DNA from: an uncultured Opitutia bacterium
GTDB lineage: Bacteria > Verrucomicrobiota > Verrucomicrobiia > Opitutales > Opitutaceae
Reading direction: 5' to 3'
Length of the DNA: 39,324 nt
NCBI GenBank assembly: GCA_903862955.1
Contig: CAIPAH010000010.1
Span: 1 to 39,324 of the forward strand
Shown here piece after piece: positions 1 to 39,324 of the stretch (positions are counted from its first letter, which is position 1; each line of letters opens with the position of its first letter). A program made the position numbers and the translations under genes. Under the pieces are notes generated by a model that worked only from the letters and a program-made list of their open reading frames with translations, was not told where the DNA came from and searched no databases.

Positions 1-41
1 ACGCCCGCCGCGAAAACCGAACCCTGTCCCCTCCGATTTTC

Positions 42-116
42 GCCCTCATCGTCTATCGGTTAGGACAGGGGATTCTCAATCCTCAAAGCGGGGTTCGATT
101 CCCCGTGGGGGCACCA
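42..116 (+). tRNA. tRNA-Glu (anticodon CUC)
   Basis: The sequence folds as a full cloverleaf. The 7-bp acceptor stem pairs 42-48 with 106-112, the D arm is at 51-66, the anticodon stem-loop at 68-84 has CTC at loop positions 34-36, and the T arm at 89-105 has the TTCGATT loop. Discriminator A113 is followed by an encoded CCA (114-116). CUC reads the GAG glutamate codon. The 3' half is duplicated at 4887-4918, so the gene is the integration target of the adjacent element. The target is restored to full length by the element-side copy. Confidence 0.95.
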
Positions 117-1326
117 CTTCTAGGCTTTCCCAAGTTGGGACTGCTTTGGACAAAACAGGCGTTTCTCCTCTGAAATCCGGAGATTCGACCTTCTCGTGAG
201 GGATTCCGCTTTGGACAACGTTTCCCTCGTTCGGACTCGTATTCCCAGAATTTAGGGAAGCCAGAGAGGAAGGTAAAAGCAGCGCAAGTTTCTGCATTCC
301 GTCGTAAAGAGCATTGCTGTTCGGCCCCGTGTAGTGGTCGGTTTGCTTCCAGCTACTATGGCGCACCATTCGCACCCGGTCGCCTTCGTAAACCTTAGCC
401 ACGTCCAACAGGCTCGCGAAAGTGTGGCGTAGGGCGTGAAAATCTACCCGCCAGCCGCGTTCGTCATGCACCGGGATACCACATGCCGTCAGGTCTTTGG
501 TGAGCGTAGCGACGCTAGGAACGCCGTCAGGGAGCACCAGCCCAGTTCCGTCTCCCCAATGTGCCTTCAAAAGTTCGATAAGCAGCGGCACCGGGAAGAT
601 CGTTGCTGGCTGTTTGTTCTTCGTAGTGGCCCCGCGAATTTCCATCCAAGGGCGCGGCGCATCCAAGTGCACATCGGCCCACAGCAGGCGCTTTAACTCG
701 CCTCTCCGCAGCCCCGTAAGGGCAGCCAGAGCGTAGGCAAAGCGCCGCTTCTCGGAGTATTTTATGAGCAGCAAGAATTGCTCAACTTCAAGAGGCCGAC
801 GTTTGAAGGTTTCTTTGCCACGCGCATCCAACCGTGGAATTCTTCCGATTCGGTTTTGCGCAATTCGGTCTTGCCGCTCCAACCAGTTGAAGAAGGCCTT
901 CAAGTGACCAAGGTATTCATTGAGAGTCTTAGCGGACCTTTGGGCTTGCTGACCGCGGAGCCACTTTGCGAATGAGTCTGCCGATACGTCATGCAGCAGT
1001 TGCCAATGACAATCCGCAATCAAGCGCCTCATCCGCTGCCGGGTATGGACGATGTGATCCTTGCCATTTCCTCTTGCCTGCAGATCAGCGACGTAGTCCG
1101 CGAGGTGTTCGGCAATCGGCTTCTTTGCGGCATCCCGGAGGGGCTTCGGGTCCAGCAGCCCGGCCAATTCCTTTTCCTTTTCCTCGACAATCACCCGCGC
1201 CTTTGCCTCCGCGACTTCCTTGTTCGTTGTCTTTAGCGGCACATCATATTCGCGGGAATCGCCGTCTACGCGGTAGCGCAGGCGATACACGCGACTGCCC
1301 TTCTGTTTGAAAACACGCTTAGGCAT
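76..1326 (-). CDS. int: Tyrosine site-specific integrase (integrated form, 416 aa)
   Basis: This phage-type tyrosine recombinase should catalyse excision and integration at tRNA-Glu. An N-terminal arm-binding region (about 1-65) and a SAM-like core-binding domain (about 70-160) precede the catalytic domain. Visible active-site residues are Arg207 in TGLRRGE, His297 and Arg300 in HALRHTF, a His at 323 in RHSS, and the nucleophile Tyr332 in DHYTGP. The ATG overlaps the excisionase stop by 8 bp. The last residues (VVPPRGIEPR then FED and a stop) are encoded by the attL core and the tRNA body. The C-terminus present here is therefore created by integration. In the excised circle the frame would continue into the tail at 4686-4886 for a predicted 479 aa. 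Catalytic residues lie well upstream of the switch point, so this form may still be active. Confidence 0.93.
   Translation of the reverse strand: MPKRVFKQKGSRVYRLRYRVDGDSREYDVPLKTTNKEVAEAKARVIVEEKEKELAGLLDPKPLRDAAKKPIAEHLADYVADLQARGNGKDHIVHTRQRMRRLIADCHWQLLHDVSADSFAKWLRGQQAQRSAKTLNEYLGHLKAFFNWLERQDRIAQNRIGRIPRLDARGKETFKRRPLEVEQFLLLIKYSEKRRFAYALAALTGLRRGELKRLLWADVHLDAPRPWMEIRGATTKNKQPATIFPVPLLIELLKAHWGDGTGLVLPDGVPSVATLTKDLTACGIPVHDERGWRVDFHALRHTFASLLDVAKVYEGDRVRMVRHSSWKQTDHYTGPNSNALYDGMQKLALLLPSSLASLNSGNTSPNEGNVVQSGIPHEKVESPDFRGETPVLSKAVPTWESLEVVPPRGIEPRFED
88..119. repeat. attL core (tRNA-Glu 3' end)
   Basis: This 32-bp sequence is identical to 4887-4918 (offset 4799 bp). It covers the T arm, the acceptor 3' strand and CCA of tRNA-Glu plus three bases. 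It also encodes the last residues of the integrated form of the integrase (VVPPRGIEPR) on the minus strand. Confidence 0.92.
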
Positions 1327-1528
1327 GACTGCCCCCTTCGGTGTTAGGTCTGTTGAGGTAGACCAGTAGCACGCTTCGCCAAATCAGCCATCGCCCACCC
1401 TCTTTGAATACTTTTAGCTTACCGTCGCGGATCCGGCGATAAACCGTCTTGGGTTTGGCGTGCATTTCGTCAGCCATCTCCTGAACGTCTAGGAGACGGT
1501 CTTCGTTCTCTTGGGAATCATCTTTCAT
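1319..1528 (-). CDS. AlpA/Xis-type excisionase (MerR-like HTH)
   Basis: This 69-residue protein has the winged-helix pattern of small excisionases and AlpA regulators: a helix-turn-helix at about 12-34 (LLDVQEMADEM then KTVYRRI), a wing with DGKLKVFKEGGRW, and a terminal helix. Such proteins bend DNA at attachment sites and set recombination direction towards excision. Its start overlaps the upstream regulator's stop as ATGA, and its stop overlaps the integrase start, so the three genes are probably translationally coupled. That position next to int supports the Xis role. A pure transcriptional role is the alternative. Confidence 0.8.
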   Translation of the reverse strand: MKDDSQENEDRLLDVQEMADEMHAKPKTVYRRIRDGKLKVFKEGGRWLIWRSVLLVYLNRPNTEGGSHA

Positions 1529-1962
1529 CGCGATTGCTCCTCCTCGCCTTCGAGTGCGATGTCTTCAGCGTCAATTGCAGGCAACCGCTTTGTAGGGTCA
1601 GACTTTTCTCTGAATTCCTTCATGATTCCGTCGATGTAGTCAGAAGGCATTCCCTCCGCCTCCAACTCCGACCGGGTGAGCCTCGAAAGACGCTCGCTCT
1701 CTTGAGCGTAAAGCCTGTTGAGGTGGACATAACTAATCTCAATGTTGAATTGCCTAAGCCATTCAGCGAGGTAACGCCAACTGTGCCCTTTGTCGCGCAT
1801 GAGGTAGAGCGCACGAAAGTATGCACCGATGTTGAAAACTCGCGGCGCCTTTTCAGCCGCTGAGAGCACAGCCTTGGGAGAGGCTATCACTCCGCCTTGA
1901 CTATCACGAATGCGGGTAGTCCCAGTCGCCCCGTTCCTCTTCCGCGCGGTTTTCGATTTCAT
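1525..1962 (-). CDS. Small putative DNA-binding regulator, first gene of int operon
   Basis: This 145-residue protein has a basic N-terminus, a central segment compatible with a helix-turn-helix (GHSWRYLAEWLRQF followed by SYVHLNRLYAQE, about 59-90) and an acidic C-terminus. I do not recognise a named family with confidence. The central motif recalls small plasmid and mobile-element DNA-binding proteins. It heads the overlapping cluster regulator-xis-int. It sits directly behind a good promoter containing a palindrome, so autoregulation is a reasonable inference. The ATG lies about 8 nt from the -10 box, implying a nearly leaderless mRNA. MKS followed by a basic stretch fits a genuine start, and no upstream in-frame ATG is closer to the promoter. 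Confidence 0.7.
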   Translation of the reverse strand: MKSKTARKRNGATGTTRIRDSQGGVIASPKAVLSAAEKAPRVFNIGAYFRALYLMRDKGHSWRYLAEWLRQFNIEISYVHLNRLYAQESERLSRLTRSELEAEGMPSDYIDGIMKEFREKSDPTKRLPAIDAEDIALEGEEEQSR

Positions 1963-1969
1963 GGCACAT

Positions 1970-1999
1970 ACTGTAACGTTATGTTACGGAATGTGTCAA
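1970..1999 (-). promoter_or_regulatory. Sigma70-type promoter of the regulator-xis-int operon
   Basis: On the minus strand a perfect -35 TTGACA (1994-1999) is followed after 18 nt by TACAGT (1970-1975), a 4/6 match to the -10 consensus. The expected transcription start is near 1963, directly before the ATG at 1962. It is the only clear promoter I see inside the element. It overlaps the 3' end of the membrane-protein gene (stop at 1979-1981). Confidence 0.65.
1973..1987. promoter_or_regulatory. Candidate operator, palindrome between -35 and -10
   Basis: GTAAC-GTTAT-GTTAC is a perfect 5-5-5 inverted repeat located in the spacer of the promoter above, where a bound dimer would block RNA polymerase. 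The first gene of the operon encodes a putative DNA-binding protein, so an autorepressor is the simplest model. Alternatively Xis could bind here. Confidence 0.5.
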
Positions 2000-2983
2000 C
2001 TCTAAATATGTGCCGAATGCGGCTAAAGCGTAGAAGATTCCAACGACGATAATCAGTGCCCAATTCCAGCCTGTAAATTTCGCATTTCTGTCCCAATTTC
2101 CCTCAAGAAAAACATTCATTCGGTTCACATAAGCCTGCACCGGGACTACAAATACCCATGAGAACGCCGAAATCCAATCGACCGGTGATGCGGCCCTCCA
2201 CATCAGGCTGGACAAGATCCAACCGGCGGCAAGTCCCCCAGCTGCTAGTGACGGGCGCATTTCAACGTTGTCACCGATCTCCTTGATTCGCTTGAAGCAT
2301 GGATAACAGAAAAATACCCCGAACACTGTCCTCCAAAAGGGCCAAATATTCCCCTCACCCTGAGTTCTAATTCGCCTCCAGTTCTGATAAAACCAATAGA
2401 GCTGATAAAGGCCCAAAGAGAAAATGCACATTACGACGAATTTGAAAACAGAGACCGTAAAAAACGGACTCTGATCGTCATCATTGGACTCAGGTTCCGC
2501 ATCTGTTTCGGCGGCATGGGCACCTGATGATAAAACGGGCGGTTGTTCGATGGGATCCAATTTGCCTACTAGACTTGTCGTCACTTTAGCGTCCTCCGCA
2601 GCTGCTTCGTGAGTTGGACAAGAGAATGAGCCTGGTGTACCGATTGCCGCACTGCTCTCAGAACTATCGCTCTTCTCTTGGGCAGACCCATTTCCGGACC
2701 GATCTCCTCCACTGTTTCTCAGAGCCCAAATGAATGACCGCACAAATTGCCACACAAGGTAAGGGGCAAGAACAGCAAACCAAGTAGAGCCACAATTCCG
2801 TCCACCGAAGAGAGCTGAATAGAACTGCGACGAGTCGTACGGATTACGGAAATACGGGTTGTTGTAGTTTATTGGGTCCCACGCCTCGAAAACAAAAAGG
2901 GGGACAACCAAGATTCCTACGGTAAAGCAAAGCAGAAAAATCAACCACTCGCGCGCAAGTACCCTTCGTGTTTCCGATTTCAT
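1979..2983 (-). CDS. Multi-pass membrane protein of unknown function (element cargo)
   Basis: This 334-residue protein has a TM helix near 13-32, another near 65-88, a Ser/Gly/Glu-rich soluble linker (about 90-170), and then a C-terminal membrane domain. That domain opens with FKFVVMCIFSLGLYQLYWFY and NWRRI, a pattern reminiscent of DUF4234-like modules, and holds about four further hydrophobic segments. Its function is unknown. It is the last gene before the operon promoter in the circular order and is not needed by known rolling-circle replicons. It may be cargo, a superinfection or envelope factor, or a defence protein, but nothing in the sequence decides this. The start codon context (ttcATGg) resembles that of the 145-residue regulator. 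Confidence 0.65.
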   Translation of the reverse strand: MKSETRRVLAREWLIFLLCFTVGILVVPLFVFEAWDPINYNNPYFRNPYDSSQFYSALFGGRNCGSTWFAVLAPYLVWQFVRSFIWALRNSGGDRSGNGSAQEKSDSSESSAAIGTPGSFSCPTHEAAAEDAKVTTSLVGKLDPIEQPPVLSSGAHAAETDAEPESNDDDQSPFFTVSVFKFVVMCIFSLGLYQLYWFYQNWRRIRTQGEGNIWPFWRTVFGVFFCYPCFKRIKEIGDNVEMRPSLAAGGLAAGWILSSLMWRAASPVDWISAFSWVFVVPVQAYVNRMNVFLEGNWDRNAKFTGWNWALIIVVGIFYALAAFGTYLELTHSVT

Positions 2984-3032
2984 GGCGTCCCAGTCTTGAA
3001 GTAGTTAGTCGGCTGAAGTAATTCAGGTGAGA

Positions 3033-3326
3033 TCATTCTTTGCCCGGGTATGATTGGCATAGGTTGCTCCGGCTATTCTTAGCGATAAAGTCACCTTTGT
3101 GGGCATTGAGCCCAAAATCGTGACGGAAGAGATAAATGTGCTGCCGGCACACTCCTAACATTCGCAGCGCATTCTCCTTAATGTCTGCAAAAGAGTTATT
3201 CTTAATTATCTCGTCGTAAGCTTTGTCTGAAGTGCCTGTGACTTGATACTCTTTCTTCATCAACTCGAGGGGATACAATTCGAGTAGTCTACGGGCAATC
3301 TCGTCAGAGGCGTTGGAAAAAATCAT
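3033..3326 (-). CDS. Small hypothetical protein (97 aa)
   Basis: I do not recognise the family. The product is a soluble, mixed-charge protein, helical in its first two thirds (IARRLLELYPLELMKKEYQV) with a short basic C-terminus ending in GKE. It sits between rep and the membrane-protein gene on the same strand. It is 121 bp downstream of rep, with a hairpin in the gap, and 49 bp upstream of the membrane-protein start. Its AT-rich codon use matches the rest of the element and differs from the host. It could be a copy-number or accessory factor, but there is no direct support for this. Confidence 0.5.
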   Translation of the reverse strand: MIFSNASDEIARRLLELYPLELMKKEYQVTGTSDKAYDEIIKNNSFADIKENALRMLGVCRQHIYLFRHDFGLNAHKGDFIAKNSRSNLCQSYPGKE

Positions 3327-3410
3327 GGAGATGGGGTATGACCTAATTGGACTAGTGATGGCTGGTCGCTGCTAACACGACAGATACCGACGCCTATTTC
3401 AACGAATTGC

Positions 3411-3430
3411 TCTACCGAGATTCCGGTAGA
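3411..3430. repeat. Perfect 7-bp inverted repeat with 6-nt loop downstream of rep
   Basis: TCTACCG (3411-3417) and CGGTAGA (3424-3430) can form a hairpin with loop AGATTC, 17 bp past the rep stop codon. No T-tract follows on either strand, so a standard terminator is unlikely. A hairpin next to rep is a plausible double-strand origin or nick-site region, but this is only positional inference. Confidence 0.35.
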
Positions 3431-3447
3431 TTGCGTATTGTGTGCAT

Positions 3448-4689
3448 CTAGAACGGATTGCCATCCGGCAGCGCATTTTCCGCACCGGGATTCCACTCGG
3501 TATAAGTCGACACTCCCTTCTCACTAAAAATCGGCCTCTCCGGTCTGTGCGCGACCCCATTCACCCCATGAGAATTCGCATAGTTCCAAGTGACCTCATA
3601 GCGATAGTCCCACCCCCGGCTAGTGCCTTTCTCCTTCACCCTCAACCAGCCCCAACGAACTTCACTGAGCCCGGCACATTCGATCCATAGTGAGTCCGAC
3701 GTTTTAAAGTCAGGCGGTAGATCAATCCCGTCCATTCCTGCCAACATCGCAGCCGTGACAGTCAGGGTCTTTCGACCGTTGAAATATTTAAACGTCTCCC
3801 ACCGCTTGAGAGGTGTCCCAAAAATAATCGGGCCAAGATCGTAAGCCCATCTGCGCCCGGCTTTCTCAGCAAGTTCATCGAGGTTCTTGATTTCGTTGAG
3901 AGTGCAAAACGCTTCGACCTTTCGACGATAGAGGTAGGTCCGGGCATTCAAAAACTGAAAGTGCACCGTGAAATTATTGAGTCCCTTCGACGAGCGCACC
4001 AACCGCCGGCTCGCATCTCCCGGTGCCCTGTTAGCGAGGTTCTTCGCCACGTAACCGCCCAGATAGTAGGCGAAGGCCTGTCCAGCGACTACCGGCTCAA
4101 CCCTTGTGTAGCCGAAGCCGTAAGCCAGATGCTTGCCCTTCCCTGTCCATCGTTTCGTGTTCGCATCCCAAGAGCCAGAATCCCAGCGCTTCATTTCCGC
4201 CCTTAATGCGGCATTAGCACCCGTGCGCCAGCGAGCCTGAGCCCCACGCGTCTTTGCCTTGGCCCTTGCGGCGAAGTCATACCCAGTCCGCACGTCCTCT
4301 TTGCACGCCACGACGAGATGACCGTGGAGCCGTCCACCCTTCGACCCTCGCTCCATCACAAGCAAGTAATCCGAATACGCCTTGGACAGGCAGTGAGCCA
4401 GCAAGCCCTTAAAAGCCCTCGCCCATTGAGTGTGATCCCATGCCTCTCGCGGCGTCAGGTGGATGACCATCAGCCGGTTTACCCCGTATTTTCTTTCGAG
4501 TAGTTCCATCTTCCACGTGACCACCTGAGCCATGCGCTTTTGGTAGCCCGTTAGAAGCACGCGGCCCCTCTTCTTCTCTTCTTCCGTGTAGGTGTTACAG
4601 GATAGACAAGGATGGGCGTCAGGCCGCGCCGCGCTCCGCGCGGCGTCGGCCGGATCGCCCAAGACCGCGTCGCCTTCTGGCGCGTTCAT
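3448..4689 (-). CDS. rep: HUH-family rolling-circle replication initiator (Rep)
   Basis: The 413-residue protein shows the three motifs of HUH replication endonucleases in order: motif 1 MVIHLTP (about 74-80), motif 2 RLHGHLVV with the metal-binding pair His122 and His124, and motif 3 YLGGYVAKN with the YxxK nucleophile Tyr213 and Lys216. Such enzymes nick one strand at the origin, stay bound to the 5' end and start rolling-circle replication. The C-terminal 200 residues have no recognisable helicase motif. The ATG overlaps the stop of the upstream reading frame as ATGA, indicating translational coupling to the integrase tail. In the integrated state no promoter is obvious upstream within the element, so expression may require excision. 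A filamentous-phage-type or plasmid Rep cannot be distinguished here. Confidence 0.85.
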   Translation of the reverse strand: MNAPEGDAVLGDPADAARSAARPDAHPCLSCNTYTEEEKKRGRVLLTGYQKRMAQVVTWKMELLERKYGVNRLMVIHLTPREAWDHTQWARAFKGLLAHCLSKAYSDYLLVMERGSKGGRLHGHLVVACKEDVRTGYDFAARAKAKTRGAQARWRTGANAALRAEMKRWDSGSWDANTKRWTGKGKHLAYGFGYTRVEPVVAGQAFAYYLGGYVAKNLANRAPGDASRRLVRSSKGLNNFTVHFQFLNARTYLYRRKVEAFCTLNEIKNLDELAEKAGRRWAYDLGPIIFGTPLKRWETFKYFNGRKTLTVTAAMLAGMDGIDLPPDFKTSDSLWIECAGLSEVRWGWLRVKEKGTSRGWDYRYEVTWNYANSHGVNGVAHRPERPIFSEKGVSTYTEWNPGAENALPDGNPF

Positions 4690-4916
4690 GGAGCCCCCTT
4701 TCCGCCACCAGCGTCCACGATGGCATCAATTGCGGTCTTTAGCTCAGAGCGCAGGGACGGCCATGCAGCAACGACCTTGGCGAGTCCCGTTAGCGTCTCC
4801 CGGAATTCGAGGGAAGCCAGAGGGGAAGATCGTGCTTCCTCACTTTCGTAATACAACTCTCGCTCAACTTTTTCCCAATCTGGCTCGCGGGGTTCGATTC
4901 CCCGTGGGGGCACCAC
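4686..4916 (-). CDS. Detached integrase C-terminal tail (in-frame through attR)
   Basis: This open frame runs from the attR core into the element and stops at 4686, overlapping the rep ATG. In frame with the core (VVPPRGIEPR) it encodes 66 further residues: an acidic start (EPDWEKVERELYYE) and a helical end with WPSLRSELKTAIDAIVDAG. Joining attL and attR by excision puts it directly in frame behind integrase residue Arg413. I therefore read it as the distal exon-like part of the circular-form integrase rather than an independent gene. In the integrated state translation could only begin at GTG codons in the core. Annotation programs would probably list it as a small hypothetical protein. Confidence 0.7.
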   Translation of the reverse strand: MVPPRGIEPREPDWEKVERELYYESEEARSSPLASLEFRETLTGLAKVVAAWPSLRSELKTAIDAIVDAGGGKGAP

Positions 4917-4918
4917 TT
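4887..4918. repeat. attR core (tRNA-Glu 3' end copy)
   Basis: This is a perfect 32-bp copy of 88-119. It marks the right boundary between the element and the chromosome. Only the 3' end of the tRNA is duplicated, as expected for tyrosine-recombinase insertion into a tRNA gene. On the minus strand it lies in frame with the integrase tail ORF that begins immediately inside the element. Confidence 0.92.
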
Positions 4919-5155
4919 TTCCGAGGCTTCAGAGGTCATCCGAGGCCGGGTCAAAGACGAAACTGGCAAATGGTGTAGAGCGTTGCTCCGCCAAGCCCTG
5001 GAGGCCAGTTGGGCACGGAACGCGCGCGGTAGGGTTTTACCTTATCGCTATTTCGCCACAGGTGGTGTTAATTCACTCCAGACGGTTGTTCGCCAAGTGA
5101 CGATACCCTGCCGTGCAACCGATTTGAGACCGGCGGCCGCGTGGACGATCCCGCG
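4919..5155. other. Gap between attR and the histidine kinase gene
   Basis: These 237 bp hold no convincing gene. They probably contain the promoter of the kinase/regulator operon, but I cannot point to clear -35 and -10 boxes. Any transcript reading leftwards from here would be needed to express rep in the integrated state. Confidence 0.4.
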
Positions 5156-6310
5156 ATGGGAAAACAACACGAACACGTAATGAAAGTAATGAACCCGGTC
5201 CTCGCACAACGCTACCTGAAGGGTCTTCGCGCCCATCTCCGCCTGAATGGCCGGGGCAATGGCGACGGGGCCCAAGGCTTGGGCCGCGCCGCCTTGGCCG
5301 CCGGCATGGCCCCGGTGGACCTGGCCGTCATGCACGAGAAGGCCCTCGCCGCCATCGCGGTGTCACAGGACTTCTCCAAAAACCGCGCCGAATGGTTCAA
5401 ACGCAAGGCGTACTTCTTTACCCAGGCACTTATCCCGCTGGAGGCCGCCCAGGAAGCCGCGCGGAGGAGCCATTCGAATCTGCAGCAACGCAACTCGACG
5501 CTGCGCTTGCACACCTTGGCCTTGGCCAGTGCCAACCGCCGCCTGCAGAGCGAGGTCGTGCGCCGCAAGGCCGGCGAACAGCAAATCCGCAAGGGCAAGG
5601 AGCACTATCGGACACTGTTCCTCGAATCGCAGGCCATGCAAAAGAAGCTCCGCAAGCTCACCCACCAGATCATCTCTGCACAGGAGGACGAGCGGAAGGA
5701 AATCAGTCGTGAGCTGCATGACGAGGTCGTGCAAACCTTGGTCGGCATCAATGTCGAACTGGCCGGCCTGGGGCGGGGCGCCGCGGTCGGCGTGCGGACG
5801 CTGAAGGCGAAGATCGCCCACACCCAGAAGTTGGTGGAAAATTCCGTCAATGCCGTGCACCAGTTCGCCCGCGAGCTGCGGCCGGCCGTGCTCGACGATC
5901 TCGGGCTGATTCCCGCGCTCGTCGCCTACAGCAAGAGCCTCGCGGCGCGCAAACGGCTCAAGATCCAGATGACCGCGTTCGGGGGCGTCGAGGCCCTCGG
6001 AGCCGTCAAACGCACCGTGCTGTTCCGCGTGGCGCAAGAGGCGCTGACCAACGTCGCCCGCCATGCGCATGCGACCGTCGTCAAGCTGAGCATCAGCGAG
6101 GTTGCCGGGGCGGTCCGGATGGAAATCAGCGACAACGGCAAATCCTTCCACGTGAGGAATACCCTGCTGGCTAAGAACAACAAGCGCCTGGGGCTGGTCG
6201 GCATGCGCGAGCGGATCGAGATGGTGGGCGGCAGCCTGGCCATTGAGTCCGCCCCGGGCACGGGCACGACCGTGCGGGCCGAAATTCCTTTCACCGAATC
6301 CAAAGCCTAA
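5156..6310 (+). CDS. Soluble sensor histidine kinase (HisKA_3/DxxQ type)
   Basis: This cytoplasmic two-component kinase has no membrane segment. The N-terminal ~90 residues (YLKGLRAHLR, then GLGRAALAAGMAPVDLAVMH) resemble the helical N-terminal domain of RsbU-type phosphatases. A coiled-coil region follows (about 95-170). The dimerisation and phosphoacceptor helix carries RELHDEVVQTL with the phosphorylated His near residue 188. A HATPase_c domain follows, with an N-box (EALTNVARHA), a G1 box (EISDNGKSF) and a G2 region (GLVGMRERIEMVGG). ATG 5156 is chosen; GTG 5141 and ATG 5180 are alternatives and none has a clear Shine-Dalgarno. The stop is 1 bp before its response regulator. The signal may reach it through a partner protein, by analogy with RsbU, but this is inference. 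Confidence 0.9.
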   Translation: MGKQHEHVMKVMNPVLAQRYLKGLRAHLRLNGRGNGDGAQGLGRAALAAGMAPVDLAVMHEKALAAIAVSQDFSKNRAEWFKRKAYFFTQALIPLEAAQEAARRSHSNLQQRNSTLRLHTLALASANRRLQSEVVRRKAGEQQIRKGKEHYRTLFLESQAMQKKLRKLTHQIISAQEDERKEISRELHDEVVQTLVGINVELAGLGRGAAVGVRTLKAKIAHTQKLVENSVNAVHQFARELRPAVLDDLGLIPALVAYSKSLAARKRLKIQMTAFGGVEALGAVKRTVLFRVAQEALTNVARHAHATVVKLSISEVAGAVRMEISDNGKSFHVRNTLLAKNNKRLGLVGMRERIEMVGGSLAIESAPGTGTTVRAEIPFTESKA

Positions 6311-6311
6311 C

Positions 6312-6998
6312 ATGACGCCTTCAAAACCCATCACCGTCCTGCTGGCCGAGGATCACGCCATTGTCCGCCAAGGCTTGTGCGCGCTGTTGAACGTGGACGG
6401 GGATTTTCAAATCGTCGCCGAAGCCCGCACCGGGCGCGAGGCGGTGGAGCTGGTGAAAACCTGCCATCCCGACGTCATCCTCATGGACATCGCCATGCCG
6501 GTGCTCAACGGCCTGGAGGCCACCCGGCAGATCCTGGCCGACAACCCGGCCGCCAAGGTGGTCATCCTTTCCGCGCACAGCGACGACGTCTATGTCGAGC
6601 GCATGAACGAGGCTGGCGTCGCCGGCTTCATCGAGAAACAGACTTCAGCAGAGATCCTGACCAAGGCGATCCGCGAGGTGGCCAAAGGGGGCAGGTATTT
6701 CAGCCCCGCCATCGTCAAGCGCCACCTCCACGATCCCGGCAACTTGCTCAAGCGCGACGGATCGCCCAGAACCAACGGCCTCCACCTGACGTCCCGCGAA
6801 TCGGAGGTGCTACAACTCGTGGCCGAAGGCTCGGCCAACAAGCAGGTCGCGTCAGCGCTGGGTATCAGCATCAAGACGGTTGAGAAGCACCGGCAGCATC
6901 TCATGGACAAGCTCAACATCCACGACACTGCCGGCCTCACCCTGTACGCGATTTCTGCCGGGGTCATCGAGAGCAATGTCCAGCTGACCATCATCTAA
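6312..6998 (+). CDS. NarL/FixJ-family response regulator
   Basis: This 228-residue regulator has a receiver domain (about 8-122) with the acidic pocket AEDH and the phosphoacceptor Asp59 in LMDIAMP. A C-terminal LuxR-type helix-turn-helix (about 158-205) contains LTSRESEVLQL and SIKTVEKHRQHLMDKL. The ATG lies 1 bp after the stop of the histidine kinase, so the two form an operon and a cognate pair. Targets are unknown. The envelope-stress-like genes immediately downstream (triple-BON protein and small membrane proteins) are obvious candidates. Confidence 0.93.
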   Translation: MTPSKPITVLLAEDHAIVRQGLCALLNVDGDFQIVAEARTGREAVELVKTCHPDVILMDIAMPVLNGLEATRQILADNPAAKVVILSAHSDDVYVERMNEAGVAGFIEKQTSAEILTKAIREVAKGGRYFSPAIVKRHLHDPGNLLKRDGSPRTNGLHLTSRESEVLQLVAEGSANKQVASALGISIKTVEKHRQHLMDKLNIHDTAGLTLYAISAGVIESNVQLTII

Positions 6999-7074
6999 CC
7001 TGGGTGGAATGCGCCGCCGCCGCGACAGCCGGTGCGCAAGCGCCAACGGGTAGGACAAGGCCCCATAGCAGCAG

Positions 7075-7102
7075 ACGGACCGGAAGCGTAAGCTTCGTCC
7101 GT
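7075..7102 (+). promoter_or_regulatory. Hairpin ending 6 nt before the BON gene start
   Basis: ACGGAC (7075-7080) pairs with GTCCGT (7097-7102) and GAAGC (7083-7087) with GCTTC (7092-7096). The loop is GTAA, with a 2-nt bulge at 7081-7082. The hairpin leaves only a 6-nt A-rich spacer before ATG 7109 and contains the only purine-rich ribosome-binding-like stretch, so it could gate translation. There is no T-tract, so termination of the upstream operon is less likely. Confidence 0.4.
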
Positions 7103-7108
7103 TAAACT

Positions 7109-7849
7109 ATGAAAATCACCCACCTGTCAGTTCTTATTGCCCTCGTCGCCAGCCCCATCGCGCTGTTCGCCTCGTCCGCCACCGATCGCAAGATCGAGGA
7201 TGCGGCCAAGGCCTCCTACAATTACCGCACGGTCCTTGAGAACCAAGTGACGGTGAAATCCCATGATGGCATCGTCACCCTCACCGGCACGGTCCAGGAC
7301 CGGGATTACAAGGATCTCGCCTCCGACACGGTGGAGAATCTCCCCGGCGTGCTGAGCGTCGACAACCAGATCAAGGTCGAGCCGGCCTATCCGGAGCACT
7401 CCGACGCTTGGATGGCGTTCAAGATTCACAGCCTCCTGCTCGTCAAGGGCAACGTCAGCTCGACCAGCACCAAGGTCGTCGTCGCAGACGGCAACGTCAC
7501 CCTGACCGGCACGGCCGACAACGCCGCGCAGAAGGAACTGACCGCCGCCTACGCCAAGGACATCGACGGCGTGAAGTCGGTGACAAACGACATTGTCGTC
7601 CAAGACAACAGCAAGAGCGAGACGGTCGGCGAGACGATCGACGACGCGTCCATCACCAGCCAGGTCAAATACGCCCTGCTCAGCCACAAGTCCACCAGCG
7701 CGCTGAAGACCAAGGTCACGACCACCAATGGCGTGGTCCGCGTCACGGGTGACGCCAGCTCCGACGCCGAGAAGTCCCTCGTCACGAAGCTCGCCTCCGA
7801 CGTCCGCGGCACGAAGTCCGTGACCAACGACATGGTCGTGAAGACCTGA
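7109..7849 (+). CDS. Periplasmic triple-BON-domain protein (OsmY-like)
   Basis: This 246-residue exported protein has a signal peptide (about 1-21, cleavage after LFA) followed by three BON domains (about 24-91, 98-166 and 177-245). Each shows the family pattern of an N-terminal helix, then a GxVxLTG or GVVRVTG strand, then a helix and a VKSVTNDIVV-type end. BON domains bind phospholipid membranes and occur in osmotic and envelope stress proteins such as OsmY, which has two. Three copies make this longer than OsmY. It follows a two-component operon and precedes two small stress-type membrane proteins. A strong hairpin terminator lies 24 bp after the stop. Confidence 0.9.
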   Translation: MKITHLSVLIALVASPIALFASSATDRKIEDAAKASYNYRTVLENQVTVKSHDGIVTLTGTVQDRDYKDLASDTVENLPGVLSVDNQIKVEPAYPEHSDAWMAFKIHSLLLVKGNVSSTSTKVVVADGNVTLTGTADNAAQKELTAAYAKDIDGVKSVTNDIVVQDNSKSETVGETIDDASITSQVKYALLSHKSTSALKTKVTTTNGVVRVTGDASSDAEKSLVTKLASDVRGTKSVTNDMVVKT

Positions 7850-7872
7850 TTGTTGCCCTGCTACTGTCCCAC

Positions 7873-7912
7873 GCAGCGCGATCGCCTCGGCGATCGCGCT
7901 GCCTTCTTTTCC
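7873..7912 (+). terminator. Rho-independent terminator after the BON gene
   Basis: A perfect 13-bp stem (7873-7885 with 7890-7902) with a CTCG tetraloop is followed by CTTCTTTTCC. The stem is very GC-rich and starts 23 nt after the stop codon. The T-tract is interrupted, so efficiency is uncertain. Confidence 0.75.
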
Positions 7913-7925
7913 ACTCCACTCTCCG

Positions 7926-8123
7926 ATGCACCCCAAAATCAAAGGCCGGCCCGCCAGTGAAATGCTTTCCCAAGGCAAAGTGATGCCCCACGTGGTGCAC
8001 GATGGCTCCAAGCCGTCGCCCTCGCTCAGCCCCGCCTCGCGCCAGCGCTTGGCCGTGCCCCGGTCCGCATCGGCTGGCGCCAACCACGCGCGGCACCACG
8101 TGTCGCGGCGCACCCAGTCATAA
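7926..8123 (+). CDS. Small basic hypothetical protein (65 aa)
   Basis: I do not recognise it. The reading frame starts with ATG, has strong G/C bias at third codon positions and encodes an Arg/Ser/Pro-rich, basic peptide without hydrophobic segments. It fills the 310-bp gap between the BON gene terminator and the DUF3185 gene. A long overlapping frame exists on the opposite strand, so the case rests on codon bias and position only. Confidence 0.35.
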
Positions 8124-8161
8124 TCGTCAATTTTCTCCCGGGCCACGCCCAACTCAATCTC

Positions 8162-8368
8162 ATGAACAAAATCATCTACCTCGCGCTCGTTATCACCGGC
8201 GCGGTCCTCATCATCTATGGCATGGGGGCTTCCGACTCGATCGGCTCCAGCTTCTCCCGTTTCTTCACGGGCAATCCCACGGATCGGACCATCTGGCTCC
8301 TGATCGGCGGCATCGTCTCCGCCGGCATCGGCATCACTGGCTTGACGCGCGGGCCCAAAGCCACGTGA
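8162..8368 (+). CDS. DUF3185-family small membrane protein
   Basis: This 68-residue protein has two transmembrane helices (about 3-22 and 43-62) separated by a short loop. It has the hallmark sequence of the family: YGMGASDS, then [22 protein letters not shown]3185 proteins are found near stress genes in diverse bacteria and have no defined biochemical role. The DUF1328-type gene starts 26 bp downstream on the same strand, and the pair is probably co-transcribed. Confidence 0.85.
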
Positions 8369-8394
8369 GGCTAACCCGCCCACCCTCCCCGCCC

Positions 8395-8553
8395 ATGCTC
8401 GGTTACGCTGTCATCTTTCTCATCATTGCCCTGGTCGCGGGGGTGCTCGGTTTCGGCGTCATCGCCGGGACCGCGGCCACCTTCGCCAAGGTGCTGTTCC
8501 TGATCTTCCTGGTGCTCTGCATCCTGACAGCGCTGCGCGGCCGAAGGGCCTGA
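8395..8553 (+). CDS. DUF1328/YtjA-type small membrane protein
   Basis: This 52-residue protein has two hydrophobic helices with the typical pattern of the DUF1328 (YtjA) family: [20 protein letters not shown], then a second helix with [15 protein letters not shown] and a basic C-terminus. The inner ATG at 8395 is chosen because the family is 50-60 residues long. Function is unknown, and homologues are commonly stress-induced. It lies directly after the DUF3185 gene. Confidence 0.85.
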
Positions 8554-8586
8554 CGCCAAGCCTGCCCGGCCCGGGCTCAAAAGCAC

Positions 8587-9474
8587 TCAGTGTTGCACCG
8601 CGCCGTCCGGGTCGCCTTCGCGCTGGTCGCGCCAGCCGGTCAGGTGGCCGTCCTGAAAGGTCAGGCTCCGGTCCGCGCTGTTGCCATACTTGTCATGGCC
8701 GCGGCTGAGATAGACAAAAACATCGCCGTGGTCATCCACCGGGTGTCCGTAGGCCTGCTTCACGTCCGCTTTCGACATGCCCTTGACGAGATAGTGAAAC
8801 GAGATGCCGTTGCGGATCTCCTCGGCTTTCTTGTCGGCTTCGTCCCGCTCCTGGGCTTCCTTCGCCCGCCGCGCCTCCTCCTCACGCGCCGCCGTATCGT
8901 CGGTCGTCGGGACGTTGGCATCCTCCTTCGCCTGGCGCGCCAGCGCCTCGTCCTTGCGCGCGGCGAAAATCGCCCGCTGTTCGGGCGCGATATTGGAAAA
9001 CCTAACCGAAACCACCCCGCCAGGATAGCTCACCAGCACGGAATTGGTATCCCAACGTTTGATCGTGGACCGGTGCATCACGAACCCGTTGGTCAGCTTG
9101 ATGTCAGTCGGCAACTCTGCCGACGCGGCAGCCGGATCGATCGCGGGAGCCGCGGACGCAGCCACCGGTGAAACGGGGGCCGCGACCGGCGCGGGCGGCG
9201 CCAGTTCGCTGCGCATCTCGGGTGGCAGTTGCGAAAAAGGGATCGCGCCTTTGCCCCCGTCCCATTTGGCCACGACCGACGTGGATCCCACGGCCACCAC
9301 GGTGACATCGTGCAACACGGTGCCGTTCTTCAACTGAACTTCGGGGATCAACTTGCCCTTGGCATACTGGCCAGCCCAGACCGCCGGGCAGACAACCAAG
9401 CACGACGCCATGGCCACGACGGCCAGGCGGATATGACGGCGCAGGAGGGGTGCGAAATTCACGGACCCGCTCAT
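8587..9474 (-). CDS. Exported protein with two NG-motif repeats and a coiled coil
   Basis: This 295-residue protein from ATG 9474 has a signal peptide (cleavage likely after AVWA). Two related ~45-residue modules follow: VQLKNGTVLHDVT ending in FSQLPPEMR, and IKLTNGFVMHRST ending in FSNIAPEQR. They are separated by an Ala/Pro linker. A highly charged Ala/Glu/Arg coiled coil comes next, and then a C-terminal domain with LVKGMSKADVKQAYGHP that recalls BamE/SmpA-like folds. I do not know its function; a periplasmic structural or assembly role is possible. A TTG start at 9498 is possible but places the start inside a hairpin. Confidence 0.65.
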   Translation of the reverse strand: MSGSVNFAPLLRRHIRLAVVAMASCLVVCPAVWAGQYAKGKLIPEVQLKNGTVLHDVTVVAVGSTSVVAKWDGGKGAIPFSQLPPEMRSELAPPAPVAAPVSPVAASAAPAIDPAAASAELPTDIKLTNGFVMHRSTIKRWDTNSVLVSYPGGVVSVRFSNIAPEQRAIFAARKDEALARQAKEDANVPTTDDTAAREEEARRAKEAQERDEADKKAEEIRNGISFHYLVKGMSKADVKQAYGHPVDDHGDVFVYLSRGHDKYGNSADRSLTFQDGHLTGWRDQREGDPDGAVQH

Positions 9475-9476
9475 GC

Positions 9477-9502
9477 CAAATTGCCCCGGTCCGGGCAATT
9501 TG
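9477..9502 (-). promoter_or_regulatory. 10-bp perfect inverted repeat directly before a start codon
   Basis: CAAATTGCCC (9477-9486) and GGGCAATTTG (9493-9502) flank a 6-nt spacer. The repeat ends 2 bp before the ATG at 9474 and occupies the place where a ribosome-binding site should be. It may be an RNA hairpin that masks initiation or a protein operator. Confidence 0.45.
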
Positions 9503-9595
9503 ATTCCGGATTGAGACTACGTATTTGGCGGGTTTTTAACAACTGCCGCCGTGGTGCCGCGGTTTCCTCCCGGTCGAGAGCCTGCTGGGCCGGGC

Positions 9596-10015
9596 TCAGA
9601 CCGTGAAGAGCTCCTCCGGCTTGAAAAAGCGGGCCAATTCGGCCTTGGCGTTTTCCACGCTGTCGGAGGCATGCACCACGTTGCGCATCATCTCGGTGCC
9701 GAAATCCCCGCGGATCGTCCCCCTCGCCGCCTTGCGGGAGTCGGTGGGTCCCAGGAGATCGCGGACCTTCTGCACGATGTTCTCGCCTTGCAGCGCCATC
9801 GCGATGACCGGCCGCGAGCTCATGAACTGCTCGATTTCCGGATAGAACGGCTTGCTGGCAACATGCGCGTAATGCTCGCGGAGCTTCTCCGCCGAGAGGC
9901 GCATCATCTTGCAGCCCACGATCGTGAAGCCGGCCTGCTCAAATCGGGCCAGCACGTTGCCGACGTGGCGCTGTTCCATGCAATCGGGTTTAAAAATGAT
10001 GAAGGTTTTCTGCAT
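9596..10015 (-). CDS. ndk: Nucleoside diphosphate kinase
   Basis: This 139-residue cytoplasmic enzyme transfers the gamma phosphate between nucleoside tri- and diphosphates through a phospho-histidine. Visible family features are the N-terminal KTFIIFKPDCMEQRHVG, GPTDSRKAARGTIRGDFG, and RNVVHASDSVENAKAEL with the active-site His in NVVHASDS. Length is standard. ATG 10015 is preceded by GGGAGA at a good distance, so the longer upstream frame is not used. It lies 41 bp downstream of the photolyase gene on the same strand. Confidence 0.97.
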   Translation of the reverse strand: MQKTFIIFKPDCMEQRHVGNVLARFEQAGFTIVGCKMMRLSAEKLREHYAHVASKPFYPEIEQFMSSRPVIAMALQGENIVQKVRDLLGPTDSRKAARGTIRGDFGTEMMRNVVHASDSVENAKAELARFFKPEELFTV

Positions 10016-10056
10016 ATATTCTCCCAACAAAACATCCGGCCCCCGCCATGGGAAGC

Positions 10057-11535
10057 CTAGACTTTGCCCGCGCCCGGCCCGGCACCCGCCCGCAGCTGCT
10101 TGAAGGCTGCCAGCGCGGCGTTTCGGGCCTCGGCATGGTCCACCAGCGGACGCGGGTAGTTCTCCCCCAGCTTCACGCCAGCGGCCTCGAGCGCCAGCGT
10201 GGGCGCCTCCCACGGGGCATGGATGTGCTCCGCCGGCAGGCCCGCCAACTCCGGAACCCAGCGGCGGACATAGTCGCCTTGCGGGTCAAATTTCCGCCCC
10301 TGCAGCACCGGGGCAAAGATGCGAAAATACGGCGCCGCATCCGCACCGCAGCCTGCGCTCCATTGCCAACCCAGGGTGTTGTTCGCCAAGTCGGCATCCA
10401 CCAGCGTGTCCCAGAACCAGGCGGCCCCGTGCATCCAAGGCAGCCGGAGGTGCTTCACCAAGAACGACGCCACAATCATCCGCACCCGATTGTGCATCCA
10501 GCCCGTCTGCCACAACTGGTGCATGCCGGCGTCGACGATCGGATAACCGGTGAGGCCGCGCTGCCACGCCCGCAGGTTCATCCCGCCGGGATCCGCGGCC
10601 CAGGGGAATTTCTCAAATTCCTTCCGCAACGGCTCCACCGGCGTCTGCGGAAAGTGGAACAGGAGATGGTGCGCAAACTCCCGCCAACCCAGCTCGGCCA
10701 AAAAAACGGCCGCCCCCTTGCTCGGGGGAAAGACCCCGCTGTGCTTGGCTCGCGCCCGCACCGCCGCCCAGACCTGGCGCGGGCCGATCTCGCCAAAATG
10801 CAGCCACGGTGACAGCATCGACGTGCCATCCCGGTCGGGTCGGTTTCGCCCTTCCGCATAGTCGTCCATCTCCTTCGCCACAAACTGCCGTAACCGCTTC
10901 ACGCCGCCGTCTTCGCCCGGCTGCCAGATTTTATCCCATCCCGTCGCCCAACGAGGGTCAGCCGTCAGCGGCAGTTCCTCCAACTTCAGCGAGCGCGGCC
11001 AACGCCCGGGAGCCGGCAGTGTTTCGACGGCAAACTTCGTGGGCGCCGCGACCGGCAATGCCAGACAGGTCCGCCAGTAAGGCGTGAAAACTTGGAACGG
11101 CCGGCCTTGTTTGTTCTGCACCGTGTGCGGCTCGTGCAGCAGCGCACTGTTGAAACTCGTCGCGTCGAGCCCGGCGGCGGAAAACTCGGCCTTTATCGCT
11201 CGATCCCGGGCAATGCCGGCGGGTGGGTAACGTCGATTCCAATAGATCGCCCCTGCATCCGTCTCGTTTACCCACTCGCGCAGTATCGTCCGCGCATCGC
11301 CCCGCGCCAGGATCAGCCGCGAACCCAGACCTCGCAGCGAAGCGTCCAGCGAAGCCAATGAGCGATGCAGCCACCAGCGAGAGGCTCCGCCTGGCGGCCA
11401 GTCGCCCTCCCCGGCTTCGTCCCAAATGAAGATGGGAATCACCGGCGCACCGCGCGTCACGGCCGCCTGCAACGCTGGATTGTCCTGCAAGCGCAGGTCC
11501 TGCCGGAACCAAAGTAACGTCGGCGTCAACGGCAC
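10057..11535 (-). CDS. phr: Deoxyribodipyrimidine photolyase (class I)
   Basis: This 492-residue flavoenzyme should repair cyclobutane pyrimidine dimers using blue light. The N-terminal Rossmann-like antenna domain (about 1-130) begins [17 protein letters not shown]. The C-terminal FAD-binding helical domain has [37 protein letters not shown], then [18 protein letters not shown] with Asp/Asn residues near the flavin N5. The sequence matches CPD photolyases rather than plant-type cryptochromes. It sits 43 bp downstream of glgA and upstream of ndk on one strand, but no functional link is evident. Confidence 0.95.
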
Positions 11536-11578
11536 GTCCTCACACTCCGGTGGCGATCAGGTCGGTGCATGGCGTAGC

Positions 11579-13021
11579 CTAGATGGACTCGCGGTAAAGC
11601 TCCTCATATCCGGCTGCGGCGGTCTTCCAGCTGAAATCCTTCCCCATGCCGCGTTTCTGCACCGCGGACATGCGGGCTGGATCGGCGAAGAGCTGGCGCG
11701 CCCGCTCCAGCGCGTTGCGGAGCCCTTCTTTCGTCGGCGCGCCCATCAGGCCCGTGCCGCTCGCCGGCTGTTCGTCCGCGTCCGTCACCGTGTCGATCAG
11801 GCCGCCCACACGGCTGACAATCGGCACCGTTCCGTAGATCTGGGAATACATCTGGTTCAATCCGCAGGGCTCGAAGAGCGACGGCATGATGAAGAAATCG
11901 CTGCCCGCCTCAATCAGGTGGCTCATCGCCTCGTCGAGCCGCGCGCTCAGCGAAATCTTCTCCGGCGCCTGCGAGACCAGCTGCTGGATCTCCTCCTCGT
12001 AGCGCTTTTCACCCGAACCCAGCACCACCAGCCGGCAATCCCCGAGCATGAAGAAATCCTGGTTGGCCAGCAGCAGGTCCAGGCCCTTCTGTTCCGCAAA
12101 TCGGCAGACCATGCCGAAGATCGGGCCTTTGTAGCCAGGGGCAAAATTGCACCGTTTCAGCAGTTCGGCCCGGCAGAGCTGCTTGCCCGCGAGGTTCGCC
12201 GCGGAATAACGCGCCGGCAGTAATGCGTCCGTGGCCGGATTCCAGACGCTCAGGTCCACGCCGTTCAACAGGCCCATGATGTCGTGCTCTCGCGTCTGGA
12301 CCACCCCGTCCAGCCCGTTGCCGAACTCCGGCGTTTGGATCTCCTGCGCGTATCTCGGACTCACAGTCGTCACGCGGTCCGCGAACAGGATCCCGCCCTT
12401 CAGCAGGTTGATCTGCTCGTAGTATTCGAGCCCATCCATGTTGTTGAGGTCCTCCGGCAGATTCGTCCGGGCAAAAACCGTCCGCGGAAACAAGCCCTGG
12501 TAGGCGATGTTGTGGATGGTGAAAACGGTCTTCACCGCGAGCGTCACGTCGTAGCGCCGCTCAGCGTCACGGAGCAGCATCGGCAGCAGCGCCGCCTGCC
12601 AGTCGTGGGCGTGCACGACGTCCGCCTGCAGATCCGAAAGGCGCAGCGCCTCGACCACGCCCTTGCAGAAGAAAATGAACCGGTCGGCGTTGTCCTCGTA
12701 ATCCCGCTCGCCATTGCCGTAGGGATTGCGCCGGTCAAAAAACTCCTCCCGGCAGACGAGGTGGACTTTCAGGTTCTTGCGCGGCGAAAACATCCGCACG
12801 TCCCCGGACAGAAACTGGTCGCCCATCTCGATCTTGAGCCGCGCCGTCCGCTCCGCCTTGGCCGCATCCTTGTGCTCCAACGCCGCCCGATAGCCCGGCA
12901 AGAAGACCGAGACTTCGTGGCCGTTGTCCGCCAGGACGCCGCACAACGAGGCCACGGCATCGGCCAACCCGCCGGTCTTCACATACGGGAAAAATTCACT
13001 CGCCGCATGGACGATTTTCAT
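11579..13021 (-). CDS. glgA: Glycogen synthase (ADP-glucose)
   Basis: This 480-residue GT5-family glucosyltransferase extends alpha-1,4-glucan chains from ADP-glucose. The N-terminal half has the KTGGL nucleotide-sugar motif at residues 15-19, ADVVHAHDWQ and TIHNIAYQG. The C-terminal GT-B half has FAEQKGLDLLL and the conserved MPSLFEPCGLNQMYSQIYGT, with the acidic catalytic region around EPCGL. Length is typical of bacterial GlgA. It is transcribed divergently from rnr across a 74-bp gap, and no other glycogen genes are in the window. Confidence 0.97.
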   Translation of the reverse strand: MKIVHAASEFFPYVKTGGLADAVASLCGVLADNGHEVSVFLPGYRAALEHKDAAKAERTARLKIEMGDQFLSGDVRMFSPRKNLKVHLVCREEFFDRRNPYGNGERDYEDNADRFIFFCKGVVEALRLSDLQADVVHAHDWQAALLPMLLRDAERRYDVTLAVKTVFTIHNIAYQGLFPRTVFARTNLPEDLNNMDGLEYYEQINLLKGGILFADRVTTVSPRYAQEIQTPEFGNGLDGVVQTREHDIMGLLNGVDLSVWNPATDALLPARYSAANLAGKQLCRAELLKRCNFAPGYKGPIFGMVCRFAEQKGLDLLLANQDFFMLGDCRLVVLGSGEKRYEEEIQQLVSQAPEKISLSARLDEAMSHLIEAGSDFFIMPSLFEPCGLNQMYSQIYGTVPIVSRVGGLIDTVTDADEQPASGTGLMGAPTKEGLRNALERARQLFADPARMSAVQKRGMGKDFSWKTAAAGYEELYRESI

Positions 13022-13095
13022 CGCGCCATCCTAGACATGGGCCTTTCGTTAGGCCAACAACGAAAGCATGGCTCGCGCGCCGTGCCGATTCAACT

Positions 13096-15540
13096 ATGAC
13101 TCTCCGTGATCGTCTCCTCGCCCTTTTGCGCGAGGCAAATTACTCCCCCGCTAACGAATTCGAAATCTCCCGCCGCCTCGACTTAAACAAGAAGCAGCGT
13201 GCCATGCTCGCGCACGAGGTGCGCCTCGTGCTGAAGAGCGGCGAATTTGCCCGGGCCGGCAACGGCCGCATCGGCCCCAAGCATTCCGCGGGCACCCGCC
13301 CCCAAGCCAAGGCTCCGACGCGGCCGATTTTCACTCCCACCCGCCGCGGTCCGCAGATCCCGGCCAGCGGGCCCGTCCCGTTGCCCGCGTCTGCCCCGTC
13401 CGCGCCCAAAGGATCCAAAGTATCCGCCCGCACCCAGCCTGCCACCCGGGTTCCCGCAGCCGACACCGCGCCAGCCAGCGCGCCCAAGCTGCATGACAAT
13501 GAGCTGACCGGCCGCATCCAGTTTCGCGCCGGCGGCTCGGCCTTTGTCGTCCGCGATGACATTCCCGACGGCCGTAGCGCACCCGCGCTGCAGATTTTCC
13601 CTGAAGACACCGGCGTCGCGCTGCCCGGCGACCGCGTCATCGCGCGCATCTACCCGGGCCGCAAGGGCCGCCGCCCCGGCGAGAAGATTGGCAGCATCGT
13701 CCGCGTGCTCGAACGCGAGCGCGACACGATCGTCGGCAATCTCCGCCGCGGCCGTCGCGAATACGTCGTCCAGCCCGACGATCCGCGCTTCAGTTACGAG
13801 ATCTCCGTCGGCGACCCAGCCAAGAGCGGCCTCACGCCCACGCCCAAGGAGGGCGACAAGGTTGTCGTGAAGTTGGGTGACTGGAAGCGCCGCCAGGATC
13901 CGCTGAGCGGGACGCTCACCGCGCGACTCGGCCGGACCCACGAGCCCCGCGCCGAGCTGCTCGGCATCTTTCTCAAGTATGAGCTGGCGACCGAGTTTCC
14001 CGCCGACGTCGAACGCGAGGCGGCCGCCATTCCTGATCGCGTGCAACGGGGCGACCTTGGCGAGCACCGCCTCGACTACCGCCAGAAGGCCGTGTTCACG
14101 ATTGACCCGGACGACGCCAAGGACTTCGACGACGCGCTGTCGTATGAGCTGCTCGATGGCGGCGATGTTCGCGTCGGCATCCACATCGCCGACGTCTCCC
14201 ACTACGTCCTGCCCGGCACGCCGCTCGACCGCGAGGCCCAGCGCCGCGGCAACTCGACCTATCTCGTTGGCGTCGTCATCCCGATGCTGCCGGAGAAGCT
14301 CTCCAACGGCCTCTGCTCCCTCGTCGAGGCCCAGGACCGGCTCTGCAAGGCCGTCTTCCTCACCTTCGCCAAGAACGGCCACCTCAAGCACACCGCCTAC
14401 GCCAACACCGTCATCTGCAGCCGCAAGCGGCTCACTTACAAGCAGGCCTACGCGTTCATTTTCGAGGATGACCTCGACCGCATCAAGGCCCTGCCACTCC
14501 CGCCAAAACACCAGACCGGTTCGACCGGCCGCGCCTTGCGCGACCTGTCCCAAGGCGAGTTGACCGACCTGCAAGGCTGGATCCGCGCGCTCTGGCGCAT
14601 CGCCAGCAAGCTCCGCAAGGAACGCATGCACGGCGGCAGCCTCGACCTCGACATGCCCGAGACGAAGATTTTTGTCGACGCGGAGGGCTACGCGGACCGG
14701 CTCGAAAAGATCGAGCACGACGAGAGCCACCAGCTGATCGAGGAATTCATGCTCGCCGCGAACGAGGCCGTCGCCCGGCTTACCCGCACGCACTCCCTGC
14801 CCTCGCTCTACCGTGTGCATGACGAACCGGACGTGGAGAAGCTCGAGGAATACCGCGGCTTGCTCGCCACCTTCGGCATTGAAGTCGGCGATCTGACCGT
14901 ACGCGCCGAGCTGGTGAGGTTGCTGGATGTTCTCCGCACCCACCCGCAAGGCTACACCCTTCGCACGCAGTTGCTGCGCAGCCTGAAGAAGGCGGCCTAC
15001 CGCGCGACGCCGGACGGCCACTTCGGGCTCAACAAGAAGGACTACACCCACTTCACCTCGCCCATCCGGCGCTATTCCGACCTCGTCGTGCACCGCGTGT
15101 TTGAGTCCTACCTCGTGAAGCACGGCGGCCACCCCATTTCCAAGCGCGGCGCCGGCTACGATCTCCACCGCATCGAGCGCCTCGGCGAGCACCTGAGCCT
15201 CACGGAAATCGCCAGCGCGGAGGCCGAGCGGGAGAGCGTGAAGATCAAGCTGCTCGAATTCTTCGAGCGCGAATTCGCCAAGAAAGTAAAGACCCGTTTC
15301 ACCGCCGTCATCACGGACGTGCGCCCCAACGGCTTCTTCGTCGAGCTGCTCGAGTCTATGACCTTCGGTTTCGTTTCCGCCGACAACCTCGGTGGCGACC
15401 ACTACCTCCTCAACGCCGCCGGCAACATGCTCGTCGGACGCAAGACCAAGCGGGAATTCGCGCTCAACGCGCGCCTCGAGGTCGTCGTGGACAACGTGGA
15501 CCGCTTCAAGCGCCTGATCGACTTCCGTCCGGCGGATTGA
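13096..15540 (+). CDS. rnr: Ribonuclease R (RNB-family 3'-5' exoribonuclease)
   Basis: This 814-residue processive exoribonuclease degrades structured RNA. It has an N-terminal winged-helix domain (about 1-60), an unusual Ala/Pro/Ser-rich linker (about 62-135), cold-shock OB domains (about 137-290), the RNB catalytic domain and a C-terminal S1 domain (about 735-810, RFTAVITDVRPNGFFVEL). The catalytic signature DPDDAKDFDDA lies at 337-347 and supplies the metal-binding aspartates. HFTSPIRRYSDLVVHR marks the end of the RNB domain. The disordered linker between wHTH and OB domains is longer than in E. coli RNase R. It is divergent from glgA. Confidence 0.96.
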   Translation: MTLRDRLLALLREANYSPANEFEISRRLDLNKKQRAMLAHEVRLVLKSGEFARAGNGRIGPKHSAGTRPQAKAPTRPIFTPTRRGPQIPASGPVPLPASAPSAPKGSKVSARTQPATRVPAADTAPASAPKLHDNELTGRIQFRAGGSAFVVRDDIPDGRSAPALQIFPEDTGVALPGDRVIARIYPGRKGRRPGEKIGSIVRVLERERDTIVGNLRRGRREYVVQPDDPRFSYEISVGDPAKSGLTPTPKEGDKVVVKLGDWKRRQDPLSGTLTARLGRTHEPRAELLGIFLKYELATEFPADVEREAAAIPDRVQRGDLGEHRLDYRQKAVFTIDPDDAKDFDDALSYELLDGGDVRVGIHIADVSHYVLPGTPLDREAQRRGNSTYLVGVVIPMLPEKLSNGLCSLVEAQDRLCKAVFLTFAKNGHLKHTAYANTVICSRKRLTYKQAYAFIFEDDLDRIKALPLPPKHQTGSTGRALRDLSQGELTDLQGWIRALWRIASKLRKERMHGGSLDLDMPETKIFVDAEGYADRLEKIEHDESHQLIEEFMLAANEAVARLTRTHSLPSLYRVHDEPDVEKLEEYRGLLATFGIEVGDLTVRAELVRLLDVLRTHPQGYTLRTQLLRSLKKAAYRATPDGHFGLNKKDYTHFTSPIRRYSDLVVHRVFESYLVKHGGHPISKRGAGYDLHRIERLGEHLSLTEIASAEAERESVKIKLLEFFEREFAKKVKTRFTAVITDVRPNGFFVELLESMTFGFVSADNLGGDHYLLNAAGNMLVGRKTKREFALNARLEVVVDNVDRFKRLIDFRPAD

Positions 15541-15583
15541 GCCGGGTTGCGCGGCGAGTATTCCTGGTTAGCATCCGCTTGCC

Positions 15584-16111
15584 ATGAAAAACTACGATTT
15601 CACGTCCAAATTTCGCGCCGCCTACGACCATGCCATCGCCCAATACGCGAAGGGCGTGCGCGAGGCCGGCAAGCTGCTTGATCCCATCCACACCGCCTTC
15701 CTGGCGGCCAACGGGATTACGGCCCAGCACATGTTCGACTACGCCGAGGACCAGGCGAACGGCGGTGAGCCGGGCTACGATAACGCCCTCGCCATCGAGC
15801 TCGTCCGCCGGAGTTATTTTCTGAATGCACAGGGCGGCAAGGCGTCGAAACAGATGCTCGACGAGCCCAAGCTCCCCGCCAAGACCGACGCCGTCCGCGG
15901 CATCGAGTGGCTTCCGCGCATCATTCCCAAGGCGAAGGCCAAGCTCCGCGGCGAGCTGCCGGCGTCACTGATGTTTTGCTGCGGCGGCGACCGCCGGTTT
16001 TTCAAGGCCCACGACATCCTGCCCTCCGAGTTCCTCGGCATGGTCTGGCGTTACGAGCACGACGATGCCGCTCTCATTGACTGGGTCGTGAAGAGCAGCG
16101 CCGGAAAGTAG
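15584..16111 (+). CDS. DUF5069-family protein
   Basis: This 175-residue cytoplasmic protein has the pattern I associate with DUF5069: YDFTSKFRAAYDHAIAQY at the N-terminus, GIEWLPRIIPKAKAKLRGEL in the middle, and CCGGDRRFFKAHDILPSEFL before a short acidic/tryptophan end. No biochemical function is established and no catalytic motif is evident. It follows rnr by 43 bp on the same strand and may be co-transcribed. It converges with the DNA polymerase gene. Confidence 0.75.
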   Translation: MKNYDFTSKFRAAYDHAIAQYAKGVREAGKLLDPIHTAFLAANGITAQHMFDYAEDQANGGEPGYDNALAIELVRRSYFLNAQGGKASKQMLDEPKLPAKTDAVRGIEWLPRIIPKAKAKLRGELPASLMFCCGGDRRFFKAHDILPSEFLGMVWRYEHDDAALIDWVVKSSAGK

Positions 16112-16140
16112 CGCTCGCGCGGCGGCGGGCGGCGGCCAGT

Positions 16141-18327
16141 TCAACTCTCGCCAAAAAGCTCGCCCTGCGCGCTGGGTGTTGGCTTCGTCCCGAGGAAACT
16201 GCCGTAGCGCTCAAGCCAGTCATCCAGTTTGTCGGCGTAATACTGCGGATCGTAGGGCGCCGCCGCCTCGTCGTAGAGCGCCAGGGCCCGCGCGCGCTGC
16301 CAGTCGCTCGTCTTTCCCTTCGCCTTGGCCGTGATGTAGTAGCTCACCCGCTCGCCCATCCGGGGATGCGGCGTGAGCTGCAGAGCGACCTCCGCGGACG
16401 CGCGCCGCGGCTTCCCGCCCTCGGCGATCAGCCGCTCGTAGGCGTCGGGATTCTGGTTCAGCGTCTCACTCTTGGCTAGGTGCGTCACCGGCAGCGTCCG
16501 CGCCTGCAGCTGGCGGCGGTAATCCTCCAGCAGCACCAGTGGCGAATCCGCCGAAACTCCGAGCAGGAACGTGATCAAGCCGTCGCTCAGCTTCTTCAGA
16601 TACGGTTCAATGCCGCGCGACCGGAGCGCACTGCCGCGCAGCGTGACCTTCCGGCCATCGTAGAGCGCGTAGTTCTTCATCTTGTAGCAGAACATCGCCT
16701 CGTAACGGCCGTCGTATTCCAGCTCGATCCCCGCGGGTAGAATCGGCGTCACCAAGGCCAGCAGTTCATCGGGCTTGGCAAAGTATTTCTCCGACGAGAG
16801 GTAAATGCCGTCGGTGTCCGCCTCCAGGATGGTGCAGCCCTGCTTGGCAAACTCGTCGATGAGTTGCTGCAGCAGCTCCCGGCCGCGGCGCGTGACCTCC
16901 GCCGCGAGTTCGCCATCGCCGAACCTCGCGCCGGAAAAGCCCAGGTAGCCGTAGAACGAGTTGATCAGGATCTTGAAACTCGCCTGCCGCGCCTGCGCTT
17001 CGGCGCGCTCCTCCTCGTTCGCCCCGCTGCGCGCGATCAATTTGTATTTCAGCCGGTAATCGCGGAGCCTGCGCAGCAGCGGAATGAAGACCCCGAGGGT
17101 ATCCGTCCGCGGATTCCGATCCATCGCCAGCAGCAGGCTGGGATACAGCGAGGCCACATCGAAATGCAGCACGTGCCGGAAAACGCCTTCCTGGAAGCTG
17201 CGCGTGTAGCCGCCCTCGAAGGGCTGCACTTCCGGCGGCAGCGGACACGCCTGGCGCGCGTGGTAATACTCCTCCTGGAACAGCAGGTCAATTTTCGACG
17301 TCGCGCCCCGCAGCGTCGCCTCCTGGAGCAGCGTGGGAAAGGTCCGGACCTGCTCGAAGTAGGTTGGCAGCAGCTGGTCGGCGAGGCCCTGCGTCTCCCG
17401 CAGGTCATCCTCCAGGTAGGCGCAAAATTTCGCGCGATCCTGGCGGAACGTCTCCTGGATCTTGCTGCCCTCGATGTAGGTGCGTTCAGCGCTGTCTTCG
17501 TCGGTGATGCCGAAAAAGACGGCCACGTCCTTGAGCCCGTAGGCCGTCAGCTCACGCGTCGTGATGTCGTAGAGCTGGACGAGCAGGTAGGTGTCCACGA
17601 CCGCGCGACCGGCCAGATCGCAGCGCGGAAAATCGATCCAACGCTCCGCCACCTTGAGCCGGCTGTTGCGAAACGTGGCCCGCTGCCCGAAACGGCCCCA
17701 CGCACACGGGACGCGGAGGAGGCGACAGCGTTGACGCAGGAAATCCAGGTCGAATTTGAAGAGGTTGTGCCCCTCGATCACATCGGGATCGATCTCCGCC
17801 AGGGCGGCATTGAAGGACTCGAGCAGGGCTTTTTCGCCCGCGTCCGTCTCGGCTTCCAGCAGTAGCAAGCGGTTCTTCCCGCCGCAACGCAGCCCGATCG
17901 CGAGCACGCGGTCGTTCGGTTTGGCCGCATCGCTGAAGCTCCCGTCCTCCGAGCCCGTCTCGATGTCCAGCTGGCACCGACGGAGATGGCTGAAACTCAA
18001 GTCGCGATACACCCGCTGCCGGTGCTGCAGCAGAAACTGGCTCTCCAGCGGGCGGATGGCGTCCACGCCGACCGTCAGTTTTGCCTGCTTAACAAAGGCT
18101 TCGAACGTCGCCAAATCGTCGGCATGGACCAGCCGGTCATAGGTCCCCTCGCCTTTCAGTCGCTCGAGGGTCAACCCGTGCAGGTTGACGTCAGCGGGCG
18201 TGTCGTTGAGCCAGGCGAAGGGCCGGAAGGATTCGATCCGCTCAACCCGGCCGCCCTCCGGCGTGGACCAGGAGACATGGACGCGGCCGTCGGCCGCCAC
18301 CCACAGCCCGCAGATCGTCTCAGCCAT
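16141..18327 (-). CDS. polB: Family B DNA polymerase (Pol II-like)
   Basis: This 728-residue DNA polymerase has 3'-5' proofreading. Exonuclease motifs are present: ExoI CQLDIETGSEDGSF, ExoII DVIEGHNLFKFDLDFL, and ExoIII in CAYLEDDLRET. Polymerase motifs A (FDVASLYPSLLL), B (KILINSFYGYLGF) and C (EADTDGIYLS) are intact, with both catalytic aspartates. The C-terminus ends QGELFGES. QGELF fits the QxxLF beta-clamp binding pattern, placed as in E. coli Pol II. In bacteria such enzymes act in replication restart and lesion bypass. The gene is somewhat shorter than E. coli polB (783 aa). It lies 12 bp downstream of a small membrane protein gene. Confidence 0.93.
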   Translation of the reverse strand: MAETICGLWVAADGRVHVSWSTPEGGRVERIESFRPFAWLNDTPADVNLHGLTLERLKGEGTYDRLVHADDLATFEAFVKQAKLTVGVDAIRPLESQFLLQHRQRVYRDLSFSHLRRCQLDIETGSEDGSFSDAAKPNDRVLAIGLRCGGKNRLLLLEAETDAGEKALLESFNAALAEIDPDVIEGHNLFKFDLDFLRQRCRLLRVPCAWGRFGQRATFRNSRLKVAERWIDFPRCDLAGRAVVDTYLLVQLYDITTRELTAYGLKDVAVFFGITDEDSAERTYIEGSKIQETFRQDRAKFCAYLEDDLRETQGLADQLLPTYFEQVRTFPTLLQEATLRGATSKIDLLFQEEYYHARQACPLPPEVQPFEGGYTRSFQEGVFRHVLHFDVASLYPSLLLAMDRNPRTDTLGVFIPLLRRLRDYRLKYKLIARSGANEEERAEAQARQASFKILINSFYGYLGFSGARFGDGELAAEVTRRGRELLQQLIDEFAKQGCTILEADTDGIYLSSEKYFAKPDELLALVTPILPAGIELEYDGRYEAMFCYKMKNYALYDGRKVTLRGSALRSRGIEPYLKKLSDGLITFLLGVSADSPLVLLEDYRRQLQARTLPVTHLAKSETLNQNPDAYERLIAEGGKPRRASAEVALQLTPHPRMGERVSYYITAKAKGKTSDWQRARALALYDEAAAPYDPQYYADKLDDWLERYGSFLGTKPTPSAQGELFGES

Positions 18328-18339
18328 GGGCCCGCCGGG

Positions 18340-18684
18340 TTAAAACGGCTTGGCGTAAACCATCACCAGCGCAATCAGGAGAGCCGAGAAGCCGATCAGC
18401 GAGAGCGTGCCCCGCAGGTGCGGACGCCGGTACGCGATGCCCACCAGTGACACGAACGCCAGCCAGCAGGCCATCTTCACGATCATCCAGCCTTGCAGGT
18501 GGCCGCCGTAGAGTTTCGCCAGCATGGCGAAGCCGCTGATGAGCATGAGCAGCGCGGCCACGCCCGTGACGATGAGCGTCCGCCGCTTGGTTTCCGGGAC
18601 GGGATTGGCGAACGCGGCGAAGGTCCAAGCCGTGAGGACCAGCAGAGAGAAGACGTGGAGGATTTTGTAGTAGACCGGATCCAT
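18340..18684 (-). CDS. Small four-helix membrane protein, unknown function
   Basis: This 114-residue protein from ATG 18684 (MDPVYYKILHVFSLLVLTAW) has four hydrophobic helices at about 6-24, 34-55, 62-80 and 87-108. The layout resembles SirB2-like or CopD-like small membrane proteins, but I cannot assign it firmly. A longer frame to 18723 lacks hydrophobic or coding character in its first 13 residues. The downstream polymerase gene starts 12 bp later, so the two are probably co-transcribed. Confidence 0.65.
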   Translation of the reverse strand: MDPVYYKILHVFSLLVLTAWTFAAFANPVPETKRRTLIVTGVAALLMLISGFAMLAKLYGGHLQGWMIVKMACWLAFVSLVGIAYRRPHLRGTLSLIGFSALLIALVMVYAKPF

Positions 18685-18937
18685 AAGGTAAAAGTTGACG
18701 CCCCGCCTGTGCCGTAGGCCCAAAGGCTCAGGACCTTTTTATGTTAAGGTGGGCGCCTCCTCCACAGCGTCTGCTTTCCGGTTTACGGCCTAGCATCTTC
18801 CGCGGCGGGTTCAGCTCCCGTAATAATTTCAAGGTAAAGAGCAGTTATTGAAAGCCCCTCGAACACTGCAGGGTGTCGGGCTGGAAGGTATGTCCGCCCT
18901 GCCCGCCGTCAAATGCGAATCACCCGGGAACCGGATA
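18685..18937. other. Non-coding gap between membrane-protein gene and repeat
   Basis: About 350 bp (18685-19033) separates the membrane-protein gene from the clpS operon end. Apart from the inverted repeat at 18938-19026 I see no convincing gene. A 61-codon frame on the plus strand (18848-19033) runs through the repeat and lacks an ATG start. The left part probably carries the promoter of the membrane-protein/polymerase unit, but I cannot assign boxes. Confidence 0.4.
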
Positions 18938-19026
18938 GATCGCGGAGGCGCGAAAGAGCGAAAATACCGCAAATCTGCCCTCCGACTGAATTTTCCGCGC
19001 TTTCGCTCTTTCGCGTTTCCGCGATC
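18938..19026. repeat. Long imperfect inverted repeat (25-bp arms)
   Basis: The arms 18938-18962 and 19002-19026 match at 23 of 25 positions as inverted copies and are separated by 39 bp. They contain the words CGCGAAAGAGCGAA and its complement. The repeat starts 8 bp after the last stop codon of the proS-clpS operon and could act as a terminator or mRNA 3' hairpin. Its composition looks like a dispersed intergenic repeat, which cannot be tested in one window. Confidence 0.65.
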
Positions 19027-19033
19027 CCTCTGA

Positions 19034-19495
19034 CTACGACTCCAGAATACTTGAGTCGAGATGCTGGATGATCAGCTCCTGGATGGTGGCCAGAAATAGG
19101 TAGCACATGAAGGCCTTGCGCACGGGGTCGTCGAGCCGCTCCAGCTCGACGTTCCCGCTCTCCAGCATCTCGTCCCCGAGCGTCTTCAGGTGCAGTTCGC
19201 GCAGCCGCAACCGCACCGCCGCGGTCGCCCGCACGATCTGCTCGGCGTTGTCCTCGTCAAACGCGATCACGCCCTCGGCGAAAAACTCCTCGTTGAACAT
19301 CGCCAGCAACGCCGCCACGTCCGCCGTCTGCGCCTCCAGCAATTCGCTCGTCCACGCCGCGGCAAACTCCGCGTCCAAGTCCGACGGCCCCAGGGGCGCC
19401 GCGAGCTCCCCTCGCAGGCCGGAAGCCAGTTCCCGGATCACGTCCAGCAACGGTGCCACGACCGGCAGTGCAAGTTTGACCTCGATCCGCTTCAT
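19034..19495 (-). CDS. ClpS-linked protein, DUF2017-like
   Basis: This 153-residue, acidic, helix-rich protein has conserved-looking segments AALLAMFNEEFFAEGVIAFD and KAFMCYLFLATIQELIIQHL. Its ATG overlaps the clpS stop as ATGA, so translation is coupled. In Actinobacteria a DUF2017 gene is a regular partner of clpS. The matching size, acidity and position suggest the same family, although I cannot confirm this by alignment. A role in N-degron delivery to Clp protease is inferred from position only. Confidence 0.7.
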   Translation of the reverse strand: MKRIEVKLALPVVAPLLDVIRELASGLRGELAAPLGPSDLDAEFAAAWTSELLEAQTADVAALLAMFNEEFFAEGVIAFDEDNAEQIVRATAAVRLRLRELHLKTLGDEMLESGNVELERLDDPVRKAFMCYLFLATIQELIIQHLDSSILES

Positions 19496-19797
19496 GCCGC
19501 GTCCTCGTGCTCCAGCACCGCGGTGAGGTGCCACTGCTGCAGGGTGAACGCATAGGCCTCCGCCTTCTCCCGCACGCCGCTCCAGACGACCGACCGGCCC
19601 CGTTCGTGCACTTCGAGCATGTGCTTGCGCGCGGTGGACTCGTCGAAGCCGAAGACTTTTTTGAAGACGAGCACGACGTAGGACATGAGGTTCACGGGGT
19701 CGTTGAGCACCACGACGAGCCAACGGCCTTCCAACTCGGTTGCCACCGCGCTGTGCGGCGCCGGCGAGCCCTCGGTCTTGGACTGTCCCCGGGTCAT
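19492..19797 (-). CDS. clpS: ClpS adaptor of the ClpAP/ClpCP protease
   Basis: This 101-residue adaptor recognises N-degron substrates and hands them to the Clp ATPase. The core has the typical WLVVVLNDPVNLMSYVVLVF with the Asn-Asp-Pro substrate pocket, a helix with KHMLEVHERGRSVVWSG and the C-terminal strand KAEAYAFTLQQWHLTAVLE. A short disordered N-terminal extension (about 1-20) matches the family's ATPase-engaging tail. ATG 19797 overlaps the proS stop as ATGA and its own stop overlaps the next gene, forming a compact three-gene operon. Confidence 0.93.
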   Translation of the reverse strand: MTRGQSKTEGSPAPHSAVATELEGRWLVVVLNDPVNLMSYVVLVFKKVFGFDESTARKHMLEVHERGRSVVWSGVREKAEAYAFTLQQWHLTAVLEHEDAA

Positions 19798-21560
19798 GCC
19801 TTGGCTTGGGCTTCGGCCACGGCCGCGCGCAGCGCTGCCTCGGCCTCGGCCAGCGGAATCTTGGCGACATCCTTCGACGTGCGCCATTTCAGCTCGATGA
19901 TGCCTTCCTTCAGGCCCTTGCCGCCGATCGTGAGGCGAAGCGGGATGCCAATCAGGTCGGCATCCTTGAACTTCACGCCCGGTCGCTCGGCGCGGTCATC
20001 GATGAGGACATCGGCGCCCGCCTGTTCCGCCGCCGTGCCCAGTTTTTTCGCCAAGTCCATGGCCTCCGGGAGCTGCGGATCGAGCACGCAAATGAGCACA
20101 TGAAAGGGCGCGACCGCCCAAGGCCAGATCACGCCGTCGGCGTCGTGGCCCTGCTCGATGACCGCCTGCAACGTCCGGCTGATGCCAATGCCATAGCAGC
20201 CCATCACGACCGGATGGTTCTGCTTTTGGTCGTCGGTGTAGTAGGCGTTGATCTTGTCCGAGAACTTCGTGCCGAGGACAAAGATATGTCCGACCTCGAT
20301 GCCGCGCCGCACTTGCAGCGGCCGGCCGGACTTGACGTCGGGTTCCCCGGCCTGCACCCGGCGGAAATCGCCGAACTTCGTCACGGTCAGGTCGCGCACG
20401 ACATTGACGTTGCGCAGGTGAAAGCCGTCCTTGTTCGCCCCCGTGGTGCCGTTGCCGACGAGACGGATCGCGTGGTCCGCATAGATGCCGGCGAGCGCCG
20501 CGGGATTCTTGATCGTGCCCTTCACCGTGCCCAAGCTGCCCGGTTTGGCGCCCATGACCGGCTCGATTTCCTCCGGCGTGGCGGGACGGGTGACGGCAAA
20601 GCCCAATGAACCGAGTTTCGCTTCCTCCAGTTCATCGCAGCCGCGCAGGACGATCAGGAACGGCTTGCCGTCACCGATGTAAACGAGGGTCTTGAACTGC
20701 TTGTCCGCCGGCGCGGAATACGGCGGCGCCGCGAGCGCGGCGATCGTCACGATGCCCGGGGTCGCAAATTCCTCCAGTGCGCCACTCGGGCTGGCATCCG
20801 CCAGGTTTTCGGGCACGAGCCCGCTCCGCGCCTTTTCGCGGTTGGCGGCATACCCGCTCGCTTCGCAATAGAGGATGTCATCGTCGCCGATGTCGGCCGG
20901 GATCATGAATTCTTCGGAGAAACTTCCGCCCATCACGCCTGTGTCCGCCTCGACCGAAATGGCGAGCACGCCGAGGCGTTTGAAGAACGCCTGGTAGGCG
21001 CGCTTCATCGCAAAGTAGCTCTTCGTCGCGTTCTCGTTGTTGGTGTCAAACGAGTAGGCATCCATCATCACAAACTCTCGCGCGCGCATCAGGCCATAGC
21101 GGGGCCGGATTTCATTCCGGAACTTGGTCCCGATCTGAAAGAGATTCTTGGGGAGGTCGCGGTAACTCGTTATCTCGGCCTTGACCAGCTGGGTGACCAC
21201 TTCCTCGTGGGTCGGGCCCAGGACATACTCGGGCTCCCGCGGCAAACGCTTGGCGTCGCCCGCGCCATCCGCGCGGAACATCACGTCGCGGATGACCGGC
21301 CAGCGGGGCCCGCCCACCCACGTCTCCGCGGGATGCATGTGCGGCATCAACAACTCAATGCCGCCGCCGCGCTCGATTTCCTCCCGGCAAATCTGGGTCA
21401 GCTTCTGCATCACGCGCAGCCCGAGCGGCAGGAAGGTGTAGAGCCCGCCCCCGAGCTTGCGCACCAGGCCCGCCCGGATGAGCAGCTTGTGCGAGGGAAT
21501 CTCGGCGTCGGCTGGGCTTTCTTTCAGCGTGGGGATAAAATACTGCGACCAGAGCTTCAT
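19794..21560 (-). CDS. proS: Prolyl-tRNA synthetase (bacterial type)
   Basis: This 588-residue class II aminoacyl-tRNA synthetase charges tRNA-Pro. MKLWSQYFIPTLKE starts the catalytic domain. Motif 1 region, motif 2 (FRNEIRPRYGLMRAREFVMM) and the motif 3 area (GCYGIGISRTLQAVIE) are present. An editing INS domain lies between motifs 2 and 3 (about 220-385, including LVYIGDGKPFLIVLRGCDE) and removes misactivated alanine. The C-terminal anticodon-binding domain ends near AEAQAKA. ATG 21560 is chosen; the frame extends 13 codons upstream without homology. It is translationally coupled to clpS by an ATGA overlap. Confidence 0.96.
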   Translation of the reverse strand: MKLWSQYFIPTLKESPADAEIPSHKLLIRAGLVRKLGGGLYTFLPLGLRVMQKLTQICREEIERGGGIELLMPHMHPAETWVGGPRWPVIRDVMFRADGAGDAKRLPREPEYVLGPTHEEVVTQLVKAEITSYRDLPKNLFQIGTKFRNEIRPRYGLMRAREFVMMDAYSFDTNNENATKSYFAMKRAYQAFFKRLGVLAISVEADTGVMGGSFSEEFMIPADIGDDDILYCEASGYAANREKARSGLVPENLADASPSGALEEFATPGIVTIAALAAPPYSAPADKQFKTLVYIGDGKPFLIVLRGCDELEEAKLGSLGFAVTRPATPEEIEPVMGAKPGSLGTVKGTIKNPAALAGIYADHAIRLVGNGTTGANKDGFHLRNVNVVRDLTVTKFGDFRRVQAGEPDVKSGRPLQVRRGIEVGHIFVLGTKFSDKINAYYTDDQKQNHPVVMGCYGIGISRTLQAVIEQGHDADGVIWPWAVAPFHVLICVLDPQLPEAMDLAKKLGTAAEQAGADVLIDDRAERPGVKFKDADLIGIPLRLTIGGKGLKEGIIELKWRTSKDVAKIPLAEAEAALRAAVAEAQAKA

Positions 21561-21648
21561 GGAGTCCGGCAACGAAACAGCCCGCCCGCACCGGCGCAAA
21601 TTTATTTGCGACCGGAGGCGGACCCGGAGTTACTCCCCGTCCCCGTCC

Positions 21649-22263
21649 ATGCCCGCCCCGTCCCACACCCGCCAGCCCTGGCCCATGAAGTGGGTGGTCC
21701 TCGTGATCATCGTCTGCCTCGTCGTGTATACGTATCTCACGTTGCACTACCGGCGGCCTGACCGGGCGTTTCGCCCCTACCAGGACCTGCGCGACCGGGC
21801 CAACGTCCACCGGCTCATCGACGCCGGCTACCAGCGCATCGCCCTGAACGCCGACTTGCCCGTCGATCCCGTCAACCCGGACTCGCCGGTTCGCACCACC
21901 GCGGCCCTCGGTGGCCTGCCGTCCGGTTTGCGCGCGACCCTCGTCGAGCAACCGGAGTTGCCCGCGGAAATTGTGAGCGTGGCGGCGGCCCCCACCGTCA
22001 ACGCGATGTTCGCCTACCCCATCGGCGTGAAGTGCACCCTGCCCGACAACAAGCAGCAGCTCGCCGGCGCGGAACTTTACGTGCACGGCGACGAGCTCGT
22101 TGTCACCCCGGAGTTCGAGCGCCTCTCCGGCGGACTGCTCGCGCGCAATCGTGACCGCCTCATCCGCCTGACCGTGCCAGCCGGCGCGTTGAAGCCCGGC
22201 AGCTACCACGTCACGCTCGTCGGCACGCACAGCTCGCGGGCCTGGACGTTGCAAGTGCATTGA
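21649..22263 (+). CDS. Membrane-anchored hypothetical protein
   Basis: This 204-residue protein has one N-terminal transmembrane helix (WVVLVIIVCLVVYTYLTLHY, about 15-34) followed by a soluble region. The end of that region looks like a beta-rich extracytoplasmic domain (LTVPAGALKPGSYHVTLVG). I do not recognise the family. ATG 21649 is taken as the start, and ATG 21685 just before the helix is an alternative. It is divergent from proS (88-bp gap) and ends 24 bp before the N-acetylglutamate synthase gene, so it may share that transcript. Confidence 0.6.
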   Translation: MPAPSHTRQPWPMKWVVLVIIVCLVVYTYLTLHYRRPDRAFRPYQDLRDRANVHRLIDAGYQRIALNADLPVDPVNPDSPVRTTAALGGLPSGLRATLVEQPELPAEIVSVAAAPTVNAMFAYPIGVKCTLPDNKQQLAGAELYVHGDELVVTPEFERLSGGLLARNRDRLIRLTVPAGALKPGSYHVTLVGTHSSRAWTLQVH

Positions 22264-22287
22264 CGCGCCGCGCCGCTTCGTCGAGAA

Positions 22288-23649
22288 ATGCGGCTCACTT
22301 CCCTGATGAGCAACGGCACTGGATCCAACCCGCCCCCCTCTGCACCGGCCGCGAACGCGACCGAGATCAAGCCCACGGACCTCCGCGGGATCCTGAAATA
22401 CGTGCCGCGTTTCCAGGGCCAGATCTTCATCATCGCGATCGACGGCGCCATCATCGCGGATGAGAACATCAGCAATCTCTTCGTCGACATCGCCGTTCTC
22501 CGCAGCCTCGGCATCAAGCTCGTGCTCGTGCACGGCATCGGCCAGCAGCTCGTGGAACTCGCCGCCCTGCGCAACACCGCCATTTCCGACGCCTACGGCA
22601 CCGGCGTGACTGACGCCGCCACCCTCGACCTCGCGATCCGCGCGTCCTCGCGCGTCTCCCACGTCATCCTCGAGGGCCTCACGCAGAACAGCCTGAAGTG
22701 CGCCCTCACGAACTCCATCCGCGCCCTGCCCATCGGCATCATCAAGGGCGTCGACCAACAGTTCACCGGCCGCGTGGAGCGGATCGACAAGGACTTCATC
22801 AGCGAGCTGATCAACCAGCAGGTCGTGCCCGTCGTCTCGCCGCTCGCGTTCGGCCCGGACGGCAAGTCCCTGCGCGTCAACTCCGATCTGCTCGCCGCCG
22901 AACTGGCCGAGGTGCTGCACGCCACCAAGATCATTTACCTGACCCCGCACGCCGGCTTGGAAATCGACGGCGCGATCCGGCGGGAAATCTCCGTGGACGC
23001 CCTGCGCGCGCTGCTCAAGGACAAGCCCGAGGCGATTGCCGAGACGTCCCGCAGCAAGGCGACCCACGCCATCAAGGCGATCGAAACCGGCACGCCGCGC
23101 GTGCACATCGTGGACGGGCGCATCTTCGACGGCCTGATCAACGAGATCTTCTCGAGCGAGGGTGTCGGTTCGCTGGTTTACGGCAACGACTACCAGCAGA
23201 TCCGCAAGGCCCGCCGTACCGACGTCCGCTTCATCTACAGCCTCACCCGCAACGCCGTCCGCCGCGAGGAACTGGTGCATCGCACGCAGCAGGCGATCGA
23301 GAAGAACATCGACCAGTTCTTCGTGTTCGAAATCGACGAGAACATCATCGCCTGTGTGACGCTCTATTTCTATCCCGACATGCCCGATCTCGCCGAGGTC
23401 GGCTCACTCTACGTGCTGCCGTTCTACAATCGCCGCGGCATCGGCAAGAAGATGGTCGAATACGCCTGCCTGATGGCCAAGGAGCGCGGCGCCAAGCGCG
23501 TCATCGCACTCTCGACCCAGAGCTTCGGCTTCTTCACCGCCGTCTGCGGCTTCGAGGAAACCACCAAGGAAGCCCTTCCCGAGGCCCGGCTGAAACTCTA
23601 CGAGGACAGCGGCCGCAACGCCAAGGTCCTCGTCAAGCAGCTGGTTTGA
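22288..23649 (+). CDS. argA: N-acetylglutamate synthase (kinase-like plus GNAT domains)
   Basis: This 453-residue enzyme should acetylate glutamate with acetyl-CoA, the first step of arginine synthesis. An amino-acid-kinase fold domain (about 28-295) with KLVLVHGIGQQL is followed by a GNAT acetyltransferase domain (about 305-450) with EVGSLYVLPFYNRRGIGKKM. This contains the acetyl-CoA P-loop RRGIGKKM. The architecture matches ArgA, where the kinase-like domain binds arginine for feedback inhibition. It converges on the ABC permease gene with only 3 bp between stops, so there is no room for a separate terminator. Confidence 0.93.
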   Translation: MRLTSLMSNGTGSNPPPSAPAANATEIKPTDLRGILKYVPRFQGQIFIIAIDGAIIADENISNLFVDIAVLRSLGIKLVLVHGIGQQLVELAALRNTAISDAYGTGVTDAATLDLAIRASSRVSHVILEGLTQNSLKCALTNSIRALPIGIIKGVDQQFTGRVERIDKDFISELINQQVVPVVSPLAFGPDGKSLRVNSDLLAAELAEVLHATKIIYLTPHAGLEIDGAIRREISVDALRALLKDKPEAIAETSRSKATHAIKAIETGTPRVHIVDGRIFDGLINEIFSSEGVGSLVYGNDYQQIRKARRTDVRFIYSLTRNAVRREELVHRTQQAIEKNIDQFFVFEIDENIIACVTLYFYPDMPDLAEVGSLYVLPFYNRRGIGKKMVEYACLMAKERGAKRVIALSTQSFGFFTAVCGFEETTKEALPEARLKLYEDSGRNAKVLVKQLV

Positions 23650-23652
23650 AAG

Positions 23653-24606
23653 CTAGGCGGCCTTCGCCTGCCGCAGCCGGTCGAGGAATACCGCGGCGAT
23701 GATCACCACGCCGATGATGATTTCCTGAAAATACGTCGGCCAGCCCATCTGCTGCGATCCGTTGCGCAACACCGCCATGATCAGGGCGCCAATCATCGAG
23801 CCCAGCACCGTGCCCACCCCGCCGCTCAGGCTCGCGCCTCCGATGATCACTGCCGCGATAATGTCGAGTTCCAGCCCAACCGCCACCGTCGGGTCGCCTT
23901 GCCGGAGACGCGAGAGTTGCATCAGCCCGGCGAGTCCGAAAAATCCTCCCGCCACGACGTAAATCAGGACTTTCGTCCGCACCGTCGGCACGCCGCACAA
24001 CCGTGCCGTTGCCTCGTTCGAGCCAATGGCAAAGATGTGCCGGCCAAAGACCGTCTGCCGGAGCATGAGCGCGGTCCCCAGCGCAGCCACGAGCGCCACC
24101 CACGATCCGGCGGGCAGCGACCAGCCAAACGGGTCGGCCGTGGTCATCCAGCTGTTGATCGGCGAGGCATCATAATTGACCGTCTCGTTGTTCGCGAGCC
24201 ACTTTGATGCCCCGCGCACCACGCCCAGCGTGCCGAGCGTGATGATGAACGGCGTCATGCGCAGCCCCGCGATCGCCGCCCCGTTGAGCAGGCCGATGCC
24301 GCTGCCCGCAGCCACCACGGCAAGCACGACTGCTGCCGCCGGCCAGCCGTGTTGGATGAGCAGCGCGCCAACCACGCTCGTGAACGCAATCGCCGAGCCC
24401 ACGCTCAAGTCGATACCGCCGCTGACGATGATGAGCGTCATGCCCAGGGCGCCGATGGCGACGATCACCGTTTGGGTGAGGATGATCTTGAAATTCGCGT
24501 AGGTGAGAAAATAGCCGCGCACTTCCGTCGGGAGCGAGAACAGCCCGATGACCAGCAGCAGCCCGAGGAATGGACCAAGTTTGGCGAGGAGTGACCGGGT
24601 GTTCAT
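23653..24606 (-). CDS. ABC transporter permease, RbsC family
   Basis: This 317-residue inner-membrane permease of the ribose/xylose/AI-2 class has about 8-10 hydrophobic helices. It carries the family signature IIVSGGIDLSVGSAIAF near residue 60 and a second conserved stretch IIAAVIIGGASLSGGVGTVL near 245. It is the last gene of the five-gene operon, 11 bp after the ATPase gene. The ATG at 24606 begins MNTRSLLAKLG. The substrate cannot be told from the permease; sugars, nucleosides or related polyols are typical of the class. Confidence 0.93.
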   Translation of the reverse strand: MNTRSLLAKLGPFLGLLLVIGLFSLPTEVRGYFLTYANFKIILTQTVIVAIGALGMTLIIVSGGIDLSVGSAIAFTSVVGALLIQHGWPAAAVVLAVVAAGSGIGLLNGAAIAGLRMTPFIITLGTLGVVRGASKWLANNETVNYDASPINSWMTTADPFGWSLPAGSWVALVAALGTALMLRQTVFGRHIFAIGSNEATARLCGVPTVRTKVLIYVVAGGFFGLAGLMQLSRLRQGDPTVAVGLELDIIAAVIIGGASLSGGVGTVLGSMIGALIMAVLRNGSQQMGWPTYFQEIIIGVVIIAAVFLDRLRQAKAA

Positions 24607-24617
24607 GGGAGATCGAA

Positions 24618-26108
24618 TTATGCGGCGGCGCCCACGGCCGCGGTCATGAGGGAAGACTCGGTCCAGTCGGCATTGGACCTGCAATCCACCAGTTCCCCAC
24701 GACGCATCACGGCAATGCGATGGCACATACCAAAGAGCTCGGGCAAATACGAACTCACCAGCACGACCGCCCGTCCCTCGCGTGCCAGCCCCGCGATCAG
24801 CTCGTAGATTTGGGCCTTGCTGCCGACGTCGATGCCGCGAGTCGGTTCATCGAGCAGGAAGATCCGCGCCGGGTGCTCCAGCAGCCGTGCCAGCGCCACC
24901 TTCTGCTGGTTGCCGCCGGACAATTCGCGCACGGGCTGCCCCGGCCCGGAAGCCTTGACGCCCAATCGTTCAATCCAAGTCGCTCCCGCCGCAGCGATGT
25001 CGCGGCGGCGCAGCCAGCCGAACCGGCCAAACGACCCGAGCTTCGTCAGCACGGTATTTTCCGCGACGGACAGCGGCAGCATCAGCCCCTCTTCCTTGCG
25101 GTCCTCGCTTAGAAAGCCGACGCCGTTCCGCCAGCTGCCTCGGGGTTGCCGGTTCGGGAAACTCCGCCCTGCAAGCGTCACGCCGCCGTCCGCGCTCTCA
25201 TCCAAGCCAAACACCGCCCGCACGAGTTCCGTCCGACCGGCGCCGATCAAACCGGCCACGCCGAGAATCTCCCCGGCAGCCAGGGTGAACCCAGCGCGCT
25301 TCAACCGCCGACCGGCCGACAGGCCGCTCACTTCCAGCACGATGGCACCCGCGCTCGACACTCGCGGCGGGTAAAGCGCAGTCACATCGCGTCCCACCAT
25401 CAACCGAATCAACTGGGATTGCGGCGTGCCCTTCATCGTTCCCGTCCCGACGCTCTGGCCGTCCTTCAGCACCGTGTAGCGATCGGCCACCCGCTCCACT
25501 TCCTCGAGAAAATGGCTGATGTAAACGATGCTGACGCCGCGCTCGCGCAACTGGCGGATGACGCCGAACAACCGCTCGGTGTCCGCCTGCGCCAGGCTGC
25601 TCGTCGGCTCGTCCATGATCAGCACGCTTGGCTCGGTGCGCAGCGCCCGGGCAATCTCGATGATTTGCTGCTCGGCGATGGGAAAACTTCCTGCCCGTCG
25701 CTCGAGATCGAGATGCTCGTGGCCGAGCCGGGCGAGTGCCTTGCGCGCCCGCGCTTTGGCCTCGGTCCGGCGCAGCCATCCGCCGCGACTCGGCTCGTCG
25801 CCCAGCACGATGTTTTCCCACACGCTCAGGTGCGGCGCGAGGCTCAGCTCCTGGTGAATCATCGCCACCCCGCAATGTCGGGCGTCGAGCGTGTCGCGCG
25901 GCGCATACGGCGCGCCGTCCAGTTCCAGGGTGCCTGCATCTGGCGGCAGCGCACCGCTGAGGATGTTCATCAGCGTGCTCTTGCCCGCGCCGTTTTCCCC
26001 GACCAGCGCGTGCACTTCGCCCACGCCGACCTCGAGCGAAACGCCCCGCAGTGCCTGCGTGGCGCCGAAGGACTTGCAGATGCCGGTGAGGCGGAGACGC
26101 GGCGACAT
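24618..26108 (-). CDS. Duplicated ABC transporter ATPase, RbsA family
   Basis: This 496-residue ATPase has two ABC domains. The first has an intact Walker A (GENGAGKST), a Walker B with LIMDEPTSSL and a signature region. The second has the degenerate Walker A GLIGAGRTE normal for RbsA/MglA proteins, with signature LSGGNQQKVALARLL and Walker B FLLDEPTRGIDVG. It energises import through the downstream permease. The ATG lies 6 bp after the stop of the binding-protein gene. Confidence 0.95.
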   Translation of the reverse strand: MSPRLRLTGICKSFGATQALRGVSLEVGVGEVHALVGENGAGKSTLMNILSGALPPDAGTLELDGAPYAPRDTLDARHCGVAMIHQELSLAPHLSVWENIVLGDEPSRGGWLRRTEAKARARKALARLGHEHLDLERRAGSFPIAEQQIIEIARALRTEPSVLIMDEPTSSLAQADTERLFGVIRQLRERGVSIVYISHFLEEVERVADRYTVLKDGQSVGTGTMKGTPQSQLIRLMVGRDVTALYPPRVSSAGAIVLEVSGLSAGRRLKRAGFTLAAGEILGVAGLIGAGRTELVRAVFGLDESADGGVTLAGRSFPNRQPRGSWRNGVGFLSEDRKEEGLMLPLSVAENTVLTKLGSFGRFGWLRRRDIAAAGATWIERLGVKASGPGQPVRELSGGNQQKVALARLLEHPARIFLLDEPTRGIDVGSKAQIYELIAGLAREGRAVVLVSSYLPELFGMCHRIAVMRRGELVDCRSNADWTESSLMTAAVGAAA

Positions 26109-26114
26109 GGCCGG

Positions 26115-27089
26115 TTACTTCAAATACTTTTCCAATGGCGGATGCAGCAGATCGTTCATGGCTGGTTCCACCATGTTCTCCCGTGTCACCAGCGCGCAGC
26201 CGGTGTCGATCACGAGTTCGACTTTCTGGCCGCGCAGACACGCCACCAGCGTCTTCACGCCGAGATAGCCCATGCGGAACGGATTCTGCACCACGAGACC
26301 CTGCAGGTCGCCGGACTTGAGGGCGGCCACGGTCTGCGCGCCGCTGTCAAAACCCACGAGTTTCACTCGGCCGCCCGTCAGGCCCGCGTCCTTCATCGCC
26401 AGCAGCATGCCGGTGGCGGAAGACTCGTTCGGGGCGAAAATGCCCGTCACCTCCCGGCCAAAGCGGTTGAGTAAGTTCTGCGAAGTGCGATACGCCGTGT
26501 CCCGCGTGGCCCCCGCATGCTGGTCGCTGGACAGGATCTGGATCCCGGGAAACTCCTTCGCCAGCGTGTCCAAAAACCCGGCTTCGCGCTGTTCGGTGCT
26601 GGTCGAGCCCCCGAGCACGCGCAGCAGGATTACCTTGCCCTTGCCGCCGAGGAGCTCGCCCAGCCGGCGGGCACCGAGAACGCCGCCTTTGTAATTGTCC
26701 GTGGAAATGGTGCTGACGGGTGCGGTGGACTTGAGGCCCGAGTCGATGATCACAACGGGAATGCCGGCGTGCACGGCTTCCTCCGTCGGCGCCACGAGTG
26801 CCCGGGCGTCGAGCGGCGCGAGGACCATCCCGCTGACCCGCCGGCCCGTGAAATTCTCCACCACCTGCACCTGCTGCTCGCGATCGTCCTCGCGCAGCGG
26901 GCCCTTCCAGGTCACGTTCACCGTCACTCCGTCGGCCTTCAACTCCGCCGCTGCCGCCAGCGCGCCAGCGTGGATGGACTTCCAGAATTCATGCGTCGTG
27001 CCCTTGGGAATGACCGCAACCTCGTAAACCTGGGCAGACGCGACGGCCATCAGGGCCAGTGAACTGAGCAGGGCGATGAGGCGTTTCAT
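26115..27089 (-). CDS. Periplasmic sugar/nucleoside-type binding protein, RbsB family
   Basis: This 324-residue exported receptor has a signal peptide (about 1-19, ending ASA) and a type I periplasmic-binding fold. It starts with VAVIPKGTTHEFWKSIHAGA and has GMVLAPLDARALVAP, IVIDSG-like VVIIDSGLKS, then TGIFAPNESSATGMLLAMKD and a hinge near VKLVGFDSG. It captures ligand for the ATPase and permease encoded directly downstream (6-bp gap). The ligand is not predictable from motifs alone. It lies 33 bp after the RidA gene. Confidence 0.93.
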   Translation of the reverse strand: MKRLIALLSSLALMAVASAQVYEVAVIPKGTTHEFWKSIHAGALAAAAELKADGVTVNVTWKGPLREDDREQQVQVVENFTGRRVSGMVLAPLDARALVAPTEEAVHAGIPVVIIDSGLKSTAPVSTISTDNYKGGVLGARRLGELLGGKGKVILLRVLGGSTSTEQREAGFLDTLAKEFPGIQILSSDQHAGATRDTAYRTSQNLLNRFGREVTGIFAPNESSATGMLLAMKDAGLTGGRVKLVGFDSGAQTVAALKSGDLQGLVVQNPFRMGYLGVKTLVACLRGQKVELVIDTGCALVTRENMVEPAMNDLLHPPLEKYLK

Positions 27090-27122
27090 GGGGTGAGAAA
27101 CGGGGAAGAAAGCGCCGCCGGC

Positions 27123-27584
27123 CTAGCTTTTCAGCTCGACCACGACCTGGACCTCGGTCGTCGAACCCTTCGGCAGGCCGTTCACCGCCACGGCGGCACG
27201 GGCATGCTTGCCGGCTTCGCCGAAGACTTTCAGGAAAAGATCGCTCGCACCGTTGATCACGGCGGGGCTGTCCGCAAAGCCATCCACGGCGTTCACGAAA
27301 CCGCTCACGAAGACGACGCGCGCCACCTTGTCCAGCGAGCCGACCGCCGCCTTGATGTTCGCGAGCGTGTTGAGCGCGCAGATTTCGGCGGACTTGTTGG
27401 CGGTTTGCACCGTCTGCTCCTTGCCCACCTGGCCGGTGTGCGTCATCTGCCCGCCGACCATGCAGATCGTGCCGGCGCAGTAGAGGAGATTGCCCGTCCG
27501 CACGGTGGGGACGTAGCTGCCCGCGGCGGCGGGCGGATTCGGGAGGGTGAGGCCGAGACTCGCGAGATTGGCTTCAGGATTCAT
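27123..27584 (-). CDS. RidA-family protein (long, YER057c/UK114-like_1 type)
   Basis: This 153-residue cytoplasmic protein belongs to the Rid superfamily, whose RidA members hydrolyse reactive enamine/imine intermediates. Visible features are LLYCAGTICMVGG, ALNTLANIKAAVGSLD, ARVVFVSGFVNAV and the terminal segment FGEAGKHARAAVAVNGLPKG. Length and this last segment fit the 150-residue subgroup rather than the 128-residue canonical RidA. The Arg in KHARAAV sits where RidA has its key arginine. It lies between two binding-protein genes in one operon, suggesting that catabolism of the imported compound produces an imine or enamine (inference). Confidence 0.88.
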   Translation of the reverse strand: MNPEANLASLGLTLPNPPAAAGSYVPTVRTGNLLYCAGTICMVGGQMTHTGQVGKEQTVQTANKSAEICALNTLANIKAAVGSLDKVARVVFVSGFVNAVDGFADSPAVINGASDLFLKVFGEAGKHARAAVAVNGLPKGSTTEVQVVVELKS

Positions 27585-27624
27585 GGGGTCAGCTTTGGGA
27601 TTATTTTCCGGGAGACAAAGTTTA

Positions 27625-28620
27625 TCAGCGTGCCGTCACCGGCAGGAAGGCCCGCGTCGCCACGCTGGCCGCCGACACCGGGATCTCGAGGATCTTCATT
27701 TCCGTCAGCGCATCGATTTGCTGCTGGATGCGTTTCATCGAGAGCCGCCCGATGTGCTCGCCGTGCGCGAGATCGCCCGTGACCAGCGCATGCTCAATCA
27801 GTGCGCGCCGGGAGTAGTCGAGCTGCCCCGTGGACATCTGCTTGTTGCGTTTCAGGATCAACGCGTGGGCCGGCGCCGGGTCGCCCTCGAGGTAGTCCTT
27901 CCAACCCCGAATGGACGCGGCCACGAAGGCCTTCACCACCTCCGGGTTCTTCCGCACCATCTCCCGACGCGTGATCACCGAATGATAGGGATCATAGCCC
28001 GAGTCAGCCAGCGGTAGCGTCCGCACTTTCACGCCGTGCTGTTCGGCAAAATACGGCTCGCTCGTCATGATGCACTGCTGGATGGCCGCGGGATCGGCGA
28101 GGAAGGTGGTCAGCCCGTAATTCAGCGGACGCAGGTCGAAGGTGATGCCGTATTTCGCCTTCACGTAGGGAATCCAGGTCATGCTCGGCGGCGCGATCAC
28201 GCTGCGGCCGTTCAGGTCCGCCAGCGTCTTCACCGGACTGTTCGCGTGCACCAGCAGCGCCTCCGGGTCGTGCTGCAGCACCGCAGCCACCATCACGAGC
28301 GGCAGCCCGCGGCTCGCCGCCACGATCACGTCGTCGCTGCGATACATCCCGAAATCCGCCAGACCCTTCGCCACGCTCAACTTGATCGTTGCGCCCGGTC
28401 CACCCGGGAGAATTTCCACATCCAGACCCGCCTCGCGGTAAAACCCCTTCGCCAGCGCTTGGTAAAATCCACCGTGCTCCGCCTGCGGGAACCAGTCGGT
28501 CTGCAGCACGACCTTGCGCAGGTTCGCCGCCGGGCCGACCGACGCCGGCTCCTGCCGCGTGCAGCCGGGCATCAAGCCGGCCAGCACCAGGACCCCCGCA
28601 GCAATCCAACTAATTCTCAT
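27625..28620 (-). CDS. NMT1/THI5-like ABC substrate-binding lipoprotein
   Basis: This 331-residue lipoprotein has a signal peptide ending in the lipobox LMPGC (Cys20 region). A type II binding fold of the NMT1/THI5 family follows: LQTDWFPQAEHGGFYQALAK, then LDVEILPGGPGATIKLSVAK and DVIVAASRGLPLVMVAAVLQ. Such receptors bind pyrimidine precursors of thiamine, riboflavin, nitriles, sulfonates or related compounds. No matching SsuC/ThiX-type permease or ATPase is adjacent; the only transporter in the operon is of the Rbs class. It heads the operon, 40 bp before RidA, and is divergent from the amidase. Confidence 0.88.
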   Translation of the reverse strand: MRISWIAAGVLVLAGLMPGCTRQEPASVGPAANLRKVVLQTDWFPQAEHGGFYQALAKGFYREAGLDVEILPGGPGATIKLSVAKGLADFGMYRSDDVIVAASRGLPLVMVAAVLQHDPEALLVHANSPVKTLADLNGRSVIAPPSMTWIPYVKAKYGITFDLRPLNYGLTTFLADPAAIQQCIMTSEPYFAEQHGVKVRTLPLADSGYDPYHSVITRREMVRKNPEVVKAFVAASIRGWKDYLEGDPAPAHALILKRNKQMSTGQLDYSRRALIEHALVTGDLAHGEHIGRLSMKRIQQQIDALTEMKILEIPVSAASVATRAFLPVTAR

Positions 28621-28706
28621 TCTCCCATTGGAATATCCGGTGCGCCGAGTGCGAGCCCCAAGTGCATGGAGTTGCGTCTGACGCACCCCGCGCTGAGGCT
28701 CGGTCC

Positions 28707-29957
28707 ATGAATTTTCGCGACTGGCAGCAACTCAGCCCCGAGCAGGCCGCGCGGGAGTTGCTGCATCGCGTCGCCACCCGGCTCGCACCTGGCCAGCAGC
28801 GCGCCGCGATCGCGCACCTGCCCAGCGAGGCGGAGTTGCGGGCGGAATTCTCCCGTGCGCCACGCTCTGCCGCGCTCGCCGGCGTGCCGTATTTCCTGAA
28901 AGATCTCTTTCCCGTCGCGGGTCAGCCGATGTTCGCCGGCTCGACGTTCCTGCCCGAAGTCCTGCCGCCGGGAACGCAGGACAGCGCGGTGGTCCGGTCC
29001 TTGCGCGCCGCTGGCGCTGTGCTCGCGGGACGAGCCCAGATGCACGAGTTCGCCTACGGCATCACCGGCGAGAACCCGCACTACGGCGATTGCACGCACC
29101 CGGCCTTTCCCGACCGCACGTCCGGCGGCTCCAGCAGCGGTTCGGCCTCGCTCGTCGCCGCAGGCGTCGTGCCGCTCGCCATCGGCACCGACACCGGAGG
29201 CTCGGTGCGCTTGCCGGCGGCGTTCTGCGGGCTGTTCGGCTTCCGGCTGCAGCCGCGCAACAAGCTCATTGCCGACGCGTTTCCCCTCGCCCCGAGTTAC
29301 GACACCGCCGGGTGGTTCACCGCCAATGCCGGTGACATGCGCGCGGCGATCGATGCGCTCGTTGGCCTGCAGTCCGAAACGCGCTCGCCGAAAGGCTGCT
29401 ATGTGGAATTGCCCGGACTCGATGCCGACGTGGCCCGCGCCTGCGCCGCTGCAGCGGGCCGTCTCGCCGCTCCGACCGACAGCGCCACACGCGCTGCGCT
29501 GCTGGCCGCGTTTGCGCCGGCGCTGGAAACCTACAGCACCGTGGTCGCGGACGAGGCTTGGTCAGTGCATCGGGGCTGGGCGGAACGTTTCCAGACGCGC
29601 TACGATCCAGCCGTTTGGCAGCGGCTCATCCGTGGTCGCTCACTCACGACGGCACAGCGCGACGCCGCCAAGCAGGCGACGGCAACAATCAAAGCCGAAT
29701 GGTCGCGCTACTTTCAGACCTACGATTTCTTGTTACTACCCGCCTCCCCTTGCGCGGCCTTGACCAAAGCCGACTGCACCGCTGCCAACCGCAGTCGGAT
29801 GCTCGCCCTGACGTCACCCGCCAGCATCGGCGGGCTGCCCGTCCTCACGCTGCCGGTTCCGCTTCCCTCCGGTCTGACGACCGGGCTGCAGGTCGTCATC
29901 AGCGAGCCACGGAGTCCCGTTGTGCCCTGGGTGCTCGAGCAGTTCAGCCGGGGATGA
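28707..29957 (+). CDS. Amidase signature family hydrolase
   Basis: This 416-residue hydrolase carries the amidase-signature triad: Lys in VPYFLKDLF, the cis-Ser in TSGGSSSGSASL, and the nucleophile Ser in GTDTGGSVRLPAAFCG. The family cleaves amides and ureides, including allophanate, biuret-type and nicotinamide substrates, and also acts in GatA. The short C-terminus and lack of gatB/gatC neighbours argue against GatA. It is divergent from the NMT1-like operon (86-bp gap), so the transported ligand is a likely substrate source. Its stop overlaps the convergent amidohydrolase by 14 bp. Confidence 0.9.
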   Translation: MNFRDWQQLSPEQAARELLHRVATRLAPGQQRAAIAHLPSEAELRAEFSRAPRSAALAGVPYFLKDLFPVAGQPMFAGSTFLPEVLPPGTQDSAVVRSLRAAGAVLAGRAQMHEFAYGITGENPHYGDCTHPAFPDRTSGGSSSGSASLVAAGVVPLAIGTDTGGSVRLPAAFCGLFGFRLQPRNKLIADAFPLAPSYDTAGWFTANAGDMRAAIDALVGLQSETRSPKGCYVELPGLDADVARACAAAAGRLAAPTDSATRAALLAAFAPALETYSTVVADEAWSVHRGWAERFQTRYDPAVWQRLIRGRSLTTAQRDAAKQATATIKAEWSRYFQTYDFLLLPASPCAALTKADCTAANRSRMLALTSPASIGGLPVLTLPVPLPSGLTTGLQVVISEPRSPVVPWVLEQFSRG

Positions 29958-30828
29958 TCCGCGCCGCGTTGTCCCGGAGGATGGCCAGGAGTTGATCCGC
30001 GTTGATTGCCCCGCGGTGCGCCTCGGCCACAAATCGGGTCATGTTCGCCTCCGCATCGATGCGCGGATACAAACTCAAGGGAAAGTCCGAGCCAAAGAGC
30101 ACCCGCTCGGCCGGAACCGTCGCCAGGAAACGCGCCCAGACTTCGGCACCGTAAAGCAACGGCGACGCAGCTGTGTCGTAATAGACGTTCTCTAATTTCC
30201 TCGCCGCCGGCATCCGCAACGGCAGCAGCCCGCCCCAGTGGGCGAGGATGAACGTCGTCCGCGGATGGGCCCGCGCCAGCCAGACAAAGTCCCGGAGCGG
30301 CGTCTCCACCCGGCCCGGATACGGCCCGCTGGCCGGATCGGTCACGTGCAAGTTCACCGGCAGGCGCAACTGCGCGGCAAGCCTCAGCACCGCGCCGAAC
30401 ACCTCATCGTCAATGTCGAAGCCCTGTGAATGTGGCGACAACTCCCCCAGCCCGCACAGCCCTTCACCCTGCGCGCGCCGCACTTCGTCGAGCGCAGCCT
30501 GCCGGCCCGCCTCGGGATGCACGGTGGCAAAGGCCGCGAGCCGGTCGGGATGCGCCCGCACTACGCGCGCATAAAACCGGTTTTGTTCGGCGCAGGTCGC
30601 CGGATTTTCCCAATACCAGCCCAGCAGCACGGACCGCGCGACGCCCGCGGCGTCCATTGCCCGCAGCAGCCCCGCGACGGTGGGAAACGACTGTACCGGC
30701 CGGCCATCGCGGCGCCGCCGGGTGCACAACTCGGCCCAATGCAGTTCGCCCCGCATCGCGGCCCAAGCCAGCGGACGCCGGTTCGTCGCCGGCGGATAGA
30801 GGTGAACATGGCTGTCGGTGATGATCAT
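29944..30828 (-). CDS. TIM-barrel amidohydrolase (amidohydrolase 2 family)
   Basis: This 294-residue metal-dependent hydrolase or decarboxylase-type enzyme has metal ligands visible at DSHVHLY (His7, His9), LPVNLHVTD, FILAHWGG and the catalytic Asp in VLFGSDFPL. Members include ACMSD-like decarboxylases and lactonases. The substrate cannot be fixed. Its ATG overlaps the universal stress protein stop as ATGA, so it is the last gene of the metal-transport run. It also converges with the amidase over 14 bp, placing it at the meeting point of two clusters. Confidence 0.88.
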   Translation of the reverse strand: MIITDSHVHLYPPATNRRPLAWAAMRGELHWAELCTRRRRDGRPVQSFPTVAGLLRAMDAAGVARSVLLGWYWENPATCAEQNRFYARVVRAHPDRLAAFATVHPEAGRQAALDEVRRAQGEGLCGLGELSPHSQGFDIDDEVFGAVLRLAAQLRLPVNLHVTDPASGPYPGRVETPLRDFVWLARAHPRTTFILAHWGGLLPLRMPAARKLENVYYDTAASPLLYGAEVWARFLATVPAERVLFGSDFPLSLYPRIDAEANMTRFVAEAHRGAINADQLLAILRDNAARIIPG

Positions 30829-31289
30829 GCGCCTGCAGCGGGGCGGTCTGTCACCGCTGGGCCAGCGGCGTTGGCGCGCACCACCAGGATCGGAACGGAG
30901 GTGTTGTGACGCACCTTGTCGATGGTGCTGCCCAGGAAGAAGTCACCCACAAGCTTGTGGCCGTGCGAGGTCATGGCGATGAGATCGCAGCCCTGCGCGG
31001 CGGCCGCCTTGAGAATTTCGGTGGGTGGATTCCCGAGGACGAGTTCCACCGCGACCGTCAGGCCGCTGGCCCGCAGCTGCGCCGCCACACTCTCGAGGTA
31101 CGCCCGATCCTCCTTCATCTCGGTTGATTCCGCGAGTTTGAGCTCGTCGTAGTGCCGAGCGGCCCACCCGTCGGCCACATGCACGAGCAATAATTCGGAA
31201 CCCAGCCGCCGGGCCAACTCCGTGACATGCGGAACGATGCTCGCGTCCGCGCGGCTGTTCTCGAGGGCGACCAGGATTTTGCGGTACAT
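30825..31289 (-). CDS. Universal stress protein (UspA family)
   Basis: This 154-residue cytoplasmic Usp-fold protein has the N-terminal strand KILVALENSRAD and the C-terminal nucleotide-loop region SHGHKLVGDFFLGSTIDKV ending in VPILVVR. The loop is close to the G-2x-G-9x-G-S/T ATP-binding pattern but has H-K-L instead of the first glycines, so ATP binding is uncertain. It sits 17 bp after mntH and overlaps the amidohydrolase start. Usp and Nramp genes are recurrent neighbours in bacteria. Regulation with mntH by the divergent MntR-like protein is likely. Confidence 0.93.
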   Translation of the reverse strand: MYRKILVALENSRADASIVPHVTELARRLGSELLLVHVADGWAARHYDELKLAESTEMKEDRAYLESVAAQLRASGLTVAVELVLGNPPTEILKAAAAQGCDLIAMTSHGHKLVGDFFLGSTIDKVRHNTSVPILVVRANAAGPAVTDRPAAGA

Positions 31290-31306
31290 CGGCGGAGAGG
31301 AAAGGA

Positions 31307-32716
31307 TCAGTGCAGGGTCGCCAGACCGACCGCGCGCAGGAAGACCTGGCTCCAGTCGTCGGGCAAAAACGTGTCGAGGAGCAGCTTCACATTAAGGGCA
31401 ATAATGACAAGGGTGATGCTCCAGCCCAGCAGCTTGAGCCACCACGGATTCACGAACTCACCCATCTTCGCGCGGTCGCCGGTGAAGCGCATGAGGGGCC
31501 AGCAGGCAAAGCCCAGCTGCATGCTGAGGCAGACCTGGCTCGCCACCAGCAGTTGGGTGCTCCGGGCCTCCCCGTAGATGCCGATGACGATCACGGCCGG
31601 CACGATGGCGATGCCGCGGGTGATGAGCCGCCGCACCCACGGCCGCAGCCGGATGTTCAGGAAGCCTTCCATCACAATCTGCCCCGCCAGCGTGCCGGTC
31701 AGGGTGGAATTCTGCCCCGACGCCAGCAGTGCCAGTGCGAAGAGCGTGCTGGCGAACGTCACCCCCAGCACGCCGTCGAGCAGGTGGTAGGCCTCCTGAA
31801 TCTCGCCCACCTGCTCGTGCCCGTTGCCATGAAAGGCGGCGCCGGCCAGGACCAGGATGGCGGCATTGATGAAGAGCGCGAACATGAGCGCGAACGTCGA
31901 ATCGATCGTGCCAAACTTGATCGCTTCCGTCTTCCCGGCGGAATTTTGCAGGAATTTCCGCGTCTGGATGATCGACGAGTGCAGGTAGAGGTTATGCGGC
32001 ATGACCGTGGCCCCAAGGATCCCGATCGCAATGTAGAGCATCTCGGAGTTCCGCAGGACCTCCAACCGCGGGATGAAGCCCGCGAGGACGCCACCCAGGT
32101 CGGGCTTCGCGACGAACAGCTCCACCGTGAAGCAGGTGCCAATGGTCACGATCAGCGTGATCACCAGCGCCTCGATGTAACGAAACCCCCGATGTTGGAG
32201 CAGCAGCACGATCATGACGTCAAACGCCGTGATGACGCACCCCCAGACGAGCGGGATGCCGAAGAGCAACTGCAGCCCAATGGCCGACCCGACCACCTCC
32301 GCCAGGTCGCAGGCGGCAATCGCCAGCTCACAGAGAATCCAGAGGAAATACACCGTCGGCCGCGAGTAATGGTCGCGACAGGCCTGGGCGAGGTCGCGGC
32401 CCGTGGCCACCCCGAGCTTGATGCACAGGTGCTGGAGGACGATCGCCATCACGTTCGAGATCATGATGACGGACAGCAGCGTGTAGCCGAACTTCGCGCC
32501 GCCCGCGAGGTCGGTCGCCCAGTTGCCCGGGTCCATGTAGCCCACCGCCACCAGGAAGCCCGGCCCGGAAAACGCGAGGACCTTGCGCCAGAACGAGGCC
32601 CCGGCCGGCACCGTGATGGTCCGGTGCACCTCCGGCAGGCTCTCCGCCGACCGCCCGCGCTGCCAGCCCGGCTCAGCGGCAACTGGCGTAGGAGGACGCG
32701 AAGGCGAGTCGTTCAT
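31307..32716 (-). CDS. mntH: Nramp-family divalent metal (Mn2+/Fe2+) transporter
   Basis: This 469-residue inner-membrane importer of Mn2+ or Fe2+ is driven by protons. About 11 TM helices are visible. TM1 carries the metal-binding DPGNW (in [14 protein letters not shown]), and TM6 carries [10 protein letters not shown] with the conserved Met-Pro-His. Both are intact, which supports transport of transition metals rather than Mg2+ or Al3+. The soluble N-terminal ~45 residues are longer than in E. coli MntH. ATG 32716 is preferred over an in-frame TTG at 32734. It follows the outer-membrane protein gene by 14 bp. Confidence 0.95.
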
Positions 32717-32730
32717 AAATGGTTCGCCAG

Positions 32731-33567
32731 TCAAAAGCGGCGCGTAAGGCCAGTGAAGACGAGCGCATCGTCCGCCGACCGCGAAAGACCGAGTTGCACA
32801 CCGGCATCAAGTTGCGTGTCGGCATTGAGCTTGAGCATAAGTCCCGCATCCAAAGTGGTGACCGGGGCGTCCGCACCCGTCTCCGTCGCGACCTCGACAT
32901 AGCCGGCGAGACTGCGGGTGATGTCGTGGCCGGTCGTGACGCTGTTGATCCACCCGCAACGTCGGTGACCCGCTTCGTTGCGGACAAGGTCCACTCCCGT
33001 CATCGCGCCGAGATCCCAGCCGCCGCCGAGCTCAACGCTCACCGGCAGCAGGACCGATCCCTCCAGCGCGCCGTTGCCCAAGCCTTGCGCCGCCGTGGGC
33101 AGCTTCAGGTCGGTGATGAGACCGAGGGCGGTCCCGCCGCCGTCATTGCCCTGGAAGTTGACCTTGGCCCGCAAAGTGAGGTCACCGAAGCCGGCCCGGG
33201 TCCCACTCGCCTCCCCCGCGGCGTGTGTCGTGCGTCGGATATAAGGTGCCACAAACAAACCGAGCTCAAAGTTGTCGCGCACTCCCAGCCGAAGATTGAA
33301 CGGCACCACCCCCCATTCCGACGTGCGCCCGCCGCCAGAGTCGCTAGCCGTGTGATTCAGCAAGTCCATCTCGAGCTGCACATGCCCCGCGTCCACCGTG
33401 AACGGTGCCTCGGTCGCGTCGGGGCGGTCACTACTCAGATCGCGCAACTCTGCCTCCGGCGTGGGATTACCCAGGCCAAAAGCCGCTTTGTCCGCGGCGG
33501 CCGGCAGGCGGACGACAGCCAGACCGCCCAGCGTAAGGACCGTGATGATTGATTGCCGGAGGGACAT
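32731..33567 (-). CDS. Outer-membrane transporter-like beta-barrel (MetA/phenol family)
   Basis: This 278-residue exported protein has a signal peptide (about 1-26, ending AAA) and a beta-rich body. The start ([26 protein letters not shown]) and alternating beta strands end in a terminal Phe (TGLTRRF), typical of outer-membrane barrels. The pattern matches the family annotated as transporter, MetA-pathway of phenol degradation. Here it precedes mntH by 14 bp, so it may be the outer-membrane entry for metal ions. The first in-frame ATG is 33567; a TTG at 33603 is inside the operator. It is first in the operon and faces the regulator. Confidence 0.85.
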
Positions 33568-33587
33568 CGCCGGGACGTTGGTCACGC

Positions 33588-33607
33588 TATTTTGAATAGT
33601 CAAAATA
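33588..33607. promoter_or_regulatory. Perfect 8-4-8 palindrome, candidate MntR/DtxR box
   Basis: TATTTTGA-ATAG-TCAAAATA is a perfect 20-bp dyad in the 82-bp divergent intergenic region. It lies 21 bp before the barrel-protein ATG and 43 bp before the regulator ATG. Size and AT-rich symmetry fit a binding site of a DtxR-family dimer, and one site could control both directions. Confidence 0.75.
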
Positions 33608-33649
33608 AATTGTGCTTGCTCTCAAACCAATGACTTCCATGAAGCCGTC

Positions 33650-34312
33650 ATGCCCAGCGTCACGGTTGAAAACTATCTCAAACACATCCTGCTGCTTGCA
33701 GAGGACGCGGACGGGCTCATCCCGATGGGCGCCTTGTCCGCCGCTCTCTCCGTGGTGCCGGGCACGGCGACCACGATGGTCAAAGCGCTCGCCGCCGACG
33801 GCTTGGTTGTGCACATCCCGCGCCAGGGCGTCCGCCTCACCGCCGCGGGCCGGCGCGTCGCGCTCGGCGTGCTGCGCCGGCATCGCCTGGTCGAGACCTT
33901 CCTCGTCCATGTGCTTAAAATGGATTGGGGCGCGGTCAACGTGGAGGCCGAGCAGCTCGAGCACGCCATTTCCGACACGGTGCTGGACCGTTTGGACGCC
34001 CTGCTCGGCCATCCGGCCACGGATCCCCATGGCGATCCCATCCCCAGTCGCGAGGGCAAGATCCGCTCCCAGGTGTATGCCACGCTCGCTACCTGCGTGC
34101 TGGACCGGCCGCTGCGGGTCGTGCGGGTGACCGAGCAGTCCGCCGAATTTCTCCAGTTCGCCGAGCGTCACGGCTTGCGGCCCGGTGCCGTCGTCACTGT
34201 CACCGACCGCAACCTCGCCGCGGGTCTGCTTTCGCTGCGTCGCCGGGGTGCCCGCCCGCTCGCCCTGAGCCTCTCCGCTGCCGGGCGCATCCTGGTCGAG
34301 CCGGCGCGCTGA
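33650..34312 (+). CDS. mntR: DtxR/MntR-family metal-dependent regulator
   Basis: This 220-residue regulator has an N-terminal winged helix (about 1-62; VPGTATTMVKALAADGLV is the recognition region), a dimerisation and metal-binding domain (about 65-140; RHRLVETFLVHVLKMDW and EAEQLEHAISDTVLDRLD supply candidate Glu and His ligands), and a C-terminal SH3-like FeoA domain (about 148-218). The C-terminal domain makes it resemble DtxR/IdeR more than Bacillus MntR. Its location opposite mntH and before an Fe(III)-type permease fits control of Mn or Fe uptake. The metal specificity cannot be decided by eye. Confidence 0.9.
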   Translation: MPSVTVENYLKHILLLAEDADGLIPMGALSAALSVVPGTATTMVKALAADGLVVHIPRQGVRLTAAGRRVALGVLRRHRLVETFLVHVLKMDWGAVNVEAEQLEHAISDTVLDRLDALLGHPATDPHGDPIPSREGKIRSQVYATLATCVLDRPLRVVRVTEQSAEFLQFAERHGLRPGAVVTVTDRNLAAGLLSLRRRGARPLALSLSAAGRILVEPAR

Positions 34313-34370
34313 GCTGCACCGGGCACTTCCGCCTTGCCGCGCGCGACGCGCCGTTCCCACACTGCGGGCG

Positions 34371-36065
34371 ATGTCGAAATCGTTTGCGCGTGTCGTCTTC
34401 GTCCTCACCGCCGCCTTCTTTGCGGCGTTCTTTTTGTGGCCGATCGCGCAGATCCTGAAGGGCGGCTTTGTCGATGCGGATGGCAAGTTTACCCTCGCCT
34501 ACCTGACGACCCTCCTCGCGGACCCGGTCTACCTCGCCGGCCTGCGCAACTCGTTCCTCATCGCCTGCGCCACGACCTTGCTGGCGCTGGGCATCGCCCT
34601 GCCGCTCGCCTTCATCAGCGATCGCTTTGTCTTTCCCGGCAAGGGCCTGCTCGGGTCACTGGTGCTGATCCCGATGATCCTCCCACCGTTCGTCGGCGCC
34701 ATCGGCATCAAGCAGATTTTCGGGCAATACGGCGCGCTCAACGCCCTGATCATCTCGCTGGGACTTCGGCCGCACGGGTGGACCTTTGACTGGTTCGCGG
34801 CCAACCAATTCTGGGGCGTCGTCCTGGTGGAGGCGCTCTCGCTCTACCCCATCATTTATCTCAACGCCGTCGCGGCGCTGGCCAACGTCGACCCCGCGAT
34901 GGAGGAAGCCGCCCAAAACCTCGGCTGCACCGGCTTCCGCCGTTTTTGGAAAATCACGCTGCCGCTCATCCATCCCGGCCTGTTCGCTGGCGGGACGATC
35001 GTCTTCATCTGGTCGTTCACCGAACTCGGCACGCCCTTGATCTTCGACTACGCGCGGGTCACGAGCGTGCAGATTTACTACGGCCTGAAGGACATCGGGG
35101 GTAATCCGTTCCCCTTCGCGCTCGTAGGCATCATGCTGGCCAGCTCGATCGCCATCTACGCGATCGGTCGCGGGCTCTTCGGTCGGGGCGGCCATGCCAT
35201 GATGGCGAAGTCCACCAGCACCGGCGGCCCGCGTCGCATCAGCCGTGGCGCCGCGCTCGCCTGCACCGCCGCGTTCGTCGGCGTGATCTTCATCGCCATC
35301 CTGCCCCACATCGGCGTCATCCTCGTCGCCTGCTCCCGCGAGTGGTATGCAACCATCGTTCCGCACGCCTACACCTTGGACAACTTCCGCCTCGCACTCG
35401 GCCACGACCTCACCGTGCCCGCCATCGCGAACAGCCTGAAATTCTCCAGCATCTCGGCCATCATCGACCTCATCCTCGGCGTCGCCATCGCCTACGTGGT
35501 CGTGCGCTCGCGCATCGCGGGCCGGCAGGTTCTGGACTTTCTCTCGATGCTGCCGCTGGCGGTGCCGGGGTTGGTGCTCGCGTTTGGCTATCTCGCGATG
35601 ACGCAGGAAGGCCGGTTCTTCGCGTTCCTTAATCCCGTCCGCGACCCCACCATCCTGCTGATAGTCGCGTATTCCGTCCGCCGCCTGCCCTACGTCGTCC
35701 GCTCCGCCGCCGCCGGTTTCCAGCAGACCAGCGAGACACTGGAGGAAGCCGCCCAAAGCCTCGGCAGCCCGCCGCTCCGCGCCCTCTTCCGGATCACGCT
35801 GCCGCTCATCATGGCCAACCTCATTGCGGGCGGGCTCCTGGCCTTTGCCTTTGCCATGCTTGAGGTGAGCGACTCGCTGATCCTGGCGCAAAAAGCGCAG
35901 TTCTACCCGATCACCAAGGCCATCATGGAGCTCTTCCAGTTGCTCGGGGACGGCAAGTTCATCGCCAGCGCGCTGGGCGTCTGGGCCATGGCGTTTCTCG
36001 CCGTGACGATCGTCGGCCTCGGCCTGCTGCTGGGCAAGAAGCTCGGCGCGCTCTTTCGCGTGTGA
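34371..36065 (+). CDS. Fused two-domain Fe(III)-type ABC permease (FbpB/SfuB/AfuB-like)
   Basis: This 564-residue membrane protein has two homologous permease halves. Each carries the EAA coupling loop, as EEAAQNLGCTGFRRF (about 181-195) and EEAAQSLGSPPLRALF (about 458-473), followed by ITLPLI. This architecture is typical of FbpB/SfuB ferric-iron permeases, and of some thiamine or phosphonate permeases. It starts 58 bp after mntR on the same strand. No partner ATPase or binding protein is in the window, so the remaining subunits must be encoded elsewhere. The best reading is iron uptake controlled by the adjacent DtxR-type regulator. Confidence 0.9.
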   Translation: MSKSFARVVFVLTAAFFAAFFLWPIAQILKGGFVDADGKFTLAYLTTLLADPVYLAGLRNSFLIACATTLLALGIALPLAFISDRFVFPGKGLLGSLVLIPMILPPFVGAIGIKQIFGQYGALNALIISLGLRPHGWTFDWFAANQFWGVVLVEALSLYPIIYLNAVAALANVDPAMEEAAQNLGCTGFRRFWKITLPLIHPGLFAGGTIVFIWSFTELGTPLIFDYARVTSVQIYYGLKDIGGNPFPFALVGIMLASSIAIYAIGRGLFGRGGHAMMAKSTSTGGPRRISRGAALACTAAFVGVIFIAILPHIGVILVACSREWYATIVPHAYTLDNFRLALGHDLTVPAIANSLKFSSISAIIDLILGVAIAYVVVRSRIAGRQVLDFLSMLPLAVPGLVLAFGYLAMTQEGRFFAFLNPVRDPTILLIVAYSVRRLPYVVRSAAAGFQQTSETLEEAAQSLGSPPLRALFRITLPLIMANLIAGGLLAFAFAMLEVSDSLILAQKAQFYPITKAIMELFQLLGDGKFIASALGVWAMAFLAVTIVGLGLLLGKKLGALFRV

Positions 36066-36069
36066 CGCC

Positions 36070-36088
36070 GGGGCGAAGATTCCGCCCC
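36070..36088 (+). terminator. GC-rich hairpin after the permease gene
   Basis: GGGGCG (36070-36075) and CGCCCC (36083-36088) form a short stem 4 bp after the stop codon. No T-tract follows, so it is a weak terminator candidate. The rest of the 107-bp convergent gap shows nothing further. Confidence 0.3.
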
Positions 36089-36172
36089 GCCGTGCACGCA
36101 GTCGTTACGAGCCCGTGGGCCCGCCGAACCGGAACGTCCAGATATTCGCCGCCGACAAGACGGCCGGGGTTC

Positions 36173-37345
36173 TTATCCTGCTGATACCCGGGCCCCCGGC
36201 GGCAAACCGGCGCAGAGCACCAGCACGCCCAGCCCCAGCGCGCCCGAGAACAGGAAGTAATTTCCTCCGGTGTGCAGGCCCAGCGCGGTGATGACCACCG
36301 GCGAAAATCCCGCCAAAATCCGGCCGAGATTGTAGGCGGCGCCCGACAGCATCGTCCGATAACTCCCGAACACCTCGTTGAAATAAGCGCCCATCAGGCC
36401 GAACGGAATTCCATTCAACGCCGGCAGCGTCAGCGCGAACACGAGCTTGCGCTGCTCTCCCGCGCCGCCCCAAGCGAACAGCGACAGCATCATCAACACG
36501 ATTCCATACACGGCGAGCGCCCGCCGCACGCCCCCGCGCCGCACGACCCACACCCCGAGCAGCATCCCCGGCGCGAGATTGGCCCAGAAGAGGACGATGA
36601 AGATCGGGGTCTGCGGCAGCTCCTTCACAAAAAAGACATTCACCAGCCCGCTCGCGATCGTCAGGCTCGCGAGCGCAAAGCACAGCAGGAATGCCCGCGC
36701 GTTCATCAGCAGCGCGGCACCCAACGACACCGGCTGCGCGATTTCACGCCCCGCTGCCACCGTCCCCGTCCGCTCGCCCCGCAGCAGCATCCGGCCGCGG
36801 GCCAGCGACAACAAAGCCACGGGCACGAGCGACGCCGCGAAGAGCCAGCGCCAGCCCCACGTCGGCAGGAGGTATTTGTTGGCCAGAGCAGCCAACAGTC
36901 CGCCCAGGATCGCCAGCTGCAGTAGCGCCGCAAACCGGTAGCTCCGTTGCGGACCCACCTGCTCGTTCACGAACGTGTGGCTGATGCCCCATTCCGCGCC
37001 GAGGGCGAGCGACGCGAGGATTCGGAAAGACAGCAGACTTGGATAGTTCCACGCCAGGCTCAGTCCGGCGACCCCGACCAGATACACGCCGAAAACGGCC
37101 AGCATGATCCTTCCCCGGCCGAAACGGTCGGCGAGATAGCCGAAAAACAGCGCGCCCACGCCCACGCCCGCCAGGCCGGCAAACTGCAGCGCATTGCTCT
37201 CTCCCACTCCCAGCCCGAAGTGCGCCGCCAGCACTTTCTCGAGGTAAATGAACAGGAACAGGTCGTAGTAATCGAAAAACAGCCCGATGAACGCCGTCCA
37301 ATAGACGCGAACGGGTGACAGGGTTGCGGGAGCCATGGAATTCAC
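36173..37345 (-). CDS. Major facilitator superfamily transporter
   Basis: This 390-residue protein has about 12 TM helices. The loop 2-3 motif GYLADRFGRGRIM matches the MFS motif A, and WGISHTFVNEQVGPQRS resembles the helix 4-5 region of metabolite:proton symporters. This places it close to the sugar or aromatic/organic acid transporter group. The substrate is unknown. Its start is ATG 37345 (or 37336). It is isolated between the iron permease (convergent) and the repeat protein (divergent, 105-bp gap), so no pathway can be inferred from neighbours. Confidence 0.88.
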   Translation of the reverse strand: MNSMAPATLSPVRVYWTAFIGLFFDYYDLFLFIYLEKVLAAHFGLGVGESNALQFAGLAGVGVGALFFGYLADRFGRGRIMLAVFGVYLVGVAGLSLAWNYPSLLSFRILASLALGAEWGISHTFVNEQVGPQRSYRFAALLQLAILGGLLAALANKYLLPTWGWRWLFAASLVPVALLSLARGRMLLRGERTGTVAAGREIAQPVSLGAALLMNARAFLLCFALASLTIASGLVNVFFVKELPQTPIFIVLFWANLAPGMLLGVWVVRRGGVRRALAVYGIVLMMLSLFAWGGAGEQRKLVFALTLPALNGIPFGLMGAYFNEVFGSYRTMLSGAAYNLGRILAGFSPVVITALGLHTGGNYFLFSGALGLGVLVLCAGLPPGARVSAG

Positions 37346-37450
37346 GGGTGGACACCGATAAGCCGGAGCCGGCGCGGGGCGTCAACCGGACACTCCGTTT
37401 CCGCCTTTCCACCGCGTGAAATCTTGATTGTGTGGGCGGCTTATTCACCC

Positions 37451-39324
37451 ATGCGCGATCGTCGCCCACTGCTCCGGAAAAATCTGCTCGGCCTGGCCGT
37501 GATACTTCTAGCGGCGTTTTCCGGCCCGGCGCTGCGCAGCCAGACCGTCCTGTCCGGTACCTACAGCGGCGGACCCGGCAGCATCGCGGGCGATGTGGCC
37601 ATCAATCCCAGCACCAGTGCCACCTTCACCGGCGGCACCACGTTCACCGGCGCGAATGCCACGTTTGGCAACTATTCCACGCTGAACTGGAACCAGAGCG
37701 GCACGCTCGCCGGCAAGACCATCAGCTTCGGCTCCGCCGGGGGCTACGCCTACATCGACGTCGGCCACAACGGCTCCCTCACGCTCGACAGCGCCACCAC
37801 GCTGACGGGCAACCTCTACCTCTACAACGGCAACGACGGCGGCACGATCATCAACCAGGGCATCATCAACCAGACTGCCGGCACGGGCTACATCTACGCT
37901 CCGACGTTTACCAACTCCGGCAGCATCACGGTCAGCGCCGGCAGCGGCCTTACTCTTGGCTATTATGGCACCGATGTGACCACCAACGCCTCCGGCGGCA
38001 CCATCACCGCCACCGGCGCCGGCGCCAACGTTTACCTCACGAACATCGTCAATCTCGGCACACTGAACGGCCAGTTGGGTGGTGTGCTCAACTTCCAAGG
38101 TTCATCCAACACCACCGCCAACCTCGGCAGCATTGTCCTTTCCGGCGGCGGCCGCGCCCTGCTCAGCGGCACCCTCGATAACTCCAGCGCCACCCTCAAC
38201 GCACCGACCGGCGGTGTCTTTGAACTCTACGGCGGCACGATCAACAACGGCGCCGTCGCCGCCGGTGCCCTCTCGTTTACCAACGGCGGCGGCACGCTCA
38301 GCAATGTCAGCTACGGCGGTGACGTCACCCTCGGGAGCAGCACGGCCGTCACCTTCACCAACGGCACAACCTTCACCGGCACAAATGCCACGCTGGGCAA
38401 CTATTCCACGCTGAACTGGAACCAGAACGGCACCCTCGCCGGCAAGAACATCAGCTCCGGCTCCGGCGGGGCCTACGCCTACTTCGATGTCGGGCACAAC
38501 CACTCCCTCACGCTCGGCAGCGGCACGACGCTGAGCGGCAACCTGTATCTCTACAACGGCAACGATGGCGGCACGATCATCAACCAGGGCATCATCAACC
38601 AGACGGCCGGCACCGGCTACATCTACGCGCCCACGTTTACCAATTCCGGCATCATCACCGTCAATGCCGGCACCGGCCTCTATCTGGGCTATTACAGCAC
38701 CGACGTGTCCACCAACGCCGCGGGCGGCACCATCACGGCCACCGGCGCCGGCGCCAACGCCTACCTGTCCAACCTCGTCAACCTGGGCACGCTGTATGCC
38801 CAGTCGGGCGGCATCCTCAACTTCCAGGGCGCAACGAATACGACGGCCAACCTGGGCAGCGTCGTCCTTTCCGGCGGCGGCCGCGCCCTGCTCGGCGGCA
38901 CCTTCGACAACACCAGCAGCACGCTCATGGCCCCGTCGGGCGGTGCCTTCGAGCTTTCCGGCGGCATCATCAACAACGGCATCATCGCCGCCGGCGCCCT
39001 GTCGTTCACCGGCAGCGGCGGCACCCTGAGCAATGTCAGCTACTCAGGCGACCTCTCCCTCGGAGGCAGCACCACAGTCACGTTTACCAACGGCACCACG
39101 TTCACCGGCGCAAACGCCACGCTCGGCAACTATTCGACATTCAACTGGAACCAGAACGGGACCCTCGCCGGCAAGACTGTCACCTTCGGCTCCGCCGGAG
39201 GTTACGCCTACTTTGACGTCGGTCACAACCACTCGCTCACGCTCGACAGTGCCACGACGCTGACCGGCAACCTCTACCTCTACAACGGCAACGACGGCGG
39301 CACGATCATCAACCAGGGCGCGAT
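37451..39324 (+). CDS. Giant secreted repeat protein, N-terminal part (3' truncated by window)
   Basis: The frame starts at ATG 37451 and remains open to the window end, giving at least 624 residues. A signal peptide (KNLLGLAVILLAAFSG, cleavage near RSQ-TVLSG) is followed by Gly/Thr/Asn-rich beta-helix-like sequence without cysteines or enzymatic motifs. From residue 48 it consists of 243-residue repeats in tandem: two complete and one partial. Motifs such as NATLGNYSTLNWNQNGTLAG and LYLYNGNDGGTIINQGIINQ recur in each. This fits autotransporter-type or passenger beta-solenoid adhesins common in Verrucomicrobiota. The C-terminal anchor (barrel or PEP-CTERM) lies outside the window, so the export route is unknown. 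Confidence 0.85.
   Translation, partial: MRDRRPLLRKNLLGLAVILLAAFSGPALRSQTVLSGTYSGGPGSIAGDVAINPSTSATFTGGTTFTGANATFGNYSTLNWNQSGTLAGKTISFGSAGGYAYIDVGHNGSLTLDSATTLTGNLYLYNGNDGGTIINQGIINQTAGTGYIYAPTFTNSGSITVSAGSGLTLGYYGTDVTTNASGGTITATGAGANVYLTNIVNLGTLNGQLGGVLNFQGSSNTTANLGSIVLSGGGRALLSGTLDNSSATLNAPTGGVFELYGGTINNGAVAAGALSFTNGGGTLSNVSYGGDVTLGSSTAVTFTNGTTFTGTNATLGNYSTLNWNQNGTLAGKNISSGSGGAYAYFDVGHNHSLTLGSGTTLSGNLYLYNGNDGGTIINQGIINQTAGTGYIYAPTFTNSGIITVNAGTGLYLGYYSTDVSTNAAGGTITATGAGANAYLSNLVNLGTLYAQSGGILNFQGATNTTANLGSVVLSGGGRALLGGTFDNTSSTLMAPSGGAFELSGGIINNGIIAAGALSFTGSGGTLSNVSYSGDLSLGGSTTVTFTNGTTFTGANATLGNYSTFNWNQNGTLAGKTVTFGSAGGYAYFDVGHNHSLTLDSATTLTGNLYLYNGNDGGTIINQGA
37592..39324 (+). repeat. Tandem 729-bp (243-codon) repeats
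   Basis: Unit 1 is 37592-38320, unit 2 is 38321-39049, and unit 3 begins at 39050 and is cut by the window. The periodicity is exact: landmark codons at 37655, 38384 and 39113 are each 729 bp apart with no indels. Long stretches are identical at DNA level, including synonymous positions. This implies recent duplication or homogenisation, and copy number may continue beyond the window. Confidence 0.93.

Follow-up and report, generated by a model that had tools for sequence, protein, structure and literature searches.

What becomes of a tyrosine integrase when the attachment site of its own element lies within its reading frame? The question is raised by a 39,324-nucleotide stretch of a Verrucomicrobiota genome (the window, meaning the whole stretch of DNA analysed), in which positions 76-4918 are a 4.8-kb mobile element in a tRNA-Glu gene. 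Its cargo consists of a tyrosine integrase gene (int), an excisionase-like gene and, at the far end, a rolling-circle-type replication initiator gene (rep). The features of the element, in window numbering, are as follows.

42-116, plus strand: host tRNA-Glu (CTC), the integration target, detected by ARAGORN; its 3' part is the left att core
88-119, unstranded: att core on the int side, 32/32 bp identical to 4887-4918
76-1326, minus strand: int, tyrosine integrase, integrated form, 416 aa (PF00589, 1.1e-6)
254-272, minus strand: int-side putative arm-type Int site, within the int ORF; direct repeat with 4810-4828
1319-1528, minus strand: excisionase-like HTH_17 protein, with an 8-nt overlap with the int start
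1525-1962, minus strand: 145-aa protein without a family match, with an ATGA 4-nt overlap with the excisionase-like gene
1970-1999, minus strand: candidate sigma-70-like promoter ahead of the 145-aa protein, excisionase-like and int genes (10 of 12 consensus positions, in a scan that was at chance level overall)
1979-2983, minus strand: 334-aa protein, no family match above cut-off
3033-3326, minus strand: 97-aa ORF, no family match
3448-4689, minus strand: rep, replication initiator, about 30% identical to small-plasmid proteins; weak PF23343
4686-4886, minus strand: tail, 66 codons plus stop, in frame with int only in the excised circle; its stop overlaps the rep start (ATGA)
4810-4828, minus strand: tail-side putative arm-type Int site, within the tail ORF; direct repeat with 254-272
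4887-4918, unstranded: att core on the rep side (attR), 32-bp repeat of 88-119

The att core falls within the int reading frame. In the integrated state int ends GIEPR-FED inside the tRNA, with its last three codons supplied by the host gene; beyond the far core, the int frame stays open for 66 codons, to a stop at 4686-4688. An initial annotation of this DNA had claimed both the 32-bp identity of the two cores and a preserved frame leading to a single product of 479 residues, and both claims stand: the cores match at 32 of 32 positions, and a circle-form integrase would have 413 + 66 = 479 residues. By chance, a frame match is expected about one time in three; an open stretch of 66 codons is rarer.

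Related elements repeat this arrangement. With the crossover anchored at the T-loop, all 31 tail-bearing pairs that have a tRNA core show int and tail in the same frame; two of these pairs come from one tandem locus, and two of the ints (L039 and L104) are broken. When 12 tail loci were extended, four of four further pairs were in frame, including one across a 36-kb span of the window's own genome; eight of the 12, examined further downstream, showed no int/tail pair. A pair in which no tRNA was detected (L147) is also in frame, and in five elements anchored on rep the frame continues for 36-97 codons beyond the anchor to the rep start. In all 36 tRNA-core plus rep-anchored elements the int ORF extends to the core, and elements spanning about 20-37 kb retain the same layout. 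A survey of named genomes, made without the tail profile, found 48 ints near an antisense tRNA, 33 without a repeat in the fetched flank and 15 with one, four of which (L190, L195, L230 and L237) were left out as self-matches at distance 0. In all 11 real pairs the int frame remains open, over 59-114 codons, and a tail motif was seen by eye; seven of the pairs are new, six of these from Planctomycetota, and four duplicate elements already counted. In L197 and L198, a different frame is open slightly longer (63 codons). The earlier proposal that integrated and circular forms would encode different integrase C-termini is supported, and dozens of elements share the layout in which the core would join the two parts in frame.

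It might be supposed that the antisense strand of a tRNA merely happens to be open, and that the match of frames is coincidental. Antisense T-arms are indeed used in all three codon phases (18, 13 and 2 of 33 elements), and a junction that shifts the frame, which the initial annotation had set against its own proposal, does occur, in the single pair L115; this pair is decayed, with a broken int and no tRNA found. Use of all three frames predicts frequent mismatches, however, and random pairing would give about 46% matches from the observed phases against the 31 of 31 found, so that coincidence is regarded as refuted. In the tandem arrangement at L138, int and tail agree in phase within each element but not across to its neighbour.

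Integrases that stop before the core, likewise expected to count against the proposal, are present in small numbers. In L120, int terminates 95 nt from the end of the contig without a core coming into view, and the C9 int from the window's genome ends at a TAA just ahead of a tRNA-Pro; the layout is therefore not universal. The ints of L212, L222 and L243 also stop before the core (3 of the 48 named-genome ints). Only arm repeats were matched in the L114 and L120 pairs, which, like L115 and L147, lie outside the tRNA-anchored set. Anchoring by the exact repeat instead of the T-loop gives 26 of 31 frame matches. Three of the misses (L033, L104 and L119) arise where the displaced acceptor/T-stem copy at attR, which does not belong to the circle, differs in length. 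In L039, int is split by a frameshift, and its second fragment, read as is, is in frame. For L138, the int used had come from the neighbouring tandem element. All five match when anchored at the T-loop. A reading of the L033 tail as four codons from the att repeat was rejected, as was the L046 repeat, which is a self-match.

The initial annotation had also judged that the tail looks like real protein, and this is borne out by homologues in relatives, by selection and by structure prediction. Within the family, 61 of 252 genomes match the tail profile, and within the class 62 of 384, the two sets overlapping. Profile A1 was built from nine tails, of which L029, L037 and L039 had first been read out in frame, a mild circularity, and the others were gathered by similarity to the window tail. 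The tail is under purifying selection, with pS exceeding pN in 553 of 561 pairs. It consists of a short linker with the putative arm site, followed by a two-helix hairpin with a WPxL...LRAAI motif; the hairpin is predicted with a pLDDT of 89-96 in 10-residue blocks over residues 31-60, in a model with an overall mean of 73. A clear WP motif is missing in the tails of L027, L028, L030 and L045, and L188, a row of A4, fails to align as a tail. It is the homologues, the 31 frame matches and the excess of pS over pN that lead us to take the observation as real.

In principle, an integrated element could still produce the conserved tail, either as a small protein in its own right or as a rep leader, from a start near the core. 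Some tail ORFs do have an ATG or GTG there, such as the GTG at 4914-4916 in the window. Against this, the upstream tRNA or host sequence varies by element, which would make a conserved start signal unlikely, and the frame match to int would be left unexplained; we consider such a product very improbable.

The properties of the integrase bear on what loss of the tail may mean. PF00589 (Phage_integrase) scores above cut-off in the Pfam scan of int, and PF16795 (Phage_integr_3) is absent from the matches at E <= 0.1. The int profile matches XerC-like, XerA and XerD chains in the PDB. In a 15-row alignment R207, H297, R300, H323 and Y332, which we take to be the catalytic residues of a tyrosine recombinase, are invariant, and all precede the core. 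As judged from its sequence, the tail-less integrated int keeps its catalytic domain unsplit. No int match was found in phage or plasmid records; viral contigs contain 10 distant relatives, none with a tail match.

One possible consequence is a suicidal integrase of the SSV1 type, in which the tail-less form would be inactive and the element locked until a circle, tandem or second element supplies the full-length protein. SSV-type integrases (SSV1, pTN3 and pT26-2) do have attP inside an int gene that is altered by integration, according to the part of PMC8371274 that treats them, and the window's own genome has another int/tail pair (C14) as well as a truncated int that runs into a tRNA-Ser (C22). 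In the SSV type, however, an N-terminal part is split from the catalytic part, whereas the window element only exchanges a C-terminal tail. The unsplit catalytic domain, the match to PF00589 rather than PF16795 and the excisionase-like gene all speak against inactivation, and the differing phases in tandem L138 mean that no fused int would form there. This outcome seems improbable, and the SSV1 parallel drawn by the initial annotation fits less well than that of phage Mx8, the closest precedent.

Alternatively, the arrangement may be a matter of economy, with attP overlapping int for the sake of small size and the tail an old C-terminus whose loss has little effect, so that there is no switch. 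The genes of the window element are compact and overlapping, the tail-less int keeps every invariant catalytic residue, and the C9 int ends before its tRNA. Integrases with both parts in one ORF, for which the initial annotation had suggested a search, are absent from 81 sequences and represented in 90 loci by one weak case, the planctomycete int L206, with a tail-like stretch (E 0.004-0.04) directly after the catalytic domain, as expected of an ancestral domain. However, with elements of about 20-37 kb sharing the layout, space is not the reason for it, and the in-frame junction is maintained where drift could break it. A further argument comes from Mx8, where integration creates a new int 3' end and is reported to alter integrase specificity without inactivation, an arrangement called a molecular switch in the passage on Mx8 of a review (PMC6070905). 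Economy as the whole explanation is therefore thought unlikely, although less so than inactivation.

Like the window int, Mx8 Int/IntP is a tyrosine recombinase with attP in its coding sequence and a new 3' end on integration, as described in the same passage (PMC6070905). An antisense T-loop-like stretch (STGLEP) is present about 115 codons before the stop of the Mx8 int (AF396866). The two integrases are nevertheless barely related (10.6 bits for the best domain with the window int profile, 23 bits by BLASTP), and Mx8 gives no match to the tail profiles. Mx8 also differs in being a 49.5-kb phage in which the next gene begins 47 nt after int, with no rep coupling seen.

Repeats within the coding sequence flank the core and are putative arm-type Int sites. 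Such repeats score above all 20 shuffles in 31 of 36 elements and lie 145-178 nt ahead of the core and 48-83 nt beyond it. They are element-specific, with a mean of 18.1 for own pairs versus 7.2 for other pairs and 0 of 2000 permutations as high; for the window element, the highest-scoring arm partner (17, against 16 for its own) lies in the tail of a different element.

The stop codon of the tail and the start codon of rep overlap in the window (ATGA at 4689). Neither this link to rep nor the arm-type repeats figured in the initial annotation. Among 26 tails followed by a match to the rep profile, five of which were located through rep, 14 overlap the rep start by exactly 4 nt (266 of 2304 in an unmatched control of all long stop-to-stop ORFs), and 25 lie -26 to +17 nt from it. 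Seven of 10 further next genes, picked by hand, match Rep families at E <= 0.01, three of them above the curated cut-off; of 77 tails, 27 lack both a rep match and an 80-aa ORF in the vicinity of the stop. The window rep reaches 22.2 bits against PF23343 (REP_ORF2-G2P), below the gathering cut-off of 27.8, which the next genes of relatives L162 and L136 exceed. By tblastn, rep matches 26 plasmid records, of which the 20 listed are 28-35% identical, some annotated "phasyl DNA replicon protein arp"; phage records and viral contigs gave no rep match. The phasyl arp plasmids have a related initiator (about 30% identity), but plasmid records of 0.7-2.3 kb are among the 20 listed, and the plasmid collection has no match to the window int. 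An SD-like GGGGG precedes the rep ATG, so rep need not depend on coupling.

Taken together, these data make it probable, from sequence comparison, that integration removes a conserved integrase tail and cuts rep from the int operon, and that excision restores both. The whole attP (int-side arm, tRNA T-loop core and tail-side arm) would be coding, within the 3' portion of int. In the circle, the formation of which is itself inferred, int would read through attP into the tail, and int, tail and rep would form one translational chain. Integration would swap the tail for a handful of residues translated from the antisense strand of the host tRNA, giving a catalytically complete, tail-less integrase and stranding tail and rep at the other end with no int operon in front; upon excision, both would be rejoined to int. 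Because the same layout occurs in many related elements, it is likely a built-in "inside or outside the chromosome" switch. The tail may alter integrase behaviour, most likely by favouring attP x attB integration, and excision would most likely be carried out by the tail-less int with the excisionase-like protein. Rep, in turn, may be strongly made only in the circle. Terminal overlap, as in a natural circle, was seen in 0 of 14 contigs under 8 kb and in 0 of five in another comparison. Searches of the genus brought up no empty integration site; a tRNA-Leu lies close to the best homologue of the right flank, and the left flank has no match there.

The principle of attP within int is already known from Mx8 and SSV1, and related arrangements occur elsewhere. 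In mycobacteriophage integration-dependent immunity (BPs and others), also invoked by the initial annotation, attP within a gene gives different viral and prophage C-termini and the target is a tRNA, as set out in the relevant parts of PMC9262239 and PMC8092301; the gene there is the repressor, and here it is int. The portion of the review concerned (PMC9262239) notes that arm-type sites are not required in those phages, and that a lambda-sized attP would impose severe constraints, whereas in the window element and its relatives the arm-type repeats sit in the ORF. In the filamentous phage phiRSS0, attP lies inside ORF13, which is shortened by integration, but integration proceeds via dif/XerCD and ORF13 is a possible regulator and not an integrase, in the account of PMC3816273. 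What appear to be new are the element family, the arm sites within the ORF and the coupling of int to rep.

Two general questions are touched on here, namely how an integrase chooses between insertion and excision, and how an integrated rolling-circle initiator is kept from firing in the chromosome. The family would counter a printed statement, in the portion of PMC8371274 on the subject, that self-disrupting recombinases are exclusively archaeal. It also suggests that coding sequence can accommodate an attP with arms, something that the mycobacteriophage review, in its discussion of those phages (PMC9262239), judged very constraining. Short attR ORFs starting with antisense T-arm residues (GFEPxR, GIRTHP etc.) merit annotation as integrase tails. 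The family is widespread and reaches Planctomycetota, and so offers natural replicates. In its broadest form, to which we would give even chances, these Verrucomicrobiota and Planctomycetota elements would use attP as a logic gate at the DNA level: excision would add the integrase tail and join rep, replication would be licensed only in the circle, the direction of the enzyme would follow its location, and an arm-bearing attP would be held in codons under the three constraints of Int binding, tRNA repair and protein. One recombination event would then set both the choice between insertion and excision and the restraint on the initiator, in a way that can be read from the sequence.

The window starts at the first base of its contig (G000:C10), and all main ORFs of the element, which runs from the tRNA-Glu gene to 4918, are on the minus strand:

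42-116, tRNA-Glu(CTC)
76-1326, minus strand, int (tyrosine integrase)
1319-1528, minus strand, excisionase-like HTH_17 protein
1525-1962, minus strand, 145-aa protein (orf145)
minus strand, 334-aa protein
minus strand, 97-aa ORF
3448-4689, minus strand, rep (replication initiator)
254-272 and 4810-4828, putative arm sites

The att core consists of 32 bp that are identical at 88-119 and 4887-4918. The initial annotation placed this core inside the int frame and predicted that, in the excised circle, int would continue into a tail. Reading of the ORFs bears out both points: int crosses the core and stops three codons further, inside the tRNA, and from the far-end core the int phase stays open for 66 codons, down to 4686. 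The tail stop lies within an ATGA whose ATG is the rep start, an overlap that changes the meaning of the int-tail geometry. The excised circle would carry int, tail and rep as one coupled chain behind orf145 and the excisionase-like (xis-like) gene, and overlaps also link these two genes and int, judging from the coordinates. A promoter scan that performed at chance level overall (3 sites found, 2.8 expected) lists a sigma-70-like site upstream of orf145 on the minus strand, and none on that strand ahead of the tail. The rep protein is ~30% identical to small-plasmid proteins, some annotated as 'phasyl DNA replicon protein arp', and matches PF23343 weakly, under the family cut-off. In the right flank (5141-6998) are ORFs that resemble, by eye, a sensor histidine kinase and a LuxR-type response regulator.

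Related elements were fetched as 20 regions around reps and ints and 60 around tails, which together with the window contain 74 tail ORFs. Frames were compared at the T-loop for every pair in which int, tail, tRNA and core could all be seen; the crossover was placed there, the attR copy of the acceptor side being host DNA that was displaced. With this anchor, int and tail share a frame in 31/31 pairs, and the int ORF reaches the core in 36/36 elements, five of them rep-anchored. A cruder anchor gives 26/31 pairs in frame, with each of the five misses accounted for. Extension of 12 further tail loci yielded four pairs, all in frame (4/4), one of which spans ~36 kb at a tRNA-Asn in the window's own genome. 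In named genomes, where the tail motif was recognised by eye and no tail profile was used, all 11 real int/tail pairs are open for 59-114 codons in the int frame; seven are new, comprising six Planctomycetota records (L185, from Planctomycetales ZRK34, L186, L197, L198, L217 and L236) and L184, from a record titled Akkermansia. There are exceptions: the L115 int and tail are out of frame, no core is visible where the L120 int stops, an int on C9 of the window's genome ends at a TAA directly ahead of tRNA-Pro, and 3/48 named-genome ints do not reach the adjacent tRNA. The pair spanning ~36 kb at tRNA-Asn (G000:C14, 24.7-61.3 kb; L259, L260) is a second split int-tail pair of the window's genome, which also has, on C22, a truncated int reading into tRNA-Ser. 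The ORFs of two planctomycete integrases of this type (L214, L218) enter a predicted tRNA-SeC gene.

All three antisense tRNA phases are in use (18, 13 and 2 of 33 elements), and they vary even within tRNA-Ser elements; the match is therefore not imposed by the tRNA. L138 (G357:C1) has two elements in tandem at a single tRNA-Asn. Their codon phases at the shared core differ: one phase is common to int A and tail A, a second to int B and tail B, and A would therefore not fuse with B. By our arithmetic, random pairing from the observed phases would match ~46% of the time, under which 31/31 has a probability of order 1e-11, uncorrected for relatedness.

The tail is genuine protein sequence. As sole query, the 66-residue sequence finds homologues adjoining rep at five other loci, and a nine-row profile has matches, mostly in short ORFs, in 61/252 family and 62/384 class genomes (E<=0.01; overlapping sets). 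An antisense T-arm motif (GFEPxR, GIRTHP or similar) precedes the tail in most of the ORFs listed. For the tail motif, pS exceeds pN in 553/561 comparable pairs, many of them near synonymous saturation. An AlphaFold2 model built from a 15-row alignment, one row of which was bad, has helices at 26-44 and 47-60 (block pLDDT 89-96 at residues 31-60) after 25 poorly ordered residues; the model as a whole has a mean pLDDT of 73 and a pTM of 0.43. Two consecutive tails occur at L125 (G451:C5, oriented 395-779), the first of which begins in clearly antisense-tRNA-like sequence, a possible relic of repeated insertions. In L206 (Phycisphaerae, + strand, 1766-3175), a tail-like C-terminus (weak match) directly follows the integrase catalytic domain, and no tRNA was found at the integrase end; this may be an unbroken ancestral form.

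A rep-profile match follows 26 tails (five located through rep), with an exact 4-nt overlap between tail stop and rep start in 14/26 and a spacing of -26 to +17 nt in 25/26. Another 24 tails have a nearby next ORF. Ten of these next genes were tested, and seven match REP_ORF2-G2P or Rep_1 at E<=0.01 (L147, L156, L123, L162, L140, L134 and L136), three of them (L156, L162, L136) above a curated cut-off; those of L107, L116 and L127 have no such match. Near the stop of 27/77 tails, a rep match and an ORF of 80 aa are both lacking. At L027, L028, L030 and L045 the tail has diverged, yet the in-frame run into rep is kept, which suggests that rep coupling is under selection of its own. Elements such as L111 and L117, which carry the motif and lack a coupled gene, suggest that the tail is as well. 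A single 513-aa ORF covers both tail and rep at L160 (G257:C47, minus strand, oriented 534-2073), so that int and rep would be fused in a circle; the contig parts that were fetched show no int. Almost nothing but int lies between the att cores of L119 (G171:C23, minus strand, oriented 457-1911), an element of 1.38 kb. Its tail stop overlaps its own int start codon (ATGA), so that the circle would in essence be a single gene; the N-terminus of this int resembles a deletion fusion.

A repeat of ~18-38 nt that outscores each of 20 codon shuffles flanks the core in 31/36 elements; its copies lie 145-178 nt ahead of the core anchor and 48-83 nt past it. It is alike within one element and unlike between elements (mean match 18.1 for own pairs vs 7.2 for others; 0/2000 permutations as high), and in 23/36 no other tail matches as well as the element's own. 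Close relatives have putative arm sites in common; in the window, another element's tail scores 17 vs 16 for its own. Many repeats consist of two 8-bp units ~12 bp apart, which in our reading fits the expectation for arm-type sites. Since these flank the core inside ORFs, the whole attP would be coding. The tail-side repeat falls in most cases at about +77 or about +56 nt from the core, and the 21-nt difference, seven codons and two helical turns, would keep frame and helical phase.

The Islander paper names Mx8 and SSV as examples of integrases that extend across attP (PMC4383910). According to a myxophage review, attP of Mx8 lies inside int, and integration creates a new int 3' end that alters specificity and does not inactivate the enzyme (PMC6070905). 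Mx8 Int is only remotely similar to the window int and lacks this tail. An archaeal review describes self-disrupting recombinases as exclusively archaeal (PMC8371274). Integration-dependent immunity in mycobacteriophages is an analogous design, but the gene is a repressor and arm sites are not required (PMC9262239, PMC8092301). No description of the int-tail element family was found in the literature searched, which excluded most subscription papers and preprints. On these sequence comparisons, the int-tail-rep arrangement is real, conserved and widespread, and is a new variation on the att-within-gene design.

The initial annotation also proposed that integration switches the integrase C-terminus. 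All invariant int residues precede the core, so the catalytic domain is not removed by integration. Integration would instead strip a hairpin tail from int and detach rep. Most likely, integration is carried out by the tail-bearing circle form, and excision by the tail-less form with help from the xis-like protein. The operon junction most likely limits rep to the circle, and would thereby shield the chromosome from rolling-circle initiation.
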